Below, one piece after another: positions 1-64,000 of a stretch of DNA of 64,000 nucleotides (positions are counted from its first letter, which is position 1; every line of letters starts with the position of its first letter). Position numbers and translations under genes: made by a program. The notes beneath the pieces were generated by a model that was given only the letters and a program-made list of their open reading frames with translations, made no database searches and was not told where the DNA came from. The stretch covers positions 1 through 64,000 of the forward strand of contig JAMJFO010000002.1 in assembly GCA_023544645.1 (NCBI GenBank), read 5' to 3'. Origin of the DNA: Desulfobulbaceae bacterium. Its GTDB lineage: Bacteria > Desulfobacterota > Desulfobulbia > Desulfobulbales > Desulfobulbaceae.

Positions 1-1
1 T

Positions 2-220
2 ATCCTGCGGCTCATCGGACAACTGGGACTGCTTGGCGAGTATTCGCCGGTCAGGCATCCAGCCAAGCGGCGCCGGTTGAAAACGGTGATCCAGGAGCTG
101 ATTTACCTGGCGGCCCGGCTGGTGAGCACCGCCCGCCGCCTCAAGCTGCGTTTCAGCCGGCACTGTCCGGCATTCGAGGCTTTCAGCCGGGTGTATTCCC
201 GGCTTTCCGCTGCGGCATAG
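2..220 (+). CDS. Transposase, C-terminal fragment (IS1380-like), cut by window edge
   Basis: An open frame enters from the left edge and ends at TAG 218-220. The 72 residues are Arg/Leu rich and include the stretches QELIYLAARLVSTARRLKL and FSRHCPAFEAF, which resemble the helical C-terminus of IS1380-family transposases. The family is recalled from that style of ending and was not searched. The N-terminal part with the DDE catalytic residues lies outside the window, so intactness cannot be judged. No clear terminal inverted repeat could be fixed downstream. Confidence 0.5.
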   Translation: MLRLIGQLGLLGEYSPVRHPAKRRRLKTVIQELIYLAARLVSTARRLKLRFSRHCPAFEAFSRVYSRLSAAA

Positions 221-1385
221 GTAAAGGCCGGCTGGCGCTGGAATAGAAAACAAAAGGAGAAGTGCGCCCTTTTTCCCGTTTTTTGGAGAATTTTTTGTCA
301 GATTGTCAAAGAACAGCAGGCGTTGTTATCCCGGCGGGAGAATTTTTACCACCGCATGGGTCACAAGCCGGTATTTTTTTTTAAACTCGGGTTAAAATAG
401 GCCAAGCCTCATTACCCGTCACGGATTCAGGTACTTGCTAAAACCGGCCCTAAAAGCCTATAGCCTTAACAGCTAACAGCCTGTTCCAACATAATTAGTA
501 TATAAATACTTCATGATTCCAGACAAATAGATCAACTCAGAAAGTTGAGATATCAGTAAAAGCGCAATGCGCGGTTGCTCTTCCCCCGTGGGTCTTTACG
601 GCCGAACTATAATATTCAGGCTTACAATTAAATCTAATATTTTGACAGAGAGATAAATGTAATATGTGAGCATAAAGAATATTGTCTGGTAACAACCCTC
701 CTCTATAAACGAACGTCTACATTTTTCATTTTTTTATCATATATACTTCACTGTATTACTGCAGTATCGACATGTGCCAATTTTGACATATGTTTACTTG
801 CTAAAATTGCTTTGTTTATTAATGAATGTCTATTCATTTGGTGTTGTTTTCTGTTTTACATCAATAGTTTTTTTGTTTTTTCCTTGCAACCGGTGGCCGG
901 GAAGGCATAGAATGATACTAAAGTGATCAGAAAGATAATTATTCTAAACGGGCCGCATTTTTTGCTTGAAAAAATGATGGAAGACGAACTGACATCCTGC
1001 CCATCCCCCTCCTCGGAAGAGGACCCGCCGTGGCCCGGCACTTCTCTATTCTTTGCTTGCCGCCTGGCTGCATGTAAAACGATCGTTCCCCCCCCTTGTG
1101 ATTTCACATTTTCATTGTTTTCCGCACTGCAACGAGACAGCTCTGCTGCCGGGTATTTACGCCGGATGTTACGGGTCACCGGCCCGAGGCCATCAGTCTC
1201 TCGGGCAATACATACGCATCTCTCTCAATCATCCAATCACCAGCAGGCACAGGAGGCCGAAACACATGAAACTGCCACGAAGAAACTTTAAAAAAGTATT
1301 TTCATTGCAACTGAATGAGTGAAGCAGCCCTGTTTTATTACTTAACCCCGTAAAACCAATCCTGATAATCAGAAAGGAGGATTCA
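221..1385. other. Long gene-free stretch before the formate dehydrogenase operon
   Basis: About 1.2 kb with no convincing gene. The first ~200 bases are probably the tail of the insertion sequence that ends in the transposase fragment. The middle (about 480-860) is AT rich. Open frames at 923-1291 and 856-1179 (other strand) have no family resemblance and overlap each other on opposite strands. A possible 18-codon peptide (1266-1322) with an AGGAGG ribosome site sits just before fdnG. No sigma-54 promoter with correct spacing was found. Confidence 0.6.
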
Positions 1386-4300
1386 ATGGGAGTATCAAGG
1401 CGGGATTTTATCAAGTTGTCCGGCGGCACCGTACTGGTTGGAACGCTCGGCGTAAACCTCGATCCTGCAAAGGCCTATGCCCAGGAGTTGAGGATCAAGA
1501 ACGCCAAGCAGACCACCACCATCTGCCCTTACTGTTCCGTGGGGTGCGGTTTAATCGTCCATGCGGAAAACGGTAAGGTCATTAACGCGGAAGGTGATCC
1601 TGATCATCCGATCAGCGAGGGCACGCTCTGTTCCAAGGGCGCATCCATGATGCAGATCGTGAACAACGATACGCGGGTTATGAAGCCTTTGTACCGTGAG
1701 CCCGGCGCGGCGAAATGGAAAGAGGTGGAATGGGACTGGGCTCTGGATAGAATCGCCCGTCTGGTTAAAGACACCCGGGACCGGACCTTCAAGACGGTGG
1801 AAAAAGGGTCCGTGGTCAACCGGACAGACGGTATCGCCCACGTGGGCAGCGCGGCCCTCGACAATGAAGAGTGTTATCTGATTCAAAAACTTGTTCGGTC
1901 ATGGGGCCTGGTGTACGTTGAACACCAGGCGCGTATCTGACACTCTGCAACTGTTGCGGCTCTGGCAGAGTCGTTCGGACGCGGAGCAATGACGAATCAC
2001 TGGATTGACCTGAAAAACGCCGATGTCATTCTGGCAATGGGCGGCAACCCGGCGTCAAACCATCCCATTTCAATGAAGTGGATCATGCGTGCCCGGGAAA
2101 AGGGCGCTAAACTGATCTGTGTTGACCCGCGCTTTACGCGGACCGCCGCAAAAGCGGACCTCTACGCGCCGCTCCGTTCCGGATCGGATATCGCCTTCCT
2201 CGGCGGCATGGTCAACTACATCCTGGAAAACAACCTTTATTTCAAAGAATACGTCGCCAATTACACCAATGCCTCGTTCCTGGTGCACCCGGACTTCAAA
2301 ACTCCGGCAGATCTGGACGGACTGTTTTCAGGGTATGACCCGGAAAACAGGAAGTATGACAAATCAACCTGGGCTTTCCAGAAAGATGAAAACGGCGTGC
2401 CCTTAAGGGATCTCTCCCTCCAGGATCCGAACTGCGTGTTCCAGCACCTGAAGAAACAATATCTCCGCTACACCCCGGAAAAGGTGTCAAGTATTACCGG
2501 GACGCCTTTGGACAAGCTGATGGCTGTGTACGAACTTTACGGTTCCACCGGAAAACCGGATCGGGTCGGGACGGAATGCTATGCCATGGGCTGGACCCAG
2601 CACACGGTGGGAACCCAGAACATCAGGACCATGGCCATTATCCAGCTGCTGCTCGGGAATATGGGCAGGGCCGGCGGCGGAGTTAACGCCCTGCGCGGAG
2701 AGTCCAACGTCCAGGGCTCCACGGACCACGGCATCCTGTTTCATATTCTGACCGGCTACCTGCCGACGCCCAAAGCGTCTCTGGTTGACCTCGCGACCTA
2801 TATAGAGAAGACCACACCGAAAACCAATGATCCCAACAGCACCAACTGGTGGTCCAACCGCGGCAAGTATATTACCAGCTTGCTCAAGGCCCATTTTGGT
2901 TCCGCTGCGACCAGGGAGAACGATTTCGGGTACTCCTGGATGCCGAAGCTGGACGACGGCATGAATGCATCATGGCTCAACCTTTTTGATAAGATGTATG
3001 AGGGACAGTTCGAAGGTTTCTTCGCCTGGGGGCAGAACCCGGCATGTTCGGGTGCGAATTCCAACAAGACGCGTATGGCTATGACCAAGCTCAAATGGCT
3101 GGTGAACGTCAATCTTTTTGACAATGAGACCGGTTCATTCTGGCGCGGCCCGGACCTGAATCCCAGTGAAATCGATACCGAGGTATTCATGCTGCCGTGC
3201 TGCTCCTCGGTGGAGAAAGAAGGGAGCATCACTAATTCCGGACGGTGGGGGCAGTGGCGATACAAGGCCATTGATCCCATCGGCCAGTCCAGGCCCGACG
3301 CCGAGATCATGAATGAGTTGTTTTTCAAGGTGAGGGAGCTCTACAAAAAAGAAGGCGGAGCTTTTCCCGATCCCGTTGTCAACCTGAGCTGGGATTACGG
3401 CGAGAAAGACGCGGCCGGCAAGGTCAGGCATATCGATACCCATGCCGTGGCCAAGGAGATCAACGGATACTATCTCGAAGATGTATATGACGGCAACGGT
3501 CAACTTGTCGGCAAGAAAGGGGATCTGGTCAAATCCTTTGCCTTTTTGAAGGATGATGGATCCACTTCAAGCGGCAACTGGCTTTACTGCAACTCCTATA
3601 TCATGAAGGACGGCAAGCCCTTCAACATGATGGCGCGGCGCGGCAAGGAAGACCCCACCGGCCTCGGCCTCTTTTCGGACTGGACCTGGGCCTGGCCGGT
3701 GAACCGGCGGATCATTTATAATCGTGCCTCGGTTGACCTTCAGGGAAATCCGTGGGATCCCGGCAAGGCAGTGCTGACGTGGAACGCGGCAGATAAAAAA
3801 TGGGTGGGCGACGTTCCCGATGGAGGAGCCCCGCCCATGGGGCAATCAGGCAAACTCCCCTTTATCATGAAACCCGACGGCGTTGCTTCGGTGTTCGGGC
3901 CCGGCCTTTCGGAAGGACCATTCCCCGAACACTATGAGGCGCTGGAATGTCCGCTCGAAGAGAACTCAATGTCCAAGCAGCGGATCAACCCGACCATCAA
4001 GATTTTTGGCGACGATATGGATGCTTTTTATTCCTGCGACTTGCGTTATCCTTTCGTTGCGACCACCTACCGGGTGTCGGAGCACTGGCAGACCGGCGTC
4101 ATGACGCGGCACTGCTCCTGGCAGTTGGAGATGCAGCCGCAGAACTTCGTGGAGATGAGCGTCGAACTGGGCAAGGAGCTGGGGATAAGCAACGGTGAGA
4201 CAGTCGTTGTTGTCTCCGGACGCGGAGAGGTAAAAGCGGTGGCAATGATCACCGAACGGTTCAAGCCTTTCAAGATAGCGGACTCGACGGTTCACCAGGT

Positions 4301-4445
4301 CGGCCTTCCCTGGCATTTCGGCTGGCAGTATCCTGAGGACGGCAGCGGGTATGACAGCTCAAACCTGCTTACCCCGACCGTGGGCGACGCGAACACAATG
4401 ATACCCGAGACGAAGGCCTTCATGGTCAACGTCCGGAAGGCATAG
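1386..4445 (+). CDS. fdnG: Formate dehydrogenase, catalytic subunit (FdnG type, selenocysteine)
   Basis: Molybdenum/tungsten bis-MGD enzyme oxidising formate on the outer face of the membrane. The gene must be read through TGA at 1938-1940 as selenocysteine (residue 185): the frame before it ends VEHQARI and continues HSATVAALAESFGRGAM, the usual Sec region of FdnG proteins. Total 1019 residues, the family length. A Tat signal (SRRDFIK, residues 4-10) starts the protein. The proximal [4Fe-4S] motif CPYCSVGC with a later Cys (TLCSKG) follows at about residues 48-80. An AGGAGG-like site (aaaggagg) precedes ATG 1386. The beta and gamma subunits follow directly, so electrons probably pass to haem b and the quinone pool or a periplasmic cytochrome. 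Standard gene calling would split this into two genes. Confidence 0.96.
1938..1970 (+). promoter_or_regulatory. Selenocysteine UGA and putative bacterial SECIS hairpin of fdnG
   Basis: TGA 1938-1940 is in frame inside fdnG. Just after it CTCTGC (1943-1948) can pair with GCAGAG (1965-1970), leaving a 16-base loop with further pairing options. Position immediately 3' of the UGA is where bacterial SECIS elements lie. The pairing is seen in the sequence; SelB binding is inferred from the family. Confidence 0.7.
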
Positions 4446-4455
4446 GGGGTGAACC

Positions 4456-5229
4456 ATGGCAAATAATAATTCGAAAAATCGCAAAGCGATCCTGGTTACC
4501 CCTGAGGTCTGCATCGGATGCCGGGGATGCCAGACGGCATGCAAATCCTGGAATCAGCTGCCGGGCATCAGTACCAAAAACAACGGCACTTTTCAAAACC
4601 CGCCTGACTTGGCCAGCGCGGCATTCAATATCATCCGGTACAACGAGGTGCCGTCGCAGAAAAATGATGTGCGATGGCTCTTTGTCAGCAGGCGGTGCAT
4701 GCACTGCGAGGATGCCGGCTGCATGACGATCTGTCCCGCTCCGGGTGCATTGTACAGGACGGAGGAAGGAGCCGTGGCCTTTGACCGCGACAAATGCGTA
4801 GCGTGCAAGCTCTGCGTCACCGCCTGTCCGTTCGATGTGCCCCGCTATGATGCGGAAGGAAAGGTGACGAAATGTCACCTCTGCTTCGACCGGATCGGCG
4901 CGGGAATGGAACCGGCCTGTGTCAAGACCTGCCCCACCGGCGCGCTCAGGTTCGGCGACCGGGATGAGCTCATCGGCGCTGCCAGAAAAGATGGTTTCAC
5001 CACTATTTATGGTGAAGAGGATCTGGGCGGCCTGGGCTCGATTTATGCGTTCAAGGAAGAACCTAAACTCTACGGGATGAAGGAAAACCCGGCCATCCCA
5101 TCCAGCGTGATCTTCTGGCACACGTATTTGAAGCCGCTGTCAGTGATCGGTCTGGGCGGTGTGGTCGCTGCCGCGGCGATCCACTATCTGGCTGTAGGCC
5201 CCCACAAGGACGAGGAAGAGGAGGTGTGA
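4456..5229 (+). CDS. fdnH: Formate dehydrogenase, iron-sulfur (beta) subunit
   Basis: Electron-transfer subunit of 257 residues. Four cysteine groups bind four [4Fe-4S] clusters: CIGCRGCQTAC (about residues 18-28), CMHCEDAGCMTIC (about 83-95), CVACKLCVTAC (about 116-126) and CHLC with CVKTC (about 140-160). A single C-terminal hydrophobic segment (about 215-245, LSVIGLGGVVAAAAIHYLAV) should anchor it in the membrane, as in FdnH/FdoH. It starts 10 bases after fdnG and ends 1 base before the gamma subunit, so the three are one operon. The symbol follows the E. coli nitrate-inducible enzyme; fdhB would be equally fair. Confidence 0.93.
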   Translation: MANNNSKNRKAILVTPEVCIGCRGCQTACKSWNQLPGISTKNNGTFQNPPDLASAAFNIIRYNEVPSQKNDVRWLFVSRRCMHCEDAGCMTICPAPGALYRTEEGAVAFDRDKCVACKLCVTACPFDVPRYDAEGKVTKCHLCFDRIGAGMEPACVKTCPTGALRFGDRDELIGAARKDGFTTIYGEEDLGGLGSIYAFKEEPKLYGMKENPAIPSSVIFWHTYLKPLSVIGLGGVVAAAAIHYLAVGPHKDEEEEV

Positions 5230-5230
5230 C

Positions 5231-5836
5231 ATGGCAGAGATGGTAAGAAAATCTAGTGCTGACGAGATACTGAACCACTGGATACTGGCGGTAAGCTGCA
5301 TCCTGCTGATCATCACGGGGTTCGCCTTCCTGTTCCAGATGGAGTCTGTCGGCTCCGTGTTCGGCGGGTTCAATACCATGAAAACGGTGCATAACTGGGG
5401 AGGAGTGATTTTCAGTTTGTCCCTCCTGTACTCCATGCGCCATTATCTCAAGGATGCCTTTGAATACGACGCCGACGACCGGCAATGGTTCAAGGTGGCG
5501 GGAGGGTACCTGTCGAAAAACGTGAAGGTCCCGCCCATGGGGAAATACAATCCCGGGCAGAAGCTCTACTATCTGGCCATTCTGCTGGCCGGGATAGCCA
5601 TCTCTCTTTCCGGCTTCGGCATCTGGCTGATGAAGGAAAATGCGACCGTGATGCTTCTTTCGCATCTTGTGCACAATGTGGCGTTCATCATCTTTGTTAT
5701 CGCCGTGCCGGTCCATATCTATCTCAGTACGCTGGCTAATCCGGGAACGTTCCGGATCATGGTGAGCGGCACCCTGCCGCTGGAGACCGCCAAAAAGAAA
5801 TATCCCAAATGGATGAAAGCGGCCGGGAAGATGTAG
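5231..5836 (+). CDS. fdnI: Formate dehydrogenase, cytochrome b (gamma) subunit
   Basis: Integral membrane protein of 201 residues with about four hydrophobic helices. Histidines placed for haem b ligation are seen in LNHWIL (near residue 16), KTVHNWGG (about 55), LVHNVAF (about 147) and VPVHIYL (about 160), as in the FdnI/FdoI cytochrome b556 family. It would receive electrons from the iron-sulfur subunit and pass them to quinone. ATG 5231 lies 2 bases after the beta subunit stop, so translation is probably coupled. Length is typical for the family. Confidence 0.92.
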   Translation: MAEMVRKSSADEILNHWILAVSCILLIITGFAFLFQMESVGSVFGGFNTMKTVHNWGGVIFSLSLLYSMRHYLKDAFEYDADDRQWFKVAGGYLSKNVKVPPMGKYNPGQKLYYLAILLAGIAISLSGFGIWLMKENATVMLLSHLVHNVAFIIFVIAVPVHIYLSTLANPGTFRIMVSGTLPLETAKKKYPKWMKAAGKM

Positions 5837-5868
5837 CCTTGAATATTAATAATTCTTTATGAGGGAGA

Positions 5869-5894
5869 AGGGGAGTCGGGAGACCGTCTCCCCT
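5869..5894 (+). terminator. Hairpin after the formate dehydrogenase structural genes
   Basis: AGGGGAG (5869-5875) pairs with CTCCCCT (5888-5894), with further pairing possible inside the loop. Only a short CTTTAG follows, so termination would be weak; it may reduce read-through into the selenoprotein gene that starts at 5907. Confidence 0.35.
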
Positions 5895-5906
5895 CTTTAG
5901 TCGAAT

Positions 5907-6500
5907 ATGGTGAAAAAAATACTGATATGTGTTTTTACCCTGCTTCTGTCAAGTATGGTTTATGCCGCGGAGAAGAGGTTCGATGTCCCGATAGGCGACT
6001 CTCCGTCTCAGGGACCGGCAGACGCGCCGGTTACAATTATCGAGTTTATTGATTTTCAATGACCGCACTGTGTGGCGGCCGGTCCGACCGTCAAGCAGAT
6101 TATGGAGACCTATCCGGGAAAAATCCGGCGGGTTATCAAGAACTATCCCTACAAGTATCGTGATTTCGCGAGAATATCGGCAGAGGCGTCCCTGGCGGCC
6201 CTGGACCAGGGGAAATACTGGGAGATGCACGAAATCCTGATCACCCGTTCTCCAAAACTGGACCGGGCCAGCCTGATTTCCTATGCCCAAGAGCTGGGGC
6301 TTGACGTGAAGAAATTCACCGATTCCATCGACAACGGCAGGCATGCCGGGGAAATTGACCGGGATTTAAAGCTTGCCGAGTCCATGGATCTTTACAACAC
6401 CCCGACCTTCTACATCAACGGGCGGCAGATTATTGGTGAGCGGCCCTTTGACTACTTCAAAAAGATCATTGACGAAGAATTGAATCAGGCTGGAAGGTAG
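5907..6500 (+). CDS. DsbA-like thiol oxidoreductase, probable selenoprotein (Sec-Pro-His-Cys)
   Basis: Exported thioredoxin-fold protein of 197 residues if TGA 6060-6062 is read as selenocysteine. ATG 5907 opens a signal peptide (residues 1-20, ending VYA), then PVTIIEFIDFQ, then UGA, then PHCVAAGPT. In DsbA/DsbG-like proteins this is exactly where the active-site CPHC or CPYC stands, so the site reads U52-P-H-C55. The cis-proline motif NTPTFYING occurs near residue 165. Calling from a later start (GTG 6072) would lose the signal peptide and active site. It sits between fdnI and a dihaem peroxidase, 4 bases before the latter, so it is likely periplasmic and may serve disulfide or haem-protein maturation. 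selD and yedF at 36-38 kb support Sec use. A point error turning TGC or TGT to TGA is the main alternative. Confidence 0.85.
6060..6090 (+). promoter_or_regulatory. In-frame UGA with putative SECIS hairpin in the DsbA-like gene
   Basis: Downstream of TGA 6060-6062 the bases 6076-6090 can fold with CGG (6076-6078) against CCG (6088-6090), one C-A mismatch and a further C-G pair, leaving the loop GGTCC (6081-6085). The loop begins 18 bases after the UGA and contains G-U, both usual for bacterial SECIS elements. The stem is short, so the structure is tentative. Confidence 0.5.
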
Positions 6501-6504
6501 CCGA

Positions 6505-7560
6505 ATGAAAAAAATAATCTGGATGCTCCTGGGAATGTTCTGTCTGCCGGTGATCGGGTTCGCCGGTCACCTGGAACCGTTCAGGGATGTGCCGGTCCCG
6601 GAACAGAATCCCCAGACCCCGGCAAAGGTTGAACTGGGCAAGAAGCTCTTCTTTGACCGGCGGTTATCCGGCGACGGGACCACAAACTGTGGAACCTGCC
6701 ATGTCCCCGAGCAGGGCTACAGCGACGAACTGGAGATATCGCTCCACTATCCCACGACCAGGAACTGGCGCAACTCTCCCACGCTGATCAACGTTGCCTT
6801 CCAGAAATACCTTTTCCATGACGGACGGGCGTCGACCCTCGAGGATCAGGCGCTGTTTCCGATGATGTCGGCCTTTGAGATGAACCAGAACCTGGACTAT
6901 CTGGAGGAGGAAATCCGGTCCGTGCCGGAATACGTGGCCGAGTTCAAGGAGGTTTTCGGCGACGGTGACGTTACCCGGGAGCGTATCGCCATGGCCATTG
7001 CCGCGTTCGAGAGGACGCTTATTTCACGGGATGCTCCCCTTGACAGGTTCCTTGCGGGTGAAACCCAGGCTCTCTCGCCGCAGGCATTGAAAGGGTATGA
7101 AATATTTACGGGCAGGGGCAAGTGCACTGAGTGCCATTACGGCTTCAATCTGGCGGATGACCGCTTCCACGCTCTTCAGGTCCGGGAGAATCCGGAGCAT
7201 CTGGCAGATCCGCGGATCGCGGCAACGCGCCGGTTTGTCGCCAAGGTCTATCATTTCGAGGAATACCGGACCCTGGCCGAGGATCCGGGACGATACCTTA
7301 TCACCAAGGATCAGAAAGACTGGAAAGCATTCAGGACCCCCACGCTCAGGGAAATCGCCAGTACGGCTCCTTACATGCACAACGGTGTTTACGCGACCCT
7401 GGACGAGGTGATAGATTTCTTCAACGCCGGAGGCGGGGAGGGCAACACCGTGCTGAAGCCCCTGCAGCTCACTGGCGCCGAGAAGGAGCAGCTCAGGATT
7501 TTCCTCGAAGAAGGCCTGGCCGGCGAGGTGACCACTTTAACCTATCCTAAAATTCCATAA
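6505..7560 (+). CDS. Dihaem cytochrome c peroxidase / MauG family protein
   Basis: Exported protein of 351 residues with signal peptide MKKIIWMLLGMFCLPVIGFA. Two c-haem sites are visible: CGTCH (about residue 64) and CTECH (about 210), the arrangement of bacterial cytochrome c peroxidases and MauG-like enzymes. A Met-containing motif APYMHNGVYATLDEV (about 288-302) is typical of the C-terminal domain. It would reduce H2O2 in the periplasm with electrons from a c-type donor, or carry out a MauG-type oxidation. It starts 4 bases after the DsbA-like selenoprotein gene and 8 bases before fdhE, so it belongs to the formate dehydrogenase operon and may protect the enzyme from peroxide. Confidence 0.9.
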   Translation: MKKIIWMLLGMFCLPVIGFAGHLEPFRDVPVPEQNPQTPAKVELGKKLFFDRRLSGDGTTNCGTCHVPEQGYSDELEISLHYPTTRNWRNSPTLINVAFQKYLFHDGRASTLEDQALFPMMSAFEMNQNLDYLEEEIRSVPEYVAEFKEVFGDGDVTRERIAMAIAAFERTLISRDAPLDRFLAGETQALSPQALKGYEIFTGRGKCTECHYGFNLADDRFHALQVRENPEHLADPRIAATRRFVAKVYHFEEYRTLAEDPGRYLITKDQKDWKAFRTPTLREIASTAPYMHNGVYATLDEVIDFFNAGGGEGNTVLKPLQLTGAEKEQLRIFLEEGLAGEVTTLTYPKIP

Positions 7561-7568
7561 GGAGACCC

Positions 7569-8336
7569 ATGACCATTGATATGCAGGCTCTGATCGAACA
7601 ACGGCCCCATCTTAAGGATCCGCTGGAGTTCTACGCCAGGTGGCAGCGCTTTCAAAAAGAGGCTGCCCAACTTCTGCCAAAAGGGAGAGCGGCTATGTCG
7701 CCGGAGGACTCCAGGGCATATCCGCGGGAAAGCGCCGGTCCGGTTTTCCGGCTGTTTGTTTCCATCTTTGACCTGCCCGGCGAGGAGTTTGAGCCGCTGA
7801 ACCGGGCGCTGGAGGCCGGCGATATAGACTTCATGCGCCTTCCGCTGGGTGAACTTCCAGACATTTCCCTTCCCTGCACCGAAGCTGAACTGAGCACAAT
7901 CCTTTTTCTTTTGAGCAGGCCCTACTTTCTGGCCCTGCGGGAGAACTCCGGGCAGGACGGCAGCCAATGGGAGGATGGACAATGCCCCCTCTGTTCAGCA
8001 CGCCCTGCTCTTGCCTCAATCGAGGAAGGTCCCCGGCGCCTTTTGCACTGTTCTTACTGCGGTACGGTGGGGCCTTACCGGTTCATAGGCTGTCCGAACT
8101 GCGGCACTGCCAACGCGTCGAATCTGAATACCCTGGTGCCGGAGGAGGAGCCTGGATTCCGGATATCCGCCTGCGATGGGTGTCGGACCTATGTGAAGAT
8201 CGTCGATGCATCGGTTCTGAAAGAGATGACCATCGATCTGGCGGATATGGCGAGCCTTCCGCTGGATATCGTCGCCCAGGGCAAGGAGTACGTGCGCATG
8301 GCGCCGAATCCCATCGGCTTGAAAAAGATGGAGTAG
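7569..8336 (+). CDS. fdhE: Formate dehydrogenase accessory protein FdhE
   Basis: Cytoplasmic maturation factor of 255 residues needed for active respiratory formate dehydrogenase. The C-terminal half carries the rubredoxin-like cysteine pairs of the family: CPLC, CSYC, CPNC and CDGC (about residues 138-212). Known FdhE proteins bind iron through such cysteines and interact with the catalytic subunit before export; that role is taken from the family. AAGGAG lies before ATG 7569. It is the last gene of the formate dehydrogenase operon. Confidence 0.93.
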   Translation: MTIDMQALIEQRPHLKDPLEFYARWQRFQKEAAQLLPKGRAAMSPEDSRAYPRESAGPVFRLFVSIFDLPGEEFEPLNRALEAGDIDFMRLPLGELPDISLPCTEAELSTILFLLSRPYFLALRENSGQDGSQWEDGQCPLCSARPALASIEEGPRRLLHCSYCGTVGPYRFIGCPNCGTANASNLNTLVPEEEPGFRISACDGCRTYVKIVDASVLKEMTIDLADMASLPLDIVAQGKEYVRMAPNPIGLKKME

Positions 8337-8400
8337 CTGGTTTCGGGTTTCGTGCGGATATCTCCCGCTGTATGCCTTAAATTGTGAGCAGTAAGTCTTT

Positions 8401-9744
8401 TCAGTTAGCAGGTTTCAGCTGAAAATCGGCAATTTTTTTTCGGAGAGTGGTGGGGGATATCTGCAGAATTCTGGCGGAATGGGTAATATTCCATCGGTTC
8501 ATCGTCAGGATCCTCTGGATATGGTGTTTTTGCGCATCAACAAGCGAGAGCGATTGCGCCGCGCTTTCCATTTCGCAGGCAGCCCGGGGGCTGTGGCCCA
8601 GATCTTCCCTGGATAAAATCGAGGTTTTCGCCAAAGCCACGGCGCGGGTCAGCACATTCTCCAATTCCCGGACATTGCCCGGCCAGTCGCCGGTGGAAAG
8701 ATAGTCCAGGGCCTCTTGGGAAATTGCGGTGAGCGGATGATGGAGTTTTCTGTTGATCCTGCGGAGCAGAAATTCAGCGATCATGGGGATGTCCTCCCGG
8801 CGTTTACGCAAGGACGGGAGTTCAATGGTCGAAACCGCCAACCGGTAGAAAAGGTCCTGGCGAAAACGGCCGGTTCTGGTCAGCTGTTCAAGATCGCAAT
8901 GGGTCGCCGCGACGATCCGGGCCTTGAGTGGAATAGGCTTGAGGCCGCCGACCCGGACAAATTCTTCTTCCTGCAGAACGCGCAATAGCTTGCCCTGCAG
9001 ATCCTGCGGCATGTCACCGATTTCATCAAGGAAAACCGTGCCCTCGCCGGCATACTCCAGTTTGCCTATCTTGACCCTGTCGGCGCCGGTAAATGCCCCT
9101 TTTTCATGACCGAAAAATTCGCTTTCCAGCAGAGTCGGGACCACCGCGGAACAGTTCACCCCGACAAAGGGCTGACCCGGGGTCGATGCCTGGTGAAGAA
9201 TGCGCGCGGCAAGCTCCTTGCCGGTGCCGGACTCGCCATGGATGAGGACCGTCACCCGGCTTCTGGAGAGAAGGCCGATGGTTTTATGGATGGCCGTCAT
9301 CAGGGGATGGGCGCCGATCATTTCAACAGCAGTGTCACCAGCTGCCGGTTCTTCCGCCGGTTCCAGAGCGTGGTGGCCGGAACCCTTCTGCCCGGCAAAG
9401 GTATTGAGGACATCCAGGAGGGAATTGAGCTCAAAAGGTTTCCGGAGATAGTCCACCGCGCCGTTGTGCATTGCCTCCACCACCAGCTGATTGCCGGGTT
9501 CACCGGTCATGATCACTACGGGCATCTGCGGGTTTTGTTGAATAAAATCGGGCAGCGCGCTCAGGCCGTCCTGGCCGGGAAGGTTGATGTCGAGCAGCAT
9601 CAGGTCGGGAGCAATTGATGATGCCAGCGCAAGTCCTTCGGTCACATCGCAGGCGCAATCAGCTTCATGGTTATGGAGCTTCAGCTGCAGCTCAAGGGAT
9701 CGGCAGAGCGCCAGGTCATCATCAATGATAAGAATTCTGCTCAA
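8401..9744 (-). CDS. NtrC-family sigma-54 response regulator
   Basis: Response regulator of 447 residues: receiver domain (1-120, phospho-acceptor Asp in LMLLDINLPG about residue 53, Lys in YLRKPF), AAA+ sigma-54 activator domain (about 145-380, Walker [15 protein letters not shown] loop for sigma-54 contact, Walker B TVFLDEIGD) and a C-terminal Fis-type helix-turn-helix (HSARILQISPTTLRKKI). The gene overlaps the sensor kinase gene by 4 bases, so the two form a pair. Its target is not evident: no sigma-54 promoter with correct spacing was found next to it. Confidence 0.93.
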   Translation of the reverse strand: MSRILIIDDDLALCRSLELQLKLHNHEADCACDVTEGLALASSIAPDLMLLDINLPGQDGLSALPDFIQQNPQMPVVIMTGEPGNQLVVEAMHNGAVDYLRKPFELNSLLDVLNTFAGQKGSGHHALEPAEEPAAGDTAVEMIGAHPLMTAIHKTIGLLSRSRVTVLIHGESGTGKELAARILHQASTPGQPFVGVNCSAVVPTLLESEFFGHEKGAFTGADRVKIGKLEYAGEGTVFLDEIGDMPQDLQGKLLRVLQEEEFVRVGGLKPIPLKARIVAATHCDLEQLTRTGRFRQDLFYRLAVSTIELPSLRKRREDIPMIAEFLLRRINRKLHHPLTAISQEALDYLSTGDWPGNVRELENVLTRAVALAKTSILSREDLGHSPRAACEMESAAQSLSLVDAQKHHIQRILTMNRWNITHSARILQISPTTLRKKIADFQLKPAN

Positions 9745-11519
9745 CTTTCCGGTCCTCCAATGGGTAAAAGTATTGAGAAAACGGCGCCGCGTTCCCGGGC
9801 ATTGCCTCCGGAAACAAAGCCGCCGTGATACTCGACGATCCTTTTTACATTAGCAAGACCTATGCCATTTCCTCCCTTTCTCGTTGAATAGAAGAGTTTG
9901 AACAGTTTCTGCAGCTGGCTGTCATGGATTCCCGGTCCGTTGTCCCTGACCCTGATGGATGCCCAGTCATCTTCACCGGGAGCCCTGTAGCCGGAAAAGT
10001 TGATAATGCCGCCTTCAGGAGCCCACTGGATGGCATTGTTGACCAGGTTGGTCAGCGCCCGGGTCATGAGTTCGATATCGAGCAGCAGGGGGCAGTCCTT
10101 GAGCTGATCATCGAGATGTATGGTTATATTTTTATTTTTCGCCTCGTTGGCCAGGAGCTGGAGTACATTTTTCGCAAGCTGGTCGAACGTGGTGTATGAA
10201 AGTTTAAGTTCAAAAGGGGCGCCGTATTTTAACAGATCGGTCAGCATGATTTCCAGCCGGTCAGCCTGCTGGATGCTGATAGCAGACAGTTCCGCGTACA
10301 ATGGATCATCCCTGAGTTTGTCAGCCAGGGCCTGGAGGTTTATTTTCATTGATGCCAGCGGATTGCGCATTTCATGCACGATGCTGGAACTCAGCTCGCC
10401 AATAGCGGCAAGGGCGGTGGACCTGGAAAGTGCGCGCCGGCTGGCGGACAGGCGGTCGACCATGGTGTTGAACGCGATGCCGACTTCGTGTGTTTCTTCC
10501 TCGGCAAACTCGGGTGCGCGCTCTTGCATGCTGCCGCTGGATATGTGGTGGGCAACCCGGGCAAGTTCGCGCAGCGGCTGAGACAGGCGCTTTGACAACC
10601 TGATGCTGGCCAAGGCAATCAGGATCAGCATGAGAGATCCGGTAACAACGCCGACCATCACCCTGGTGCTGAGAACTTCATAGGCTTCGTCTTCGTCAAT
10701 CTGGGCCAGGAGCAGCCAGGAAAAATCATCTTCGATGAGGGCGGTAATGCCCAGGACCCTGGTGCCGTCACGGTCGGGATAATGGGTTACCTGTTTGTAC
10801 GGACCGATATATAAGGATTCCGGGATGATGGCCCTGGTGCCGATCAGATGCTCCATCCTGTTCGGGGTCCAGAGATAGGTGCCGTCGTCGGCCAGGAGAA
10901 AAAAATGACCTGTTTCTCCGATGTCGCTGGACTTACCAAGTATTCTGTCCAGTGACTGTTTGATGTCGAGATATCCCAGGATATAGGTCAGAATGTTTCC
11001 TTTTTCATCAAAAGTCGGCTGGCAGAGCGGCACAATAGCGCTGCCGTTGATGAAAATGGGGGGTCCCGAAGTGAACCCGGAGGCCTGGCTGAAAAGGTGT
11101 TTCAGGCTATCGGGTGGCGGGGGTATGACTGCATCTTTTTTTTCCGTAGTTGTGACCAGGACGGACCAGTCAGGGTCATAGACCGCCAGAGACTGGTAAA
11201 CACCGTGGCCGCGCATGACAGTCTGCAGGGCCCGGCAGGTTGGATTGCGCTGGCCGGGATCGGATTTTTCTCCGGCACAGTCCGTCAGCGAGCAACTGTT
11301 CTGGGCCGCGAACCCCAATTCTTTCATGGTGTGATGAAGCCAGGCTTCGAGAAATGTCAGGCGAGACTTGAGGGCGTATCCCAGGTGGCTGTATTCGGAA
11401 TTCTCGATGGCTTTTTTTCCGGACACATAGTTTTCGATGGACATCAGAATGACCGGCAGCAATCCGACAAAAAGCATGCACACCAGAATGCGTCTGGCAA
11501 GACTCCGACGCGTTTTCAT
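9741..11519 (-). CDS. Membrane sensor histidine kinase with Cache-like input domain
   Basis: About 592 residues from the ATG at 11519, chosen because MKTRRSLARRILVCMLFVG gives a normal positively charged first membrane segment; an upstream frame extends to 11654 but is hydrophilic and unlikely. A large extracytoplasmic region (about 40-290) lies between two membrane segments and includes DIGETGHFFLLADDG, typical of double-Cache sensors. HAMP linker, HisKA site SSIVHEMRNPLAS and HATPase motifs (NLVNNAIQW, DNGPGI, GGNGIGLANV) follow. It would phosphorylate the NtrC-type regulator it overlaps. The ligand is unknown; small carboxylates are common for this class. Confidence 0.9.
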   Translation of the reverse strand: MKTRRSLARRILVCMLFVGLLPVILMSIENYVSGKKAIENSEYSHLGYALKSRLTFLEAWLHHTMKELGFAAQNSCSLTDCAGEKSDPGQRNPTCRALQTVMRGHGVYQSLAVYDPDWSVLVTTTEKKDAVIPPPPDSLKHLFSQASGFTSGPPIFINGSAIVPLCQPTFDEKGNILTYILGYLDIKQSLDRILGKSSDIGETGHFFLLADDGTYLWTPNRMEHLIGTRAIIPESLYIGPYKQVTHYPDRDGTRVLGITALIEDDFSWLLLAQIDEDEAYEVLSTRVMVGVVTGSLMLILIALASIRLSKRLSQPLRELARVAHHISSGSMQERAPEFAEEETHEVGIAFNTMVDRLSASRRALSRSTALAAIGELSSSIVHEMRNPLASMKINLQALADKLRDDPLYAELSAISIQQADRLEIMLTDLLKYGAPFELKLSYTTFDQLAKNVLQLLANEAKNKNITIHLDDQLKDCPLLLDIELMTRALTNLVNNAIQWAPEGGIINFSGYRAPGEDDWASIRVRDNGPGIHDSQLQKLFKLFYSTRKGGNGIGLANVKRIVEYHGGFVSGGNARERGAVFSILLPIGGPES

Positions 11520-11852
11520 CCGCAACCTGTTGAATGAGAATTGAAAAAAGTATACAGGGTTGTCTCGGTTCGGGCATCCTTGCTTAATGCATCGCTGGAT
11601 GTGCCGCAACCTGCTGTCCATTTTCATTGTATGGCAAGGACGGGTATATGGCAAATATAAAATGTCGAGCTCTTGGTGAGATAGGAAGGCCGGGGCGGAC
11701 AGGGAAATGGATGTCCGGCAGGGGGGTTCCTGTCAGGTAATGCGGGAAAAGGGTGAGGCTGGGAAAAAATTGTTCGGGCCGAATACACTCCATGTCGGGC
11801 AGATCGCATGGAAAACGAGAATGGGAAACAACTCTTCCGCAATGTCTTTGTT
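11520..11852. other. Intergenic region upstream of the sensor kinase
   Basis: About 330 bases between the kinase start and the stop of the next minus-strand gene. It should hold the promoter of the kinase/regulator pair. No clear promoter, hairpin or gene was recognised. Confidence 0.4.
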
Positions 11853-12545
11853 TTATTGAGATAGGCCGGATTCGCGATTCTTCGCGGGATAGGCTTTTAA
11901 GCTCTGGTGTTTTTCCGAAGAACGAGAGGCGACTGGTTGTTCAATTCGCCGGTAAGTTGCCGGGATTTCAAAAAAGGAGTCAGGCGCCGCGGCAAAGGAT
12001 CTTTCCTGCCATTCCACCACGGTCAAAGTACCGGGCTCCTCCCATTTTAACGGGAAATCGGGGTTGTCAATTGCTTCCCACAGGAAGCCCTCATAAACCT
12101 TGACTGTATCCATGCTGACCGTGGCCCGGTATTTGACCGCCTTGATTCCGCTTACCGTTTCCTCGCCGATTGTGGTCTTTTTGATGGAGGTTTCCGGATG
12201 GAAAAAATGTGGCACGCCAAGTCCGATGGAATCAAGGGGCAGCTCCATGTACTGCTGCGCCGCCGGCGCTATAAGCCAGAGCAGATCGTTGTCGTAGCGG
12301 GCGATCATGGTGGAAAAAATTCGGCCGCCGGTCATCTGGATCCGCATTTTCTCCCCCTGGATGGTCATGTGGGCCACGGTGGTGTGTCCCTGAATGGTGG
12401 TAACCATCTTGGCGCTGAAGGCGTTGATCCCCTGACCGGTGTCGGCCACGGGAAGTCCGGGGAAGCAGAAGAGGAGAAAAAGAGCAAACAGCCAGCTTCC
12501 GGTTCGATTTCCCTTTCTGGATACCATCTGTCGTTCATTCTTCAT
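11853..12545 (-). CDS. Exported protein, possible DUF4412/LolA-like fold
   Basis: Protein of 230 residues with an N-terminal charged stretch and a hydrophobic signal segment (about residues 17-35). The mature part has features of small beta-rich lipoprotein-sorting-like proteins: EKMRIQMTGG, YDNDLLWLIAPAAQQYMEL, KAVKYRATV. These resemble DUF4412 / outer-membrane-lipoprotein-carrier-like proteins, but no catalytic residue or cysteine motif is visible and the family call is tentative. GGAGG lies before ATG 12545. It stands alone on the minus strand, 186 bases after the gene at 12732-14369, from which it is separated by a perfect hairpin. Confidence 0.55.
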   Translation of the reverse strand: MKNERQMVSRKGNRTGSWLFALFLLFCFPGLPVADTGQGINAFSAKMVTTIQGHTTVAHMTIQGEKMRIQMTGGRIFSTMIARYDNDLLWLIAPAAQQYMELPLDSIGLGVPHFFHPETSIKKTTIGEETVSGIKAVKYRATVSMDTVKVYEGFLWEAIDNPDFPLKWEEPGTLTVVEWQERSFAAAPDSFFEIPATYRRIEQPVASRSSEKHQSLKAYPAKNRESGLSQ

Positions 12546-12652
12546 GGGAAACCTCCGCCAAAAGATTTTCTTGCACAGAGGCCATTCTGCCCGGTGTGAC
12601 GAGAGCTGTTTGTCATACCTGTTTCAGCGGCATTGCTGCTGTGGAGCTGAGA

Positions 12653-12690
12653 AATTCCGACAATCTGCTTAAAAGCAGATTGTCGGAATT
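12653..12690 (-). terminator. Perfect 18-bp inverted repeat (probable terminator of the upstream minus-strand gene)
   Basis: Bases 12653-12670 are the exact reverse complement of 12673-12690 with only AA between. The element lies 42 bases past the stop of the minus-strand gene 12732-14369. On the minus strand the stem ends in AATTTC, a weak U-tract. A repeat-element origin cannot be excluded given the perfect symmetry. Confidence 0.5.
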
Positions 12691-12731
12691 ATGCTGCCGG
12701 CGGGAAGAATGCGGCAGGTCGGAACGTTTTC

Positions 12732-14369
12732 CTATTGCACGTTCACCGTTACGCTTCCACCTCTTTCGGATACAATGTCCACCGTGGGGTAGTAATATGA
12801 AGTGGGAAAACTACCTGAAAAAATATCTTTGTTCCGGCTATAGGTCAGGGAATAGGTTACGCCGCCGTAGATGGCAACCAGGTTGGCAATTTCTCCGGCA
12901 TCGCTCCCTGCCTTGATTTTCAGGACATTCTGGCCGTCCTTGTAATCGGCTTCGTACACCGTTATAATGTCAGGTTCGGTGGCTGTCGGCGGATCTTCGT
13001 CCGGCACCGTGGAAGCGGGATCCTCCCATTCGATGGAGAGCTGGGCATCCATGATTTCGGTGCCGCTGTACTCGCCCTTGACAAAAATAATCAGGTCGAA
13101 GTCCGGGGTCAACGGCGAGCCCTCGGCCCAGGAAAGACCATCCTCAACGGTATCGGCGGGATCATAGGGATTAAGGTCCAGATAATTGTTCCAGTTGGCC
13201 GAATCTGTGAGCGGCGACGGGACAGGCGGATCCATCGGCTCATGGGTGAACGGGTCTGTTTCGTTCCAGGCCAGCAGATCAATGGTGGTGGTGGCGAGGG
13301 CGCCCTTGGTGTACCAGGGGATTTCGACTCCCGGTATGTCCTGGCCGTATTTGCTTGATTTCAGGCGGTAGCGCGGGTTGTCGCCGCCGAAGGGGTCGCG
13401 GTCCAGCGAAGTGTACCAGGCGTTGGTGAAGCCCAGCCACTGGTCGGCAGACCGCCCGTTTTCCAGGTCCATAAGGGCCGGATCGCGCAGAACCGTGCCG
13501 GCGGGGATGAAATGTCCGTCACCCTCAAAGGCATCCTTGTCGGACAACCAGCGACCGAGGGCGTCCACTGTATAGCCCGGTTTGATGCCGGTGGCCCATT
13601 CATTTTCAAAATCCTCGGGCCGGATCTGGTCGTTGGGGCTGGTGGTGATCCGGTGGGTGATGGTCAGGGTTGCCCTGGCTACCTTGTAATTGGCGCCGGG
13701 AATCTTCCATTCCTCCGGCAGCGGGATTCGTTTGTACAGGCGGAGCGTGGTTGGGCGTTTTTTGTAATTGCCCCACTGGTACAGGATCTTGCCGTCATCC
13801 TTCATGCGGGTGGTATAATCGCCCAGGTTCAGGAGTTCGCCGGTGTCCGGGTCTTTCATCACCTCCACCAGCGGCGGCATCCACGGCGCGTTGCAGATGT
13901 GGTCCATAACACAGTAATGCTCGGAACCGGCTTTTACACTGAGCCCTCCCAGTCCGGCCATGACCTCGCCTTTGAGCATGCCGGTCAGGTATCCGGGTGT
14001 TTCGTTATTCTTGCAGTGTATGCCGGTGACATTGCCATAACCATCCAGAATATCGGCAACATAGCCTTCTTCATAAATGCCATCCCGCGGGAGCGGATCC
14101 ATGGCCACGCCGGGATCAAAATCCCGGACGTCAAAACCGTAGGCAGAGTCAATGGCGTAATGGGTATAGGTATCCTTGAAGAAGTCCGCATCGATCAGCG
14201 GGTTGGCCATCTCAAGGCATCCCGTGCCAAACAGGCTGGTATCGCACTGGACATCATCGGTCGAAAAGACATATTTTTGGCTGGTGTACACCCGGGTAGC
14301 TGCATCGGCGCTTCCGGCAGCCAGCATTAGCGCTGCGCTGACCAATATGGTAGAATACAGTTTTTTCAT
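12732..14369 (-). CDS. Large secreted protein of unknown function
   Basis: Protein of 545 residues with a clear signal peptide (about residues 1-23, cleavage near ADA). The mature protein is acidic, rich in Asp, Pro, Tyr and Trp, with only a few Cys near the N-terminal half (CDTSLFGTGC, HCKNN, HYCVMDHIC), which may form disulfides. The C-terminal 80 residues look like a beta-sandwich (PDIITVYEADYKDGQNVL, SVTVNVQ at the very end). No family was recognised. AGGGGGA precedes the ATG. It has its own upstream region and a hairpin after it, so it is probably monocistronic. Confidence 0.75.
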   Translation of the reverse strand: MKKLYSTILVSAALMLAAGSADAATRVYTSQKYVFSTDDVQCDTSLFGTGCLEMANPLIDADFFKDTYTHYAIDSAYGFDVRDFDPGVAMDPLPRDGIYEEGYVADILDGYGNVTGIHCKNNETPGYLTGMLKGEVMAGLGGLSVKAGSEHYCVMDHICNAPWMPPLVEVMKDPDTGELLNLGDYTTRMKDDGKILYQWGNYKKRPTTLRLYKRIPLPEEWKIPGANYKVARATLTITHRITTSPNDQIRPEDFENEWATGIKPGYTVDALGRWLSDKDAFEGDGHFIPAGTVLRDPALMDLENGRSADQWLGFTNAWYTSLDRDPFGGDNPRYRLKSSKYGQDIPGVEIPWYTKGALATTTIDLLAWNETDPFTHEPMDPPVPSPLTDSANWNNYLDLNPYDPADTVEDGLSWAEGSPLTPDFDLIIFVKGEYSGTEIMDAQLSIEWEDPASTVPDEDPPTATEPDIITVYEADYKDGQNVLKIKAGSDAGEIANLVAIYGGVTYSLTYSRNKDIFSGSFPTSYYYPTVDIVSERGGSVTVNVQ

Positions 14370-15196
14370 TGGTAGTTCCCCCTCTTAGAGCTTTGCGTTA
14401 TTTGTATTGACGGTTGCTCACCGCAACTCCTCAAAAGCAAGCCATACCCGGTGTTTTCATGCGGCCGCGGATGAAAACGAGCTTTGTGCTGAATTGCAGC
14501 GAATGCGCAGTCCGGCGGCGTGCGTGGGTGATGGCACGCATGTCGCGCTTATCCCGCTTTCTTTCCCTGCAGGATGGCGGGAATAAACTGGTCGCCATAA
14601 TGTATTGGCAAGTCCTGTGCCATTCTGGGACTGGCCCGGCGAAAAGGGAAAGAGAGGGAGTAACGGGTTGAAAAATTTTGGTTTTTTAACCGGCGCCGCG
14701 TCGACGTCCCGCGCAGGACTGATCCGTTGCCGAGGGAATGGTGGTCAGTTTATGGTCAAGGTGGCCAGTTTCTGGTGAGTGGTCGTTAATTTTCCCTATT
14801 CGGTTATAAACGGACAGCAGCTTTCTCCCAGCGAGAAACAAAATTTCCGCCCTGCCTTTTCATTAGGGGGCATCATCTTTTCCGTACCGACTATCCTGTC
14901 CCCATCCCGGCAAACAGGATGGCGGGTTCAGCCGGTTCGCGGCAACAGTGGAGCTATGACAGAATGGACAGTGATTTGAGTATCAACAGTAAGATATATT
15001 ATAGTTGGTTTGGTTTGACGTTATAGTCTTGTTATTATTGGTTAATATTGTCATGGTCCGGCGGTTTGATTTGTTCTCTCGGGAAATGCTTCAAGAAACA
15101 CCTGGACATTGATCGGATGAAATATTATATCTTCCATCTTGGGGCAGAGTAATAGTAATGCCGTTTTTCAATTTCAGGACGTAAGGAGCTTTTGTT
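14370..15196. other. Long intergenic region between divergent genes
   Basis: About 830 bases between the secreted-protein gene (minus) and ehuB (plus). No convincing gene. It contains a 20-base tandem repeat (14741-14780). A TGGCA/GC pair with sigma-54-like spacing at 14606-14620 is far from any start. The last 200 bases are AT rich and presumably hold the ehu promoter. Confidence 0.5.
14741..14780 (+). repeat. Two 20-base tandem repeats (possible IS end remnant)
   Basis: GTGGTCAGTTTATGGTCAAG (14741-14760) is followed directly by GTGGCCAGTTTCTGGTGAGT (14761-14780), 14 of 20 bases identical, and a third partial GGTCG. Short repeated GGTCAGTTT units are reminiscent of multiple terminal repeats of IS21-type elements, but no transposase is near. 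Confidence 0.4.
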
Positions 15197-16060
15197 ATGC
15201 GCCGGATCACTCAATCATTATTTTGTCTGTCCATCATGGTGACAGGTTTGACCTTTGTTCTCTTTTCTGCTGCCGATGCCCTGGCCGAAACCACGCTGGA
15301 GAAGATTCGCCGGGAAGGTTATATTCGCGTCGGCTTTGCCAATGAGGCGCCTTACTCCTATGCCACATCTTCCGGGAAATTGACCGGGGAGTCCCCGGAG
15401 GTTTTCAAGTATGTGATGAATAAACTTGGTATCACCGAAGTTGACGGCGTTCTTACCGAATGGGGATCTTTGATCCCCGGCCTCAAGGCCGGCCGTTTTG
15501 ATGCCATCGTGGCCTCCATGTACATTACTCCGAAACGGTGCGAACAGATCATCTTTGCCAATCCTACCTATGGCATCGGCGAGGCCTTTGTTGTTAAAAA
15601 AGGCAATCCTGAGAAAATCAAAAATTATCGGGAGGCGGTGGCTAAAGATGTCAAGGTGGCCTTTGTTGCCGGCACTGCTGAAATAAAACACGCCAAACTG
15701 GTTGGAATGAAGCGGAAAAACCGGGTTGTGGTCCCTGATTTTGCCTCAGCTGTTGCCGCGGTGAAATCGGGCAGGGTCGCTGCCGCGGCCTTTACCTCGC
15801 TGACGGCCAGGGATATGGCCGGTAAGGATGAGGACATTGAGCGCGCTGATCCTTTTACCTTTGTCCATGACGGCAAAAAATACCGGGGAGAAGGGTCTTT
15901 CGGCTTCCGCAAGCAAGACAGCGATCTGCGCGATGCGGTTAATGAGGTGCTGGGGGAATTTATCGGTACCCCGGAGCATCTGAGTTTGATCAAGCAATTC
16001 GGTTTTGACGGCTCAAACCTGCCGGAGAAGAGCGCGGCCCAGCTGTGCGCCGACGAATAA
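15197..16060 (+). CDS. ehuB: ABC transporter substrate-binding protein, EhuB-like
   Basis: Periplasmic solute receptor of 287 residues with signal peptide (to about LAE, residue 31). It resembles EhuB, the ectoine/hydroxyectoine receptor, through EKIRREGYIRVGFANEAPYS, LTEWGSLIPGLKAGRFDAIV, YITPKRCEQIIFANPTYGIG and EFIGTPEHLSLIKQFGF, and the usual ending with a lone Cys near the C-terminus (AAQLCADE). Polar amino acid receptors share the fold, so the ligand is inferred. AAGGAG lies before ATG 15197. It is first in a four-gene transporter operon. Confidence 0.8.
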   Translation: MRRITQSLFCLSIMVTGLTFVLFSAADALAETTLEKIRREGYIRVGFANEAPYSYATSSGKLTGESPEVFKYVMNKLGITEVDGVLTEWGSLIPGLKAGRFDAIVASMYITPKRCEQIIFANPTYGIGEAFVVKKGNPEKIKNYREAVAKDVKVAFVAGTAEIKHAKLVGMKRKNRVVVPDFASAVAAVKSGRVAAAAFTSLTARDMAGKDEDIERADPFTFVHDGKKYRGEGSFGFRKQDSDLRDAVNEVLGEFIGTPEHLSLIKQFGFDGSNLPEKSAAQLCADE

Positions 16061-16085
16061 TCCGACTCTTTTTCTGGTTTCAAAG

Positions 16086-16820
16086 ATGCCGCGGTGTTCA
16101 ACCAGACTGGTCGTTGTCCTGATTATCGGGGTGACGGCCGGATTGCTGATAGCGACCTTTTCCGGTATCCGGGATTTGCTGCCGGAACTGTTTCGTGGCG
16201 TCCGGGTTACAATCCAGGTGACGGGCGCCGGTATTGTTGTTGCCGTTATCGCTGCTTTATCGGCAGCGATAATGAAGATGTACGGGCCTTTTCCACTGCG
16301 CTGGCTTGCGATTGCCTATATTGAGGTATTTCGGGGAACCTCCGCCCTTGTCCAGTTATTCTGGCTTTTTTTTGTCCTCCCCCAGTTCGGTCTGGTGCTG
16401 TCACCTTTTGCCGCGGCTGTCCTCGCTCTCGGACTGAACAGCGGCGCCTACGGAGCCGAAGTTGTGCGCGGGGCAATCAATGCGGTTGATCAGGGACAAT
16501 GGGAGGCTGGCCGGGCCCTTAATCTGTCCAGGATGCAGACCCTGCGGCGGGTCATCCTGCCCCAGGCCTTTATCAATATGATTCCGCCGTGGGGTAATCT
16601 GTTGATAGAGCTGCTCAAGGCAACAGCCCTGGTTTCCATGATTTCCCTGTCCGATCTCGCCTTCAAGGCCCAGCAGTTGAATCAGAATACCCTGCGCACG
16701 GTGGAAATATTCTCCGTGGTCCTGCTTTTTTATCTTGCCATATCCTTGTTGATCACCGCGGCCATGCGCTCTTTTGAGACCTATGCGGCAAAAGGACTGA
16801 GCCGCGGGAGGATGGGTTGA
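16086..16820 (+). CDS. ehuC: ABC transporter permease, EhuC-like
   Basis: Membrane permease of 244 residues of the His/Glu/Gln/Arg (HEAA) family, with about five hydrophobic segments and the EAA loop around GQWEAGRALNLSRMQTLRRVILPQA (given in part: residues 136-160) that contacts the ATPase. ATG 16086 was chosen since it opens directly into the first membrane segment; the frame is open further upstream but that part overlaps the end of ehuB and is not hydrophobic. Its stop overlaps the start of ehuD, so translation is coupled. Substrate inferred from EhuB: ectoine-type solutes or polar amino acids. Confidence 0.82.
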   Translation: MPRCSTRLVVVLIIGVTAGLLIATFSGIRDLLPELFRGVRVTIQVTGAGIVVAVIAALSAAIMKMYGPFPLRWLAIAYIEVFRGTSALVQLFWLFFVLPQFGLVLSPFAAAVLALGLNSGAYGAEVVRGAINAVDQGQWEAGRALNLSRMQTLRRVILPQAFINMIPPWGNLLIELLKATALVSMISLSDLAFKAQQLNQNTLRTVEIFSVVLLFYLAISLLITAAMRSFETYAAKGLSRGRMG

Positions 16821-17494
16821 TGAATTTTGAATGGGACTGGGAGTATACCCTGGAAATCCTGCCGGTACTTGGCGAGGCCTCGCTGGTGACCGTGCAGGCA
16901 ACAATCACCGGGTTCGCGCTTGCGGTGGTTATAGGACTCGTGCTGGCTGTTCTGCGAATGTCTTTATTGCCATGGATTTTATGGCCGGCAACGGCCTTTG
17001 TGGAGTTCCTTCGATCAACACCCCTGCTTATTCAGATTTTCTTTATTTATTACGTGTTCCCGGAATTTGGCGTTACCCTGAAGGCCATGACCGCGGGGAT
17101 ACTGGCGCTGGGACTTCATTACAGCGCCTATTGCGCCGAGGTGTACCGGGCCGGACTTGAAAATATCCCAAAGGGACAGTGGGAGGCTGCGGTTGCGCTC
17201 AACCTGTCACCCTATGTGACATTCAAAGATATCATTATCCCCCAGGCCGTCCCTCCGGTTGTGCCCGCCCTGGGCAATCACCTTGTCGCTTTATTCAAGG
17301 AAACCCCGCTCCTGTCGGCCATTGCCGTTCTTGAACTGATGCAGACAGCAAAGATACTTGGCTCCGAAAGCTTTCAATACACGGAGCCCATCACCCTTGT
17401 TGGCCTTTTCTTTCTGGTGTTCAGTCTGGTTTCCGCGGCATTGGTCCGGCAGCTGGAGCAATGGCTAAAATATCGTCATGGAGAACCGGTATGA
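16820..17494 (+). CDS. ehuD: ABC transporter permease, EhuD-like
   Basis: Second permease of the pair, 224 residues, same HEAA family, with about five membrane helices and the EAA motif in IPKGQWEAAVALNLSPYV (about residues 113-130). ATG 16820 overlaps the ehuC stop by one base (TGATG). Its stop TGA overlaps the ATG of the ATPase gene. Together with EhuC it would form the membrane channel. Confidence 0.82.
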   Translation: MNFEWDWEYTLEILPVLGEASLVTVQATITGFALAVVIGLVLAVLRMSLLPWILWPATAFVEFLRSTPLLIQIFFIYYVFPEFGVTLKAMTAGILALGLHYSAYCAEVYRAGLENIPKGQWEAAVALNLSPYVTFKDIIIPQAVPPVVPALGNHLVALFKETPLLSAIAVLELMQTAKILGSESFQYTEPITLVGLFFLVFSLVSAALVRQLEQWLKYRHGEPV

Positions 17495-18285
17495 CCCAAG
17501 CGCAATCTGCAGAGCCCATGGTTCGTTTTGACAAGGTAACTAAATCCTATGGCCCGCTGACCGTTCTGGATAAACTGGATCTTGAGGTTGCGGAAGGAGA
17601 AAAAGTTGCCATAATCGGCGCATCCGGTTCCGGGAAAACGACGGTCCTGCGCATGCTCATGACCCTTGAACCTATCGACGCGGGGTGTATCTGGGTGGAC
17701 GGCGAACCGCTGACCCATATGCGCAAAGGCGAGAAGCTGGTGCCTGCGGATCGAAGATATCTGCGTTCCATCCGGGGCAAGATCGGGATGGTTTTTCAGC
17801 ATTTTAATCTTTTTCCGCATATGACTGCCCTCAAAAACTGTATGGAGGCGCCGGTTACCGTGCTGGGGTTGACCAGGAGCGAGGCGGAAGAACGTGCCAG
17901 GGAGCTCCTTGCCATGGTTGGCCTTGGCGACAAGGTGGATCACTATCCGGCCCAGCTGTCCGGCGGCCAGAAGCAGCGGGTCGCCATTGCCCGCGCCCTT
18001 GCCATGCGGCCCAAGGTCATGCTTTTTGATGAGGTGACTTCGGCGCTCGATCCGGAACTGGTGGGCGAAGTGCTCGGCGTCATCCGTCATATCGGGGACG
18101 CCCATGACCTGACCATGCTCCTGGTTACCCATCAGATGGCGTTTGCCCGGGAATTTGCCGACAGGGTCTGTTTTTTTGATAACGGACGTATTGAAGAGCA
18201 GGGAGACCCGGCGGAGATATTGACCAATCCGCAAAATGAGCGAACCCGGCAGTTTTTGAGCGCGGTGCTCGAAGCAGCGAGCTGA
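17491..18285 (+). CDS. ehuA: ABC transporter ATPase, EhuA-like
   Basis: ATP-binding subunit of 264 residues from ATG 17491, which overlaps the ehuD stop (ATGA) and has GGAG upstream; an in-frame ATG at 17461 lies inside ehuD and is less likely. Walker [11 protein letters not shown]-loop [11 protein letters not shown], signature LSGGQKQR, Walker [13 protein letters not shown] and H-loop LLVTHQM are all intact. Energises uptake through EhuC/EhuD. Confidence 0.88.
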
Positions 18286-18291
18286 CCGGAA

Positions 18292-18326
18292 ATGGCGTGG
18301 CTTTTTGCTTGCGCCATGGTATTTTT
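18292..18326 (+). terminator. Weak terminator-like hairpin after ehuA
   Basis: ATGGCG (18292-18297) can pair with CGCCAT (18312-18317) across a T-rich loop, followed by GGTATTTTT. It stands 7 bases after the ehuA stop. The stem is short, so termination may be partial. Confidence 0.3.
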
Positions 18327-18368
18327 CTCTTTTGGAAGGTGGTCGAATTCTAACAAAGGAGAAGATCG

Positions 18369-20183
18369 ATGCAGGTTGACGCAGCCTTGACGCTTTCCCT
18401 GGTGATTTTCGCGGGTATTACATGCCAGTGGCTTGCCTGGCGGGTCAAGCTGCCGGCGATTCTCTTTCTCCTGCTGACGGGCATTATCGCCGGACCGATT
18501 ATGGGCTGGCTCGATTCCGGCGAACTGTTCGGCGACCTGCTGTTTCCTTTTATTTCCCTTTCTGTTGCGGTGATCCTTTTTGAGGGAAGCCTGACCTTGC
18601 GGTTTCATCAGATTGCCGGACTCAGCCAGGTGGTGAGGGATCTGGTCTCTTTCGGGGTGCTGGTCACCTGGCTGATAACCACCGTGGTCACCCGGTTTGC
18701 CCTTGATTTCTCCTGGGAGCTGTCTTTCCTTTTCGGGGCCATTACCGTGGTGACCGGGCCGACAGTGATCGTGCCGATGCTGCGAACAGTCCGCCCCACC
18801 TCGGCGGTTGCCAATGTGCTGCGCTGGGAAGGGATTATGATAGATCCCATCGGCGCCATCCTGGCGGTTCTTGTTTATGAATTCATCCTGTCGGGCAGCG
18901 GCGGCAATGCCATGGGGCACACCCTTGTTGCCTTTGGCAAGATCATCGCTGTGGGATTCTGCCTGGGAGGAGTTTGCGGGTATCTTTACGGAGCGGTGCT
19001 GCGGCTGCACTGGCTGCCTGAATATCTCCACAACGTCGCTGCCCTGGCCCTTGTGTTTATTGTCTTCAGCGTTTCAAACTCGTTCCACCATGAATCCGGT
19101 CTGCTGGCCGTCACCGTGATGGGCGTCTGGCTGGCAAACATGAAAGAAGTGCCGGTGGATGAAATCCTTGATTTCAAGGAAAGCCTCAGTGTTCTGCTGA
19201 TTTCCGTACTGTTCATCATTCTTGCCGCCAGAATAGATTTTGCTGACTTCTCCCGGCTCGGCTGGCCGGCGGTTTTCGTTCTTCTGGCCATCCAGTTCCT
19301 TGCCCGTCCCTTGAGCGTGATAGTTTCCACCTTTCGTTCCAAACTCACCTGGCCCGAACGACATCTGCTGGCATGGATAGCACCCAGAGGCATTGTCGCT
19401 GCCGCCATTGCCGCTCTTTTCGCCATTCGCCTGGAAGAGGCCGGTTTCAGCGAGGCGCCTCTGCTGGTGCCTTTGACTTTTCTGGTAATTATGGGAACAG
19501 TGGTGCTCCAGAGCGCCACCGCGGGATTCATTGCCAGGATGCTGGGAGTTTCCGAGGCCGACCCCAAGGGCGTGCTGATCATCGGCGCCAACCATGTGGC
19601 CCAGGCCGTGGCAAAAGCTTTGCTCCAGGCCGGCTTCAGGCCCCTTCTTGTCGATGCCAGCTGGGCAAAAATCCGCAAGGCCAGGATGGAAGGGCTGGAA
19701 GCATTTTACGGCAATCCTGTTTCAGAGCATGCCGACCGCACCCTTGATCTGGTGGGTATGGGCAGAATGTTTGCCCTTTCAGCGCATAGCTCGTTGAACA
19801 CTCTTGCCTGCATGCACTACCGGATGGAGTTGGGCGTGACCCGGGTTTATGCCCTGCAGACATCCAGCGAGAAGGATCTGGCCGACGAGCGCCGGGCTTC
19901 GCGCCACCTTGTGGGAAGTAAACTTTTCGGCAAGGATGTAACATTTTCCAGGTTGTCCGCCCTGTTGGCCAAGGATTGGAAAATTCGTTCGACAAAACTG
20001 ACCGAGACGTTTACCTACGATTCGTATAAAAAAAAGTATGGGGGAGGGTCTGTCCCACTTTTTGCGGTCTCCCCCAAAGGGGAGCTTGCGGTTTTCACCG
20101 TGGAAAAGGAGGTTGATCCGGCGCCAGGCTGGAAGATTGTATCACTGGTGCCGGAGAACGGAGAGCAGGATGTTCCCGAATAA
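18369..20183 (+). CDS. CPA1-family cation/proton antiporter with C-terminal nucleotide-binding-like domain
   Basis: Protein of 604 residues. Residues 1-390 form about 12 hydrophobic helices of a Na+(K+)/H+ exchanger, with the conserved membrane Asp in GIMIDPIGAILAVLV (about residue 160) and an Arg-containing WIAPRGIVAAAIAA motif (about 337-350). Residues 395-520 resemble a TrkA-N/RCK Rossmann domain (KGVLIIGANHVAQAVAKAL), though the glycine motif is GANHVA rather than GxGxxG. AAGGAG precedes ATG 18369. It follows the solute transporter by 83 bases, so the two may act together in osmotic or pH balance. The transported cation cannot be told from sequence. Confidence 0.85.
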   Translation: MQVDAALTLSLVIFAGITCQWLAWRVKLPAILFLLLTGIIAGPIMGWLDSGELFGDLLFPFISLSVAVILFEGSLTLRFHQIAGLSQVVRDLVSFGVLVTWLITTVVTRFALDFSWELSFLFGAITVVTGPTVIVPMLRTVRPTSAVANVLRWEGIMIDPIGAILAVLVYEFILSGSGGNAMGHTLVAFGKIIAVGFCLGGVCGYLYGAVLRLHWLPEYLHNVAALALVFIVFSVSNSFHHESGLLAVTVMGVWLANMKEVPVDEILDFKESLSVLLISVLFIILAARIDFADFSRLGWPAVFVLLAIQFLARPLSVIVSTFRSKLTWPERHLLAWIAPRGIVAAAIAALFAIRLEEAGFSEAPLLVPLTFLVIMGTVVLQSATAGFIARMLGVSEADPKGVLIIGANHVAQAVAKALLQAGFRPLLVDASWAKIRKARMEGLEAFYGNPVSEHADRTLDLVGMGRMFALSAHSSLNTLACMHYRMELGVTRVYALQTSSEKDLADERRASRHLVGSKLFGKDVTFSRLSALLAKDWKIRSTKLTETFTYDSYKKKYGGGSVPLFAVSPKGELAVFTVEKEVDPAPGWKIVSLVPENGEQDVPE

Positions 20184-20288
20184 AGGCTTTTTCGTGGATC
20201 CGCGGCCCGCTGTGACCTTTTGCTGAAGCAGGGAGCAGGCGCTGCTTGTGGTTGCCTTGTCGTGTTGGCCGGTTATATTGCAGTGAGT

Positions 20289-20320
20289 CCGGGACCGGGG
20301 GTGATTTCCGGTCCCGGTTT
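20289..20320 (+). terminator. Rho-independent terminator between convergent genes
   Basis: CCGGGACCGG (20289-20298) and CCGGTCCCGG (20308-20317) form a perfect 10-bp stem with a 9-base loop, followed on the plus strand by TTT. It lies between the ends of the antiporter gene (plus) and the rhodanese gene (minus) and could stop transcription from both sides. Confidence 0.75.
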
Positions 20321-20334
20321 GATTGATTGCGGCT

Positions 20335-21663
20335 CTATTGCACAATCTCAAAGGAATTACCTTTGAACTCGATTATTGCGTCCAGATAACGGCTTTTCCG
20401 GCCGATATTGCTGAGAGATGTATGGGCCATGCCAGCCCGCGCCCCGGTGCTGCAGTAAAGAATCGGCTCTTTGTCTTCCGGCAGTCTGCTGACTTTCTGA
20501 ACGATCAGGTCCGCGGGAATATTGATGGCTCCTGGAATGGAGCCGCTTTCAAGCTCGTCCGGGTTGCGCACATCCACCAGGATGATATTGTCGGGTTTTT
20601 TCCCGGCCATGATGCTGAAATCGGCTGGCGATATGGTTCCTGGCGCCGGTTTGGGTTCATAGTCGATTTTGCTCAGGGCCGATCCTGATTTCGTTGGTTT
20701 CCCCGCAGCCTGCCAGGCATCAAAGGATTCATTGAGGAGCTGGACAAATTTATAGCCCCAGGAGCGGATCTCGCGCGCTGCCTCTTCGCTCCCTGGGCCA
20801 TAGAGGATTATCGGCGCATTTTTTTGCGGCGGGAACATCTCCCTGGCGGCAGTCAGCTGAGCAGCGCTGATGGCCACTGCTCCCGGGATGTGTCCCCTGG
20901 TAACGTCCGCAGGGTCCCGAAGATCGACCAGGACATAAGGCGTCTTGTCGGTGATTGCCTGCTGGAGCCAGGCTGATTCGACGATCCCGTACTCACCCGA
21001 TTTCACCCAGTCCGGGTAGCCGCCGGTATAAATCCTGACGTTTTCATAGCCGAGACTCTTGGTCTTCATGGCAGCGGTTGGACTCAGGCATCCGCCCACC
21101 CCATAGAAAATAATTGGGGTGGATTTGTCCAGCGGCAGTTTGTCAATAAACTTGTCAAAGGCCGGAGCCGGCATCATGGCGGCGCCGGGGATGTGGGCCA
21201 TCTGGTATTTGACCGGCGGCCGAACGTCATACACCCTGACCTGCGGATTCCGCCGCTGTTCCATGAATTGTTCCCTGGTCAATTTTTCATCATCAGCAAT
21301 GGCCTTGAGTATATCAAAGCGGATAACCTCCCTGGCTATTTTCTCCCCATTGCTTTCGGTAAAATTGATCTGGAATCCTTTGGTCCGATAGTTGCGGATG
21401 TCGGCAAAGTCCTCGACATACTTGACACTGGTGTCATCGTTGAACTTGACTATTTCCTTGTGGGACATGAGATCCATTTGAATGATCTTCGATTTCAGGG
21501 AGATATTGTCAAGAAACCCCATCATCAGGCCCGGTTCAGGCTGGTGACAGGCTGCGCAAAGTTTGGCCATGGTGGATCTTTGACCGACTTCGCCCAGCGC
21601 TGTCTGGCCGGCCATAAACATGGTCAGCACGGTAACGGTGGCGACAGCAAATATTTTTTTCAT
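20335..21663 (-). CDS. Periplasmic haem-binding protein with three rhodanese domains
   Basis: Protein of 442 residues starting at ATG 21663, which has GGAGG upstream and opens a signal peptide (MKKIFAVATVTVLTMFMAG). One c-type haem motif CAACH at residues 36-40. Three rhodanese-like domains follow. The first (about 140-245) keeps a Cys in the loop (YGVGGCLSPTAA), the second (about 255-345) has Ser-Glu where the Cys should be (YGPGSEEAAR) and is probably inactive, the third (about 365-442) has a full CSTGARAG loop. Such a protein could move or sense sulfane sulfur in the periplasm while exchanging electrons through its haem; this is inference. A 22-bp perfect palindrome lies 29 bases upstream. 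Confidence 0.85.
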   Translation of the reverse strand: MKKIFAVATVTVLTMFMAGQTALGEVGQRSTMAKLCAACHQPEPGLMMGFLDNISLKSKIIQMDLMSHKEIVKFNDDTSVKYVEDFADIRNYRTKGFQINFTESNGEKIAREVIRFDILKAIADDEKLTREQFMEQRRNPQVRVYDVRPPVKYQMAHIPGAAMMPAPAFDKFIDKLPLDKSTPIIFYGVGGCLSPTAAMKTKSLGYENVRIYTGGYPDWVKSGEYGIVESAWLQQAITDKTPYVLVDLRDPADVTRGHIPGAVAISAAQLTAAREMFPPQKNAPIILYGPGSEEAAREIRSWGYKFVQLLNESFDAWQAAGKPTKSGSALSKIDYEPKPAPGTISPADFSIMAGKKPDNIILVDVRNPDELESGSIPGAINIPADLIVQKVSRLPEDKEPILYCSTGARAGMAHTSLSNIGRKSRYLDAIIEFKGNSFEIVQ

Positions 21664-22024
21664 ACATTTCCTCCACAAGTTGTTTTTTATCTGCCACATG
21701 TCACAATGTGGCACCTGATGGCGCGAGCCGAAACACTATTTTTCCGTAAAATTCTTAACTGGATCATATAAATTATTTGTATATTGTGGGGCAGGTATTC
21801 AGAAAAAGAACCTTCTTCAGGATAAGACAGAAAATGATTCCTGGGATGGTTTCCGGTGCGGAGAACAATATTGAGTTGCCAGACCGCGCCTTGATGCAAT
21901 ATTGCAGGATGACCTTTTTTATTAAAATGATGGGTTTTGCCTCATGGAATTGCTCATGTTCACCGTTGGTGATCTGTGATACGTATCCGGCAAAAGGCCC
22001 GGGAGCGTATTGATATTGCAGGGT
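21664..22024. other. Upstream region of the haem-rhodanese gene
   Basis: About 360 bases with no gene. It contains a perfect palindromic operator candidate at 21692-21713 and an AT-rich block (about 21735-21785) that may hold the promoter. Nothing recognisable in the remainder. Confidence 0.5.
21692..21713. promoter_or_regulatory. Palindromic operator candidate upstream of the haem-rhodanese gene
   Basis: TGCCACAT, six spacer bases GTCACA, then ATGTGGCA: two perfect 8-base half-sites in the layout of a dimeric (CRP/FNR-like or similar) repressor or activator site. It ends 29 bases before the ATG at 21663, which suits a repressor. The half-site ATGTGGCA recurs at 22431-22438, upstream of the two-CW gene. 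Confidence 0.5.
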
Positions 22025-22321
22025 TCACCTAACTATCGCCAATATTTCCTTTGAGGGCAGATAATTGCTTCCTTCCTCATTTCTCACCGCAGAATAAAAA
22101 TCACATTGCAGGCAACCTTTCAGTTTTTGTGTAAAAGTACCCTGAACCTGATTGTGGCATATGGTACGGTCAATAACCCAGCAAACGCGGCCGCCGTTAA
22201 CGCCGCCATTCAACCCATGGGCTTTTGTTTCCGTCGTGGCCGGGCATACACCAAGTTCCCGGCTTTTATGTCCTCCCGGTTGACGACCACATTCTTTTAC
22301 TTCCCAGCAATTCAATCTCAT
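22025..22321 (-). CDS. Two-CW domain protein
   Basis: Small protein of 98 residues starting MRLNCWEVKECGRQPGG. It carries two Cys-Trp motifs (NCWEVKECG and VCWVIDRTIC) and further cysteines (GVCPATTET, GCLQCDFY), the pattern of the two-CW family seen in anaerobes and often close to redox or signalling genes. The eight cysteines could bind metal, but the function is unknown. ATG 22321 was chosen because the family begins just before the first CW; the frame is open to 22378. It ends about 360 bases from the haem-rhodanese gene. Confidence 0.75.
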   Translation of the reverse strand: MRLNCWEVKECGRQPGGHKSRELGVCPATTETKAHGLNGGVNGGRVCWVIDRTICHNQVQGTFTQKLKGCLQCDFYSAVRNEEGSNYLPSKEILAIVR

Positions 22322-22610
22322 TTTTCCAATTCTCAGCTTTTTTTGATTCAGCGATATGCAACCTGTCAAGCTGAACATGAAGATATCGCCTCAAAGATGA
22401 TTAAAATAACTTTTAAAACCGTACACCACAATGTGGCATTTTGTCGCAACGGTTTTTTGCCGCGGAATTCCGTGGAGATCCGTGATCGTCTGTTGCCAGG
22501 GACGGAAAATGCGTAAAATGGATTTATCAGGCGCGCCTCCTGATTTTTTTTTTTACCGGTATTATTGTTTTAAGTATGGAGAGAAGGTAATTTGCAAGGA
22601 GGTGAGATAT

Positions 22611-22838
22611 ATGACCACATATAAAGAACTTGAGCAAAAAATTGACAATACTGTAGTATTAAGCTCCGTCTGCCGCGGTGAATGGTGCAGGCTGCTTGAG
22701 CCGGAAATGGATAAACTGGATTATGAATTCCATGATTATCTTAAATCCGGGGAAGTGAACGAGCCGTTTTGTCTTGTCGCCATTTCAAAAAGGATGCGTC
22801 AGGGGTACAGAAATCTGAGTTCCGACATTCTTGTTTGA
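22611..22838 (+). CDS. Small protein of unknown function (75 residues)
   Basis: An excellent ribosome site (AAGGAGG, 9 bases before ATG 22611) and a strong terminator after the stop support a real gene. The protein is hydrophilic and probably helical, with three Cys (SSVCRGEWCRLLEPE, EPFCLVAIS) and no signal peptide or membrane segment. No family was recognised. It is monocistronic. Confidence 0.7.
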   Translation: MTTYKELEQKIDNTVVLSSVCRGEWCRLLEPEMDKLDYEFHDYLKSGEVNEPFCLVAISKRMRQGYRNLSSDILV

Positions 22839-22849
22839 CCGAAAAAGGA

Positions 22850-22895
22850 CCAGGGGCTGTCGCCTGAAGGGCAACAGCCCCTGGTTGCAGCTTTT
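22850..22895 (+). terminator. Rho-independent terminator after the 75-residue gene
   Basis: CCAGGGGCTGT (22850-22860) and ACAGCCCCTGG (22874-22884) form an 11-bp perfect stem, followed by TTGCAGCTTTT. Confidence 0.7.
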
Positions 22896-22962
22896 GAGGA
22901 AAATGTAAATTTGTCATGAAAACTGTTTGAGAAATACCGACCCCAGCTCAAAGGAGAAAACC

Positions 22963-23406
22963 ATGAAACTGAAAGATTCTAATCTGCACCAGAAACTCCA
23001 GGAAATGTGCGACTGTTACCTGGAGACCGATTTTGCCGCGCAGTTGAAGGCTATGTCCAAGGCGCCATCCACCGATATAAAGGAGGACGCGGTCAAATAT
23101 CTGGCGTTGGCGCTCATGTACGGGGTGACCGATAAGGCGCGCAAGGTATCGTTCAAGAAAAAAGGGAATAAGATCAAGGCTGTCCTCAAGGTCGCAGATG
23201 AAAAGATTGAGTTGCCGCCCCCTACAGTTGATCAGTTCAACAGCATCGTTGAGCTGGTCCGTGGAATTCTGCATTTCGAGAGTGGAGGAGGGAGCTCTAT
23301 GCTGGCCCTGGGGCTTCGCAACAGCCGGCTCGATCTCCAGGTAAAGCTCAAGGAAAAAGAAGGGAAGAACTCGCTGAGGATTGTCTATCCGGAACTGGGT
23401 GAATAA
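22963..23406 (+). CDS. Conserved-looking protein of unknown function upstream of dinB
   Basis: Protein of 147 residues, charged and helical, with many Lys (KKKGNKIKAVLKVADEK) and a Gly-Ser patch (FESGGGSSMLALGLRN). No signal peptide, membrane segment or catalytic motif was seen. AAAGGAG lies before ATG 22963, and it ends 30 bases before the dinB start, so it may be co-transcribed with the polymerase. Family unknown. Confidence 0.75.
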   Translation: MKLKDSNLHQKLQEMCDCYLETDFAAQLKAMSKAPSTDIKEDAVKYLALALMYGVTDKARKVSFKKKGNKIKAVLKVADEKIELPPPTVDQFNSIVELVRGILHFESGGGSSMLALGLRNSRLDLQVKLKEKEGKNSLRIVYPELGE

Positions 23407-23436
23407 ATCGTCAATGGTTGCAGGCGCCGCAACTTC

Positions 23437-24636
23437 ATGATCACGCAGCCTGGCCGCAAACCCCGCGCCATCATCCATGTTGATATGGACGCTTTCTACG
23501 CATCGGTGGAGGTTCTGGATAATCCGGAACTCCGGGGCAAACCGGTGGTGGTGGGGGGGACATCCGAACGTTCGGTGGTATCGGCCGCCTCCTATGAAGC
23601 CCGCAAATACGGCATCCATTCGGCCATGGCTACGGTCAAGGCACGCAGACTCTGCCCCCGGGCCATCTTTCTGCCGGTGAGAATGAATCGCTATCGTGAG
23701 ATTTCTCAAATGGTGATGGACGTTTTTCATCGTTTCACCCCGCTGGTGGAGCCGATCTCTCTGGACGAAGCCTTTCTTGATGTCACCGGCTCCACCGGAC
23801 TTTTTGGGGAAGGAGAGTTCATGGCCCGGGAAATAAGGAAAATGATTGCCAGGGAAACGGGCCTGACCGCCTCTGCCGGGGTCGCCACCTCCAAGCTGGT
23901 GGCCAAGATAGCTTCCGACCTCCGGAAGCCGGACGGCATGACCGTGGTGGAAGCCGGCCGGGAACGGGAGTTTCTGGCCGGGTTGCCCATCAATAAACTC
24001 TGGGGGGCCGGCGGCAAGACCATCAAAGCATTGGCATTGCTGAATGTGGAATTCATTGGAGACCTGGCCCGCCTGGCTCCGGAGATCCTGACCGCAAAAT
24101 TCGGCAGTCATGGTCGCCACCTGCACCTTGCAGCCAACGGCATCGATGACCGGCCGGTGGTCCCGAGCCGGGAAGCCAAATCCATCGGCCATGAAGAGAC
24201 CTTCAGCGAAGACCTTACAGACCTTGTCGTTATCAGGCGGGAATTGCTGGAACTGGCCACCAGGGTGGGAGAACGGCTGCGCCGCCATGAACGCCGGGGC
24301 CAGACCATAACCATTAAAATAAAATTCCATGATTTTTCCGCCAGGACCAGATCCCGGACCCTGGCAGAGCCGACCAGCGATACCATGGAGATCTTCCGCC
24401 AGGGCTGGGAGCTGTTGGGAAAGACCGAGGCAGGCCGCAAATCTGTGCGGTTGGTCGGGATCAGTGTCAGCAACCTGAGCGCTCCCGGCAGCAGCCACCA
24501 GCAGGATCTGTTCGGTAAAACCCGGCAGCGTGAAAGAAGCCGGTTCCTGAATGAGGCCGTTGACCGGATTAATCAGAAGTTCGGCGGCGGGACCATTAAC
24601 CCGGCCACATTGATCAGTGGCAGGGACGACAGGTAG
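23437..24636 (+). CDS. dinB: DNA polymerase IV (Y family)
   Basis: Error-prone translesion polymerase of 399 residues. The catalytic carboxylates are visible in IIHVDMDAFYASVE (about residues 9-22) and PISLDEAFLDV (about 106-116, the SxDE motif). The helix-hairpin-helix region (INKLWGAGGKTIKAL, about 188-202) and the little-finger domain (about 240-345) follow. A C-terminal tail with QQDLFGK (about 355-361) resembles the beta-clamp binding motif QxxLF. Preceded by an unknown gene and convergent with the acetyltransferase gene 10 bases away. Confidence 0.95.
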   Translation: MITQPGRKPRAIIHVDMDAFYASVEVLDNPELRGKPVVVGGTSERSVVSAASYEARKYGIHSAMATVKARRLCPRAIFLPVRMNRYREISQMVMDVFHRFTPLVEPISLDEAFLDVTGSTGLFGEGEFMAREIRKMIARETGLTASAGVATSKLVAKIASDLRKPDGMTVVEAGREREFLAGLPINKLWGAGGKTIKALALLNVEFIGDLARLAPEILTAKFGSHGRHLHLAANGIDDRPVVPSREAKSIGHEETFSEDLTDLVVIRRELLELATRVGERLRRHERRGQTITIKIKFHDFSARTRSRTLAEPTSDTMEIFRQGWELLGKTEAGRKSVRLVGISVSNLSAPGSSHQQDLFGKTRQRERSRFLNEAVDRINQKFGGGTINPATLISGRDDR

Positions 24637-24646
24637 GTTCCTGAAT

Positions 24647-25108
24647 TCAGAAAGTTTTTCTCAGGCAGATAAGTTCCGTGGCCTGCCAGCCAAGTTTTGT
24701 GTAAAATTTCAGGGCCTGGGTGTTGTTGCGGTCTGTTAGAAGCTGGAGCCGTGACGCCCCCTTCATTTTGCCCCATTCCGCCACCTTTTCCATGAGCCGC
24801 CTGCCGATACCCAATCCGCGATATTCTGCATGGATTATCACGTCCTCCACCAGCAGGGCCGGTCCGCCTTCAGCAGTTGATATCGTCTGCTGTCCCGAAC
24901 ACATGCCGATTATTTTACCGTTTGTCTCGGCCACCAGAATGCGCCTCCGCTCGTTATCAATCATCATCTGCAGGCCGCGGCGCTGGAGACCTTCATTGAA
25001 AACGAAATCCTCCTCAATGCTGAAGAGGATCGCAAGCAGAGGTATCAGCGCGTCGATATCTTCAGGAACCGCGGGACGGATGGTGACAGGCGCTTCCATG
25101 GACTTCAT
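24647..25108 (-). CDS. GNAT-family N-acetyltransferase
   Basis: Protein of 153 residues with the GNAT fold: acetyl-CoA pyrophosphate loop in EYRGLGIGRRLMEKV (about residues 96-110) and the C-terminal NNTQALKFYTKLGW motif. The substrate is unknown. It is the last gene of the minus-strand series that starts at nifH; its ATG overlaps the stop of the preceding helical protein gene by 4 bases, so it is translated with the nif-linked genes. Confidence 0.88.
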   Translation of the reverse strand: MKSMEAPVTIRPAVPEDIDALIPLLAILFSIEEDFVFNEGLQRRGLQMMIDNERRRILVAETNGKIIGMCSGQQTISTAEGGPALLVEDVIIHAEYRGLGIGRRLMEKVAEWGKMKGASRLQLLTDRNNTQALKFYTKLGWQATELICLRKTF

Positions 25109-25545
25109 TGTATCAGGTCGTTCTTCACCAGTTCCTGCAGCTTTTCAGCCAACTCCAGCATGGCCTGAATGTCATCCATTGCCGGTTCGATTATTGTGAA
25201 TTCCCAGGGATCACAAATATCCTGATATGTATCGAGGTGAAGCAGCCCTTCCCGAATATCCGCTATGGCGCCGGGAAATGTTTCTTCCATGGCCTCGACC
25301 AGATCAACCATGGTATGGTTGTATGGCATTGTTCCGTGCCGCATCAGGGCGGCCATGACAAATTTTTCCACGGCCATGGCAATGATGTTATAGAGGATGG
25401 GGGCGGTGAAAATCCTTCTGCGGTTGCTGTACGCCCCTTTTGCCGTATGCAGATATCTGTTGCCGGCCTCGAGAAACTCATGCCATCCCTGGATTGGCCG
25501 GATCGAGACCAGAGATGTCAATGGAAGTTCATGTGCGTCGTACAT
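25105..25545 (-). CDS. Helical protein of unknown function, HEPN-like, in the nif operon
   Basis: Protein of 146 residues from ATG 25545, which has GGGAGGG upstream; the frame is open further up but that part overlaps the ferredoxin gene. The sequence is largely helical with WHEFLEAGNRYLHTAKGAYSN and ILYNIIAMAVEKFVMAALMRHG, followed by YNHTMVDLVEAM, a layout like HEPN (four-helix bundle) domains. The RNase-type RxxxxH motif of toxin HEPN proteins is not seen. It lies between the [2Fe-2S] ferredoxin and acetyltransferase genes, so a role in nitrogenase assembly or electron supply is possible but unproven. Confidence 0.65.
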   Translation of the reverse strand: MYDAHELPLTSLVSIRPIQGWHEFLEAGNRYLHTAKGAYSNRRRIFTAPILYNIIAMAVEKFVMAALMRHGTMPYNHTMVDLVEAMEETFPGAIADIREGLLHLDTYQDICDPWEFTIIEPAMDDIQAMLELAEKLQELVKNDLIQ

Positions 25546-25564
25546 GGGCAGACCCTCCCGCAGT

Positions 25565-25867
25565 CTATGAAACGAGGTAGTCGCCTGCCGGTTCGCCGTC
25601 CTCAAGGCCGTCGAGGATGGCATCGATGGCTTCTTCGCTGTCCACTCCCTTGAACCACCAGTTTTCGGGCTGGATAACCATGATCGGGCCGCTGTCGCAC
25701 TGCTTGAGGCAGGTGGTTGCACTGATCAGACAGTCAAGCCCGCGATCCAGGACCTCCTCCTCAATGTACTGGAGAAATCCATCCGTCTGCCTGTGGCAGA
25801 TCCCTTTTTTGTCGCCAGCCACACGAAAGCTCTGGCAGAGTATTATCTGACGTTCCGGTATAGCCAT
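25565..25867 (-). CDS. [2Fe-2S] ferredoxin, thioredoxin-like fold, nif associated
   Basis: Protein of 100 residues with four cysteines in the order CQSFRVAGDKKGIC (residues 11-24) and CLISATTCLKQC (about 46-57). This is the spacing of thioredoxin-like [2Fe-2S] ferredoxins of the Clostridium pasteurianum / Shethna I type, which are often encoded beside nif genes. It may donate electrons during nitrogenase assembly or protect the enzyme by complex formation. It follows the NifB-like gene by 92 bases and precedes the helical protein gene by 19. Confidence 0.87.
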   Translation of the reverse strand: MAIPERQIILCQSFRVAGDKKGICHRQTDGFLQYIEEEVLDRGLDCLISATTCLKQCDSGPIMVIQPENWWFKGVDSEEAIDAILDGLEDGEPAGDYLVS

Positions 25868-25959
25868 TTGTGTATCTCCATTAAAGTAACAGGTTAGTCT
25901 GCAGCGCTATTCAATCTGGGGCTGAGCCTCCAGACAAACAGGCAGATCCCCAAAAAATT

Positions 25960-27099
25960 TTATCTTTTTCGTTTTCCCTTCCTGCCGCCTCCATACAGGG
26001 CGTCCACCGTGCCCTCGACATTGTCCTCCATGAGCAGCAGGGGCAGGCCGTGACGGCCGAGAATCTCCTGCGGCTTGTTACCGGCATGGCCGGCCAGGAG
26101 GGCAAAGCAGTCATCCAGGATCGCGGCCACCTGCTGCCAGCGGTTGTCGCCGGTGCCTGGCTCCGGCAGATCACGTGCTTGGAGCAGGCAGGGCAGGCCG
26201 TCTTCCCTCGGCCCATAGATCAGGGCCTTGATGGCCTGGCCGAGGTGAAGATCGATATCCATGCCGTTGGCGCTGAGCACTGCAACATTGGGCCTGGCTC
26301 CGGTGGGCCTGGGCATGGCGCCCTGGCTGGCCAGGGGGATGACGTCGTCCCGGTCTGCCGCCGTCTCCAGGCTTACAGCCTTGAAATGCCGGCCTGCTTT
26401 CTTCGCCAGGGTTGCCATAACTTCTGCCGGGGACCGGTGGACCTGCTCTTCCCCTTTCAACAATGCTTTTCCGGGCAGCAGGGTAATTGATTCCGCTCCG
26501 AGGCCTGAAGCCCGGCAAGAAATTTCTTCAACTTCATTATCATTGACCCCACCGTAGACCGTAGTCCGGATGGAGACAGATATGCCGGCCGCCCTGCAGG
26601 CAGCGATACCCCTGGCTTGCTCGTCAACCAGGATGTCTGCTGCCCTGGCAAGGGGAGTGTTCCGTTTTCCCGGCCGGATCCAGGTGTACAATTTTCGGAC
26701 CGTTTGCGGATCAACAGCGTCCATGAGCAGAGTGACCCGGGAAACTCCATATTCAGCCATTTGCGCGGCGTGTTCGGCAAGGCCCAGGCCCAGGGTTGTC
26801 AACCCCACGGGCAGATCAGGATATTTTTTCCTCAGCAAGGTCAAAATATCCTCGGTCATGGACCATGTGGCCAGGGGGTCGCCGGGGCCGTTCAGGTCCA
26901 GCCCGGCGACGCTGTTTCCTCGAGCCTCCAGGTCTGCAATCCCGGCAAGTGCCTCATAAAACGGCGCTGCCGGGAGCGGTTTGTCCTCTTTGCAGAAACG
27001 GCTGCGGGCCGCTGCCTGCGGGGCCGCAGCCAGGGTGAGCCACACCGGTGCCCTGCAGTTGCATCCCTTGGGGGTGTCGGGAAAGGGAATGATGGTCAC
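25960..27099 (-). CDS. NifB-like protein lacking two of three radical SAM cysteines, with C-terminal NifX-like domain
   Basis: Protein of 379 residues. The middle (about 60-250) follows NifB closely: GLDLNGPGDPLA, LTTLGLGLAEHAAQMAEYGV, VTLLMDAVDPQTVRKLYTWI, GGVNDNEVEEI. The CxxxCxxC loop that binds the SAM [4Fe-4S] cluster in NifB (context P-x-C-N-I-Q-C-N-x-C) is replaced by PQAAARSRFC at residues 27-36: first Cys to Ala, second to Ser, only the last kept. Residues 270-379 resemble the NifX/NafY iron-molybdenum cofactor-binding domain (NVAVLSANGMDIDLHLGQA). It may bind or carry a cofactor precursor rather than make it. It follows nifK by about 50 bases. A functional NifB must lie elsewhere if the organism fixes nitrogen. 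Confidence 0.82.
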   Translation of the reverse strand: MTIIPFPDTPKGCNCRAPVWLTLAAAPQAAARSRFCKEDKPLPAAPFYEALAGIADLEARGNSVAGLDLNGPGDPLATWSMTEDILTLLRKKYPDLPVGLTTLGLGLAEHAAQMAEYGVSRVTLLMDAVDPQTVRKLYTWIRPGKRNTPLARAADILVDEQARGIAACRAAGISVSIRTTVYGGVNDNEVEEISCRASGLGAESITLLPGKALLKGEEQVHRSPAEVMATLAKKAGRHFKAVSLETAADRDDVIPLASQGAMPRPTGARPNVAVLSANGMDIDLHLGQAIKALIYGPREDGLPCLLQARDLPEPGTGDNRWQQVAAILDDCFALLAGHAGNKPQEILGRHGLPLLLMEDNVEGTVDALYGGGRKGKRKR

Positions 27100-27151
27100 G
27101 TCGCCCTCTTTTTATTATGGGGGCGGATTTATTATCCGTCCCCGGTTTCAG

Positions 27152-28525
27152 TTACAGGACCAGTTCAAATTTTTCTTCCGGATCGTCCCGGTCCTTGCGG
27201 TCGAGCAGGACCCCGAGGATCTTCTCCAGCAGCCTGAGTCCGCCCTTGTAGCCCACGGTGGGGAAATACTGGTGGCCCTGCCGGTCCAGGATGGGAAAGC
27301 CCCAGCGCACGTAAGGCAGATCTTCGTCCCGTGCAATATACTTGCAGTAGGTGTTGCCGATGATCAGATCGACCGGCTTGTTCTTGATCCACTGGTGGAG
27401 CAGGAACATGTCGCCCTTGGCCTTGACGTTGACCTCACAGCCCATGTCCCTGGTAAGCTCCCTGATTCGTTTCTCAAACTTCTTGCCCGGGGTGCCCGTG
27501 ACCACGTGGATGGGGCACATGTCCATGGATACCAGGAATTCGGTCATGGCAATAAGCTGATCCGGATCACCCACCAGGGCCACCTTTTTCCCGTACAGGT
27601 ACTGGTGCATATCCGAGATCATGTCCACCAGTTGGCCGCGTTCGTGCATAATCTCCTCGGGAATATTCACCCCGGCGATGGTCCTGAGCGCATCGATAAA
27701 ACGATCGGTGGCCTTGAGGCCAAAGGGCATATCGAGCACGCTGCAGGGCACCTTGTGTTTGGTGTCAAGCCAGCGGGCCGCATCAGCAGAACACCATTCC
27801 CCCAAGGCAAGGGTGCCCCTGGAGTCACCGGTGCTTTTCAATTCGGCAACGGTTGTCCCTCCTTCCGGGAACATCTTGTACTCGCCGGAGAGCGGCCCGT
27901 TGAGAACGCCGGAAGTGTCCGGAAACAGGATGGTCTTGACCCCGATCAGGCTGGTGAGTCGTTTGAGTTCTTCCATATCAGCAGGTTCCACCCAGCCGGG
28001 GATGATATTGACCTTGCCGTTCTTCCTGCCGGTGGGCTCGGCCATCATGGCCATGGATTTGACCATGCTGGAAAAACCGGTGACATGGGAGCCGGCATAG
28101 CTCGGGGTGGAGGCGCTGATGACGTGTTTGCCCTCGGGTATCTTGCCTTCCCTCTCTGCCTTTTTCTTGATCTGGGGGAGATCGTCGCCGATGGTTTCGG
28201 ACAGACAGGTGGTATGGATGGCGATAACCTCGGGGTTGTACACCGTAAATATGTTATTGATGGCCTGCAGCATATTGGCCTGGCCACCGAAAACCGAGGC
28301 GCCCTCGGTGAACGAGCTGGTGCCGGCGGAAATCGGCTCCTTGTAGTGCCGGGTCAAGGTACTGCGGTGATAGGCGCAGCAGCCCTGGGAGCCATGGCTG
28401 TGCGGCAGGCATCCGTGGATGCCCAGGGATGCGTACATGGCGCCGATGGGCTGGCAGGTCTTGGCCGGGTTGATGGTCAGGGCCTTGCGCTTGGTTATTT
28501 CTGTAGGGGTATGTCGTAATAACAT
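27152..28525 (-). CDS. nifK: Nitrogenase molybdenum-iron protein beta chain
   Basis: Protein of 457 residues, the shorter NifK type of anaerobes (Azotobacter NifK is about 520 residues). P-cluster cysteines are visible in TCQPIGAMYASLG, HGSQGCCAYHRS and TTCLSETIGDDL (about residues 23-115). Pairs with NifD in the alpha2-beta2 dinitrogenase. The gene follows nifD on the minus strand with 96 bases between, and precedes the NifB-like gene. Confidence 0.95.
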   Translation of the reverse strand: MLLRHTPTEITKRKALTINPAKTCQPIGAMYASLGIHGCLPHSHGSQGCCAYHRSTLTRHYKEPISAGTSSFTEGASVFGGQANMLQAINNIFTVYNPEVIAIHTTCLSETIGDDLPQIKKKAEREGKIPEGKHVISASTPSYAGSHVTGFSSMVKSMAMMAEPTGRKNGKVNIIPGWVEPADMEELKRLTSLIGVKTILFPDTSGVLNGPLSGEYKMFPEGGTTVAELKSTGDSRGTLALGEWCSADAARWLDTKHKVPCSVLDMPFGLKATDRFIDALRTIAGVNIPEEIMHERGQLVDMISDMHQYLYGKKVALVGDPDQLIAMTEFLVSMDMCPIHVVTGTPGKKFEKRIRELTRDMGCEVNVKAKGDMFLLHQWIKNKPVDLIIGNTYCKYIARDEDLPYVRWGFPILDRQGHQYFPTVGYKGGLRLLEKILGVLLDRKDRDDPEEKFELVL

Positions 28526-28621
28526 TTTAAAAACCTCTGGTTTTGGTGTTTAGTTGTTTAGGCTATAGGCTGTTAGGTATTTTCTAAACACCTTCAGCCT
28601 AATCAGCTAAAAGGCTTTATT

Positions 28622-30262
28622 TCATTCCCAGTTATAGGAAGCCGACAGCTGCGGGTTCTCCTGCCAGGGGGCCTTCATGTAGCCCCAGACCCTGGAGTTC
28701 ACCAGCCGGTCGATTTCCCGGTAAAAGTTGATCGCGCCCTGGAAGCCTGCATAGGGGCCGCCGGAGTCGTAGCTGTGCAGCTGCTTCATCGGCACGCCCA
28801 GCTTCTGGATGGAGTATTTTTCCTTGATGCCGGCGCAGAAGATGTCCGGCTTCATCAGTTCCACCAGTTTCTCCGCCTCGTACTGGTTAAGGTCGTCGAT
28901 AATCAGGGTGCCTTTGTCCATGTCCGGGGCCAGGCCATCGTACTCCTTGAACCTGTATCCGGCCTTTTCCAGGGCTTTCATTTCCTTGTCGCTCTTGCGC
29001 GGCTTGAAACGGGTTTCGTCCGGTTCAACCTCGATCTCTTCGATATTGCGGCTGTCGGCATCAAGCTTGATATTCGGCAGCACCTGGCGGCCCTCGTAAT
29101 CATCCTGATGGGCGAACTCATAGCCGGCCGAGATGGTCTTCATTCCCAGTTCGGCAAAAAGGTCCTGGTAGTGATGGGCCCGGGAGCCGCCGACAAACAT
29201 CATGGCGGTCTTGCCTTCGGTCCGGGGGGTGATAACGGCCAGGGCCGCTTCCACCTCGGGCATTTCCTCGGTAATGACTTCTTCCACCTGGTCGATCAGC
29301 TCCTGCTCGCCGAAATACTCGGCGATCTTGCGCAGGCTTCTGGCCGTGGATCTTGCGCCGATGAAATTCACCTTGATCCAGGGAATCCCGTATCTGGTCT
29401 CCATCATGTCCGCCACATAGTTGATGGACCGGTGGCACATGACCGCGTTGAGATCAGCCGTGTGGGCTGAGGCAAACTGGTCATAGGTGGAGTTGCCGGA
29501 AAAGGTCGAGATGCAGGTAATCCCGCATTTTTTGAAGATCCGGTCAATTTCGAAACCATCTCCACCGATGTTGTATTCGCCCAGAAGGTTGATCTTGTAT
29601 TTCCCTGGCTTCTCCGTGTCATTTTCGCCGACGATATGCCGAAAAACCTGGTTGTTGGCAATATGATGGCCTGCGGACTGGCTGACGCCTTTGTAGCCCT
29701 CGCAGCTGAAGGCATACACATTGCAGTCGCCCAGCTTTTCCTTCATGTTGGCGGTGACGGTGTGGATATCATCCCCGATCAGGCCTACCGGACAGGTGGC
29801 AAACACCGCTATTGATTTGGGATGATAGAGATCATATGCTTCCTGGATCGCCGCGGCCAGTTTCTTCTCGCCGCCGAAGATGATGTCCTGCTCCTGCATG
29901 TCCGTGGAAAAGCAGTAGGGCATATAATTTTCGCCATCCGGCCCGGCTTCGGTCTGGTTGCGCCTGGTCAGCCAGGAATAAAATCCGCAGCCGATGGGGC
30001 CGTGGGTTATGTTGACGATGTCCCGGGTGGGTCCCATGATAACACCCTTGCAGCCGGCGTATGTGCAGCCGCGCATGGTGATGATGCCCGGTATGGTGCG
30101 CACGTTGGCCGTAAGCGACGGGGTCTCCTTCTGCAGGGCCTCGTTGATCATTATCTGTTTGGCCCGTTTGCGGGCGACCTTGGGGGGATATTTCTCAAGG
30201 AGTTCCGTCTTGATATCGGCAGGCTCCCACTGCACCAGCTTTTTTTTCGTTGTTGTTGCCAT
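28622..30262 (-). CDS. nifD: Nitrogenase molybdenum-iron protein alpha chain
   Basis: Protein of 546 residues. P-cluster ligands lie in RGCTYAGCKG, HGPIGCGFYSW and SCEGYKGVSQSAGHH. FeMo-cofactor ligands are the Cys in KKCGITCISTFSGNSTYD and the His in MKQLHSYDSGGPYAGFQGA. The protein carries an extra stretch (about residues 385-435, acidic, EEIEVEPDETRFKPRKSDKE) like the insertion of Clostridium-type NifD, which marks a Group II/III anaerobe enzyme. Catalyses N2 reduction with NifK, receiving electrons from NifH. Confidence 0.96.
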   Translation of the reverse strand: MATTTKKKLVQWEPADIKTELLEKYPPKVARKRAKQIMINEALQKETPSLTANVRTIPGIITMRGCTYAGCKGVIMGPTRDIVNITHGPIGCGFYSWLTRRNQTEAGPDGENYMPYCFSTDMQEQDIIFGGEKKLAAAIQEAYDLYHPKSIAVFATCPVGLIGDDIHTVTANMKEKLGDCNVYAFSCEGYKGVSQSAGHHIANNQVFRHIVGENDTEKPGKYKINLLGEYNIGGDGFEIDRIFKKCGITCISTFSGNSTYDQFASAHTADLNAVMCHRSINYVADMMETRYGIPWIKVNFIGARSTARSLRKIAEYFGEQELIDQVEEVITEEMPEVEAALAVITPRTEGKTAMMFVGGSRAHHYQDLFAELGMKTISAGYEFAHQDDYEGRQVLPNIKLDADSRNIEEIEVEPDETRFKPRKSDKEMKALEKAGYRFKEYDGLAPDMDKGTLIIDDLNQYEAEKLVELMKPDIFCAGIKEKYSIQKLGVPMKQLHSYDSGGPYAGFQGAINFYREIDRLVNSRVWGYMKAPWQENPQLSASYNWE

Positions 30263-30280
30263 TTTTGTCTCCTTGTATGC

Positions 30281-30655
30281 TCAGGCGATGGACCTGGCGC
30301 CGGTTTCACCAGTCCGCACCCGGACGGCATCGCTCAGGGGGACCACGAATACCTTGCCGTCGCCCGGTCTGCCGGTCTGGTTGGTGTTGATAATCGTTTC
30401 AACAACACAGGCAACCTGATCGTCTTCGACAACAGCTGTTACCAGCCGCTTGGGATACAGTTTGCCCTTTTCGCCGAGCAGCGCCGCTGCTTCGATATAT
30501 CCCTGCTCGGCCCCTTCCAGCACCTCGGGATTGGCAAAACCCTTGCCCCGGCCTTGCGCCTCGTGGGCAAAGAATGCGTCAATGCCGCAGTCGGTCAATG
30601 CCTGCTTGGTCTGGTTCATCATGTTTATGCGCACTACGGCGATAACCTCTTTCAT
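30281..30655 (-). CDS. nifI2: Nitrogenase-associated PII-family regulator NifI2
   Basis: PII-like protein of 124 residues. Typical PII core: KEVIAVVRINMMNQTKQAL at the start, T-loop region from about 38 to 65, then VVEDDQVACVVETIINTNQTGRPGDGKVFVVPL. In methanogens and clostridia NifI1 and NifI2 form a complex that binds dinitrogenase and turns it off after ammonium; ATP and 2-oxoglutarate relieve it. That role is assumed here from family and position between nifH and nifD. ATG overlaps the nifI1 stop by 4 bases. Confidence 0.92.
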   Translation of the reverse strand: MKEVIAVVRINMMNQTKQALTDCGIDAFFAHEAQGRGKGFANPEVLEGAEQGYIEAAALLGEKGKLYPKRLVTAVVEDDQVACVVETIINTNQTGRPGDGKVFVVPLSDAVRVRTGETGARSIA

Positions 30656-31008
30656 GCCGGGACCTCCTCGGTGGCAGCTACGGCATCCAATGCGCCGGTG
30701 CTGATGGTGTAGGATTCCTCCACTTGGCTGACAAATATCTTGCCGTCGCCGAATGCTCCCTTTTCACCGCTCTTGGCTGTTTTGAGGATGGTATCAATGA
30801 CAAACTGCTTGTCTTCGTCGTTGACCACGCTCATCAGCATGACTTTTGGTATTTCATCATAGGTGATATCGCCGATCTTGATGCCGCGTTGTTTTCCGCG
30901 GCCGGCTACCGAATATTTTGTCACTGCGGGAAAACCAGCGTCCATGAGGGCGGCGAGTACCGCATCTGCTTTTTCCGGCCGGATTATCGATCTGATCATT
31001 ATCATCAT
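30652..31008 (-). CDS. nifI1: Nitrogenase-associated PII-family regulator NifI1
   Basis: PII-like protein of 118 residues with MIRSIIRPEKADAVLAALMDAGFPAVTKYSVAGRGKQRG at its N-terminus (shown in part here: residues 4-42) and DGKIFVSQVEESYTI near the end. Lies directly after nifH, the invariant position of nifI1. Partner of NifI2 in switching off nitrogenase. An alternative start three codons later (second ATG) is possible. Confidence 0.92.
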   Translation of the reverse strand: MMIMIRSIIRPEKADAVLAALMDAGFPAVTKYSVAGRGKQRGIKIGDITYDEIPKVMLMSVVNDEDKQFVIDTILKTAKSGEKGAFGDGKIFVSQVEESYTISTGALDAVAATEEVPA

Positions 31009-31049
31009 TGTTTCGTCTCCATGTATGTAAACAGTGGTAATTCTTTTTC

Positions 31050-31883
<834 letters not shown>

Positions 31884-31996
31884 TCACCTCCGGTATAAAA
31901 TTGAACATGACCGGTCTCTGCCGGCTCTCATTTCGGGCAACAGGCCCTGACCATGGAAATAGAGCCACGGACAGCAGCGCAGTTGATCTCTTTATC

Positions 31997-32011
31997 GCAA
32001 AGGGCATGCCA
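31997..32011 (-). promoter_or_regulatory. Sigma-54 promoter of the nifH operon
   Basis: Read on the minus strand: TGGCATGCCCTTTGC, with GG (-24) and GC (-12) separated by exactly 10 bases, matching the consensus TGGCAC-N5-TTGC. It lies about 117 bases before the nifH ATG, and a NifA site lies about 100 bases further upstream. NifA is encoded divergently. This makes sigma-54/NifA control of the nif operon likely. Confidence 0.82.
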
Positions 32012-32109
32012 TATGGCATAACTTTCTGATTGTCTTTTTGAAACAACAGTTTAGGTGATGGTGGACTTGTAGAACGGCGAATACAGCTCTGGAAACGCCT
32101 GTTCCGGAT

Positions 32110-32125
32110 TGTTGCTAATGTTACA
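32110..32125 (-). promoter_or_regulatory. NifA upstream activator site
   Basis: TGT (32110-32112), ten bases, ACA (32123-32125): exact TGT-N10-ACA. It is about 100 bases upstream of the -24 element of nifH, within the usual range for looping by IHF. Confidence 0.7.
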
Positions 32126-32489
32126 TTCAGGAAGGAAGTCGACATTTTTGTAGACCGGGTTAACCCTGGCGGGATGAATGCAGCGCCAGTCCTTCCGGGT
32201 CTGGCCGCAAGCAGTATCATCCTGGCCAGACAGGCAGAAACATGCGCGGCTTCCGTCGCTGTGCGTGACAATTTTGTCAACAATATGGCCGGAGGATATG
32301 GAAATATTTCAAATATGTAACAAAAAAAACGAGGGTAAGGCGCGTCTCGTAATATTATAATATATTGTTTTTCTTGTATTTTTTTTGAAAAAATGGGCGC
32401 AAGGGGGTCAATGGAACGGAATTTGCTTGTTCTGCAGCAATAAGCAATCTCAGGATGTAATCCATGGATATACGTTGGTGAAACGCGCA

Positions 32490-34109
32490 ATGCATACTGG
32501 TGAGGCAGGAAAAAATAAAGACAGGTCGCTGAGCTGCGAAACAGCGGTTCTGGAAGTGGAGGCACTGCACAGGATTGCCCGGTTGATCAGCACGGTTGTG
32601 CATCTCGACTCAACGCTTTCGGATATACTTCAGGTGCTGCATGAAACCCTGCAGATGGAAAGGGCGACCCTGGTCCTGCTGGACGAAAAAGGCAGAAATC
32701 TTACCATCAGGGCCTCGTACGGTTTATCGGTGGAAGAGGAGCAGCGGGGAGTATACAGCCCGCAGGAAGGGGTGGTGGGGCGTGTCTTCAAGAGCGGATG
32801 CCCTTTCATCGTGCCCGATATCAACAGTGAACCTCTGTTCCTGAACCGTACCGGCGCGCGTGACCGGATAAAAAAATCGACCATTTCATTTATCGGCGTA
32901 CCGATCATCCTTAAGGCGGAGGTCGTCGGTGTGCTGACGGTTGACCGGCTTTTCGGGCCTGAAATTTCATTTGAAGAAGACGTGAGATTTCTTACGGTCC
33001 TGGCCACACTTGTCGCCCAGTTTCTCAGCCTCCACCGCGCCATCAACAGGGACAGAGCCCGGCTGGTTAATGAAAACCGCAACCTGAAGGCCGAACTGCA
33101 TGGCCGCTACAGCAGGCATTACATCATCGGCCATTCCAAACCCATGCAGGAGGTGTTCTGGACCATTGAAAAAGTGGCGCCGAGCAACGCCACGGTCCTC
33201 ATGACCGGTGAATCGGGAACAGGGAAAGAGTTGGTTGCGAGGGCGATTCACCAGTCCAGCCGGCGAAAAGATAATCCCTTTATTAAAGTCAATTGCGCCG
33301 CCCTGCCGGAAAATCTGCTGGAAAGTGAACTTTTCGGCCACGAAAAAGGGGCTTTCACCGATGCTGTGATATCCAAGCCAGGAAGGTTTGAACTGGCCCA
33401 TTCCGGGACATTGTTTCTTGATGAAATAGGTGAGCTGCCCCTGGCGCTGCAGGCAAAAATTCTCCGGGTGCTCCAGGAAAAACAATTTGAAAGGGTTGGC
33501 GGCACCCGGACATTGAATGCGGATGTGCGCATCCTGGCGGCAACCAATGTTGAGCTTGAAGAAGCGGTGAAGATGGGATGTTTCCGCGGCGATTTGTTCT
33601 ACAGGCTCAATGTGGTGCCGATCAGCCTGCCTCCCCTGCGAAGGAGGGCCGAGGATATTCCTTTGCTGCTTGATCATTTTCTCCAGGCGAGCAACAGGCG
33701 CAATGATAAGAATATGCGGATGAGCAGGGAGTTTCTCGATTTTCTCACCAGATATCCCTGGCCCGGCAATGTGCGTGAACTGCAGAACCTCATCGAGCGG
33801 CTGGTCATCCTGGCTGAAAACGAGGTGATCAAGGTAAGCGATCTGCCGCATTCTGTTTTGTATTATGAGGCAAGCCGTCTGCCCGAGCCGCCCGGCAATC
33901 CGTTTTCCCGCCCGGTCCATGAAGAGGTTCCGGACCAGGAAAGGCATTCTCTCCGATCACTTGAGGATATGGAGCGCCGCGAAGTTGAAACAGCGCTGAA
34001 GCGTCACGGCTGGGTGCAGGCCCGGGCCGCGAGGGAACTGGGGCTGACCCAGCGCCAGATCGGCTACCGTATTAAAAAATACGGACTTACGCGGCCGAGG
34101 ATGTTTTAA
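32490..34109 (+). CDS. nifA: NifA, sigma-54-dependent activator of nif genes
   Basis: Activator of about 539 residues from ATG 32490; the frame is open further upstream (GTG 32478 and earlier) and no ribosome site decides the start. N-terminal GAF domain (about residues 25-170, [21 protein letters not shown] in part), central AAA+ domain with Walker [25 protein letters not shown] (GAFTDA instead of GAFTGA) and [10 protein letters not shown], and a C-terminal Fis-like helix-turn-helix ([20 protein letters not shown]). The interdomain cysteines of oxygen-sensitive NifA proteins are absent. Transcribed away from nifH; its end overlaps the end of nifV by 23 bases. Confidence 0.9.
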
Positions 34110-35241
34110 TCAATCCTTTGGCCAGGGCGAGCAGTTCCAGGGCCTGTTCGTTCAGTGGATTTTTTCTTGAACCGGCTGCCCGTCGGATATCAACTGCAAT
34201 CTCCTCCGCCTCATCATCCGATATATTGAATCCCAGTGATGCCAGTCTGTTTCTGACCGCGCCCCGGCCGGTTTTGCCGCCAAAGAGCAGGGTTCGGCTC
34301 CGTCCCAGCAACAGGGGGTTGTACGGTTCGTAGGTGTTGGGATCCGCGGATAACCCCTGGACATGCAGGCCGGTTTCGCAGGTGAATATTTTGTCCCCCA
34401 CCATCGGATGGCTGGCGGATATCACTACACCGGCCGCTTCCGCCACGGTATCGCACAGATTACGCAGGAATTCCGGCCTGTATCGATCAACCCTCTCCAT
34501 GATGCTCAGGTACCCTGTGAGCTCTTCCAGGCGGCAGTTGCCGGCCCGCTCTCCCAGGCCGAGCACTGTCGCGTCTACCCATTGGGCGCCGGCCTCAAGG
34601 GCCGCAACAGCATTACCTGTGGCCATGCCGAAGTCGTTGTGGGTGTGAACTCCGATGGGGATGGGGGTAGTGGCCTGAAGTGCCTGTACCAGGCGGGCAA
34701 TCATTGCCGGCGAGGCAATTCCGACGGTATCGGCCAGGCGCAGGCGCGAGGCGCCTGCCCGGCTGATGACCTCAACGGCCTGGTGGAGAAAGTCCGGATC
34801 AGCCCTGGTCGCGTCTTCCAGTCCAACGGAGACAGTCGCAAACCCGAGTTCCAGCGCATTTGTTATGGAGCGGTCAAGGTTTTCCAGTACCCACTGCCGG
34901 TCACGATGAAGCTTTTCCTGCAGGTGGATGTCTGATACCGGCATGCAGAGCGACAGGGTGTCGGGATTGCAGCGGGCCGCGAATTGTATATCTTCCGTGA
35001 GGCATCTGCTCCAGAGGGAAATCCGGCTCGTTCCCCGGGCAATAAGCGCAGCCTCATTAACAAGCGAAAGGAGTTCGGGTGACCGCGGCGTTGCCACGCC
35101 GATTTCAATTTCATCCACCCCTGATGCGGCAAGGAGCTGCACAATCTTGAGCTTCTGCTCGCGGGAGAAGCTGACCCCCGGAGTCTGCTCACCCTCCCGG
35201 AGGGTGGAATCTATTATTCCTGCAAGCGTAAAATCCCTCAT
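34087..35241 (-). CDS. nifV: Homocitrate synthase NifV
   Basis: Protein of 384 residues of the DRE-TIM (LeuA/homocitrate synthase) family: [16 protein letters not shown] at the N-terminus (metal-binding Asp and catalytic Arg-Glu), [23 protein letters not shown] (metal-binding HxH, shown in part), and [14 protein letters not shown]. Makes homocitrate, the organic ligand of FeMo-cofactor, from acetyl-CoA and 2-oxoglutarate. The assignment to NifV rather than LeuA/CimA rests on length (no C-terminal regulatory domain) and on nif neighbours. Converges on nifA with a 23-base overlap. Confidence 0.9.
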
Positions 35242-35978
35242 CTGACTTCAGCGCCCTGGCCGGCCGCTCCTCAAAGTGTATTTGGTTGATAAAGGTTATG
35301 TGATTACCGCTTATCCTCAGTTCGTGCGAAAACCAAGCTATTTTTCTCCCTCTCCCCCGAAACGGGGGAGAGGGGCGGGGTGAGGGGGTAAATACGGTAT
35401 ACCGGGAAGTTAACCCTCTCCTATCCCCTATCTCATTGGAGAATTGTTAAAAATTCTTTTGACCGAGCTTTAGCGGTATTCAAGAAAGTTTATGTTGCCT
35501 GAAAATTTGATTGCAAGACGCATGCAAGATTGAGGGAAAAAGGTGAGTCCAGGATGTTTTTCCGGTTCACCGCGCATGGTTTCCCGATTGTATATGAACA
35601 GGAATAGTAGGATTACGCGCTATTAGTGCCTGTTCTTTTCATCTCTTTTATCGTTATTTGTTCCTCCCACGGCTTCTTTTGATAGAAATTTCCTATTTGA
35701 CCCATAGGAGATAATTTTGTAAATAGCGTGTGTTGAAATAAATTTTAAACTCAGCCCCAGGCAAAAATGACATATTTTCATCACTCATCTTACTGATTAT
35801 TGCGTCTGACACGTCACCCGGTCCGGGTGGCGCGGATGACAGGCGCAATGCTCCCTTTTCCCCTTCTCCGTTGAACTCGCCCCTCAAGTAAGGGCTTCAA
35901 CCCATCAGGGATCAAGGATGCAGGCGACCTGTCTTTTCAGGCAAAAAATGCATCTGATCCATGAAGGAGGAAGCTCTC
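35242..35978. other. Intergenic region before the selenium gene set
   Basis: About 740 bases between nifV (minus, starting at 35241) and the short peptide before selD. No convincing gene on either strand. Contains a perfect GC-rich hairpin (35348-35374), a GTTGAA/TTCAAC stem with inner GCCC/GGGC (35870-35901), and CACCCG/CGGGTG (about 35814-35828). The latter two may be leader structures of the selD transcript. Confidence 0.5.
35348..35374. repeat. GC-rich palindrome, dispersed-repeat type
   Basis: CCCTCTCCCCCG (35348-35359) and CGGGGGAGAGGG (35363-35374) form a perfect 12-bp stem with loop AAA, continued by GGCGGGGTGAGGGGG. This type of sequence recurs in many bacterial genomes as a dispersed palindromic repeat; no poly-T follows on the plus strand. 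Confidence 0.5.
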
Positions 35979-36080
35979 ATGAATGCTCCAGCTCCAAGCT
36001 GCCAGGCCGTTATTGTACTGGTCCATGATAACTGCGCAAAATCGCTGAACATCCGGCACCAGGCAGGTGAAACAGTATGA
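35979..36080 (+). CDS. Short peptide translationally coupled to selD
   Basis: A 33-codon frame with a strong ribosome site (AAGGAGG, 8 bases before ATG 35979) that ends in TGA overlapping the selD ATG (ATGA at 36077-36080). The peptide begins MNAPAPSCQAVIVLVHDNC and has two cysteines. selD has no good ribosome site of its own, so coupling through this frame may set selD expression. No family recognised; it may be a leader peptide only. Confidence 0.45.
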   Translation: MNAPAPSCQAVIVLVHDNCAKSLNIRHQAGETV

Positions 36081-37123
36081 CCGGAGATTCGACACGCCTG
36101 ACCCGGACTGTCAGGGGGGCGGGCTGCGCCGCCAAACTCGCTCCCGGTGACCTGGACCGCGCCCTCTGCGGACTTGACCTGCCGGTGGACGACAATCTTT
36201 TGGTCGGTCTTGAACGGGCCGATGACGCCGGGGTTTACAAAATCTCCGACGAGCTCGCTCTGGTCCAGACCCTGGATTTTTTCCCGCCCATGGTCGATGA
36301 CCCGCATGCCTTCGGCCGGATCGCCGCTGCCAATTCCCTGAGCGATATCTACGCCATGGGCGGGATGCCGAAGACCGCCATGAACATCGTCGCCTTCCCG
36401 GCCAAAATCATGGATATCTCAGTCCTCCGCCAGATCATTGAAGGAGCGCTGTCCACCCTGCGTGGAGCCGGTGTGGTTCTGGTCGGCGGCCATACCGTCG
36501 ATGATTCGGAGCTGAAGTTCGGCCTGTCCGTAACCGGATTCATCCATCCTCGGCGCATCCTCTTCAAACGAAAATTAAGGGCGGGCGATCGATTGCTGCT
36601 CACCAAGCCGCTGGGCACCGGTATTGTCTGCACCGCCATCAAGGCGGGACTGGCCGGGGCCGAAATCACCGCCCGGGTAACCGGCAACATGGCGGCCCTG
36701 AACCGGGTGGCGGCCGAGATCATGGCGGATTATCCGGTCAGCGCCTGCACCGATATCACCGGCTTCGGTTTTCTCGGGCACCTGGCTGAAATGGTGGTGG
36801 ATTCGGGCGCCGGGGTGAGAATCAACCCGGCGGCGCTGCCGCTCTACCCGGAGGCCCTGGAGTGGGCGGCCATGGGGTTGATCCCGGCCGGGGCCTATAA
36901 CAACAGAAACTTCCGGGGAGAGTTTGTGCGCTTTGCGCCGGGCGTGGACCCGGCCGTGCAGGACCTGCTCTTTGATCCGCAGACCTCCGGCGGGCTGTTG
37001 ATCGCGGTGGCTGCGGACGAAGCAGAACGGTTGCGGTCCGCGCTGCTCGCCGCAGGCGTCGAAACCGCAGCCATGGTCGGCGAGGTGGTAACTGAACCCA
37101 GAGAAAGAATTGTCGTGGAGTAA
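36077..37123 (+). CDS. selD: Selenide, water dikinase (selenophosphate synthetase)
   Basis: Protein of 348 residues making selenophosphate from selenide and ATP, the selenium donor for Sec-tRNA and for 2-selenouridine. The N-terminal catalytic loop reads RGAGCAAKL with Cys17 and Lys20 in the positions known from E. coli SelD; here the site is Cys, not Sec. ATP-binding features of the PurM fold: ADDAGVYKI, QTLDFFPPMVDDPHAFGRIAAANSLSDIYAMGG (in part: about residues 74-105) and the glycine-rich VLVGGHTVDDSEL. Fits the presence of two UGA-containing genes in the window. selA, selB and selC were not seen here. Confidence 0.95.
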   Translation: MTGDSTRLTRTVRGAGCAAKLAPGDLDRALCGLDLPVDDNLLVGLERADDAGVYKISDELALVQTLDFFPPMVDDPHAFGRIAAANSLSDIYAMGGMPKTAMNIVAFPAKIMDISVLRQIIEGALSTLRGAGVVLVGGHTVDDSELKFGLSVTGFIHPRRILFKRKLRAGDRLLLTKPLGTGIVCTAIKAGLAGAEITARVTGNMAALNRVAAEIMADYPVSACTDITGFGFLGHLAEMVVDSGAGVRINPAALPLYPEALEWAAMGLIPAGAYNNRNFRGEFVRFAPGVDPAVQDLLFDPQTSGGLLIAVAADEAERLRSALLAAGVETAAMVGEVVTEPRERIVVE

Positions 37124-37169
37124 CGGCGCCGGAACATTTTGTGACGCCATTCAAATCGGAGGAAAAGAG

Positions 37170-37778
37170 ATGACCAGGGAAATCAACTGCCTGGGGCTGG
37201 CCTGTCCGGCCCCGGTGCTGCAGGTAAAAGAGATGCTGGAAAAAGAACGGCCGGCCGCCGTCACGGTTGTCGTTGACAACGAGGCCGCCCGGGAGAATGT
37301 CAGCCGTTTTCTCGTCCACCAGGGGTTCCAGGTCACGGTGGCCCGGGCAGGCGGTGAATTCCGGGTGACCGGTACCGGCGGAGATGAAGCCTGCGAGATC
37401 ATGACGGATTCCGAGCTTGTTGCCGTGGCTGGAGGCGGGGGCAAAAAAATTCTGGTCATGGTGGGAACGGATAAAATGGGCCACGGTGATGATGGTCTGG
37501 GTACTGCTCTCCTCATCAACTTTCTCAAGACCCTGAAGGAGATGGGGCCGGAGCTGTGGCGGCTTGTTTTTGTCAACAGCGGGGTCAAGCTGTGCGTCCA
37601 AAGGGCCGAAGCGGTGGAGATTCTCCAGGAGCTGGCCGCCGCCGGCGTCAGTATCCTGGTCTGCGGCACCTGCCTGAACCACTTCCGGCTGCTGGACAAA
37701 AAACAGGTCGGCGAGACCACCAACATGCTGGACATTGTTACCTCCATGCAGGTGGCCGACAGCGTCATCAATATATAA
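37170..37778 (+). CDS. yedF: YedF-type selenium/sulfur carrier protein (TusA + DsrE-like domains)
   Basis: Protein of 202 residues. An N-terminal TusA-like domain (residues 1-75) has the persulfide/perselenide site NCLGLACPAPVLQVKEML, and a C-terminal DsrE/F-like domain (about 90-195, KILVMVGTDKMGHGDDGLG, VCGTCLNHF) follows. This two-domain form is the YedF family that genome comparisons link to selenium metabolism and that sits beside selD in many anaerobes. It probably carries selenium in a protein-bound form to SelD; that role is inferred. GGAGG before ATG 37170; 46 bases after selD. Confidence 0.88.
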   Translation: MTREINCLGLACPAPVLQVKEMLEKERPAAVTVVVDNEAARENVSRFLVHQGFQVTVARAGGEFRVTGTGGDEACEIMTDSELVAVAGGGGKKILVMVGTDKMGHGDDGLGTALLINFLKTLKEMGPELWRLVFVNSGVKLCVQRAEAVEILQELAAAGVSILVCGTCLNHFRLLDKKQVGETTNMLDIVTSMQVADSVINI

Positions 37779-37824
37779 AGGAGCGGATTACCGCCTCAAT
37801 ACAATTATTTTAAGGGAGTTTATC

Positions 37825-39507
37825 ATGAAAAAACACCGTACCGCTCTGCTGGCGGCATTTTTTATCTTTATTTCACTGCCGGCCTTTGGCGGGACAGTCT
37901 CCGGCATTGTTGATCTTGAATTTGATCTGTCGCAGCAGCCCGCGGGAAAAGAAGCGCGACTCTGGGTGCCCTACCCGGTATCGGACGCGGACCAGGACAT
38001 TACCGGGGTGAAAATCTCCGGCAACTATGCCGAGGCCGCGGTCTATACGGATAAGGTCTTTAAAACCCCCATGCTCTATGCCCGATGGGACAAGGATGCG
38101 CCGAGCCGCACCCTTTCCTTCTCTTTCCTGGCGAACCGGCAGGAGGTGGCCGGCCGTGATTTCCCGGTTCGGGAAGCTGCCTGGGATCCGGCGGATTACG
38201 CCCTCTACCTGGCCCCCACCCGCCTTGGTCCCATCGACGGCGAAGTAAAAAAACTGGCGGACAAAATCACCAAAGGCAAACAGGGCGTCCTTGCCAGGGC
38301 CAAAGCCATCTATGACTGGACGGTGGAAAACACCTACCGCAATCCCGATACCCGTGGTTGCGGGCTTGGCGATGTCTTCCGGCTGCTCCGGGACCCGGGC
38401 GGCAAATGCGCCGATATCAGCTCCATCTACGTTGCCCTGGCCCGGGCTGCGGGCGTGCCGGCCCGGGAGATTTTCGGCATCCGCATGGGCAAGACGCAGA
38501 CCGTGGATATTACCACCTGGCAGCACTGCTGGGCCGAATTTTTTCTGCCCGGCCATGGCTGGGTAACGGTCGATCCCGCTGATGTCAGAAAAATGATGCT
38601 GGTGGAAAAGCTCGACCTGGATGACCCCGAAACAGTGGAATACCGCCGTTATTTCTGGGGCGGCGTTGACGCGTACCGGATCAGGCTCGGCGAGGGCCGC
38701 GATCTTACCCTTAATCCTCCCCAGCAGGGGGAACCGGTCAACTATCTCATGTATCCCTTTGCCCAGGTGGGGGAGACAACCCTGGACTGGCTTGACCCCG
38801 CTTCCTTCAAATACACCATTACCTATCATCAGCTGGCTGAGGACGGCTACGGGCTCATTGACTCTGATACCCTCAAAAAGCAGCTGGATGGCGGCAGGGA
38901 AATGCTCGTCATCGATGCCCGCAATCCCGAGGAATACGAAGAGGTGCATATCAGGGAGGCAATCAATATCCCGGAAAAAAAATTCAGCGAGCACCTCGAC
39001 AACCTCCCTGCCGACAAATCGGCCCGGCTGGTTTTTTACTGCAACGGCGTCAAGTGCGGCAAGAGCAGAAAGTCTGCGAAAAAAGCCATGGAGCTTGGTT
39101 ATGACAATGTCTTTGTTTATGCCGAGGGCATGCCGGTCTGGGAGGAAAAGGGACTGCCGATCTACGCCGGCCCGAACTATGAGGAACGGATTGAAACCAC
39201 AAAAATCTCCCCGACCGCACTCCATGACGTGATTACCGGCAACGCTGGCACCTTTACCCTGGTCGATGTCCGGGACCTCGAAGAATTCAGCGAAGGCCAT
39301 ATCCCGGGCGCCATCAATATCCCGGCCGCTTCATTCGCTTCTCAATCCGGTGCCCTGGACAAGGAGAAGAACATCATCGTCTACTGCAATTCCGGCGGCC
39401 GCAGCTACAATGCGTACCGGAAGCTCATGAAACTGGGGTACAAAAATATCAACCAGGCCATTTTCGCCGACTGGAAAGAGGCGGGGCTGCCGGTTGAAAA
39501 ACCATAA
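37825..39507 (+). CDS. Exported transglutaminase-like / double rhodanese fusion protein
   Basis: Protein of 560 residues with signal peptide (to about AFGG, residue 28). Residues 40-290 include a transglutaminase-like cysteine protease domain with catalytic triad candidates: Cys in GGKCADISS (about 194), His in WQHCWAEFF (about 233) and Asp in VTVDPADV (about 250). Two rhodanese domains follow: about 350-450 with CNGVKCGKSRK and about 460-560 with CNSGGRS, both with a loop Cys. The fusion sits between yedF and the double-cubane protein gene, so it may handle sulfur or selenium outside the cytoplasm. The combination is unusual; the enzymatic role of the protease-like part is unknown. Confidence 0.85.
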   Translation: MKKHRTALLAAFFIFISLPAFGGTVSGIVDLEFDLSQQPAGKEARLWVPYPVSDADQDITGVKISGNYAEAAVYTDKVFKTPMLYARWDKDAPSRTLSFSFLANRQEVAGRDFPVREAAWDPADYALYLAPTRLGPIDGEVKKLADKITKGKQGVLARAKAIYDWTVENTYRNPDTRGCGLGDVFRLLRDPGGKCADISSIYVALARAAGVPAREIFGIRMGKTQTVDITTWQHCWAEFFLPGHGWVTVDPADVRKMMLVEKLDLDDPETVEYRRYFWGGVDAYRIRLGEGRDLTLNPPQQGEPVNYLMYPFAQVGETTLDWLDPASFKYTITYHQLAEDGYGLIDSDTLKKQLDGGREMLVIDARNPEEYEEVHIREAINIPEKKFSEHLDNLPADKSARLVFYCNGVKCGKSRKSAKKAMELGYDNVFVYAEGMPVWEEKGLPIYAGPNYEERIETTKISPTALHDVITGNAGTFTLVDVRDLEEFSEGHIPGAINIPAASFASQSGALDKEKNIIVYCNSGGRSYNAYRKLMKLGYKNINQAIFADWKEAGLPVEKP

Positions 39508-39552
39508 CCCGGCACGTCTAGTTTCACTCAGCATAAAGATAAGGAGAAAACG

Positions 39553-40848
39553 ATGACTGATACGCCATTTGAAGTGAAACCCCACCCGGAAATGTGGGCC
39601 GGGCTGGGCATGGATGTTCCCAGGTTTGACAAGGCCCGGCAGATGCTGGGCGAAGTGTATGACAAGATGTATATCTCTCAAGCCAACCGCCCGACGGCTA
39701 TGCAGTATTTCGATGACATGGTATCCGAGATTTTCGGGGGCCGCATCAAGGAGATGCTGGCGGTGAAGGAGAAGGGCAAACCGGTGGTGGGCACCTTCTG
39801 CGTCTATATTCCTGAAGAGGTGGTGGTCGCAGCTGGCGGTGTATGCGTCGGTCTGTGCGGCGGCTCCCAGGGATCGGTTCCCGATGCGGAAAAGATCCTG
39901 CCCCGCAACATCTGTCCCATGGTCAAGTCAGCCTATGGTTTCAAGGCCGGCAGGATCTGCCCCTATTTCCAGGTTGTCGACTTTGTCTATGGAGAGACCA
40001 CCTGCGACGCCAAGAAAAAGACCTGGGAACTCCTCGACCGGCTGGTGCCGACCCATGTCATGGAAATTCCGCAGATGAAGAACAAGAGGGACAAAACGCT
40101 CTGGCTTGAGGAGGTGCATGAATTCAAAAACAAGGTGGAAGAGGTGTGTGGGACGACCATCTCCGCTGATGACCTTGCCGGAGCCATAAAGGTGATCAAT
40201 AACAAACGCAAGGCCCTGCAGCGGTTGACAAGGCTCAGGGCAAACAGCCCGGTGCCGATCAGCGGCAAGGACGCACTGTTGATAGAGCAGATCGCCTTCT
40301 ATGACGAGCCGGTCCGGTTTGCCGGGAAAGTCAACGGACTGTGCGACGAACTGGAAGAAAGGGTGAAAAAAGGTACAGGCTTCTGTGGCGGCGATACTCC
40401 CAGAATCATGGTTTCCGGCACGCCCATGGCCCTGCCCAATTGGAAAGTGCACAATCTGGTAGAGACAGCCGGGGCCGTGGTGGTGAATGAAGAGTCCTGC
40501 ATCGGCACCAGGTATTTCAAGGATCTGATCGATGAGGGCGGTTCAACCATTGATGAGCAGCTCGATGTTCTTACCGACCGCTACATGCAGATAGACTGTT
40601 CCTGCTTTACGCCCAATGATGAACGCATCGACCAGATACTCAGGGAGTACAAGAAATCCAACGCCCAGGGCATCCTGCATTACTCTCTGCAGTTCTGCCA
40701 TACCTATAACATCGAGGAAATAAAAGTGCGGGAGGCCTGCGAAAAAGAAGGAATCCCCTACCTGTCCATCGAATCGGACTATTCACCCGAAGACGTCGGC
40801 CAACTCCAGACCAGGATCGAAGCTTTTCTTGAGCAGATTCGAGGGTAG
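39553..40848 (+). CDS. Double-cubane cluster-type protein (HgdB/BcrC 2-hydroxyacyl-CoA dehydratase family)
   Basis: Protein of 431 residues in the family of 2-hydroxyacyl-CoA dehydratase and benzoyl-CoA reductase subunits. Cysteines at 83, 98, 102, 121, 136 and 151 lie in the N-terminal half (VGLCGGSQG, RNICPMVKS, RICPYFQVVDF) and at 278, 316, 349, 351, 382 and 396 in the C-terminal half (TGFCGGD, EESCIG, DCSCF, QFCHTY). Only one such subunit is present, followed by an ATPase, which is the layout of double-cubane cluster proteins with an [8Fe-9S] cofactor known to reduce small molecules such as acetylene or azide. A CoA-ester dehydratase needs two different subunits, not found here. Physiological substrate unknown. 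AAGGAG before ATG 39553. Confidence 0.82.
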   Translation: MTDTPFEVKPHPEMWAGLGMDVPRFDKARQMLGEVYDKMYISQANRPTAMQYFDDMVSEIFGGRIKEMLAVKEKGKPVVGTFCVYIPEEVVVAAGGVCVGLCGGSQGSVPDAEKILPRNICPMVKSAYGFKAGRICPYFQVVDFVYGETTCDAKKKTWELLDRLVPTHVMEIPQMKNKRDKTLWLEEVHEFKNKVEEVCGTTISADDLAGAIKVINNKRKALQRLTRLRANSPVPISGKDALLIEQIAFYDEPVRFAGKVNGLCDELEERVKKGTGFCGGDTPRIMVSGTPMALPNWKVHNLVETAGAVVVNEESCIGTRYFKDLIDEGGSTIDEQLDVLTDRYMQIDCSCFTPNDERIDQILREYKKSNAQGILHYSLQFCHTYNIEEIKVREACEKEGIPYLSIESDYSPEDVGQLQTRIEAFLEQIRG

Positions 40849-40850
40849 CC

Positions 40851-41603
40851 ATGCACGTTGGTATTGATCTTGGCTCAAGGACCATCAAAGTTGCCGTACT
40901 GGAAAACGGGCAGCTTGTCGACCAGCAGATTTCCGAGAGCGGTTTTGATCCCCACGGTCAGGCCCTGGAGATGATCGGCAGATACAATCCTGTCAGGGTG
41001 GTGGCTACCGGCTATGGCCGCCACCTTGCCCGGAAGCATTTTGCCGATGAGGTCATCACCGAGATCAAGGCCCATGCCCTGGGGGCGCGGCATCATTTTC
41101 CCGAGTGCACCACTGTGGTCGATATCGGCGGTCAGGATTCCAAAGTCATTTCCCTGGATGCACGGGGCCGGGTCAGCAATTTCCAGATGAACGACAAATG
41201 CGCCGCCGGCACCGGGAAATTTCTGGAGATTATGGCGGCATCGCTTGGCTTTCGGCTGGATGAGTTCGGTCCGGCGGCATTGGCATCAACACAGGAAGTG
41301 GCGATCAACTCCATGTGTACGGTCTTTGCCGAGTCCGAGGTGATTTCGCTGAAAAATCACGGTTCGCCCCCCGGGGATATTGCCCGGGGAGTGCATTTGT
41401 CCGTGGTCAACCGGATTGTCGGCATGCTCGGCCGGGTGGGTTACGGTGAATTAATTGTTTTTTCCGGAGGTGTGGCCCGCAATCCCTGCATGGTGAAGTT
41501 GCTGCGCGAGCGGCTGGATAACGTCCGGGTTGATTCCCCGCCCGCGCCGGACATTGTCGGTGCTCTGGGAGCCGCTCTTTATGCCGGCCGAATGGAGCTC
41601 TGA
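40851..41603 (+). CDS. BadF/BcrA/HgdC-type activator ATPase
   Basis: Protein of 250 residues of the ASKHA fold: phosphate loops GIDLGSRTIKVAVLENG and VDIGGQDSKVISLD, the cluster-binding segment NDKCAAGTGKFLEIMA with Cys about 121, and INSMCTVFAESEVISL with Cys about 160. In this family a homodimer holds one [4Fe-4S] cluster between the subunits and uses ATP hydrolysis to inject a low-potential electron into its partner. It starts 2 bases after the double-cubane gene stop, so that protein is its partner. Confidence 0.9.
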   Translation: MHVGIDLGSRTIKVAVLENGQLVDQQISESGFDPHGQALEMIGRYNPVRVVATGYGRHLARKHFADEVITEIKAHALGARHHFPECTTVVDIGGQDSKVISLDARGRVSNFQMNDKCAAGTGKFLEIMAASLGFRLDEFGPAALASTQEVAINSMCTVFAESEVISLKNHGSPPGDIARGVHLSVVNRIVGMLGRVGYGELIVFSGGVARNPCMVKLLRERLDNVRVDSPPAPDIVGALGAALYAGRMEL

Positions 41604-41605
41604 AC

Positions 41606-41785
41606 ATGGCGACCTGGAAAAAGAAGGATCGGGAAGGCACGGTGCACTTTCAGTTCCTCTGCCAATCCTGCAACAGCAGAAAACAACCCCTTCTTGAACA
41701 GGATGAATATAGGATGTCCCCTTTTTTCCACGACCCCCAGGTCAAAGAGATCGTCAATGATATCCTGGCCGAGCCTCCCAAATAA
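41606..41785 (+). CDS. 59-residue CxxC protein at the end of the selenium/double-cubane operon
   Basis: Small basic protein starting MATWKKKDREGTVHFQFLC, with one CxxC pair (LCQSCN, residues 19-22) that could bind metal or hold a disulfide, and an acidic C-terminal helix (VKEIVNDILAE). It begins 2 bases after the ATPase stop and is followed by a strong terminator, so it is the last gene of the operon. No family recognised. Confidence 0.65.
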   Translation: MATWKKKDREGTVHFQFLCQSCNSRKQPLLEQDEYRMSPFFHDPQVKEIVNDILAEPPK

Positions 41786-41813
41786 CAAAGGCAGGTCAAT
41801 GGACCTGCCTTTG
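41786..41813. terminator. Bidirectional terminator after the selenium/double-cubane operon
   Basis: CAAAGGCAGGTC (41786-41797) and GACCTGCCTTTG (41802-41813) form a perfect 12-bp stem with loop AATG. It lies between the 59-residue gene (plus) and the multihaem cytochrome gene (minus). The A and T runs at the ends suit both directions. Confidence 0.8.
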
Positions 41814-41838
41814 TGAGCTACTGTATTATATTTTGCAC

Positions 41839-42834
41839 CTACTTCTTTATATGGCAGGTGTCACAATCCCTTTTGATGGAAAAAGCGGTATCGCCATCAT
41901 GACAGACTCCGCAATATTCGCTCTTCTTGCTCATGCTATCCATTTTCATGATTTGAGCTTTGTGTTTTGGGATAAACACATCCGGGTGGCAGTCATCACA
42001 TAAATATCCCATTTCTATATGGGTAGAATGGCTGAAAATCGTATCACCAATAGTTTTATTTTCCCAGGTCAGATCACCGGCATGACAGGTTGCGCAGTCC
42101 CCCTTTACGGAAAAGGCAGACTCACCATCATGGCAGGCTCCGCAATATTCGCCATTTTCCATGGCTGCCATTGTCATGGTCTGGCCATTTTGCTTCGGCT
42201 TGAACAGGTCAGGATGACAATCACTGCAACCATAACCCGAATCGATATGCACTGAATGGGGGAACTTGGTTTCCCCGATATTTTTATCTGTCATAGGTAT
42301 TTCTATGGCCCCGACATGACAGGTTATACAATCACCTTTTACTGAAAAAGCGGCATCACCGTCATGACAGGCCCCGCAGGTTTCGCCTTTTTCCATGGAC
42401 GCCATGGTCATCTTTTGGCTGCCCTTTTTCATTTTGAACAGGTCAGGATGACAGTCGTCGCAGCCGTATTCCATATCAAGATGGATCGAATGTTTGAATG
42501 CTGTTTTGCCAATCTCATCGCCTTCCCATACCATTTCATCAGCATGGCACGATATACAGTCCCCTTTAACTGAAAATGCCCGTTTGCCATTATGGCAGGC
42601 ACCGCAGGACTTCCCTTCTTCCATGTCTTCCATGGTATACGTTGGGTTTTTCTTGGGAATCATATTAAAAACTTCATTATGACAATACTCGCAGTTGGTC
42701 CCAAGTGCTTCAAAATGGACGTCATGACTGAAAACCACTCCGCTAATATCCTGTTTATCCTGAAACCAGCGTCCATGCGCCGTTGATGCAACCAGAGCTA
42801 TGGTCACAGATACAAAGAAATAACGTATACTCAT
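41839..42834 (-). CDS. Dodecahaem c-type cytochrome, four three-haem c7-like repeats
   Basis: Exported protein of 331 residues from ATG 42834 (GGAGG upstream). Signal peptide to about residue 20. Twelve CxxCH haem motifs at residues 48, 77, 93; 125, 153, 169; 203, 231, 247; 279, 308, 324. They fall in four repeats of 76-78 residues, each CDDCH-like, CGACH, CxxCH, with His-rich HSIH/HSVH/HSTH segments that supply distal ligands. This chain-of-c7-domains layout matches the GSU1996-type cytochromes of Geobacter, thought to act as periplasmic electron wires or capacitors. Partners are not evident; CcsA for haem attachment is encoded upstream on the same strand. Confidence 0.92.
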   Translation of the reverse strand: MSIRYFFVSVTIALVASTAHGRWFQDKQDISGVVFSHDVHFEALGTNCEYCHNEVFNMIPKKNPTYTMEDMEEGKSCGACHNGKRAFSVKGDCISCHADEMVWEGDEIGKTAFKHSIHLDMEYGCDDCHPDLFKMKKGSQKMTMASMEKGETCGACHDGDAAFSVKGDCITCHVGAIEIPMTDKNIGETKFPHSVHIDSGYGCSDCHPDLFKPKQNGQTMTMAAMENGEYCGACHDGESAFSVKGDCATCHAGDLTWENKTIGDTIFSHSTHIEMGYLCDDCHPDVFIPKHKAQIMKMDSMSKKSEYCGVCHDGDTAFSIKRDCDTCHIKK

Positions 42835-43148
42835 GTTTTCCTCCAAAGTTTACAAAGCGTAATGGTCGATATTATACCGAAAATCGCCCAAAGTCCAAAT
42901 GCTTTAGCCAATAAGATGGACCCGGGAGACCTAATACAAAGTTTCGGCGTGTTTTCTTCAGGATTTATCCTTAAGTCAGTATATTTTTCTTTAGAGGCGA
43001 CATCTGCCGCAAAGGCGAATCGGAGGCACTGAATAAATAAGCGTGCATATCCCGATACTATGGATGAGGATACATTCTAACGGGAAAGTGAGCGGAAAAG
43101 GCAACGGATTTTGGCTTTTTTAATCAGGAACCTGAATTATTTAGAGAT
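42835..43148. other. Region between ccsA and the dodecahaem cytochrome gene
   Basis: About 310 bases without a normal gene. On the minus strand a frame from 43076 to 42831 stays open for 81 codons, has no ATG, GTG or early TTG start, encodes a hydrophobic segment near its end, and stops in ATGA overlapping the cytochrome start. It may be a decayed gene or chance. Confidence 0.5.
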
Positions 43149-43982
43149 TTATCCATAGCTGTGCAATCCGGAAAGAACGTAATTTACCCCATAGTAGGTG
43201 AACATTACAGATGCAAAGCCGATGATTGCGAACCAGGACATTCTTGGTCCTGCCCATCCCTTGGTAAGATGGAAATGTATTGCCGCGGCATAAATAAACC
43301 ATGTGATCAGTGACCAGGTTTCTTTCGGGTCCCAGCTCCAGTAAGTTCCCCACGCCGAATTTGCCCAGACCGCGCCGGTGATTATTCCGGCCGAAAGCCA
43401 GAGGAAACCGAAAACAAGGGTCTTGTAGATTATGTCGCCGATGGTTTTCAATGGGGGCAGCTGTGCCAGGAGATTCCCGGCTGTATCCTTTGATTGTTCC
43501 CTGTTTTTCAGGAGGTATACCACGCCGAAGCCGGAAGCCACTGCAAAGGCGGCGTAGCCGATGAAACAGGTGACCACGTGGGCGATGAGCCAGTTGCTCT
43601 GCAGGGCCGGGACAAGAGGCGTGATTGCCGGATTTTTCATTTCAGCCAAAATCATGGCCAGCGCCGCAAAGGGCATGGCAAAGGCGCCGAGAAAGCGATT
43701 CTTGTATTTATATTCCAGGCCGAGGTAGAAAATGGCAATGGACCAGGCAAAAAAGACAAGGGATTCATACATGTTGGACAGGGGGGCATAGCCGATTCCC
43801 ATCTGGTGCGACTCGACCCACCGCATGCCGATTCCTGCCGTATTGATCAGAAACGCGGCAATTGTTGCCCATGTCGCCACAGGGCCTATTCTGGGAGCCT
43901 TGAAGCCAAAGAGGGCTATATAGATAACCGCTGCAAAGAGATAGGCAAAAGTTGTCAATCCTAAAAGCTGTGAACTATCCAT
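43149..43982 (-). CDS. ccsA: System II cytochrome c biogenesis protein CcsA/ResC type
   Basis: Integral membrane protein of 277 residues with about eight hydrophobic helices. The haem-handling WWD motif is present as WGTYWSWDPKETWSLI (about residues 213-228), with flanking His in LIAHVVTCF and AAIHFHLTKGW. In system II it pairs with ResB/CcsB to export haem and attach it to CxxCH motifs. A resB gene is not adjacent, so the partner must be elsewhere. It is placed near a twelve-haem cytochrome gene that would need it. Confidence 0.92.
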   Translation of the reverse strand: MDSSQLLGLTTFAYLFAAVIYIALFGFKAPRIGPVATWATIAAFLINTAGIGMRWVESHQMGIGYAPLSNMYESLVFFAWSIAIFYLGLEYKYKNRFLGAFAMPFAALAMILAEMKNPAITPLVPALQSNWLIAHVVTCFIGYAAFAVASGFGVVYLLKNREQSKDTAGNLLAQLPPLKTIGDIIYKTLVFGFLWLSAGIITGAVWANSAWGTYWSWDPKETWSLITWFIYAAAIHFHLTKGWAGPRMSWFAIIGFASVMFTYYGVNYVLSGLHSYG

Positions 43983-44022
43983 GATTACACCTCAGGTTAC
44001 GTGCGCCTATTTGTTGTTGTTT

Positions 44023-44064
44023 ATCCGGCCCATGGGAAAAAATGCCCATCGGGCCGGATTTTTT
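44023..44064 (+). terminator. Strong plus-strand terminator between divergent ccsA and the LysR gene
   Basis: ATCCGGCCC (44023-44031) pairs with GGGCCGGAT (44051-44059); an inner ATGGG/CCCAT extends the stem, and TTTTT follows on the plus strand. No plus-strand gene ends here. It could stop a short leader or small RNA started after 43983, or antisense transcription coming through ccsA. Confidence 0.65.
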
Positions 44065-44195
44065 GGGGGAGGAAAGTTTGTACATAACGCCGTAGTAAAT
44101 AATATAATGGAAAATATGGTTAGAACAAATAGATAATTATGGTTATATATATTCGATATAAACGAATCGAAAAATTGGCCGGAAGGTAAAAGGTT

Positions 44196-45104
44196 ATGGA
44201 ATGGCTCAACTATCATCATCTGTTTTATTTCTGGACGGTTATGCGCGAGGGGAGTATTACCGCGGCCAGCGCCAGGCTCAGCCTGGCTCCGTCAACGGTG
44301 AGCGCTCAACTTTCAACGCTTGAGGAAAGCCTTGGGGCAAAGCTTTTCAGGCGGGCGGGGCGCAATCTTGAACCAACCGATATGGCCCATCTCGTTTTTC
44401 GCTATGCAGATGAGATTTTTTCCCTGGGCCGCGAAATGATTGACTCCCTGCAGGGACGTGTCATTGCCGGCCCCCTGCCATTGAAAGTGGGTATTGTCGA
44501 TGTTGTTCCTAAGCTTGTCGCGCGAAAACTGCTGGAGCCGACGGCAAATCTGCCGGATCATGTGCGCCTGATTTGTCACGAGGGCAAAAACAAGGATCTT
44601 CTTGCCGAACTGGCTCTCCATAATCTTGATATTGTCTTGACCGATTGCCCGCTTCCTCCCGGGATCAGTATCAAGGCCTACAATCATCTCCTGGGGGAAT
44701 GCGGGGTATCTTTTTTCGGGGTGGAAAAGCTTGCCAAGCCTCTTCGGGACGGCTTTCCATCTTCCCTTGACGGGGCGCCCATGCTGCTGCCCATGGCAAT
44801 GAGTCCATTGCGGGGCATGCTGGATCACTGGTTTGAAAAAACAGGGGTGCAGCCGGTAATACGCGGTGAGTTTGATGACAGCGCCCTGCTGAAAGTTTTC
44901 GGCCAGGCAGGTGAGGGCGTTTTCACTGCGCCGACAGTTATTGAAAAGGAAGTAGCGCTACAGTACCGGGTCCAGGCTATCGGGCGGACAAATCAGATCA
45001 GGGAAAAATTTTACGCCATTTCGGTGGAACGGATTATCAGGCATCCAGCAGTTGCCGCTATTTCACAATCGTCAAACAATAAGCTTTTTTTTGATTGTGA
45101 TTAA
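44196..45104 (+). CDS. LysR-family transcriptional regulator (NhaR-like)
   Basis: Protein of 302 residues. N-terminal winged helix (MEWLNYHHLFYFWTVMREGS opening, then AASARLSLAPSTVSAQLSTLE, residues 20-45 in part) and a C-terminal effector-binding domain (about 92-300). The opening NYHHLFYFW resembles NhaR, the sodium-responsive activator of nhaA, but the inducer here is unknown. It is divergent from ccsA and separated by a terminator hairpin, so it may control ccsA or itself. Confidence 0.85.
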   Translation: MEWLNYHHLFYFWTVMREGSITAASARLSLAPSTVSAQLSTLEESLGAKLFRRAGRNLEPTDMAHLVFRYADEIFSLGREMIDSLQGRVIAGPLPLKVGIVDVVPKLVARKLLEPTANLPDHVRLICHEGKNKDLLAELALHNLDIVLTDCPLPPGISIKAYNHLLGECGVSFFGVEKLAKPLRDGFPSSLDGAPMLLPMAMSPLRGMLDHWFEKTGVQPVIRGEFDDSALLKVFGQAGEGVFTAPTVIEKEVALQYRVQAIGRTNQIREKFYAISVERIIRHPAVAAISQSSNNKLFFDCD

Positions 45105-45584
45105 TGCAATCCTGAGCCCGTGAACGCCGGACAGCACCCCGCAGGGCGGCGGGAGGCACATGACCAATCCATGTTTTTGATAATTTTCACCAGTGTTGCA
45201 TTGCCCGGGCCAAAGTCCGATCTACTGCGTCATAGCGGGTACGGCCAATGCTCGACGTACCATATGTACGCCTCCGCTTGGCCGACACCACTATTCCTCG
45301 GAGTCTCGCAAGCTCGCTTACCTGTATATCGAAATTTGTACTTAGCCATCTTTTAGTGTGTGATGGACTTTTTACGAGTCCATCAAATCTGCCTTTGCCA
45401 AATTATATGGTGAAAACACGAAAATTGGGTGGCGATTTAACCAGCTTTTACGCTTTCAACCAGGATTCAAATATCAACCAAAATAACAATTAGCTGAATT
45501 TATAGACTATCTTCTTTTGCGTAAAAATGGTTCAAATTTTGCATATATAAATCATAAGAAAGCAAAAACCTGTTGCCTGATATC
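45105..45584. other. Intergenic region containing a MITE-like element
   Basis: About 480 bases between the LysR gene and the lytic transglycosylase gene. Most of 45211-45387 is one copy of a repeated element. The last 100 bases are AT rich and may contain the transglycosylase promoter. Confidence 0.6.
45211..45387 (+). repeat. MITE-like repeat, copy A
   Basis: From AAAGTCCGATCTACTGCGTC to GGACTTTTTACGAGTCCATC this segment matches, in reverse orientation, the element at 52282-52448. Shared parts include CATAGCGGGTACGG, AATGCTCGACGTACCATA, TGTACGCCTCC and GTATATCGAA. The left terminal repeat is largely lost (only AAAGTCC remains) while the right end is intact. It carries about 20 extra bases near 45297-45320 relative to copy B. 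No coding capacity. Confidence 0.8.
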
Positions 45585-46847
45585 ATGCGTTTACTGACAA
45601 TTCTGCCAATCCTGATCTGCCTGGCCATTATTACCGGATGCGCTATTCCCAAAAAGCGTTCCTGGAGTAAGTTGGAAGACTCTTCTTATGCCTTGGCAGA
45701 AAAAGCAAAATCCAAAAAGCGTGTCTGGATCAAAACAGGTGGCCCGATCAAAGTCTCAGCACGCCCCCCACGTCCGGAAAGAATTATTCGCTTCGAGACA
45801 AAACCAGAAGTAAAAATAGCAGCGCGGGAACCTGCTGAACGCATGGATTTTTCCTCTGGTAACACAGAACCTGAAATCTTGCTCAAGCAGGAGTTGACAG
45901 CGCTCAAGTCGACGGATAATTGGGAAGATCATCAAACAGGAGTTATCCAGGAGGTAGAGATAGAGGACCTTGCCGAAATAGATGTTGTCTACGATTTCCC
46001 GATTACCGTTAACAGCCAGGTTGAGGTTTATCTCGAGCTTTTTCAGGGTGCACACCGTAAATATTTCAGTGAATGGCTGGCCCGCTCGGGACGCTACATC
46101 CCCATGATTGTGGCAGAGCTTGAAGCCGCAGGCCTTCCCCTAGACCTGGTCTATCTTTCAATGATCGAAAGTGGCTTCAGCCAGACCGCAACTTCTAAAG
46201 CGAAGGCTGTAGGGCTTTGGCAGTTCATGTCATATACAGGCCGTGACTATGGCCTGGAAATTACGGAATATATCGATGAAAGACGCGATGACAAAAAATC
46301 CACCAGGGCAGCGGTCGCCTTTCTGAGCGACCTTTATGAGGAGTTCGGGGACTGGTTCCTGGCTGTTGCTGCATATAACGGAGGTCCCGGAAGATTGCGA
46401 AACGCCATTAGAAAATCCAAGAGCAGGGATTTCTGGAAGATTGCCCAGGGGGACATCCTCCCTCTGGAAACAAAACGCTATGTACCAAAATTGATTGCAG
46501 CAATCATTATTGCCAAAGAGCCTGAAGTGTATGGCTTCACCGATATAAAGGATAATCGACCGGTTTCTTACGATACAGTTGCTGTCGGCCCAGGCTTGAG
46601 TTTTGACACTGTTGCCCGTATCACCAATTCAAGCAGCACGATAATACAAAGCCTGAACCAGGAACTCCTGCAGGAAAAGACTCCGCTTGACAGGGAAAAG
46701 TATACTCTGCGAATCCCCAAGGGCACCAGGAAAATGGCAGAGAGAAACCTGTCCCGGCTTTACGGCACGCTGCGGTCAGAAGGAAGCATCCTTCTTGCTG
46801 ACGCTCAAAAGTACAAAACCGCCCAGAACGCCACTATCCAGAATTAG
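45585..46847 (+). CDS. Membrane-bound lytic murein transglycosylase (MltD-like lipoprotein)
   Basis: About 420 residues from ATG 45585, chosen because it opens straight into a lipoprotein signal MRLLTILPILICLAIITGC; TTG 45573 is an alternative. A long linker (about 20-150) precedes the SLT domain (about 165-300) with the catalytic Glu in YLSMIESGFSQTATSKAKA and the motifs AVGLWQFMSYTGRDYGL and AAYNGGPGRL. A LysM-like or related C-terminal segment (about 330-400) follows. Cleaves peptidoglycan glycan strands to 1,6-anhydromuropeptides at the inner face of the outer membrane. Confidence 0.9.
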   Translation: MRLLTILPILICLAIITGCAIPKKRSWSKLEDSSYALAEKAKSKKRVWIKTGGPIKVSARPPRPERIIRFETKPEVKIAAREPAERMDFSSGNTEPEILLKQELTALKSTDNWEDHQTGVIQEVEIEDLAEIDVVYDFPITVNSQVEVYLELFQGAHRKYFSEWLARSGRYIPMIVAELEAAGLPLDLVYLSMIESGFSQTATSKAKAVGLWQFMSYTGRDYGLEITEYIDERRDDKKSTRAAVAFLSDLYEEFGDWFLAVAAYNGGPGRLRNAIRKSKSRDFWKIAQGDILPLETKRYVPKLIAAIIIAKEPEVYGFTDIKDNRPVSYDTVAVGPGLSFDTVARITNSSSTIIQSLNQELLQEKTPLDREKYTLRIPKGTRKMAERNLSRLYGTLRSEGSILLADAQKYKTAQNATIQN

Positions 46848-47247
46848 GAAGCAGCAACCGCTGTTCATTATCAGGAGCATTTCTTTTATTACCCTGGATC
46901 CGTGAGCGTTCAAGAACGGTCCAGATGCAAGGCGGCAACTATGTTGATTATCCTTATGTGATATCAACGAGTTGCCAACACAGCAGATGGGCCGTTATTG
47001 GGCGCTCCGAAGGGCGGCGGAGCGAATGGAGCAAAAAGGCTGTCAATATCAAAAAACATTTTATTAACAAGTAATTACAATAAAAAAAACTGAAAGGCGT
47101 CACGGATTCAGGATTACTATAGAGTTATACCTGATAAGGGTTTTCCAAAAATCTTCTTTTCAAGTTGGAACATTATTGACTGCCACTGCAAACTTCTCTC
47201 AAAGAGCAAGACAAGCGAACTGAAGATACTCTGCGAAACCTGCACAT
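46848..47247. other. Intergenic region with a palindromic repeat
   Basis: About 400 bases between convergent genes. It holds a long imperfect palindrome (46904-47007). The rest is AT rich; no gene is supported. Confidence 0.5.
46904..47007. repeat. Long imperfect palindrome (about 38-base arms)
   Basis: The left arm starts GAGCGTTCAAGAACGGTCC and ends GGCGGCAACT; the right arm, reversed and complemented, starts GAGCGCCCAATAACGGCCC and ends TTGGCAACTC. Inside, GTTGAT and ATCAAC extend the stem. It has the look of a REP/MITE-type repeat and could also stop transcription from both converging genes. Confidence 0.6.
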
Positions 47248-48012
47248 CTAAATCGCCCTTGCCACGGTAAACACCTCTATCCTTTTTGCCCCTGCCCTGC
47301 GCAGTACCTTCGCGCATTCATTAACCGTAGATCCAGTAGTAAAGACATCATCGACAAGTAAAATCATCTTGTTTTTTACCAGATCGGGATTTGTGAGAGA
47401 AAATGCGCCTGAGAGGTTTTTTCGTCTTTCAGTGCCGTTTAAAGCCGTTTGAGGCGCTGTGGCCCGGTGCCGAATTAGAATGTCGACGCGGATACTGCTC
47501 CGGTAATCGGGAAAACAGGCTTTGCCGATAACCAGGGCCTGGTTGAATTTGCGCTGGCGCAGCCGTTGCATGTGCAGGGGGACCGGGAGAACGAGATCCG
47601 GCTCATGTAAATCTTTTCTCCCCGGCGCATTCCGCGCCAGGTAGGCCAGGCTGGCAAGCCCGGTGAGCGTTCCGTTGAACTTGAGCGAGCCGATGAGCGA
47701 GGTGACCGGTTTTGTATAATGCAGCGCGGCCCTGGCCAGGTCAAAGGCAAAGGATTTTTTCAGGCACAAGCCGCAGAAATGGTCCTGCCCGGTCGAAAAC
47801 GGCATTCCACAGCAGGGGCAGCAGGGAGAACAGGGAAAGGAAATATCGGCCAGGCAGTCATTGCAGAGAAGTGGAAGTTCCCGGCAGGGAAGGCGCTGCT
47901 CGCATTCAAGGCAGGATGAGGGAAAGATCAGTTCCTGCAGCGGTTCAAAAAAAAATCTGATATTTTTTCGCATCAGTCCGGTTTGTCCCGATGCACGTTT
48001 GCGGACAGGCAT
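47248..48012 (-). CDS. comF: ComF-family phosphoribosyltransferase-like protein
   Basis: Protein of 254 residues. N-terminal double zinc-ribbon part with CLEC, CNDC, CSPCCPCC and CGLC pairs (about residues 34-85), then a type I phosphoribosyltransferase domain with the PRPP loop ILLVDDVFTTGSTVNE (about 216-231) and the ComF signature VLPVPLHMQRLRQRKFNQA. ComF proteins take part in DNA uptake in naturally competent bacteria; DprA is also encoded in this window (58028). A later ATG (47973) is possible as start. Confidence 0.9.
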   Translation of the reverse strand: MPVRKRASGQTGLMRKNIRFFFEPLQELIFPSSCLECEQRLPCRELPLLCNDCLADISFPCSPCCPCCGMPFSTGQDHFCGLCLKKSFAFDLARAALHYTKPVTSLIGSLKFNGTLTGLASLAYLARNAPGRKDLHEPDLVLPVPLHMQRLRQRKFNQALVIGKACFPDYRSSIRVDILIRHRATAPQTALNGTERRKNLSGAFSLTNPDLVKNKMILLVDDVFTTGSTVNECAKVLRRAGAKRIEVFTVARAI

Positions 48013-48387
48013 GCGGGCTAGTTGGTTCTGCCACGGGTTTCGGTAATCATTATTTAACAGTTGAGTGTTAAGAAGAGTGAAATGATCATATACCGTCTGC
48101 AGGGAGGGGAGTCAATAAAAGGGACGTTTATCCATGAGGAAAAGTTGTATAAAAGCAGTGGATTTCCTTTTCTATTATGCTATATAGCCTGTAGAAGAGT
48201 TGCGAAAAACAACGGAACTCCTCGCAGGGTATGTAACTGAACCATATGATTACCCAAAAAGTTGTAAATGGTCACAGGGGCCATATCTCCACACGATCGC
48301 TCATGCCCGCAGCCGGGCTGTAGCGAATATTCCTGCGTGTGCAATCTGGGGTGCCTGTGACCATTTAAAATCACAGTGGCAAGGGCA
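48013..48387. other. Intergenic region with a 101-base palindromic element
   Basis: About 375 bases between divergent comF and the epimerase gene. A palindromic repeat covers 48266-48366, ending 21 bases before the chosen epimerase ATG. No other gene is seen. Confidence 0.5.
48266..48366. repeat. Palindromic element with 13-bp perfect ends
   Basis: AAATGGTCACAGG (48266-48278) and CCTGTGACCATTT (48354-48366) are exact inverted repeats. The interior is also partly symmetrical (CACACG against CGTGTG, CAGCC against GGGCTG), so the whole 101 bases can fold. Looks like a short MITE or REP element. Confidence 0.6.
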
Positions 48388-49587
48388 ATGAAGGATGAAA
48401 CCATAACATCTTTTTCCGGGGTTCAGGCCGGGAAAAAAAGGTTGGGGGTTCTGATCGGCGGTTCAGGCCTGATCGGCGGGACACTGGCCCATTATTTTAA
48501 AACGCAGACCGTGGATGAAATTGAAATCCGGGCGCCCAGCAGCAAGAAGCTTTCCATCCGCAATGCCGAAGATATCAAGAATTACCTTGCCAATGTCAAA
48601 CCGGACTTTGTCATCAACTCGGCCGTTGCTTCTCTGGACAGTGATGCGCAGCTTGCCTTTGAGGTGAATTATCTGGGTTGCGTCAACCTGGCCCGCGCCT
48701 GCTGCGCCCTCGGAATTCCTTATATCCATATCAGCTCCGCTTCAACCCTGCCCAACGGTGAAAACCTTTCCGAAGAAGATCATCTGCCGCTCTCCCCGTC
48801 GCTCAACAACTATGCCAAGTCCAAACTAATGGCCGAGCGCACTCTCAAGTACATGGGAAAGCACCAGGGGTTGGATTTTACTATTATTCGACTGGCCATT
48901 GTCTACGGCGAGCATGACCATAAGATCCAGGGGTTTCACCGGCTCTTTTTTTCCATAGCCGATGAAGCCATGCCGTTCATGATCACCAAAAAGGGTGTCA
49001 AGCATTCCTACACCAATTCCAACAAGATACCTTATTTTGTCCACCATGTGCTGGATAACCGCGAAGAGTTCAGCCAGGAAACTTACCATTTTGTCGACCG
49101 TGATCCTGTTGAAATGGTCGATCTCATTCTGACGATCCGTTCCTACCTGGAACTGAAGCGTCCCCGGGAACTGTATGTTCCCTATTCGGTTGTCCGGTCC
49201 GGGAAATTTTTTCTGCAGTGGCTGGCAAGCATTCTCAACTGGTTCGGGATCAGTGTCAGGCTGCCGCCTGAATTGATTTTCATGGAGAATTTTTATAAAT
49301 CACAGACCCTGTCCAGCCAGAAACTGAAGGACTCAAGTTTTGTCGATCCGCTCCCCCATGAAAACATCTATACGGCGCTGCCCAAGCTTGTTGTGTACTA
49401 TCTGTCCCGCTGGGGTCATCTCAATCTGATAACCACCTTTAATGAGGAATTTCTTGGTAATTTTGAGCTGGAAAATGATTTTGTCAATCACCCCCGGGAT
49501 CTGCTCTCCTCAATTCACGCAGATTCCGTGTCGCCGTTTCCCGAAATGCTGGAGTTGAAGAAGTCCATGGGCCAGGATCAAAAATGA
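48388..49587 (+). CDS. NAD-dependent epimerase/dehydratase family protein (extended SDR)
   Basis: About 399 residues from ATG 48388 (AAGGG just upstream); GTG 48376 is an alternative. Rossmann fold with the dinucleotide loop GGSGLIGGTLAHYF (about residues 24-37), Asn-Ser-Ala strand VINSAVASLDSD, Ser in YIHISSASTLPN, and catalytic Tyr-x-x-x-Lys in NNYAKSKLMAERTL (about 150). The C-terminal 160 residues are unusual for the family and contain hydrophobic stretches (FFLQWLASILNWFGI), so it may associate with the membrane. Substrate, probably a nucleotide sugar or isoprenoid/steroid-like compound, is unknown. Confidence 0.82.
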   Translation: MKDETITSFSGVQAGKKRLGVLIGGSGLIGGTLAHYFKTQTVDEIEIRAPSSKKLSIRNAEDIKNYLANVKPDFVINSAVASLDSDAQLAFEVNYLGCVNLARACCALGIPYIHISSASTLPNGENLSEEDHLPLSPSLNNYAKSKLMAERTLKYMGKHQGLDFTIIRLAIVYGEHDHKIQGFHRLFFSIADEAMPFMITKKGVKHSYTNSNKIPYFVHHVLDNREEFSQETYHFVDRDPVEMVDLILTIRSYLELKRPRELYVPYSVVRSGKFFLQWLASILNWFGISVRLPPELIFMENFYKSQTLSSQKLKDSSFVDPLPHENIYTALPKLVVYYLSRWGHLNLITTFNEEFLGNFELENDFVNHPRDLLSSIHADSVSPFPEMLELKKSMGQDQK

Positions 49588-49631
49588 ATCTACCCTGAAA
49601 TGCAAGAAGGGTGAAAGAAGGGGAGGCAGTA

Positions 49632-50324
49632 ATGGAAAAGCTCATCGTTGCAAACTGGAAGGCCAACCTGTCTCTGCCCCAGGCGGAAAAATGGCTGGCA
49701 GACTTCAGCGCCGGCTACCGCCCCCATGACAACATCCGGGTTGTCCTGGCGGTGCCGTTTCCTTTTTTGTACCCTCTGCGCGGACAGATTGACAATCTTT
49801 CCGGAGTGTCCTGGGCGGTGCAGGATGTTTCGCCGTATCCTCCCGGCAGTTATACCGGGGCCGTTCCCGCTGCCTGGATGAAGGGTCTGATTGATTACGC
49901 ACTCATCGGCCACCGGGAGAGGCGCCGGTATTTTCATGAAAGCATTCAGGATGTGTCCAATAAGGCCAGTGAGGCCCTGGCGGAAGATATCCGGCCGATT
50001 TTGTGCGTGGAAAAAGAGATGAGCAGGCAGCAGGCGGCGGCCATTGAACCTGGTGACCTGGAACGTTTGATCGTGGCGTATACTCCGGCGGATGCTGAAC
50101 AGCTGGAAATTGCCCGAAATATTGTCGGGATAGCCGGCGCCATCCAGTATGTCAGTGGGATTTTTTCCGGCTGTCCAGTACTCTACGGGGGTGGGGTGAA
50201 TGCCGGCAATACGGCGGAACTGCTTACAATTCCCCAGGTGGCGGGGGTGATGGTTGCCGGCGGCTGTCTTGATCCCCGTTCCTTTGTTGAATTGCTTGAT
50301 AATGGCTCCGAAGCGGTGGGGTGA
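49632..50324 (+). CDS. Triosephosphate isomerase-like protein lacking the catalytic glutamate
   Basis: Protein of 230 residues with the TIM-barrel signature of triosephosphate isomerase: VANWKAN (Asn8, Lys10), YALIGHRERRRYF (His94, with Glu97 also kept) and the phosphate-binding LYGGGVNAGN. The motif that should read AYEPVWAIGTG is AYTPADAEQ here, so the catalytic Glu is Thr151 and the flexible loop 6 is gone. It is about 20 residues shorter than usual. It may have lost isomerase activity. AGGGGAGG lies before ATG 49632, and its stop overlaps the start of the ThiF/MoeB-like gene, so the two are coupled. Confidence 0.8.
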   Translation: MEKLIVANWKANLSLPQAEKWLADFSAGYRPHDNIRVVLAVPFPFLYPLRGQIDNLSGVSWAVQDVSPYPPGSYTGAVPAAWMKGLIDYALIGHRERRRYFHESIQDVSNKASEALAEDIRPILCVEKEMSRQQAAAIEPGDLERLIVAYTPADAEQLEIARNIVGIAGAIQYVSGIFSGCPVLYGGGVNAGNTAELLTIPQVAGVMVAGGCLDPRSFVELLDNGSEAVG

Positions 50325-51160
50325 TGGTCGATTTCACGGACGAACAGCTTCAGCGGTACAGCCGCCACATCATTCTCAAGGAAGTGGGAGTGGAAGGCCA
50401 GATCAGCCTGAATCAGGGCAAAGTGCTGGTGGTCGGAGCCGGGGGGCTGGGTTCGCCTGTTGCCCTGTATCTGGCCGCCGCCGGGGTGGGCACCATCGGC
50501 ATTGTTGATGATGACGTCGTTGTTCTGTCCAACCTGCAGCGGCAGATCCTCCATGCGACCGCGGATGTCGGCCGCCCCAAGGTCGACTCGGCCACCGATA
50601 CCCTCCGGGCCCTGAACCCTGAAGTGCAGGTGACTGCCCATAAATGCAGGCTTGCCGCCGACAATGTCATGTCCATTGTCAGCGAATATGATTTTGTTGT
50701 TGACGGCACAGACAATTTTCCGGCCAAGTTTCTGGTCAATGACGCCTGTGTTCTGGCTGGAATTCCCTTTTCACACGGCGGTGTATTGCGGTTTGCCGGG
50801 CAGACCATGACCGTCCTGCCGGGCGAGTCAGCCTGCTACCGGTGCGTATTTCGACAACCGCCCCCGGAAGATGCGGTGTCCACCTGTTCCGAGGCCGGTA
50901 TCCTGGGAGCGATAGCCGGCATCCTGGGAACGATCCAGGCCACGGAGGTGTTAAAGTATCTGACCGGCGCCGGCAGGCTGCTTACCGATACCCTGCTGAC
51001 CTTTGACGCCCTGGCCATGGAATTTCGCAAAATCGCACTGTCCCGCCAGGACGAATGCCCGGTCTGCGGGCGGGAGCCGGTTATCACCAGCCCGGTTGAT
51101 TACCGGGGCGCGGTATGCGCGCCTGTTCGGACAAAAGATGGGCCTGACGATGGGAAATAA
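50324..51160 (+). CDS. ThiF/MoeB-family adenylyltransferase (E1-like)
   Basis: Protein of 278 residues. ATP-binding GAGGLGSPVALYLAAAGVG (about residues 40-58), DDDVVVLSNLQRQILH (about 64-79), Asp in VVDGTDNFPAKFLVNDAC, catalytic-loop Cys in STCSEAGILGAIAG (about 185) and zinc ligands CYRCVF plus CPVCG. Such enzymes adenylate the C-terminal Gly of sulfur carrier proteins (ThiS, MoaD). ATG 50324 overlaps the preceding stop (TGATG). A TusA-like gene overlaps its end, suggesting a sulfur-transfer set; which carrier it serves is not visible. Confidence 0.88.
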   Translation: MVDFTDEQLQRYSRHIILKEVGVEGQISLNQGKVLVVGAGGLGSPVALYLAAAGVGTIGIVDDDVVVLSNLQRQILHATADVGRPKVDSATDTLRALNPEVQVTAHKCRLAADNVMSIVSEYDFVVDGTDNFPAKFLVNDACVLAGIPFSHGGVLRFAGQTMTVLPGESACYRCVFRQPPPEDAVSTCSEAGILGAIAGILGTIQATEVLKYLTGAGRLLTDTLLTFDALAMEFRKIALSRQDECPVCGREPVITSPVDYRGAVCAPVRTKDGPDDGK

Positions 51161-51395
51161 AGATACTGAGTCCGCTAAAAGCCTGAACCTGGTCGGCACA
51201 GGGTGCCCCATGAACCTGGTGTATGTCAAGGTCGAGCTGGCCAGGATGCAGCCGGGACAGCTGCTGGAGGTTATCCTCGATGACGGAGCCCCGGTCAAAA
51301 ATGTTGCGCGCTCCATCGAAAACGAGGGGCATGAACTCCTGGGCAGGAATCAGCTCGGTGACGGCAGCTGGGCGGTGATGGTGCGAAAAAGATAG
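51150..51395 (+). CDS. TusA-family sulfurtransferase
   Basis: Protein of 81 residues from ATG 51150 (ATG 51138 is possible). It has the TusA fold with the active Cys-Pro pair in NLVGTGCPMNLVYVKVELA (Cys19) and the C-terminal strand GDGSWAVMVRK. The second proline of CPxP is replaced (CPMN). Carries sulfur as a persulfide between donors and acceptors. It overlaps the end of the ThiF/MoeB-like gene by 11 bases, so the two probably work together. Confidence 0.85.
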   Translation: MGNKDTESAKSLNLVGTGCPMNLVYVKVELARMQPGQLLEVILDDGAPVKNVARSIENEGHELLGRNQLGDGSWAVMVRKR

Positions 51396-51405
51396 CTTGT
51401 GATCT

Positions 51406-52239
51406 TTACATAGCCCTCAGGCGGCGGACACGTTCTTCAACCGGCGGATGGGTGGAGAACAGGCCGGCCAGCATGCCCTTGGACAAGGGGTTGACTATGT
51501 ACATCTGTGCGGAAGCCGGATTAACCTGCATCGGCAGCTGGCGGTTGTAGGTGGTCAGTTTTTCCAGGGCGCTGGCCAGGGAATGCGGATTGCCGCTGAT
51601 GGCTGCCCCCTGGGCGTCGGCCAGATATTCCCGGCTCCTGGATATCGCCATCTGGATCAGGGCTGCTGCCAGTGGAGCAATGATCATCATGGCCAGGCCG
51701 GCCAGCGGATTGCCGCCGTTGTCACTGCGGCCCCGACCTCCGAAAATCATCGCCCATTGAGCCATTGTCGCCAGGTAGCTGATGGCGCCGGCCATGACCG
51801 CTGCAATACTGCTGATAAGGATGTCACGGTTTTTTATATGGCCGAGTTCATGGGCCAGGACGCCTTCCAGTTCCTTTCGCTCCATCATCTTGAGCAGGCC
51901 GGTGGTGACCGCAACGGCGGCATGTTCGGGATTGCGCCCGGTGGCAAAGGCATTGGGCGTGGGGTTGTTGACGATATAGACCTTGGGTTTGGGCAGCCCG
52001 GCCTGGGAGGCAAGGTGTTCGACTATCCGGTGCAGTTCCGGGGCCTCCTCCGGACTGACCTGGCGGGCTTTGTTCATGGCCAGGGCCATTTTGTCGCTGT
52101 TCCAGTAGGCGAAAAAGTTCAGCCCCAGGGCCAGGGCCAGGGCGATCACCATTCCCTGCTGACCGGCCATGAGCTGCCCTCCCACCAGGAACAGGGCTGT
52201 GAGGGCCGCCATGAGCATAAATGTTTTCAGAGTGTTCAT
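51406..52239 (-). CDS. htpX: Zinc metalloprotease HtpX
   Basis: Membrane M48 peptidase of 277 residues. Two N-terminal hydrophobic segments (about 7-45), zinc site HELGH (about residues 131-135) with a third ligand Glu in SREYLADAQGA, and two more hydrophobic segments between them (about 145-165 and 180-200). Takes part in quality control of membrane proteins with FtsH. Stop is 11 bases from the convergent TusA-like gene. Confidence 0.93.
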   Translation of the reverse strand: MNTLKTFMLMAALTALFLVGGQLMAGQQGMVIALALALGLNFFAYWNSDKMALAMNKARQVSPEEAPELHRIVEHLASQAGLPKPKVYIVNNPTPNAFATGRNPEHAAVAVTTGLLKMMERKELEGVLAHELGHIKNRDILISSIAAVMAGAISYLATMAQWAMIFGGRGRSDNGGNPLAGLAMMIIAPLAAALIQMAISRSREYLADAQGAAISGNPHSLASALEKLTTYNRQLPMQVNPASAQMYIVNPLSKGMLAGLFSTHPPVEERVRRLRAM

Positions 52240-52554
52240 ATTCTTTTTATTTCCTGTATGTAAAAACGAAATCGTTCAAAAATGATGGATTCGTAAAAAT
52301 TCCATCACACAATAAAAGATGGGTAAGTAAAAAATTCGATATACAAGGAATAGCGGGTACGGCCAAGTGGAGGCGTACATATGGTACGTCGAGCATTGAC
52401 CGTACCCGCTATGACGCAGTAGATCGGACTTTTTACGACGCCATCAAAAATATCTGTTCAAAAAATAAGGTGTTTCCCGGACAAGTCAAGTCGCCGGTCA
52501 GGCGTCCTGAGTTGGATGTGCAGAGAGTTTATTGCCATTCATGCATCTTGCTTC
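52240..52554. other. Intergenic region containing a MITE-like element
   Basis: About 315 bases between htpX and the antiporter gene on the same strand. Over half of it (52282-52448) is copy B of the repeated element. No gene seen. Confidence 0.6.
52282..52448 (-). repeat. MITE-like repeat, copy B, with both terminal inverted repeats
   Basis: Ends are inverted repeats: left TGATGGATTCGTAAAAATTCC region and right GGACTTTTTACGACGCCATCA region, matching at 17 or more of about 21 bases (each listed here as a position range 52282-52303 and 52427-52448). The interior AGCGGGTACGGCCAAG and its partner TTGACCGTACCCGCT form a further palindrome. Same element as 45211-45387 in opposite orientation. About 167 bases, no coding capacity, so probably moved in trans. 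Confidence 0.8.
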
Positions 52555-53514
52555 TTACAGCAGCATAAAGCAGTATGCGCAGTAACAGGTAAAAAACAGC
52601 AGGCCATGCCACCTGTTTGTCCCCGCGGCGTGCCGGAGAATGGCGACCAGGGCGAGGGTGAAGGCGGTCATGATCGGCAGGTCACGCAGCAGCAGCTGGT
52701 CCGAGAGGGAAAAGGGGCGGATGAGACCGGTGAGTCCCATGACCATGAACAGGTTGAACATATTGGAACCGATAACATTGCCGATGAGCAATCCGGATTC
52801 GTTCCGTCTGAGGGCCGACAGGCTTGAGGCCAGTTCCGGCAGGGATGTGCCCACTGCAGCCAGGGTGAGGCCGATGACCAGTTCGCTGATGCCGAAGTGA
52901 CGGGCAACATCGGCGGCGCCCCTGATGAAAATGTCCGAACCCAGGGTAAGCAGGATCAGTCCGCCGAATACCAGCAGGAGGGGGAGGAGGGAAGATGCGG
53001 TTGTTGTTGCCGGGGGTGGAGTTTCCCGCCCGGTGTCTGCGTTGTTCTTCCGGTTGTGGAAGGTGAAATAAGTGTAGCTGATCAGGGTAAGGATGAAAAT
53101 GAGTCCTACAACACGGGGGAAATGCCCCTGGGAGCTGCAGATCATGAGGACAATGCTGCCGGCGACCACCAGGAGAAGTTCGGTCCAGACCTCCTGCAGG
53201 GTCATCTGCAGACGCCTGAACATGGCGGCAATGCCGAGAATCAGTCCGATGTTGGCAATATTGCTGCCGATAATGTTGCCGATCATGATATCCGGATGGC
53301 CCTGCAGGGTGGCCGACAGACTGACAAAAAGTTCGGGCACGGATGTGCCGAAGGCCACCACCGTCAGGCCGATCGTCAAGCCGGTTATGCCCAGACGGCG
53401 GGCCAGGCGGGTTGCGCCGGAGACAAGGATCTCTCCGCCGCCGACGAGCATGGTCAGCCCTGCTGCCACCATGAGGAAGGCCGCAGCGACAGGCATCGTT
53501 GCCGCACTGATCAT
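52555..53514 (-). CDS. CaCA-family calcium/sodium antiporter (YrbG-like)
   Basis: Membrane protein of 319 residues with about ten helices in two homologous halves. Each half has an alpha repeat: GLTVVAFGTSVPELFVSLSA with GNIIGSNIANIGLILG in the first, GLTLAAVGTSLPELASSLSA with GNVIGSNMFNLFMVMG in the second. The acidic residues in GTSxPEL bind Ca2+. Its ATG overlaps the stop of the unknown gene upstream (ATGA), so they are coupled. Confidence 0.93.
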   Translation of the reverse strand: MISAATMPVAAAFLMVAAGLTMLVGGGEILVSGATRLARRLGITGLTIGLTVVAFGTSVPELFVSLSATLQGHPDIMIGNIIGSNIANIGLILGIAAMFRRLQMTLQEVWTELLLVVAGSIVLMICSSQGHFPRVVGLIFILTLISYTYFTFHNRKNNADTGRETPPPATTTASSLLPLLLVFGGLILLTLGSDIFIRGAADVARHFGISELVIGLTLAAVGTSLPELASSLSALRRNESGLLIGNVIGSNMFNLFMVMGLTGLIRPFSLSDQLLLRDLPIMTAFTLALVAILRHAAGTNRWHGLLFFTCYCAYCFMLL

Positions 53515-54242
53515 GATTGGGCTATTTCCTTCAGATCCAGGTGATTATGGAGTTTGTATGCCCGTTCAATGATTTTTTTCAGCCGGCCTTTTATCTGCGC
53601 CAGCGGAGCGATGGGAGGGATGGCCGGCAGAAGTTCCTCCACCGGCGGGGGCGGTTTGACCTTCATCTTTTCATCAAGCTGCTGCCCGCTTTGCTGGATA
53701 ATCCCTCCTTCCATGCTTCCCGATTTATACTGTTCCGATCCGTCAAGTCCCCTGAGAAAATCCATCATGGTTCCAAGGTCGTGCTTGTGGTAGAACTGGT
53801 TGATCTCTTCGGCAATAGTTTCCCTTTCATCCGCCAGTTTCATCAGGTTGCGGCGGTATTCGTCCACATCGGCCACCAGGGCATCGTAGGTGTCGAAGAT
53901 CATGTTCTTGAAACGTCCCGCCCTGGTCAGGCCGCGGATCTTCTGGCCGGCAAAAACCTTTTTTCTCAAGGTCTGCGACTCGGTCAGGTAGGGGTCGTAA
54001 AAGATCCTCTCTTCCAGGCCGGCCAGTTGGAAAAATTCATGGATAAGATCTTCGTCTTTAAGTAAGATGTATAGTCGGACCAGATCAAAACCGATTTTCT
54101 GTTCCAGGCGCCTGAAGGATGTGAAGACCTGATTGCCGTATTCCTGGATGTCTTCTTCGATCAGTTTGCGGAAGCCGAAATATCGGTCTGCCATTTCTTT
54201 TTTGATCTCAAAGGTGAGTTGCTTGTTAATGTCATCCTGCAT
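53511..54242 (-). CDS. Helical protein of unknown function upstream of the antiporter
   Basis: Protein of 243 residues from ATG 54242 (AGGAAGG lies upstream; TTG 54251 is possible). Charged and almost wholly helical, probably coiled coil in parts (ADERETIAEEINQFYHKHDL), with a Pro-rich stretch VKPPPPVEELLPAIPPIAP near residue 200. No membrane segment, signal or catalytic motif. It overlaps the antiporter gene by 4 bases and is divergent from dnaG. No family recognised. Confidence 0.75.
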   Translation of the reverse strand: MQDDINKQLTFEIKKEMADRYFGFRKLIEEDIQEYGNQVFTSFRRLEQKIGFDLVRLYILLKDEDLIHEFFQLAGLEERIFYDPYLTESQTLRKKVFAGQKIRGLTRAGRFKNMIFDTYDALVADVDEYRRNLMKLADERETIAEEINQFYHKHDLGTMMDFLRGLDGSEQYKSGSMEGGIIQQSGQQLDEKMKVKPPPPVEELLPAIPPIAPLAQIKGRLKKIIERAYKLHNHLDLKEIAQS

Positions 54243-54359
54243 ATCCGGCAATGCCTTCCTGGAGCAAATTGTTCCGATCCCTTCGGGAGTTGACTTGTTT
54301 TTTTATAGTATATCGTATTCTACCTGTTTTTTCACATTGTATCTCCAGGCAAAAATATT

Positions 54360-56147
54360 ATGACCGCATCGCATCTGCGTGAAGAAGTAAAGAACAGGGT
54401 TCGTGAGGCGTCTGATATTGTTCAGGTGATAGGCGAGTATGTGGAGCTGAAAAAAGCGGGTTCCCGTCTGACCGGCCTGTGCCCCTTCCATGCTGAAAAA
54501 ACGCCCTCCTTTTCCGTCAACCCCCAGGGGCAGTTTTTTCATTGCTTTGGCTGCGGCGAGTCCGGTGACGTGTTTTCCTTCCTGATGAAATACAACCGTC
54601 TGACCTTCCCCGAAGCCCTGAAGGAGGTGGCCAGGCGTTATCAGATCGACCTGCCGGAACCGAAACTGAGCGATGAGGACCGCAAGCGCATCCGGGAAAG
54701 GGATGTGCTGTACCGGGTGAACGAGGAAGCGGCGGCAATCTATCAGCAATATCTGGCCCAATCGCCGGTCGCCGAAAAAGCCCGGGCTTATCTGTCTGAT
54801 CGAGGGGTATCAGCTGATATGATGCACAGCTTCCGGCTGGGCTATGCTCCTGATCCTTCGGATGCGGGCTGGACTTTTATTACTTCCGGCCTGCAGCGTC
54901 TTCGCCTGCCCATTGCCGATATCGAACGGGCCGGGCTTGCGGTCAGAAATGACCGCGGCGGCTGGTACGACCGGTTCCGGGATCGTGTTCTTTTTCCCAT
55001 CCTGGACATGACCGGCCGGGTGGTTGCCTTCGGGGGGCGCATTCTCGGTGATGGTCAGCCCAAGTATATGAATTCGCCGGAGACTCCGGTGTTCGACAAG
55101 AGCAGGCTCCTTTTCGGGCTCTACCAGCACCGCGACGGGATTCGCGCCTGCCGCCGGGCCATCGTGGTGGAAGGGAATTTTGACCTGCTTCTGCTTGCTG
55201 CGCATGGTTTTGACAATGTGGTTGCCCCCCTCGGGACTGCTTTGACCAGCCATCATGTCCGCTCTCTGCGCGGTTACTGTGATGAGGTCGTGTTGCTTTT
55301 CGACGGCGACAGTGCGGGCCTGAAGGCGGCCATGCGTTCGATTCCTTTCTTCCTGGCGGAACAGGTCGACGCCAGAGTTGCGCTCCTGCCTCCTGAACAT
55401 GACCCGGACAGCCTGGTGCGGGAGCAGGGTGCGGATGGGATCCATCGGCTGGTTGACGGCTCTGCGCCGCTTGCTGAATTTGCCTATGATTACCTTGTTA
55501 AACAGCATGGCATGACCCTGGAGGGAAAGAATCGAATTGCCTTGGAGCTCCAGGAGATTGTCGCCGCGGCCAGCGATCCCATGCAACGCTCCCTGATGAC
55601 GGCCCATTTCAGCGAAATGCTTGGCATTCCCCGGGCGCAGTTTGCCGAAGGCATGCAGCGGCAGGGAAAAGGGGTCCGTGAAAGCAGCAGGCCGGCACGG
55701 CTGAGCATCGCGCAGCTCCCCAGAAAGCAGCGCCAGCTGGTTGATTTTCTGGTCTATTATCCTGAGTTTCTGGATGAATTGCTGGCCGGGGGGCTGGAAG
55801 AAGTTGTTGCCGCTGACCCGGTCAGCGAGATTATCACCTGTCTGCGGCAGCTGGCGGAAGAAGGGATTCCATCTCCCGACCGTCTGCTGTCCATGCTGCC
55901 GGAACAGAGCAGTGAGCGAGCATACGTGGCTGAGCTGCTCATTGCCGGCGGCCAGGTCAACGAAGACGGCGGCGTGCAGGAAGCCAGGCTGATGCTTGAT
56001 GAGCTGCTGCAGTGGCTCCGGGCGGAAAAAAAACAGAAGGAAGGAGCCGCTCTGATGCAGTGTATCAATGAAGCGCAAAGGACCGGCGACCATGATCTGC
56101 TCATGAAATTACTCCGGCAGAAGCAGGAGATGGGAAAAAATACTTGA
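54360..56147 (+). CDS. dnaG: DNA primase
   Basis: Primase of 595 residues that makes RNA primers at the replication fork. N-terminal zinc domain [20 protein letters not shown] with [10 protein letters not shown] (Cys/His ligands at about residues 41-66), TOPRIM core with Glu in [16 protein letters not shown] (about 265) and Asp-x-Asp in [14 protein letters not shown] (about 310), and a C-terminal DnaB-binding helical region. Followed by rpoD, the usual macromolecular synthesis order, without rpsU. Confidence 0.96.
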
Positions 56148-56150
56148 TTT

Positions 56151-56179
56151 TTGTGATAACTTGTTGAAAGAAATATAAA
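56151..56179 (+). promoter_or_regulatory. Possible sigma-70 promoter of rpoD
   Basis: TTGTGA (56151-56156), 17 bases, TATAAA (56174-56179). It lies 3 bases after the dnaG stop and about 165 bases before the rpoD ATG. A separate rpoD promoter is common, but the match is moderate. Confidence 0.4.
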
Positions 56180-56343
56180 ATCTGGTATTTTGAGAAATGT
56201 TGTCAATTGGCAATCAAGTCAATGTGTGCCGGGAGGTGTTTTCCGTACGCGGGTTTCCCGCCGTATCCGGGGGCGCGACTGACGTGACCGGCCATTGAAG
56301 TCTTCAATGGGTTAGAGCTTATTATTGAGGAAGGGGGGAACGC

Positions 56344-57990
56344 ATGGCCGCTGAAAAAAAAGTTTCCGGTAAACGGTTTAATCTGTCCATACCGGAAAAT
56401 GATGAAGAATTTTCCATGTATACGGACCTGACAGGTATCTTTGAAAGTGGGGACGATGCTGATCCGGACTCCGACGAAAACGACGATCCGGTGCTGGCTG
56501 ATCTTCCCGAAGACATCAAAGTCGAACGCCGCACGGTAACCTCCCGGGGGGGGCGCAGAAAAACTGAGCGCCGGTCCGGAGTCGACCGGAGACAGGCCGG
56601 TTCCAGTATTGATCCCATGAATATCTATCTCAAGGAAATGGGTAATCTGTCCCTGTTGACCCATGAGGAGGAGGTAGCCCTCGCCCAGCTCATCGAGCAT
56701 GGGGAGATGCGTGTTCAGCAGGCGGTGTTGAGCATGAGACCCGGGGTTGATATGCTCAACAACCTGGCTGACGGACTGCGGAAGGAAAAAATCAAAATCG
56801 GCGCGGTTCTCAAAGGGCTTTCGGATAATGATGAAAAAGCTGCGGCGAAAATTCAGGATAAATTTCTCAAAGCGGTGGAAAAGGCCAACAAGCTGGATAA
56901 AAAAATCCAGGAAATGTGTGGTCGGCTCGACGATGCAGGTGTCGGCTTGGACGAACGGGAAAAGCTGCTGGACAGGATTACCGCGACAAGTCTCACCATT
57001 GCCGAGTTGTTTAAAGGATATCATTTCTGCAGTAAGGGGTTGTTCAGTGTCGCCGATGCCATAAAGGAGCTGGGCCTGAAAATTAACAAGGCGAAGGTTT
57101 CAGCCCTGCAGCGCGACAAGAAGGAGGCCGAAATCGAGCAAACGGTCCCTGATCCCGAGGCAATCGAGCGTAGGGTTGCCGTGGAGTTTGCCGAAACCGT
57201 GGGTGTTGGCAGCGAGGTGCTCAGTGACCTGCTGCTGGACATGGAGTTGGGGCGGGAAGAGGCAAAACAAGGCAAGGAATCATTGGTCAGGGCGAACCTG
57301 CGGCTGGTCATTTCGGTCTCCAAAAAATTTCTCAATCGCGGCCTGCAGCTCCCTGATCTTATCCAGGAAGGCAATATCGGCCTGATGAAGGCTGTGGAGA
57401 AATATGATTACAAGCGGGGATATAAATTTTCCACCTATGCCACCTGGTGGATCAGGCAGGCCATTACCAGGGGTATTGCCGACCAGGGGCGGACCATCCG
57501 CCTGCCGGTGCATATGATCGAAACCATCAATCGCATGCTGCGGTTTTCGCGTGATTTCGTCCAGGTCGAAAGCAGGGAGCCCACTCCGGAAGAAATGGCC
57601 GAGCAGTTGGGCACGGACGTGGAAAAGGTGCATATTGCTCTGAAAACAGCAAAAGACGCGATCTCGTTGGATGCCCCTGTGGGTGACGAGGAAGATACCA
57701 TGCTCAGTGATTTCGTCGAGGATCATGTGCATCCGGATCCCCAGGAAGCTTCTATCTCGGAAAGTTTGAAACGCTGCCTGTGCAAGGTTATGTCATCCTT
57801 GACTCCGCGGGAGCAAAAGGTACTGAGGATGCGGTACGGCATCGAGGTGCGGTGCGATCATACCCTGGAAGAGGTCGGTAAGTGTTTTGCCGTCACCAGG
57901 GAGCGGATCCGGCAGATCGAGGCCCAGGCTATCAGTAAGCTGCGCCATCCCACCAGGAGCGGTGAGCTTCGTTCATTCATGACCGATTGA
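56344..57990 (+). CDS. rpoD: RNA polymerase primary sigma factor RpoD
   Basis: Sigma-70 of 548 residues. Region 1.2 with [21 protein letters not shown] (in part: about residues 95-115), a non-conserved acidic/Lys-rich stretch (about 150-290), regions 2.1-2.4 with [20 protein letters not shown] and [19 protein letters not shown], region 3 ([16 protein letters not shown]) and region 4 with [23 protein letters not shown]. Recognises housekeeping promoters. GGAAGGGGGG before ATG 56344. Its region 4 has [14 protein letters not shown] instead of the common DHTLEEVG context, still normal in length. Confidence 0.96.
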
Positions 57991-58027
57991 TCGGCCGCCG
58001 GTCAGTGGGGATTGATGTGAGCTGCAC

Positions 58028-59218
58028 GTGAAAAGCATGGTGTCGCAGCTTTCCGGCCCTGATCAAATTCATCCGCCCTCTTTGTCTTCTCCGGGCCAGC
58101 CCCTTCTGGACTGGCTGGCCCTGTTGTTTTTCCCCGGGGTGGGGTGCACTCTTGTCAATCGCCTTGTCGAGGAGTTCGGTTCGCCCGCCGGAGTCCTGTC
58201 GGCACGCCCGGAACAGTTGCTTGCGGTCGAAGGTGTAGGGCGGAAGCTGGCCGGCATGATCATCGATCCCGCACATGTTGAAACCGCAAGGAGCCGGGCA
58301 GGACAGGAGGTCGAAAAAAATGCCCTGCAACATTGCCGGGTCCTGTGTCCTGCCGATAATGAGTATCCGGCGAGATTGTCGGATATAGCAGATCCTCCGG
58401 TCGCGCTGTTTTGCCGGGGTGATACAACAAGCCTGCGCAGGCCGGCAGTGGCAATCGTCGGTTCGCGGGCAGCCACGTCCTATGGCAAGCGGGTGAGTTT
58501 TGAACTGGCGCGCGAGTTGGCCCGGCAGGGAGTTTGCGTGGTAAGCGGCATGGCCATGGGCATCGATGGCGAGGCTCATGCCGGCGCGCTGGCAGGTGGC
58601 GGGCCCACTATCGGGGTGCTTGGCTGCGGAGTTGACGTAATCTATCCGCCCCGGCATGCCGCACTGTTCGAGAAAGTTGCCGCCCATGGATTGCTCATGA
58701 GCGAATACCCTCTGGGAATTCCCCCTGATGCCTTCAGGTTTCCTGAGCGGAACAGGATTATCAGCGGGGTTTCGTTTGGCACAGTGGTGGTTGAGGCATC
58801 CTTGAAATCAGGTTCGCTCATTACTGCCAGGCTGGCGCTTGACCAAGGGCGGGAAGTTTTTGCCGTACCGGGGCGGATTGATTCCGCCAAGAGCCGCGGG
58901 ACGCACCGTCTGCTGCAGCAGGGAGCCAAACTGGTCAACTGTGTCGATGATATTCTGGAAGAGCTTGATATGGCAGGTGTGCTGGATAACCGCGATCAGG
59001 CCGCTCCTGCCGGCGAGCTGCCGGTAGAGCTGCAGGAGCGGGAAAAACATCTGCTTTCATGCCTGGATGTGTACCCGGTCGCCATAGATGAACTGGTTCG
59101 TCAATCAGGATATGATGCACCTGCTGTTTTTCAACTGCTTCTTGGTCTTGAGCTCAAGGGAGCGGTCCGGCAGCTGCCGGGCCAGCAATATGAACGCCGG
59201 ATGGAGTTCCGGCGCTGA
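58028..59218 (+). CDS. dprA: DNA-processing protein DprA
   Basis: Protein of 396 residues that loads RecA on incoming single-stranded DNA in transformation. SAM-like N-terminal helix-hairpin-helix part (about 20-90), the extended Rossmann fold with GSRAATSYGKRVSFELAREL (about residues 141-160), SGMAMGIDGEAHAGAL, GCGVDVIYPPRHAAL and EYPLGIPPDAFRFPERNRII, and a C-terminal winged helix (about 330-390). Start may be GTG 58028 or ATG 58037. With comF it suggests at least partial competence gene content. Confidence 0.93.
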   Translation: MKSMVSQLSGPDQIHPPSLSSPGQPLLDWLALLFFPGVGCTLVNRLVEEFGSPAGVLSARPEQLLAVEGVGRKLAGMIIDPAHVETARSRAGQEVEKNALQHCRVLCPADNEYPARLSDIADPPVALFCRGDTTSLRRPAVAIVGSRAATSYGKRVSFELARELARQGVCVVSGMAMGIDGEAHAGALAGGGPTIGVLGCGVDVIYPPRHAALFEKVAAHGLLMSEYPLGIPPDAFRFPERNRIISGVSFGTVVVEASLKSGSLITARLALDQGREVFAVPGRIDSAKSRGTHRLLQQGAKLVNCVDDILEELDMAGVLDNRDQAAPAGELPVELQEREKHLLSCLDVYPVAIDELVRQSGYDAPAVFQLLLGLELKGAVRQLPGQQYERRMEFRR

Positions 59219-59281
59219 AGACCGGGTGGAGGGTGTCGGGGAAATGGTGAACAGAACTTTGGATTATTTCCGGGAGAGGTT

Positions 59282-59944
59282 ATGAACAGTAAGATGATCG
59301 CACCGTCAATTCTTTCCGCGGATTTTGCCCGTCTGGGAGAGGAGGTTAAAGCTGTCGAGGATGCAGGAGCCGATGTCATCCATGTGGATGTCATGGACGG
59401 ACATTTTGTTCCCAATATCACCATCGGGCCCCTGGTCGTCAAAGCTGTGCGCAAGGTTACCGCTCTTCCACTGGATGTCCACCTGATGATCGCCGATGCC
59501 GACAGGTATATTGAAGACTTTGCCGCTGCCGGGGCGGACTGGATAACAGTGCATGTCGAAGCCTGTCCCCACCTGCACCGGACCATTCATCAGATAAGGG
59601 ATCTGGGTAAAAAAGCGGGCGCGGTTCTTAATCCGGCCACTTCGCTGACCACCCTTGACCAGATTCTCCCCGATCTTGACCTGGTCATGCTGATGAGTGT
59701 CAATCCCGGATTCGGAGGGCAATCCTTTATCGAGTCTTCTCTCGGTAAAATCAAAGAGTTGCGCCGGATGCTTGACGCCATCGACAGCCAGGCCGGCATT
59801 GAGGTCGACGGCGGGGTGGGTCCGGCTACAATTGCCGATGTTGCAGGAGCCGGCGCCAATATATTTGTTGCCGGTTCCGCGGTTTTCGGACAGGATGATT
59901 ATGGGGCGACCATCAATGAATTGAAGAGGCTGGGAGGATTTTAA
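59282..59944 (+). CDS. rpe: Ribulose-phosphate 3-epimerase
   Basis: TIM-barrel enzyme of 220 residues interconverting ribulose 5-phosphate and xylulose 5-phosphate. Family motifs: [16 protein letters not shown] at the start (Ser, Asp), [17 protein letters not shown] (metal-binding His and catalytic Asp), [21 protein letters not shown], and IEVDGGVGP (second catalytic Asp) with FVAGSAVF phosphate site. GGGAGAGG before ATG 59282. Followed 12 bases later by pgi. Confidence 0.96.
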
Positions 59945-59956
59945 CAGAGGAGGCGT

Positions 59957-61582
59957 ATGGAGTTCAGGGATTTTAACGTACTGCCCAGCTGCAAACAGCT
60001 GGCCCAGCTGGCTCGAAAACCTTATGACCTGACGGCGCCTGGCGCCCTGGGACCGGAGCGGATAAAACAATATACCGCCTCGGTTTGCGGCTTTGATTTT
60101 CTCTATGCCACCCAGCGCCTTGATAACCGGACCCTGGACCTGCTGCAGCAGCTGGCCGACGAGGCCGGTCTGGTCGAGCAGTTTCTGGCCATGAAAAGCG
60201 GCAGGACCATGAACCGGATCGAAGGCTTTGCCAGCGAGAACAGGCCGGTGCTGCATACCGCATGCCGGGATATTTTTTCCAGCGCCCCCTGCAATCCGGA
60301 GGCGACATCCCAGGCTGGAGAGCAGTTGGCCAGACTGAAGAATTTCCTCCTGGAACTCGACCAGGGAAAGATTGTCAATCATCGCGGGGAATCCTATACC
60401 ACCATGGTGCAGGTGGGGATAGGAGGGTCGGATCTGGGTCCCAGGGCATTGTATATGGCCTTGAAAAGGTACCAGTCGGCAGGAAGGTCGGCCCGTTTCA
60501 TTGCCAATGTCGATCCCGATGATACCGCCGAGATTCTGGATAATGTTGACCTGTCCCGGACCCTGTTCAACGTGGTGTCAAAAAGCGGGACAACCCTGGA
60601 GACCCTGACCAACGAGCAAATGGTTCGGTCCGCGCTCGAAGACGCCGGTCTGGATCCGGCCCGGCATCTCCTCTCCGTTACCGGCGCCGGCAGCCCCATG
60701 GATGATCCGCGGCGCTATCTCCGTTCCTTTCACATGTTTGACTATATCGGCGGTCGCTATAGCGCGACCTCCATGGTGGGCGGAGTTACCCTGGGTTTTA
60801 CCCTGGGGTATGATGCTTTTGTCGAGATACTGAAGGGCGCTCATGCCGTCGATGTCGCGGCGGAAAAAAAGGATGTCCGGGCGAATGTGCCGTTGCTGAT
60901 GGCTTTGGTCGGCATCTGGAACCGTAACTTTCTCGGCCACACCACTGTGGCCATCCTGCCCTACAGCCAGGCGCTGCTCCGTTTTCCCGCCCATCTGCAG
61001 CAGTGCGACATGGAAAGTAACGGAAAATCAGTGACCAGGAAGGGACAGCCGGTTGGCTGGGATACGGGTCCGGTCATCTGGGGGGAGCCGGGCACCAACG
61101 GGCAGCACGCGTTCTATCAGCTTCTCCATCAGGGCACGACGGTGGTCCCGGCGGAATTTATCGGATTTCGGCAGAGTCAGTACGGCAGGGACATCGACGT
61201 GGACGGGACAACCTCGCAGCAGAAGCTTGTTGCCAATATGCTGGCCCAGTCCCTGGCCCTTGCCGCCGGACAGGAGAACGACAATCCCAACCGGCGGTTT
61301 GCCGGCAACCGGCCCAGCAGTGTGTTGATTGCCGACCGGTTGACGCCCTTTGCCATGGGAGCTCTTCTGGCCCTGTATGAGAACAAGATCGCTTATCAGG
61401 GATTCTGCTGGAATATCAACTCTTTTGACCAGGAAGGGGTGCAGCTCGGCAAGGTTCTTGCCACCCTGGTGTTGCAGGAGATGGCGGCAGACAGCATGGG
61501 CAAGGGAGGAGTTCTGGATAAAAAATCGCCTGAATACACCTTTCTCAAGACTGCAGGATGCCTGAAAAATCCTCAGGAATGA
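59957..61582 (+). CDS. pgi: Glucose-6-phosphate isomerase
   Basis: Protein of 541 residues. Phosphosugar-binding SIS folds with GIGGSDLGPRALYMAL (about residues 154-169), SKSGTTLETLTNEQ, GGRYSATSMVGGVTLGF (about 258-274), catalytic Glu in QCDMESNGKSV (about 351-361) and His in PGTNGQHAFYQLLHQG, Lys in EGVQLGKVLA. Interconverts glucose 6-phosphate and fructose 6-phosphate. GGAGG before ATG 59957; same operon as rpe. Confidence 0.96.
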   Translation: MEFRDFNVLPSCKQLAQLARKPYDLTAPGALGPERIKQYTASVCGFDFLYATQRLDNRTLDLLQQLADEAGLVEQFLAMKSGRTMNRIEGFASENRPVLHTACRDIFSSAPCNPEATSQAGEQLARLKNFLLELDQGKIVNHRGESYTTMVQVGIGGSDLGPRALYMALKRYQSAGRSARFIANVDPDDTAEILDNVDLSRTLFNVVSKSGTTLETLTNEQMVRSALEDAGLDPARHLLSVTGAGSPMDDPRRYLRSFHMFDYIGGRYSATSMVGGVTLGFTLGYDAFVEILKGAHAVDVAAEKKDVRANVPLLMALVGIWNRNFLGHTTVAILPYSQALLRFPAHLQQCDMESNGKSVTRKGQPVGWDTGPVIWGEPGTNGQHAFYQLLHQGTTVVPAEFIGFRQSQYGRDIDVDGTTSQQKLVANMLAQSLALAAGQENDNPNRRFAGNRPSSVLIADRLTPFAMGALLALYENKIAYQGFCWNINSFDQEGVQLGKVLATLVLQEMAADSMGKGGVLDKKSPEYTFLKTAGCLKNPQE

Positions 61583-61620
61583 ATAGTAATTCAGAGAAAT
61601 CCGTGAATTTCGATTTTTTG

Positions 61621-61649
61621 TTGACAAAGGGATTCCGGGCGGATAAGTT
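61621..61649 (+). promoter_or_regulatory. Sigma-70 promoter of dsrAB
   Basis: TTGACA (61621-61626), 17 bases, TAAGTT (61644-61649). The -35 box is perfect and the spacing ideal; the -10 is moderate. It predicts an untranslated leader of about 120 bases before the dsrA ATG. Confidence 0.6.
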
Positions 61650-61776
61650 CTTCAAACTGAATGAGGATTCAATGGGGAAGGTGTTTCTGGTCGGTCCCTT
61701 TTGGCTGCCTTGCCGTATACCTGTTGAAATATTTTATTAGGCAAAAAAATCAACTGCACTAAAAGGAGGAATACTG

Positions 61777-63057
61777 ATGGCAAAGCATGATACCCCTTTG
61801 CTGGATCAGCTTGAGAGCGGTCCGTGGCCGAGTTTCGTCAGCGACCTTAAGCGCCAGGCTGAGACGAAGCCGGAATGCTGGGACATTCTGGGGCAGCTCG
61901 AACTGTCGTACAAGGATAAAATTACACATTGGAAGCATGGCGGCATTGTTGGTGTATTCGGTTACGGCGGCGGCATCGTCGGCCGTTACTCCGATGTTCC
62001 GACTCAGTTCCCGGGTGTTGAGCATTTTCACACCGTACGTGTGAACCAGCCGGCTTCAAAGTACTATTCAACCGAAAACCTCCGTGCAATCTGTGATCTG
62101 TGGGAGAAATACGGTTCCGGTATGACCAATATGCACGGATCAACCGGCGACCTTGTTCTGCTTGGAACCCGCACCGAGAATCTGGAGCCCTTTTTCTGGG
62201 ATCTGACCCATGAGTTGAAACAGGATCTGGGCGGCTCCGGCTCCAACCTGCGTACACCTTCCTGCTGCCTCGGCCAGTCCCGCTGCGAGTGGGCCTGCTA
62301 CGATACCCAGGAAGTTTGCTACCACCTGACCATGCACTACCAGGATGAGATTCACCGTCCGGCATTTCCCTATAAGTTTAAATTCAAATTTTCTGGCTGC
62401 CCCAATGACTGTGTCGCGGCTATAGCCCGTTCCGACTTTGCCCTTATCGGGGGCTGGAAGGATGATATCCGTATCGATCAGGCAGCGGTAAAAGAATATG
62501 TTGCCGGCAACTACCCCTCCAATGGCGGCGCTCACAGCGGCCGCGACTGGGGCGCTTTTGACATCAAGAAAGAAGTTCTGGACCTGTGCCCCACCGGCTG
62601 CATGTGGATGGAAGGCGATGAGCTGAAGATCGACAATGCCGAATGCAACCGCTGCATGCACTGCATCAATGTTATGCCCCGCGCTCTGCGTCCGGGTAAA
62701 GAAAAGGGCGCCACTGTCTGCGTCGGCGCCAAAGCCCCGATCCTTGACGGCGCCCAGTTCGCCACCATGATTATTCCTTTTGTCAAGGTTGACAAGGAAA
62801 GCGAGTTCCAGGAAGTCATCGATGTCATCGAGAATATCTGGGACTGGTGGATGGAAGTTGGCAAGAACCGCGAGCGTGTTGGTGAAACCATGCAGCGTGT
62901 CGGCCTGCCGACCTTTCTCAGTGTTATGGGCGTTGAACCCGTGGCTCAGCATGTAACCGAGCCCCGTTCCAATCCTTATGTATTCTGGAAGGAAGAGGAA
63001 GTTGAGGGTGGTTTTGAGCGTAACGTAGCGGAATTCAGGAAAAAACACGCTATGTAA
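61777..63057 (+). CDS. dsrA: Dissimilatory sulfite reductase alpha subunit
   Basis: Protein of 426 residues. Sirohaem/[4Fe-4S] motif region CCLGQSRCEWACYDTQEVC (about residues 165-183) and SGCPNDCVAA (about 206-215). An inserted ferredoxin domain follows (about 270-310: CPTGCMWM and CNRCMHCINVMP). Opening SGPWPSFVSDLKR and HWKHGGIVGVFGYGGGIVGRY are typical of DsrA in sulfate reducers. With DsrB it reduces sulfite by six electrons, with DsrC taking the product sulfur. AAAAGGAGG before ATG 61777. Promoter at 61621. Confidence 0.97.
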   Translation: MAKHDTPLLDQLESGPWPSFVSDLKRQAETKPECWDILGQLELSYKDKITHWKHGGIVGVFGYGGGIVGRYSDVPTQFPGVEHFHTVRVNQPASKYYSTENLRAICDLWEKYGSGMTNMHGSTGDLVLLGTRTENLEPFFWDLTHELKQDLGGSGSNLRTPSCCLGQSRCEWACYDTQEVCYHLTMHYQDEIHRPAFPYKFKFKFSGCPNDCVAAIARSDFALIGGWKDDIRIDQAAVKEYVAGNYPSNGGAHSGRDWGAFDIKKEVLDLCPTGCMWMEGDELKIDNAECNRCMHCINVMPRALRPGKEKGATVCVGAKAPILDGAQFATMIIPFVKVDKESEFQEVIDVIENIWDWWMEVGKNRERVGETMQRVGLPTFLSVMGVEPVAQHVTEPRSNPYVFWKEEEVEGGFERNVAEFRKKHAM

Positions 63058-63120
63058 TGTGGAACTGCTATAATAGTTTATTTTAAGCAATATATAAATT
63101 TTAGATAAGGAGGTTCTATC

Positions 63121-64000
63121 ATGGGTTACGATCCGAATAATCCGATGGAAGGAAGAATTACGGACCTTGGTCCCCCACATTACAGCAAATTCCTGCCGCC
63201 GGTTATTAAAGATAATAAAGGCAAATGGCTCTATCACGAAATCGTACAGCCCGGCGTTCTGGTTCACGTTTCTGAAACAGGCGCTGAATGCTATACCGTC
63301 CGTGCTGCATCAGCCCGCTTGATTTCCATTGAGCTGATTCGCGAGATGTGTGATATCGCCGATGCGCATTGTGACGGTTACTTGCGTTTTACCACCCGGA
63401 ACAATGTCGAGTTCATGGTTGATTCCAAGGATAAGGTTCAACCACTGCTCGACGACCTCAAAGGACGCGGCAACAAGTTTCCGGTGGGCGGCACCGGCGC
63501 CTGTGTGACCAATATCGTTCATACCCAGGGTTGGGTTCACTGCCATACTCCGGCAACCGATGCTTCCGGTCCGGTCAAGGCTGTTATGGACGAACTGTTC
63601 GAGTATTTCGGTTCAATGAAGCTGCCGGCCCAGGTCCGTATTGCCCTGGCCTGTTGCCTGAACATGTGCGGCGCCGTGCACGCATCTGATATCGCCCTGC
63701 TTGGCGTTCACCGCAAGCCGCCGATGATTGATCATGAACGCATCAGCGGTGTGTGTGAGCTGCCGCTGGCCATCGCCGCCTGTCCGCTGGGAGCCATTAA
63801 ACCGGCCAAGGCAGAGGTGAACGGCGAGGAAGTGAAGTCGCTCAAGGTCAACGTCGATCGGTGTATGTTCTGTGGTAACTGCTACACGATGTGCCCGGCC
63901 ATGCCCCTTGCTGATCCCGATGGTGACGGTATCGCCATACTGGTCGGTGGTAAGGTTTCCAACGCAAAATCTGCCCCGAAATTTTCCAAGATGGTTATTC
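63121..64000 (+). CDS. dsrB: Dissimilatory sulfite reductase beta subunit (3' end outside window)
   Basis: First 293 residues of DsrB; the frame is open to the window edge. The siroheme/cluster segment [13 protein letters not shown] (about residues 179-191) with earlier Cys in [18 protein letters not shown], and a ferredoxin domain ([15 protein letters not shown], about 249-263) are present. The usual length is about 380 residues. AAGGAGG precedes ATG 63121, 63 bases after dsrA; same transcript. dsrD or other dsr genes would be expected beyond the edge. Confidence 0.96.

Follow-up and report, generated by a model that had tools for sequence, protein, structure and literature searches.

Introduction

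Selenoproteins of the DsbA/DsbG-like kind that carry a UxxC motif have been catalogued since 2005–2006, as two surveys document (PMC1088965, PMC1794560). A second described system that resembles part of the locus reported here is the formate dehydrogenase FdhAB of Desulfovibrio (DvFdhAB). An allosteric disulfide shields this enzyme from O2, and activity requires its reduction (PMC11323313, PMC13397495); formate dehydrogenases of this type have a surface disulfide that governs both activity and oxygen protection (PMC13397495, PMC11323313). A formate dehydrogenase of Desulfovibrio can reduce O2 mostly to H2O2, and soaking with H2O2 alone left the Sec ligand of DvFdhAB in place (PMC11323313). In the accessible portions of PMC13397495 and PMC11323313 activation is achieved with DTT, and neither mentions thioredoxin or a physiological reductant.

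Here we examine a locus from a Desulfobulbaceae bacterium (GCA_023544645.1, contig JAMJFO010000002.1, positions 1 to 64,000; "the window" denotes this whole stretch of 64,000 nucleotides), in which a preliminary description had placed a DsbA-like selenoprotein with a Sec-Pro-His-Cys active site beside a Sec-containing formate dehydrogenase. An invariant UGA, a conserved bacterial SECIS element (bSECIS) and Sec decoding machinery in the genome all uphold that assignment. We refer to the gene as dsbU, a name of convenience.

Results

dsbU encodes a predicted secreted selenoprotein with a DsbA fold

The gene and its principal features are as follows.

5907..6500, + strand: dsbU, DsbA-fold selenoprotein of 197 aa with the active site Sec52-Pro-His-Cys55
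5907..5966, + strand: signal peptide codons MVKKILICVFTLLLSSMVYA, judged by eye to be of type I and to lack a lipobox, with a putative cleavage site
6060..6062, + strand: Sec-decoded UGA of dsbU, TGA in all orthologous loci at or above 51% identity as well as in more distant UGA orthologues (46–60%)

The reading frame runs from an ATG at 5907 through the in-frame UGA at 6060–6062 to a TAG stop at 6498–6500, and the sequence around the UGA reads FIDFQ-U-PHC. Since a frame this open has a chance probability of about 0.3% at the stop frequency of the window, its openness is weak evidence when taken alone, and the reality of the gene is settled by its homologues. The UGA had been proposed to occupy the position of the first active-site Cys of DsbA/DsbG-type proteins, and it does align with Cys in the homologues L108 and L111 and in PDB chains. 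Two Pfam models match on both sides of the UGA, PF13462 at 97 bits (cut-off 23.2) and PF01323 at 65 bits (cut-off 25.6). The signal peptide that had been reported upstream in the same frame is likewise recognisable, and the downstream gene begins at 6505, 4 bases past the end of dsbU, as originally described. Gene callers that stop at the UGA truncate DsbU, and the signal peptide is lost.

An AlphaFold2 model built from 31 sequences (pLDDT 95.5, pTM 0.90) has a DsbA fold with a helical insert, and a Foldseek search with this model returned BdbD as the best PDB match (TM 0.88), followed by other DsbA-type proteins. The N-terminal dimerisation domain of DsbC/DsbG is absent from DsbU, the mature chain of 177 residues starting at the thioredoxin fold. 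Invariant columns include Sec/Cys32, Cys35 and the Thr-Pro pair T145-P146 (mature numbering), which by homology is the predicted cis-Pro position; the residue that precedes the cis-Pro is thus Thr (NTPTF). Taken together with the conservation described below, we regard it as very nearly certain that DsbU is a secreted, monomeric thiol-disulfide oxidoreductase with Sec52 as its predicted nucleophile, which SelB would insert at the UGA by acting on a hairpin located just downstream.

The UGA is invariant amongst dsbU orthologues

Homologue searches yielded 58 loci with at least 51% identity, together with L095, some of these loci being the same record encountered twice. Every one of the 58 loci, and L095 also, has TGA at residue 52 and TGT or TGC at residue 55, although the frame of L095 is broken downstream of the UGA; deeper orthologues at 46–60% identity have TGA too. 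Their hosts belong to the Desulfobulbales (Desulfoprunum, Desulfopila, Desulfofustis, Desulfobulbus and relatives) and to the Nitrospirota, including Thermodesulfovibrio. Cultured strains amongst the carriers include Desulfoprunum benzoelyticum DSM 28570 and Desulfopila aestuarii DSM 18488 (loci L050 and L063). The protein downstream of the UGA is strongly conserved in more than 60 sequences, which is the opposite of close relatives with stop codons and no conservation beyond them, the pattern that would have told against the original assignment. In a tree of 90 rows, obtained by a quick search with the codon column masked, the 62 Sec rows form one all-Sec clade (SH-aLRT 97), and L112, on a long branch just outside this clade, is the sole nearby Cys row. 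Five of the six peptides used in the pattern scan exclude this position, so the scan carried no bias against Cys forms.

The nearest Cys homologues of DsbU (40–47% identity) stand alone, with the exception of L128 (G081 contig C24), a Cys-containing DsbA-like form whose gene immediately precedes that of a Sec formate dehydrogenase. L128 is the Cys form most closely related to the all-Sec clade; it possibly represents a stage that preceded Sec or a convergent link.

Alternation of UGA and Cys codons amongst relatives, for which the preliminary description had suggested a check, is absent from the dsbU subfamily and occurs only in a paralogue. The host encodes a second UGA-containing DsbA-domain protein (L002; G000 contig C65, 72989-73492), a UPYC protein of approximately 300 aa that is much extended at its N terminus, and in the family of this paralogue Sec and Cys swap several times within the same tree. 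Judged by its sequence, L002 is a selenoprotein candidate in its own right.

A conserved hairpin follows the UGA

6075..6091, + strand: bSECIS hairpin of dsbU, with a 7-position stem, a GUC loop closed by G-C and the motif GGUCC at 6081–6085

The hairpin is formed by the codons from +5 to +10 after the UGA, and these are frozen at synonymous sites in an analysis of 52–53 distinct dsbU sequences. Ala+5 is encoded by GCG in 47 of 48 distinct sequences, Ala+6 by GCC in 45 of 46 and Pro+8 by CCG in 49 of 50, while Gly+7 is GGT in 47 of 52, the remainder being GGG and never GGC. The same residues elsewhere in the protein use mixed codons, and the mean divergence is 0.80 bits for the hairpin codons versus 0.17 bits for these (Mann-Whitney p 0.015). 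Pairing is maintained in 91.7% of cells over 62 sequences, and none of the slid versions of the hairpin comes close on this measure. Compensatory changes on both sides of the stem were observed at four pairs (for example CG to UA and GC to AU), with covariation as high in 0 of 500 shuffles, a test that the kinship of the sequences inflates. Roughly half of the sequences, that of the window among them, have a C.A mismatch at stem position 5.

According to published criteria, a bSECIS element has a loop of 3–9 nt, a stem of 4–16 bp, G in the first two loop positions, a distance of 16–37 nt from the UGA and a minimum free energy of at most -7.5 kcal/mol (PMC13188914). The dsbU hairpin falls within all four published limits, with a loop of GUC or GGUCC, up to 7 stem positions, a distance of 18–19 nt and an energy of -15.0 kcal/mol; GGU is found at +18 to +20 after the UGA. 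Because the folding energy alone is not significant (z -0.58), the case for the hairpin rests on its conservation. A search of the window against Rfam gave nothing at gathering thresholds. The small hairpin with a G-U loop at SECIS distance that was originally proposed is therefore backed by synonymous freezing, by covariation and by the bSECIS criteria, and not by its folding energy.

These data also bear on the possibility that translation really ends at the UGA and that dsbU is a pseudogene or two genes. UGA is normally a stop, and the folding energy of the hairpin is unremarkable alone; set against this are the invariant UGA, the conserved protein downstream of it in more than 60 sequences, the frozen synonymous sites and the covariation, which leave this interpretation with a vanishingly small probability, and we rejected it on the strength of the downstream conservation, the UGA and the synonymous sites. 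We conclude that dsbU is, almost beyond doubt, a genuine selenoprotein gene in which the UGA is predicted to be read as the active-site Sec.

The host has the machinery for selenocysteine decoding

36077..37123, + strand: selD candidate, assigned from AIRS domains and gene context only, a Cys form by sequence
37110-37778: YedF-type TusA-DsrE protein, beside the selD candidate

The host genome contains a tRNA-Sec with a TCA anticodon, SelB and SelA. A second UGA gene (fdnG), selD and yedF had previously been noted in the window, and all three are accounted for by the fdnG UGA at 1938–1940, the SelD-like AIRS protein and the TusA-DsrE protein. The gene content, comprising tRNA-Sec, SelA, SelB and the SelD candidate, indicates that the host decodes Sec.

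Other genes in this part of the window include one following the yedF-like gene (37735-39507) that fuses two rhodanese domains to a transglutaminase-like domain in a single protein, possibly one that handles selenium or sulfur. Directly downstream of the selD/yedF cluster, a 2-hydroxyglutaryl-CoA dehydratase D-component and a BadF/BcrA-type ATPase are encoded (39553-41603). Two sulfite-reductase-type subunits at the end of the window are probably DsrAB and point to sulfur or sulfate metabolism.

The neighbouring formate dehydrogenase has a pair of switch cysteines

1386..4445, + strand: fdnG, Tat-type (SRRDFIK) Sec formate dehydrogenase alpha subunit with Sec185
1938..1940, + strand: Sec UGA of fdnG, TGA in all 43 of the dsbU-locus homologues that could be read
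3948..3950, + strand: Cys855 codon of FdnG, aligned with Cys845 of DvFdhA (allosteric disulfide)
4035..4037, + strand: Cys884 codon of FdnG, aligned with Cys872 of DvFdhA (allosteric disulfide)

FdnG aligns with Desulfovibrio FdhA over its whole length, and on this alignment it is a dehydrogenase of the DvFdhAB type with a Cys pair equivalent to C845/C872, the disulfide itself being predicted. Both switch cysteines are present in 50 of 51 dsbU-linked formate dehydrogenases. A specific association between dsbU and these cysteines was tested and not found, 50/51 comparing with 23/27 for formate dehydrogenases drawn broadly from genomes of the phylum. Since 23 of those 27 enzymes carry the pair, Cys855-Cys884 is a candidate target of DsbU and not evidence of a linkage between the two proteins.

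dsbU is located in a conserved gene set with a di-haem peroxidase

4456..5229, + strand: fdnH, 4Fe-4S subunit with a formate dehydrogenase-N transmembrane segment
5231..5836, + strand: fdnI, cytochrome b subunit (PF01292), in some relatives replaced by an NrfD-type subunit
6505..7560, + strand: di-haem cytochrome c peroxidase/MauG-type protein (PF03150) with two CxxCH motifs
7569..8336, + strand: fdhE-like formate dehydrogenase accessory protein

The peroxidase that had been reported beside dsbU was verified at 6505–7560. Nearly all loci with enough flanking sequence have the order fdnG-fdnH-(fdnI or a gene for an NrfD-type subunit)-dsbU-peroxidase across the Desulfobulbales and Nitrospirota, and fdhE follows the peroxidase in the Desulfobulbales and in some Nitrospirota. 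Amongst 146 genomes of the order, dsbU is present in 22, the peroxidase in 23 and both in 21 (Fisher 4e-22, in a test that ignores relatedness); among the exceptions, G537 shows the tail of dsbU at the edge of a contig and G526 has a distant peroxidase only. Where dsbU lacks a recognised adjacent dehydrogenase, a Sec formate dehydrogenase is encoded elsewhere, on a different contig or beyond the flanking sequence, in 8 of the 8 genomes checked. On this genomic evidence dsbU, the peroxidase and the formate dehydrogenase probably form a functional unit. We found no description of the fdn-dsbU-peroxidase gene set in the literature searched, which included few subscription papers, and the set is not listed in the available part of the section on selenoprotein operons of a 2026 review.

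A standalone UGA-containing dsbU with the same GGU+18 hairpin is present in G447 (contig C421, L202:1596-2120), where the 9 kb read contain neither a formate dehydrogenase nor a peroxidase. This exception could show what dsbU does alone.

The strength of the link to the peroxidase raises the possibility that DsbU is a dedicated thiol reductase for peroxidase maturation, which would reduce the CxxCH motifs of the apo-protein before haem attachment in the manner of ResA or CcmG. dsbU is tied most tightly to the peroxidase rather than to the dehydrogenase, one locus (L075) has the dsbU-peroxidase pair without an adjacent dehydrogenase, and the two CxxCH motifs account for all four Cys residues of the mature peroxidase. 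However, a general reductase suffices in cells rich in c-type cytochromes and there is no sign of one reserved for a single client. The fold of DsbU, with its helical insert and CPHC-like dipeptide, is that of DsbA rather than that of TlpA/ResA, and this role would leave unexplained why a dehydrogenase is the neighbour in both phyla. We consider this role unlikely.

Similarly, the strict pairing with a haem peroxidase would fit a selenol peroxidase or electron relay, in which the Sec meets peroxide and a periplasmic donor re-reduces the selenenylsulfide, and the Sec of a UxxC motif is readily oxidised by peroxides. DsbU nevertheless lacks resemblance to a peroxidase family, its DsbA fold and redox motif are adequate for thiol exchange and there is so far no candidate electron donor, so that we rate such an activity as very improbable.

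The fold of DsbU, its Pro-His dipeptide and its best structural matches, BdbD and DsbA-type oxidases, would also suit a general periplasmic disulfide oxidase that merely happens to be located in the cluster. Yet dsbU occurs in only about 15% of the genomes of the order, whereas other homologues from the superfamily are found in nearly all relatives, and a fixed Sec in a fixed context over two phyla is ill-suited to a housekeeping oxidase. The residue before the cis-Pro differs as well, being Thr in DsbU and Val in E. coli DsbA. A general oxidase thus appears decidedly unlikely.

A terminator-like hairpin separates fdnI from dsbU

5865..5897, + strand: terminator-like hairpin in the fdnI/dsbU gap, imperfect in the window and near-perfect in most Desulfobulbales relatives

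This GC-rich hairpin (GGGGATAC...GTATCCCC) is flanked by A- and T-tracts (L048-L066, upstream of dsbU). In most Desulfobulbales it ends roughly 4–15 bases ahead of the start codon of dsbU, and a purine-rich stretch resembling a ribosome-binding site lies within its 5′ arm or precedes it. The stem has at least 9 pairs in 22 of 29 loci at or above 69% identity. Several Nitrospirota loci have similar but unrelated hairpins. From its sequence and position, the hairpin may be a transcription attenuator or may control the translation of dsbU. The preliminary description had assigned dsbU to the same operon as the formate dehydrogenase; with a conserved terminator-like hairpin between fdnI and dsbU, transcription as a single operon is no more than a possibility, and "same operon" may therefore mean attenuated read-through.

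Discussion

We tentatively infer, with somewhat less than even confidence, that the conserved gene set shields and reactivates the formate dehydrogenase when oxygen leaks in, DsbU taking part in the redox care of the dehydrogenase thiols. On such a leak the reduced dehydrogenase could produce H2O2, which the di-haem peroxidase would remove; as a formate dehydrogenase of Desulfovibrio can reduce O2 mostly to H2O2 (PMC11323313), the presence of a peroxidase alongside would make sense. The selenol of DsbU, fast-reacting and hard to inactivate, would then reset oxidised thiols of the dehydrogenase, and its most obvious target would be the surface Cys855-Cys884 pair, the counterpart of the allosteric disulfide that protects Desulfovibrio FdhAB from O2. 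The preliminary description had suggested a redox-repair or maturation set. This suggestion is plausible and the conserved link to the peroxidase adds weight to it, the role of the set being a proposal.

Considered as a whole, the explanation that joins a Sec-containing DsbU, the conserved set and protection of the dehydrogenase is, in our judgement, evenly poised between right and wrong. The terminator-like hairpin counts against it, as a sign that expression of dsbU is not simply coupled to that of fdnGHI, and so do the dsbU of G447 with neither a dehydrogenase nor a peroxidase nearby, the near-equal frequency of the Cys pair in formate dehydrogenases of the phylum in general, and the retention of the Sec ligand by DvFdhAB after soaking with H2O2 alone (PMC11323313). 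A more specific and rather doubtful version of dehydrogenase protection is that DsbU operates a thiol-selenol switch of the periplasmic Sec formate dehydrogenase in vivo, reducing or forming the allosteric disulfide, and that together with the peroxidase it would constitute an oxygen-recovery module shared as a unit by Desulfobacterota and Nitrospirota, with expression attenuated through the hairpin before dsbU. A Sec-containing Dsb protein that travels with switch-type formate dehydrogenases and a peroxidase is a concrete candidate for the physiological reductant.

Comparison with known systems

The hairpin of dsbU shares with the E. coli fdhF SECIS element the GGUC of the apical loop and a GGU at exactly +18 to +20 after the UGA, whereas the sequence of the stem differs. 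Amongst catalogued selenoproteins, the DsbG-like UxxC proteins (PF13462) and the NF041057 Rcas_1661 (seleno)lipoprotein family, as catalogued in PMC13188914 and PMC9312934, have the same Pfam domain, a Sec-first UxxC motif and an extracytoplasmic location. DsbU differs from NF041057 in having no lipobox by eye, no Cys forms in its clade and a tie to formate dehydrogenase and a di-haem peroxidase; on this model, the closest curated one for a selenoprotein, it scores 86 bits against an equivalog cut-off of 190 and was not assigned to this family. With form 1 of the DsbA-like selenoproteins (PF01323; PMC1088965, PMC13188914) DsbU has in common the UxxC motif and a PF01323 score above cut-off. The Sargasso Sea entries of this form belong to COG2761 according to PMC1088965, the available part of which describes no link to formate dehydrogenase. 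BdbD of Bacillus subtilis (3eu3) and the monomeric DsbA-type oxidoreductases have the same fold (TM 0.88) and likewise no DsbC/DsbG dimerisation domain, but BdbD has Cys in place of Sec, is only about 24% identical and has no known gene link to formate dehydrogenase.

Since UxxC DsbA/DsbG-like selenoproteins have long been catalogued, dsbU is a variant within a known kind, and apparently an uncatalogued all-Sec subfamily in a fixed gene setting. Its paralogue within the host, L002, has a UGA at the same active-site position but no GGU at +18 and no formate dehydrogenase in the flanks read. The dsbU subfamily is unusual in being all Sec without any observed reversion to Cys, and the occurrence of this Sec/Cys-swapping paralogue family in the same bacterial order lets the two be compared for the factors that hold Sec in place.

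Follow-up and report, generated by a model that had tools for sequence, protein, structure and literature searches.

A NifB pseudoenzyme encoded directly after nifK in Desulfobulbales-type genomes: a candidate escort for the nitrogenase cofactor

A NifB homologue downstream of nifK

How the nitrogenase cofactor is handed over between proteins is an open question, relevant to the engineering of nitrogen fixation, and the locus described here raises it in a particular form: what might a NifB homologue without the radical SAM cysteines do directly after nifK? The window (the whole stretch analysed, 64,000 nucleotides of a Desulfobulbaceae contig) carries the gene on the minus strand at 25960..27099, stop codon included. 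Its product of 379 residues, here called pNifB, combines a NifB pseudoenzyme with a NifX/NafY-like domain, and its reading frame opens with a GTG codon 52 bp downstream of nifK.

The surrounding operon, all on the minus strand, consists of nifH (31050..31880, TIGR01287 above cut-off), a nifI1-type and a nifI2-type PII protein gene (30652..31008 and 30281..30655, both assigned by PII family and operon position), nifD (28622..30262, TIGR01282 above cut-off), nifK (27152..28525, TIGR01286 above cut-off), the pNifB gene, and a gene for a small 2Fe-2S thioredoxin-like ferredoxin (25565..25867, a weak PF01257 match), with nifA- and nifV-like genes close by. The placement directly after nifK, pointed out in the first-pass annotation, was found at all 45 loci examined, 36 of which showed the full nifH-I1-D-K order on the contig. 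Of the genes searched for, the 2Fe-2S ferredoxin gene was the one that came next at 42 of the 42 loci with enough sequence. Beyond it in the window, at 25105-25653 on the minus strand, lies a gene whose protein type (about 150–180 residues) had no Pfam match at E ≤ 1; relatives were present in most nif clusters examined in the order and in a single genome from a different family. A GNAT acetyltransferase gene (24647-25108, minus strand) likewise recurs in most nif clusters examined, often adjoining a gene of the 25105-25653 type.

That a canonical nifB and nifEN should be looked for elsewhere in the genome had been proposed at the outset, and both were found on another contig, which encodes NifE, NifN, canonical NifB and a small NifX-like protein. 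The pNifB gene is thus no substitute for nifENB, and the canonical NifB rules out that the organism has lost NifB function. The genome holds only four NifD/K/E/N-type genes and so has a single nitrogenase, which the equivalog scores of NifD and NifK assign to the Mo type; a role with a V or Fe-only nitrogenase finds no support.

The Nitratidesulfovibrio vulgaris plasmids carry the order nifH-I-I-D-K-ferredoxin-E-N-radical SAM without pNifB, and their copy of the ferredoxin gene, annotated as a (2Fe-2S) ferredoxin domain protein, directly follows nifK. Since this is the same operon minus one gene, pNifB was either inserted at this position or lost from it. A plasmid search gave no match at the pNifB level; the best identity was 31%, and the top Nitratidesulfovibrio matches were located after nifN. 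On the plasmid of strain DP4 (L126, 10652-11935), the radical SAM (nifB) gene is immediately followed by one annotated as an antiviral reverse transcriptase (drt2).

Loss of the NifB motifs in one clade

Aligned with the canonical NifB of the same genome, the pNifB segment APQAAARSRFC (residues 26-36; 26992..27024, minus strand) falls on APKCNIKCNYC, so that the usual APxCxxxCxxC is replaced by a dead radical SAM loop reading AxxxSxxC in the window. The first cysteine is changed to alanine and the second to serine while the third is retained, as first described from the DNA alone. An in-frame CxxxCxxC, upstream or by way of another start, was looked for and none was present: the frame 5' of the GTG is open for four codons only (383 residues at most), so no alternative start bears the motif and a hidden upstream copy is ruled out. 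The retained third cysteine, Cys36 (26992-26994), persists in the window's subclade and is gone in most relatives. Another cysteine, Cys13 (27061-27063), belongs to the N-terminal region and is common to about 64% of the family.

Motifs were then counted in 77 pNifB and 21 canonical NifB sequences. The canonical set had been chosen by the presence of HPC and CxxxCxxC, so its scores for these two motifs hold by construction; with that proviso, CxxxCxxC occurred in none of the 77 pNifB and in 21/21 canonical NifB. Cx2CRxDAxG was found in 0/77 pNifB vs 20/21 canonical sequences, and within the pNifB family HPC occurred once, ExRP in 20, AGPG in 10 and TxTxN in 2 of the 77; the window protein lacks all five. 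A segment of about 14 residues bearing the KYDC cysteine is deleted in pNifB, the sites of the conserved histidine in GRVH and the cysteine in LCLASNG have changed, and neither of the conserved NifB residues Lys189 and Asn191 is retained. The ligands of the SAM, K1 and K2 clusters have been assigned experimentally in Methanosarcina acetivorans NifB (PMC6053413, PMC7145814); we carried them over to pNifB by motif rather than by direct alignment with that protein. With these ligands lost, pNifB should be incapable of synthesizing NifB-co, and the SAM-cluster loss predicted in the first-pass annotation fits all the findings.

The sole NifB barrel motif kept in the window protein is GPGDPLA (residues 71-77; 26869..26889, minus strand), and GPG[DE] was present in 75/77 pNifB. 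Because GPGDPLA is the barrel's GGE-like motif, it could be taken as a sign that pNifB still performs some reaction, SAM-dependent or not, in the absence of the usual cluster. We regard this as very improbable, as the cluster cysteines are gone (the third persisting in the window's subclade), TxTxN is down to 2/77, Lys189 and Asn191 are missing, and GPGDPLA may be merely structural.

The barrel fold nevertheless appears to be that of NifB. An AlphaFold model of the apo protein, built from a 33-sequence alignment, reached a pLDDT of 77 and a pTM of 0.61, and its barrel was closest to apo-NifB 7JMA (TM 0.91 by target length). The first domain scored 106.8 bits against the NCBIfam nifB equivalog TIGR01290, far below its cut-off of 343.65. 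The description of a well-kept NifB-like core was therefore too strong, with HPC, ExRP, AGPG, TxTxN and Cx2CRxDAxG missing and the KYDC segment deleted; judged by its catalytic motifs, pNifB falls outside NifB, although it is a NifB homologue. It follows for annotation that a NifB-like match in this family is no proof of NifB activity. A published survey discarded 28% of putative NifB sequences (PMC5715403), and surveys that, like that one, retain only NifB with all motifs would miss the pNifB family. No published description of a NifB paralogue without the cysteines was found in the open-licence literature.

A NifB-family match at E ≤ 1e-20 was present in 159 of the 258 genomes of the order (Desulfobulbales-type), and in about 142 of the 258, counted from the listing, the best match was at the pNifB level (E < 1e-49). 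Outside the order, pNifB was found in 9 of the 55 matching genomes of the phylum sample, once in two pieces. Many of the bacteria with pNifB are sulfur-cycling. Named hosts were Desulfopila aestuarii, Desulfopila sp. IMCC35008 and Desulfogranum japonicum, in a scan that used the window's own peptides as queries and so reaches close relatives only. A tree of 43 pNifB and 30 NifB sequences, from a quick search with no bootstrap, set all pNifB apart by one branch that had full SH-aLRT support; the branch dividing the two groups is long. The expectation that the substitution would be conserved in a clade was borne out for the absence of the cysteines, which is family-wide; the exact Ala/Ser exchange is limited to the window's subclade. 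Pairwise dN/dS values were 0.11–0.29 among the 25 closest pairs listed, and purifying selection on pNifB is clear.

The missing catalytic residues might also be put down to a decaying gene or a sequencing artefact. This explanation, to which we give practically no credence, is refuted by intact frames in well over 100 genomes, by the purifying selection and by the constant location; an isolated error is ruled out by a cysteine loss shared across one strongly supported clade.

The C-terminal domain and the role of pNifB

The NifX/NafY-like domain (about residues 269-371; 25987..26295, minus strand) is nearly invariant in the pNifB family, with the motif NGMDIDLHLGQA and near-frozen positions at S-x-N-G-M-D-I-D-L-H-L-G, R309, R320-W321, D330-C331, G340 and P343. 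The pattern D-x-H-[FL]-G is present as DLHLG, and its histidine, His285 (codon 26245..26247, minus strand), is invariant in the 33-sequence alignment and in 100% of the 77 sequences. The FeMo-co-binding family PF02579 matched the C-terminus weakly, scoring 17.6 bits (E 0.0047) where its cut-off is 26.3. The domain profile of the pNifB family itself found core-NafY 1P90 (E 5e-5), its best hit in the PDB, which outscored NifX 9IAN (E 0.04). By its histidine pattern and this profile match, though short of the Pfam cut-off, the fused domain of NifX/NafY type recognized in the first-pass annotation is real. His285 aligned to His35 of NifX 9IAN and to the equivalent histidine of core-NafY, and Cys331 fell on NifX Cys82 by counting along the alignment. 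In the NifENX structure His35 of NifX is a ligand of NifB-co (PMC13128457), while Cys82 is dispensable for NifB-co binding (PMC11938142). Most pNifB end after a GGG in a short basic tail (GGGRKGKRKR in the window, about 25963-25986, minus strand) that canonical NifB does not have.

As far as sequence allows us to say, pNifB descends from an early branch of the two-domain NifB-NifX proteins, one in which the Fe-S cluster ligands of NifB were lost. Our preferred reading, which we hold to be somewhat probable, is that it acts as a cofactor escort and MoFe assembly factor. In this scheme NifB-co or FeMo-co would be bound in the NifX/NafY-like domain via His285, apo-NifDK or, with lower probability, NifEN or NifB would be the docking site of the emptied barrel, and cofactor insertion would release pNifB. 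With no ligands for making NifB-co, an invariant cofactor histidine and a gene fixed beside nifK, an escort or apo-NifDK assembly factor is the best explanation, and the carrier-type role proposed earlier would fit all the findings. The purifying selection, the higher profile score of core-NafY over NifX, the presence of canonical NifB, NifE and NifN in the genome and the two-domain precedents NafY and AnfO also speak for it. The position beside nifK is suggestive of a partnership, though short of proof. The NifX-like domain of canonical NifB has the same histidine, so that His285 conservation alone cannot tell an escort from another role. The small NifX-like proteins of the same genome could do the cofactor carrying, which counts against the escort reading.

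The pNifB protein could instead be a non-catalytic partner of canonical NifB, pairing with it or taking its product on the spot and so governing NifB-co flux or release. Its barrel has the fold of its paralogue NifB, a further NifB-family match (at least one) was found in 135 of the about 142 pNifB genomes, and Klebsiella NifB without its NifX-like domain has a changed activity, for which a flux-regulating role was suggested (PMC5715403). The gene is fixed beside nifK and not nifB, however, and nifB frequently lies at a distance of many genes or on a separate contig, which makes this partnership unlikely.

The barrel raises a further alternative, since Arg32 (87%) and Arg34 (88%), both in the dead loop, and Arg142 (100%) are conserved in pNifB despite the loss of the cysteines. 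These residues might replace the cluster ligands, with the emptied active site serving as a cage for the 8Fe cofactor or its precursor; NifB-co, an anion, is bound by NifE and NifX at positively charged sites (PMC13128457). The barrel has no conserved thiol ligand, though, an apo model cannot reveal a ligand, and the basic residues are equally explicable as a protein-docking surface. We consider such a cage distinctly unlikely.

The two PII-type regulators in the operon, and the thought that a cofactor-binding domain could act as a sensor, would accommodate a regulator that senses the cofactor level and acts on nif expression or activity. This seems quite improbable, as the domain profile search found no DNA-binding or signalling domain in pNifB and the gene sits in a structural-gene operon, a common place for assembly factors.

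With its gene fixed between nifK and that of a ferredoxin, this conserved, dead NifB paralogue is a directly testable candidate for a cofactor escort in these anaerobic diazotrophs. A bolder version, tentative and rather doubtful at present, would make this dead radical SAM enzyme a new type of assembly factor across a clade of anaerobic diazotrophs, its emptied barrel docking, or caging the 8Fe cofactor, during transfer to NifDK.

Comparison with known cofactor-binding proteins

Two-domain NifB, with its radical SAM and NifX-like parts, is homologous to pNifB in both domains, and the genome's own NifB shares 36% identity with it over residues 63-371. Unlike NifB, pNifB has neither CxxxCxxC nor the other cluster motifs, forms a separate clade, and is encoded after nifK rather than after nifN.

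NifX, a carrier of NifB-co, shares the domain fold with pNifB, as well as the His35 and Cys82 positions. It is, however, small, has one domain only and attaches to NifE through its C-terminal helix (PMC13128457), whereas pNifB has a barrel of 260 residues in front of this domain.

NafY and NifY, escorts of the apo-MoFe protein, resemble pNifB in their two-domain layout; their cofactor-binding domain is related to that of pNifB and likewise has the ligand histidine. In Klebsiella, the NifY gene comes after nifK-nifT. The N-domain of NafY binds apo-NifDK and its core binds FeMo-co (PMC8496260), and NafY/NifY act in the interval between P-cluster maturation and the insertion of FeMo-co (PMC6016461). 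The NafY N-domain is all-helical (PMC8496260), in contrast to the NifB-type barrel that forms the N-terminal part of pNifB, and by this domain pNifB falls outside NafY. The NafY N-domain family PF16844 had no match in the genome, but it had none in the control genomes either, which makes that result uninformative.

AnfO combines an N-domain that binds apo-nitrogenase with a NifX-like cofactor-binding domain (PMC11938142), the same two-domain logic as pNifB, a likeness drawn from the published description of AnfO. AnfO serves the Fe-only enzyme, while the genome with pNifB has only the four Mo-type NifD/K/E/N genes. On the best reading of these comparisons, pNifB would work like NafY or AnfO, with a dead radical SAM barrel as its targeting domain.

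Follow-up and report, generated by a model that had tools for sequence, protein, structure and literature searches.

What would a double-cubane cluster protein (DCCP) be doing in an operon for selenium metabolism? DCCPs are nitrogenase-like ATP-driven reductases whose natural role, in the accessible part of a 2025 paper, is still given as unknown (PMC11971306). The question is raised by six genes in the window (the whole 64,000-nt stretch of DNA analysed here), which the original prediction described as running in one direction, mostly with short gaps, to a strong terminator. Reading of the sequence and its open reading frames (ORFs) confirms all six genes, at 36077-41785 on the + strand and in one operon, as well as the fold of the hairpin. 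The gene order is selD, yedF, a transglutaminase/double-rhodanese fusion, DCCP, a BadF/HgdC-type ATPase and a 59-residue CxxC protein, with gaps of 46, 46, 45, 2 and 2 bases respectively (Table 1). The hairpin is a likely terminator, although its T run is short and it is absent from the list of the pattern scanner. The small ORF ahead of selD has a tblastn match in its own genome only. In the 64,000-nt window Rfam finds nothing at gathering scores and ARAGORN no tRNA.

Table 1. Features of the selD-yedF-DCCP operon and its ends, in coordinates of the window
Feature	Position	Strand	Basis
Possible leader or remnant, 33-codon ORF	35979..36080	+	Sequence reading; GGAGG ahead; stop overlaps selD start (ATGA)
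selD, selenophosphate synthetase, cysteine type	36077..37123	+	TIGR00476; motif GAGCAAK
yedF, TusA-DsrE selenium-metabolism carrier-like protein	37170..37778	+	TIGR03527
Transglutaminase-core protein with two rhodanese domains, probably exported	37825..39507	+	Pfam Transglut_core, Rhodanese x2
DCCP, catalytic component of ATP-dependent reductase	39553..40848	+	NF040772; PDB 6eno/7yyl; tree; Cys pattern
BadF/HgdC-type ATPase, DCCP reductase	40851..41603	+	TIGR00241; 7yyl_E match
59-residue CxxC protein	41606..41785	+	No family above cut-off
13-bp hairpin, likely terminator, between convergent genes	about 41785..41814	+	-23.4 kcal/mol, z -5.5

On sequence grounds, the fourth product can be assigned firmly to the DCCPs, with an ATPase of its own. 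It scores 495.1 bits against the curated family profile NF040772 (cut-off 350) and matches PDB entries 6eno and 7yyl, which we take to be the DCCP and DCCP reductase of Carboxydothermus hydrogenoformans, end to end at 509-510 bits. The ATPase scores 227 bits against TIGR00241 (cut-off 125) and matches activators of the HgdC/HadI type as well as 7yyl_E, which accompanies the DCCP as partner chain in its PDB entry. In a tree of 48 rows, some of them on long branches, 29 long DCCPs form one clade with support of 99/100, and the window protein lies inside it, apart from the dehydratase-type subunits in the same tree. The six ligands of the [8Fe-9S] cluster of BzdN (Cys36/73/100/263/293/327) align by eye with C83, C121, C151, C316, C349 and C382 of the window protein; wherever a DCCP row has a residue at these positions (28-29 long and 8 short DCCPs) it is cysteine, and the same is true of most dehydratase-like rows. 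Two further cysteines separate the groups: C102 is cysteine in 28/28 long DCCPs and 0/10 dehydratase-like rows, and C136 in 27/29 and 0/1, respectively. The likeness to the protein of C. hydrogenoformans, named in PMC7306483, covers family and conserved cysteines, with an ATPase encoded next door; the comparison is by protein only, and in the window the pair forms the fourth and fifth genes of a selD-yedF operon.

A two-subunit 2-hydroxyacyl-CoA dehydratase or class I benzoyl-CoA reductase is rejected on cut-offs, missing partner and tree. Scores against the equivalog profiles fall far below cut-off (NF052456, HadC, 110 of 700 bits; TIGR03190, BzdN, 80 of 454; TIGR02263, 75 of 421), and a search of the whole genome for a partner subunit gave one match only at E <= 1e-3, a threshold that a very distant second subunit could escape. 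The BzdNO benzoyl-CoA reductase, whose BzdN also carries an [8Fe-9S] cluster (PMC11971306, in its accessible part), and 2-hydroxyisocaproyl-CoA dehydratase share superfamily and ATPase logic with the window DCCP, but have two subunits and CoA-ester substrates. The predicted double-cubane protein and ATPase are therefore borne out by profile score, structure match, tree and single subunit, and the protein does not fall among dehydratase-like subunits.

SelD (TIGR00476, 369 bits, cut-off 125) carries the motif GAGCAAK and its gene has no in-frame TGA, hence the cysteine type; TGA-bearing relatives read G-stop-A(A/S)K at the same motif, and the catalytic Cys/Sec and the following Lys are presumably positions 17 and 20. 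It is a second copy, a Sec-type SelD being encoded elsewhere in the same genome. YedF (TIGR03527, 208 bits, cut-off 110) has TusA and DsrE domains in Pfam. The N-terminus of the fusion protein, whose ORF translation opens three codons before its start ATG, is signal-like by eye, and the protein is probably exported. The 59-residue CxxC protein reaches the cut-off of no Pfam or curated family; tblastn finds a similar stretch in loci L004, L006, L008 and L009.

Whether the pairing of DCCP with selenium genes is general can be judged from 247 genomes of the same phylum (244 with family labels), of which 89 have a DCCP over the cut-off; 17 more that matched at E <= 1e-60 yet below the cut-off were left out. 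YedF is present in 85/89 DCCP genomes vs 85/158 without DCCP, in 82/84 vs 79/135 within SelD+ genomes, and in 44/45 vs 20/43 at the family level. The association holds when DCCP is shuffled within families (p = 4e-4), a test that stands apart from the other p-values given here, which ignore shared ancestry. At least 22 DCCP genomes out of the 89, spanning 14 families, have YedF or SelD no more than 5.1 kb from DCCP, where about 0.3 per gene would be expected (the place lists covered 150 matches each for SelD and YedF, from 144 and 146 genomes respectively; genome-level presence was taken from genome tables). The linkage exceeds chance, and across the DCCPs there is an association with selenium genes, in this phylum with YedF foremost.

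In 198 Nitrospirota genomes, which carry no completeness values, SelD occurs in 17/19 DCCP genomes vs 68/179 without (p = 1.5e-5), and the link to YedF vanishes within SelD+ genomes (11/17 vs 37/68, p = 0.31). Among 14 named control genomes DCCP is found only in Escherichia coli and Methanocaldococcus jannaschii, the same two alone having SelD over the cut-off; the YedF model matches in none of the 14, so these two have DCCP without this type of YedF. In laboratory E. coli K-12 the homologous gene pair is probably yjiM/yjiL.

The predicted linkage is present in relatives, though patchy. SelD is near DCCP in 5 of the 80 nearest relatives, a minority arrangement, and 5 of 34 relatives with full flanks have SelD, YedF, SelB, LysR_Se or YedE nearby. 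Among unselected DCCP neighbours are the selenium LysR regulator NF040786 and IscA_HesB_Se NF038090 (HesB-like neighbours have no in-frame TGA within the 24 matched stretches listed), and loci L096-L113, L126 and L127, which were picked for linkage and whose gene content is an illustration and not a count, hold SelB, tRNA-Sec, YedE, a Sec-lyase-like protein and the Se/S carrier PF11823. In 20 arbitrary 20-kb stretches none of these selenium-locus families was found. A role of the DCCP in selenium metabolism is, on the whole, quite probable. The window itself offers another association, as nifH, nifD, nifK and nifA, all over cut-off, and a nifV-like homocitrate synthase gene lie directly upstream of the operon, and DCCPs reduce acetylene, hydrazine and azide (PMC11971306, in its accessible part). 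The DCCP could on this basis be a nitrogenase-associated reductase whose place is functional, but the nifV-like gene is divergently oriented across a gap of about 830 bases, and none of nifH, nifD and nifK occurs in the fetched flanks of the 80 relatives; the nif genes beside the operon are a peculiarity of this window, and we reject the nitrogenase-linked role as highly improbable.

The original prediction had offered either reduction of selenium or sulfur oxyanions or the making of selenide for SelD. Oxyanion reduction has no specific support, and selenide for SelD is the part that fits best. Gene identities, operon layout, linkage and co-occurrence come from the data. The rest we infer: selenium as the element acted upon, a DCCP step ahead of SelD, and YedF in the part of carrier. 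The operon would then be a selenium assimilation unit in which the ATPase, supplied by a low-potential donor, spends ATP to load electrons onto the DCCP's double-cubane cluster. The substrate would be zero-valent or perselenide-level selenium on YedF, on a rhodanese-type or Se/S-carrier protein, or elemental selenium, and the product, selenide (HSe-), would be converted to selenophosphate by the neighbouring SelD, which, being of the cysteine type, could begin synthesis without selenium already in the enzyme. At pH 7 and 1 M HSe- the potential of the Se0/HSe- couple is close to -0.7 V, much lower than that of S0/HS-, and a step this difficult would account for the use of ATP, although this argument is much weaker at nanomolar selenide. 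TudS, partly of the same superfamily and described in the accessible part of PMC11971306 as a sulfur-transferring enzyme with a [4Fe-5S] cluster, also counts in favour. Against it, few of the nearest relatives have selenium genes beside DCCP, the YedF link in Nitrospirota is lost within SelD+ genomes, the two control genomes with DCCP lack this YedF, YedF, rhodanese and TusA serve sulfur too, the rhodaneses of the fusion protein look periplasmic, SelD is missing from 5/89 DCCP genomes of the phylum, among them the 99% complete G228, and 7/19 Nitrospirota DCCP genomes have no YedF. In the main text of a study of selenium depletion in M. maripaludis (PMC11097638), dehydratase or activator terms are absent. 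Tentatively, at somewhat short of even chances, we favour a DCCP that uses ATP to reduce selenium, either zero-valent or bound to a carrier, to selenide.

The shared carriers are the core of a different view, in which persulfide or polysulfide is what YedF, rhodaneses and DCCP work on, and selenium genes accompany them because the carriers are shared. Rhodanese-domain proteins are the commonest DCCP neighbours after the ATPase (39/81 loci), YedF is kept in three of the five SelD-less DCCP genomes (G112, G148 and G228), and DsrC, our sulfur yardstick, co-occurs with DCCP overall (61/89 vs 64/158). The DsrC association is, however, not significant within YedF+ genomes (p = 0.07), while that of YedF persists both with and without DsrC; no DsrC lies within 15 kb of a DCCP among the matches listed, as judged by eye. 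The presence of SelB, tRNA-Sec, the selenium LysR and the YedE selenium-transporter family among the neighbours also speaks against it, and zero-valent sulfur is easily reduced, with no ATP required. We consider a sulfur device unlikely.

Alternatively, the ATP-driven cluster could cleave C-Se or Se-Se bonds of organic or methylated selenium, freeing selenide upstream of SelD. Sec-lyase-like proteins (TIGR01977) adjoin DCCP and YedF in several selected loci, and the accessible text of PMC10418091 describes Type 1 mlp clusters, for which a role in methyl-selenide demethylation has been proposed and which often include DCCP and its reductase (DCCPR) near sel genes, as in the window. These clusters centre on corrinoid methyltransferases, of which there is none among the six operon genes; methyltransferase and corrinoid genes are likewise unnamed among recurrent neighbours, as judged from family labels, and the carrier proteins and rhodaneses suggest inorganic or sulfane-level selenium. 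Such salvage is rather unlikely.

Several selected loci (e.g. L096, L097, L098 and L101) combine DCCP with YedE, the Se/S-carrier protein and a neighbour that we take to be the hydroxylase-accessory protein YqeC, as would suit a DCCP engaged not in selenide supply but in maturation or reactivation, either of a selenoenzyme or of the labile selenium cofactor that molybdenum hydroxylases carry. The putative YqeC gives only a weak match to a carbohydrate-kinase profile, however, the window lacks all three genes, and L102 has DCCP with SelB, tRNA-Sec, SelD and YedF but without them, which leaves this role improbable. About equally improbable is a bold form of the selenide reading, in which the single sulfide bridging the two cubanes would be open to exchange and accept selenium from carriers of the YedF type, the ATP-driven, super-reduced cluster then releasing it to SelD as selenide; if true, many anaerobes would have in DCCP the dedicated enzyme for making selenide that has been missing.

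The link between DCCP and selenium has been noted provisionally in print before. Lin et al. (2015; PMC5322559) reported selenium neighbourhoods with YedE, YedF, LysR_Se and DUF3343, and among the partners of YedF, YedE, LysR and DUF3343 their STRING table for Slackia names a CoA-substrate-specific activase and subunits of 2-hydroxyglutaryl-CoA dehydratase. The accessible part of that paper puts forward four other candidates and leaves the dehydratase-like protein undiscussed, with no double-cubane cluster or co-occurrence test. The source of selenide for SelD in anaerobes is poorly settled, and the selD-yedF-fusion-DCCP-ATPase operon, with its cysteine-type second SelD, is a compact unit for reconstitution. 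If DCCP is the enzyme that makes selenide, one answer would serve both for the natural role of DCCPs and for the selenide source of anaerobes.

The operon consists of six + strand ORFs, in order selD, yedF, a transglutaminase/double-rhodanese fusion, the double-cubane cluster protein (DCCP), its ATPase and a 59-residue CxxC protein, with successive gaps of 46, 46, 45, 2 and 2 bases and a 13-bp hairpin 3' of the last gene. SelD, YedF, the DCCP (NF040772) and the activase all exceed curated cut-offs in profile searches, and in the fusion protein Pfam recognizes two rhodanese stretches besides a transglutaminase core. Because the N-terminus of the fusion, read by eye, resembles an export signal, its rhodaneses are probably located outside the cytoplasm. 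Stretches resembling these rhodaneses also occur in a separate 459-residue protein, which had zero NCBIfam matches at the threshold used and whose start region looks CxxCH-like by eye. The 33-codon ORF overlapping the selD start, which gave no tblastn match in the compared loci outside the source genome, may encode a leader peptide or represent a remnant. Directly upstream are nitrogenase genes, of which nifK, nifD, nifH and nifA are over curated cut-offs and the nifV-like homocitrate synthase is under its own; nifH, nifD and nifK were not found near the DCCP in any of the 80 relatives' loci, within the flanks covered.

Coordinates of the operon, its surroundings and genes of other loci (window positions unless a locus is named)
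Feature	Position	Strand	Note
459-residue protein	20335-21714	-	
nifK, nifD, nifH, nifA, nifV-like	27152-34109 and 34087-35241	nifK, nifD, nifH -; nifA +	
33-codon ORF	35979-36080	+	ribosome site; sequence reading
selD	36077-37123	+	
yedF	37170-37778	+	
fusion	37825-39507	+	
DCCP (P0004)	39553-40848	+	
ATPase	40851-41603	+	BadF/HgdC-type activase
CxxC protein	41606-41785	+	
second SelD	G000:C98:54936-55865 (L091)		source genome
cysteinyl-tRNA synthetase	L102 5194-6504		
163-residue protein	L027 5284-5775		example

The window DCCP, P0004, scores 509-510 bits against the solved DCCP and 73 bits against the next family, the dehydratase beta subunit. Its profile has a single match in the whole source genome at E <= 1e-3, and thus no partner subunit was found in that search. 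In a tree of 48 rows, whose dehydratase-like rows include long branches, 29 long DCCPs including P0004 form one clade (support 99/100), to which neither the eight short DCCPs nor the eleven dehydratase-like rows belong. The available text of PMC11971306 describes the [8Fe-9S] cluster of the benzoyl-CoA reductase subunit BzdN as held by six cysteines; in a HMMER alignment read by eye these correspond to C83, C121, C151, C316, C349 and C382 of P0004, all invariant across the compared DCCPs, and two more, C102 and C136, set DCCPs apart from the dehydratase-like rows. From the tree, the lone subunit and the conserved cysteines, P0004 very likely carries a double-cubane cluster. Two DCCP-type genes stand near one another in four other loci (L096, L104, L107, L125); in the first three the pair is one long and one short form, the short forms making up their own group, and such pairs are possibly a hetero-oligomeric variant.

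The operon SelD has cysteine at its motif (GAGCAAK), as do all five relatives with SelD near the DCCP. A second SelD of the source genome, 46% identical to the operon copy, has an in-frame TGA, and SelB is over its cut-off there. A TGA-bearing SelD is additionally present in 3/5 of these relatives' genomes, and the remaining compared DCCP-linked SelDs of the phylum have TGA at the motif position. Judged from its motif, the operon SelD may be able to work under selenium scarcity.

Among 80 nearest-relative DCCP loci, many shortened by contig ends, the ATPase is present in nearly all and SelD in five. Unbiased ORF clustering of 81 loci, the source locus included, ranked the ATPase first (63), with rhodanese-domain proteins in 39, IscA_HesB_Se in 19, a selenium-associated-type LysR, mostly divergent, in 15, HdrA and VhuD-like proteins in 12 each, and YedF in seven. 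A 163-residue protein 3' of the ATPase in 17/81 has zero Pfam or NCBIfam matches. By fixed-threshold tblastn, HdrA is found in 13/80 relative loci and VhuD-like proteins in 17/80; one or more of nine selenium-family genes occur in 34/80, and in none of 20 arbitrary 20-kb stretches of the same phylum at the same thresholds. SelD, YedF, SelB, LysR_Se or YedE is present in 15/80, and in five of the 34 whose flanks are complete. SelD is encoded in 47 of the genomes carrying 50 of these loci, and in nine of those behind ten others, L041 belonging to the ten only.

We searched 247 same-phylum genomes for DCCP, SelD and YedF. DCCP is over cut-off in 89 and SelD in 219; YedF occurs in 170 at E <= 1e-15 (161 over cut-off). 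YedF accompanies DCCP in 85/89 genomes, versus 85/158 without it, and among SelD-bearing genomes in 82/84 versus 79/135. This association holds when DCCP labels are shuffled within families (p = 4e-4) and at family level (44/45 DCCP-bearing families versus 20/43 others). SelD, found in 84/89 versus 135/158 (p = 0.024, ignoring kinship), is a poor discriminator here because it is nearly universal in the phylum. DsrC, our sulfur yardstick, co-occurs with DCCP overall, not significantly so within YedF-bearing genomes, and the DCCP-YedF association persists in both DsrC strata. At least 22/89 genomes, from at least 14 families, have YedF or SelD no more than 5.1 kb from DCCP (about 0.3 expected by chance per gene), and YedF is on the same strand in 20/21 cases among the matches listed. 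Selected loci, chosen because linked, join DCCP with SelB, tRNA-Sec, SelD, YedF, YedE, a Sec-lyase-like protein and a Se/S carrier family. One linked locus with tRNA-Sec has a cysteinyl-tRNA synthetase between SelB and SelD.

DCCP is present in 19/198 Nitrospirota genomes, with SelD in 17/19 versus 68/179 others (p = 1.5e-5, ignoring kinship) and YedF in 12/19 versus 39/179. Since the YedF difference is non-significant within SelD-bearing genomes (11/17 versus 37/68), the association there is carried by SelD, not YedF. DCCP was found in only two of the 14 named controls, E. coli and M. jannaschii, and the same two are the only ones with SelD over cut-off; neither gave a TIGR03527-type YedF match. 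The E. coli match is presumably yjiM. In a ygfI table in the available text of PMC9068703, yjiM and yjiL, listed alongside formate hydrogenlyase genes, have negative values.

An association of this kind has been recorded before: in the available text of Lin et al. 2015 (PMC5322559), the STRING partners given for YedF, DUF3343, YedE and LysR already include dehydratase subunits and an activase. For the DCCP unit of Calderihabitans, the accessible part of PMC7306483 describes a LysR-like gene and does not mention selenium, and a full-text search reaching few subscription papers found no dedicated study joining double-cubane proteins with selenium or selenocysteine, or selD-yedF with a dehydratase. 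The present analysis adds the size of the association, its dependence on YedF in the phylum of the source genome, and the finding that the operon carries an additional SelD of cysteine type.

We propose that the DCCP would reduce zero-valent or carrier-bound selenium to selenide, with electrons that the HdrA and VhuD-like neighbours could supply. At pH 7 and 1 M the Se0/HSe- potential is about -0.7 V, and each tenfold dilution raises it by about 30 mV; an ATP-driven donor would therefore be useful and, at cellular selenide levels, perhaps not essential. According to the available text of PMC11971306, DCCPs reduce acetylene, hydrazine and azide with unclear physiological relevance, and TudS, partly of the same superfamily, transfers sulfur with a [4Fe-5S] cluster; clusters of this type can therefore handle a chalcogen. 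Given that the genes around the DCCP encode selenium carriers, a Sec-lyase-like enzyme and SelD, forming selenide would be the simplest role to assign to it.
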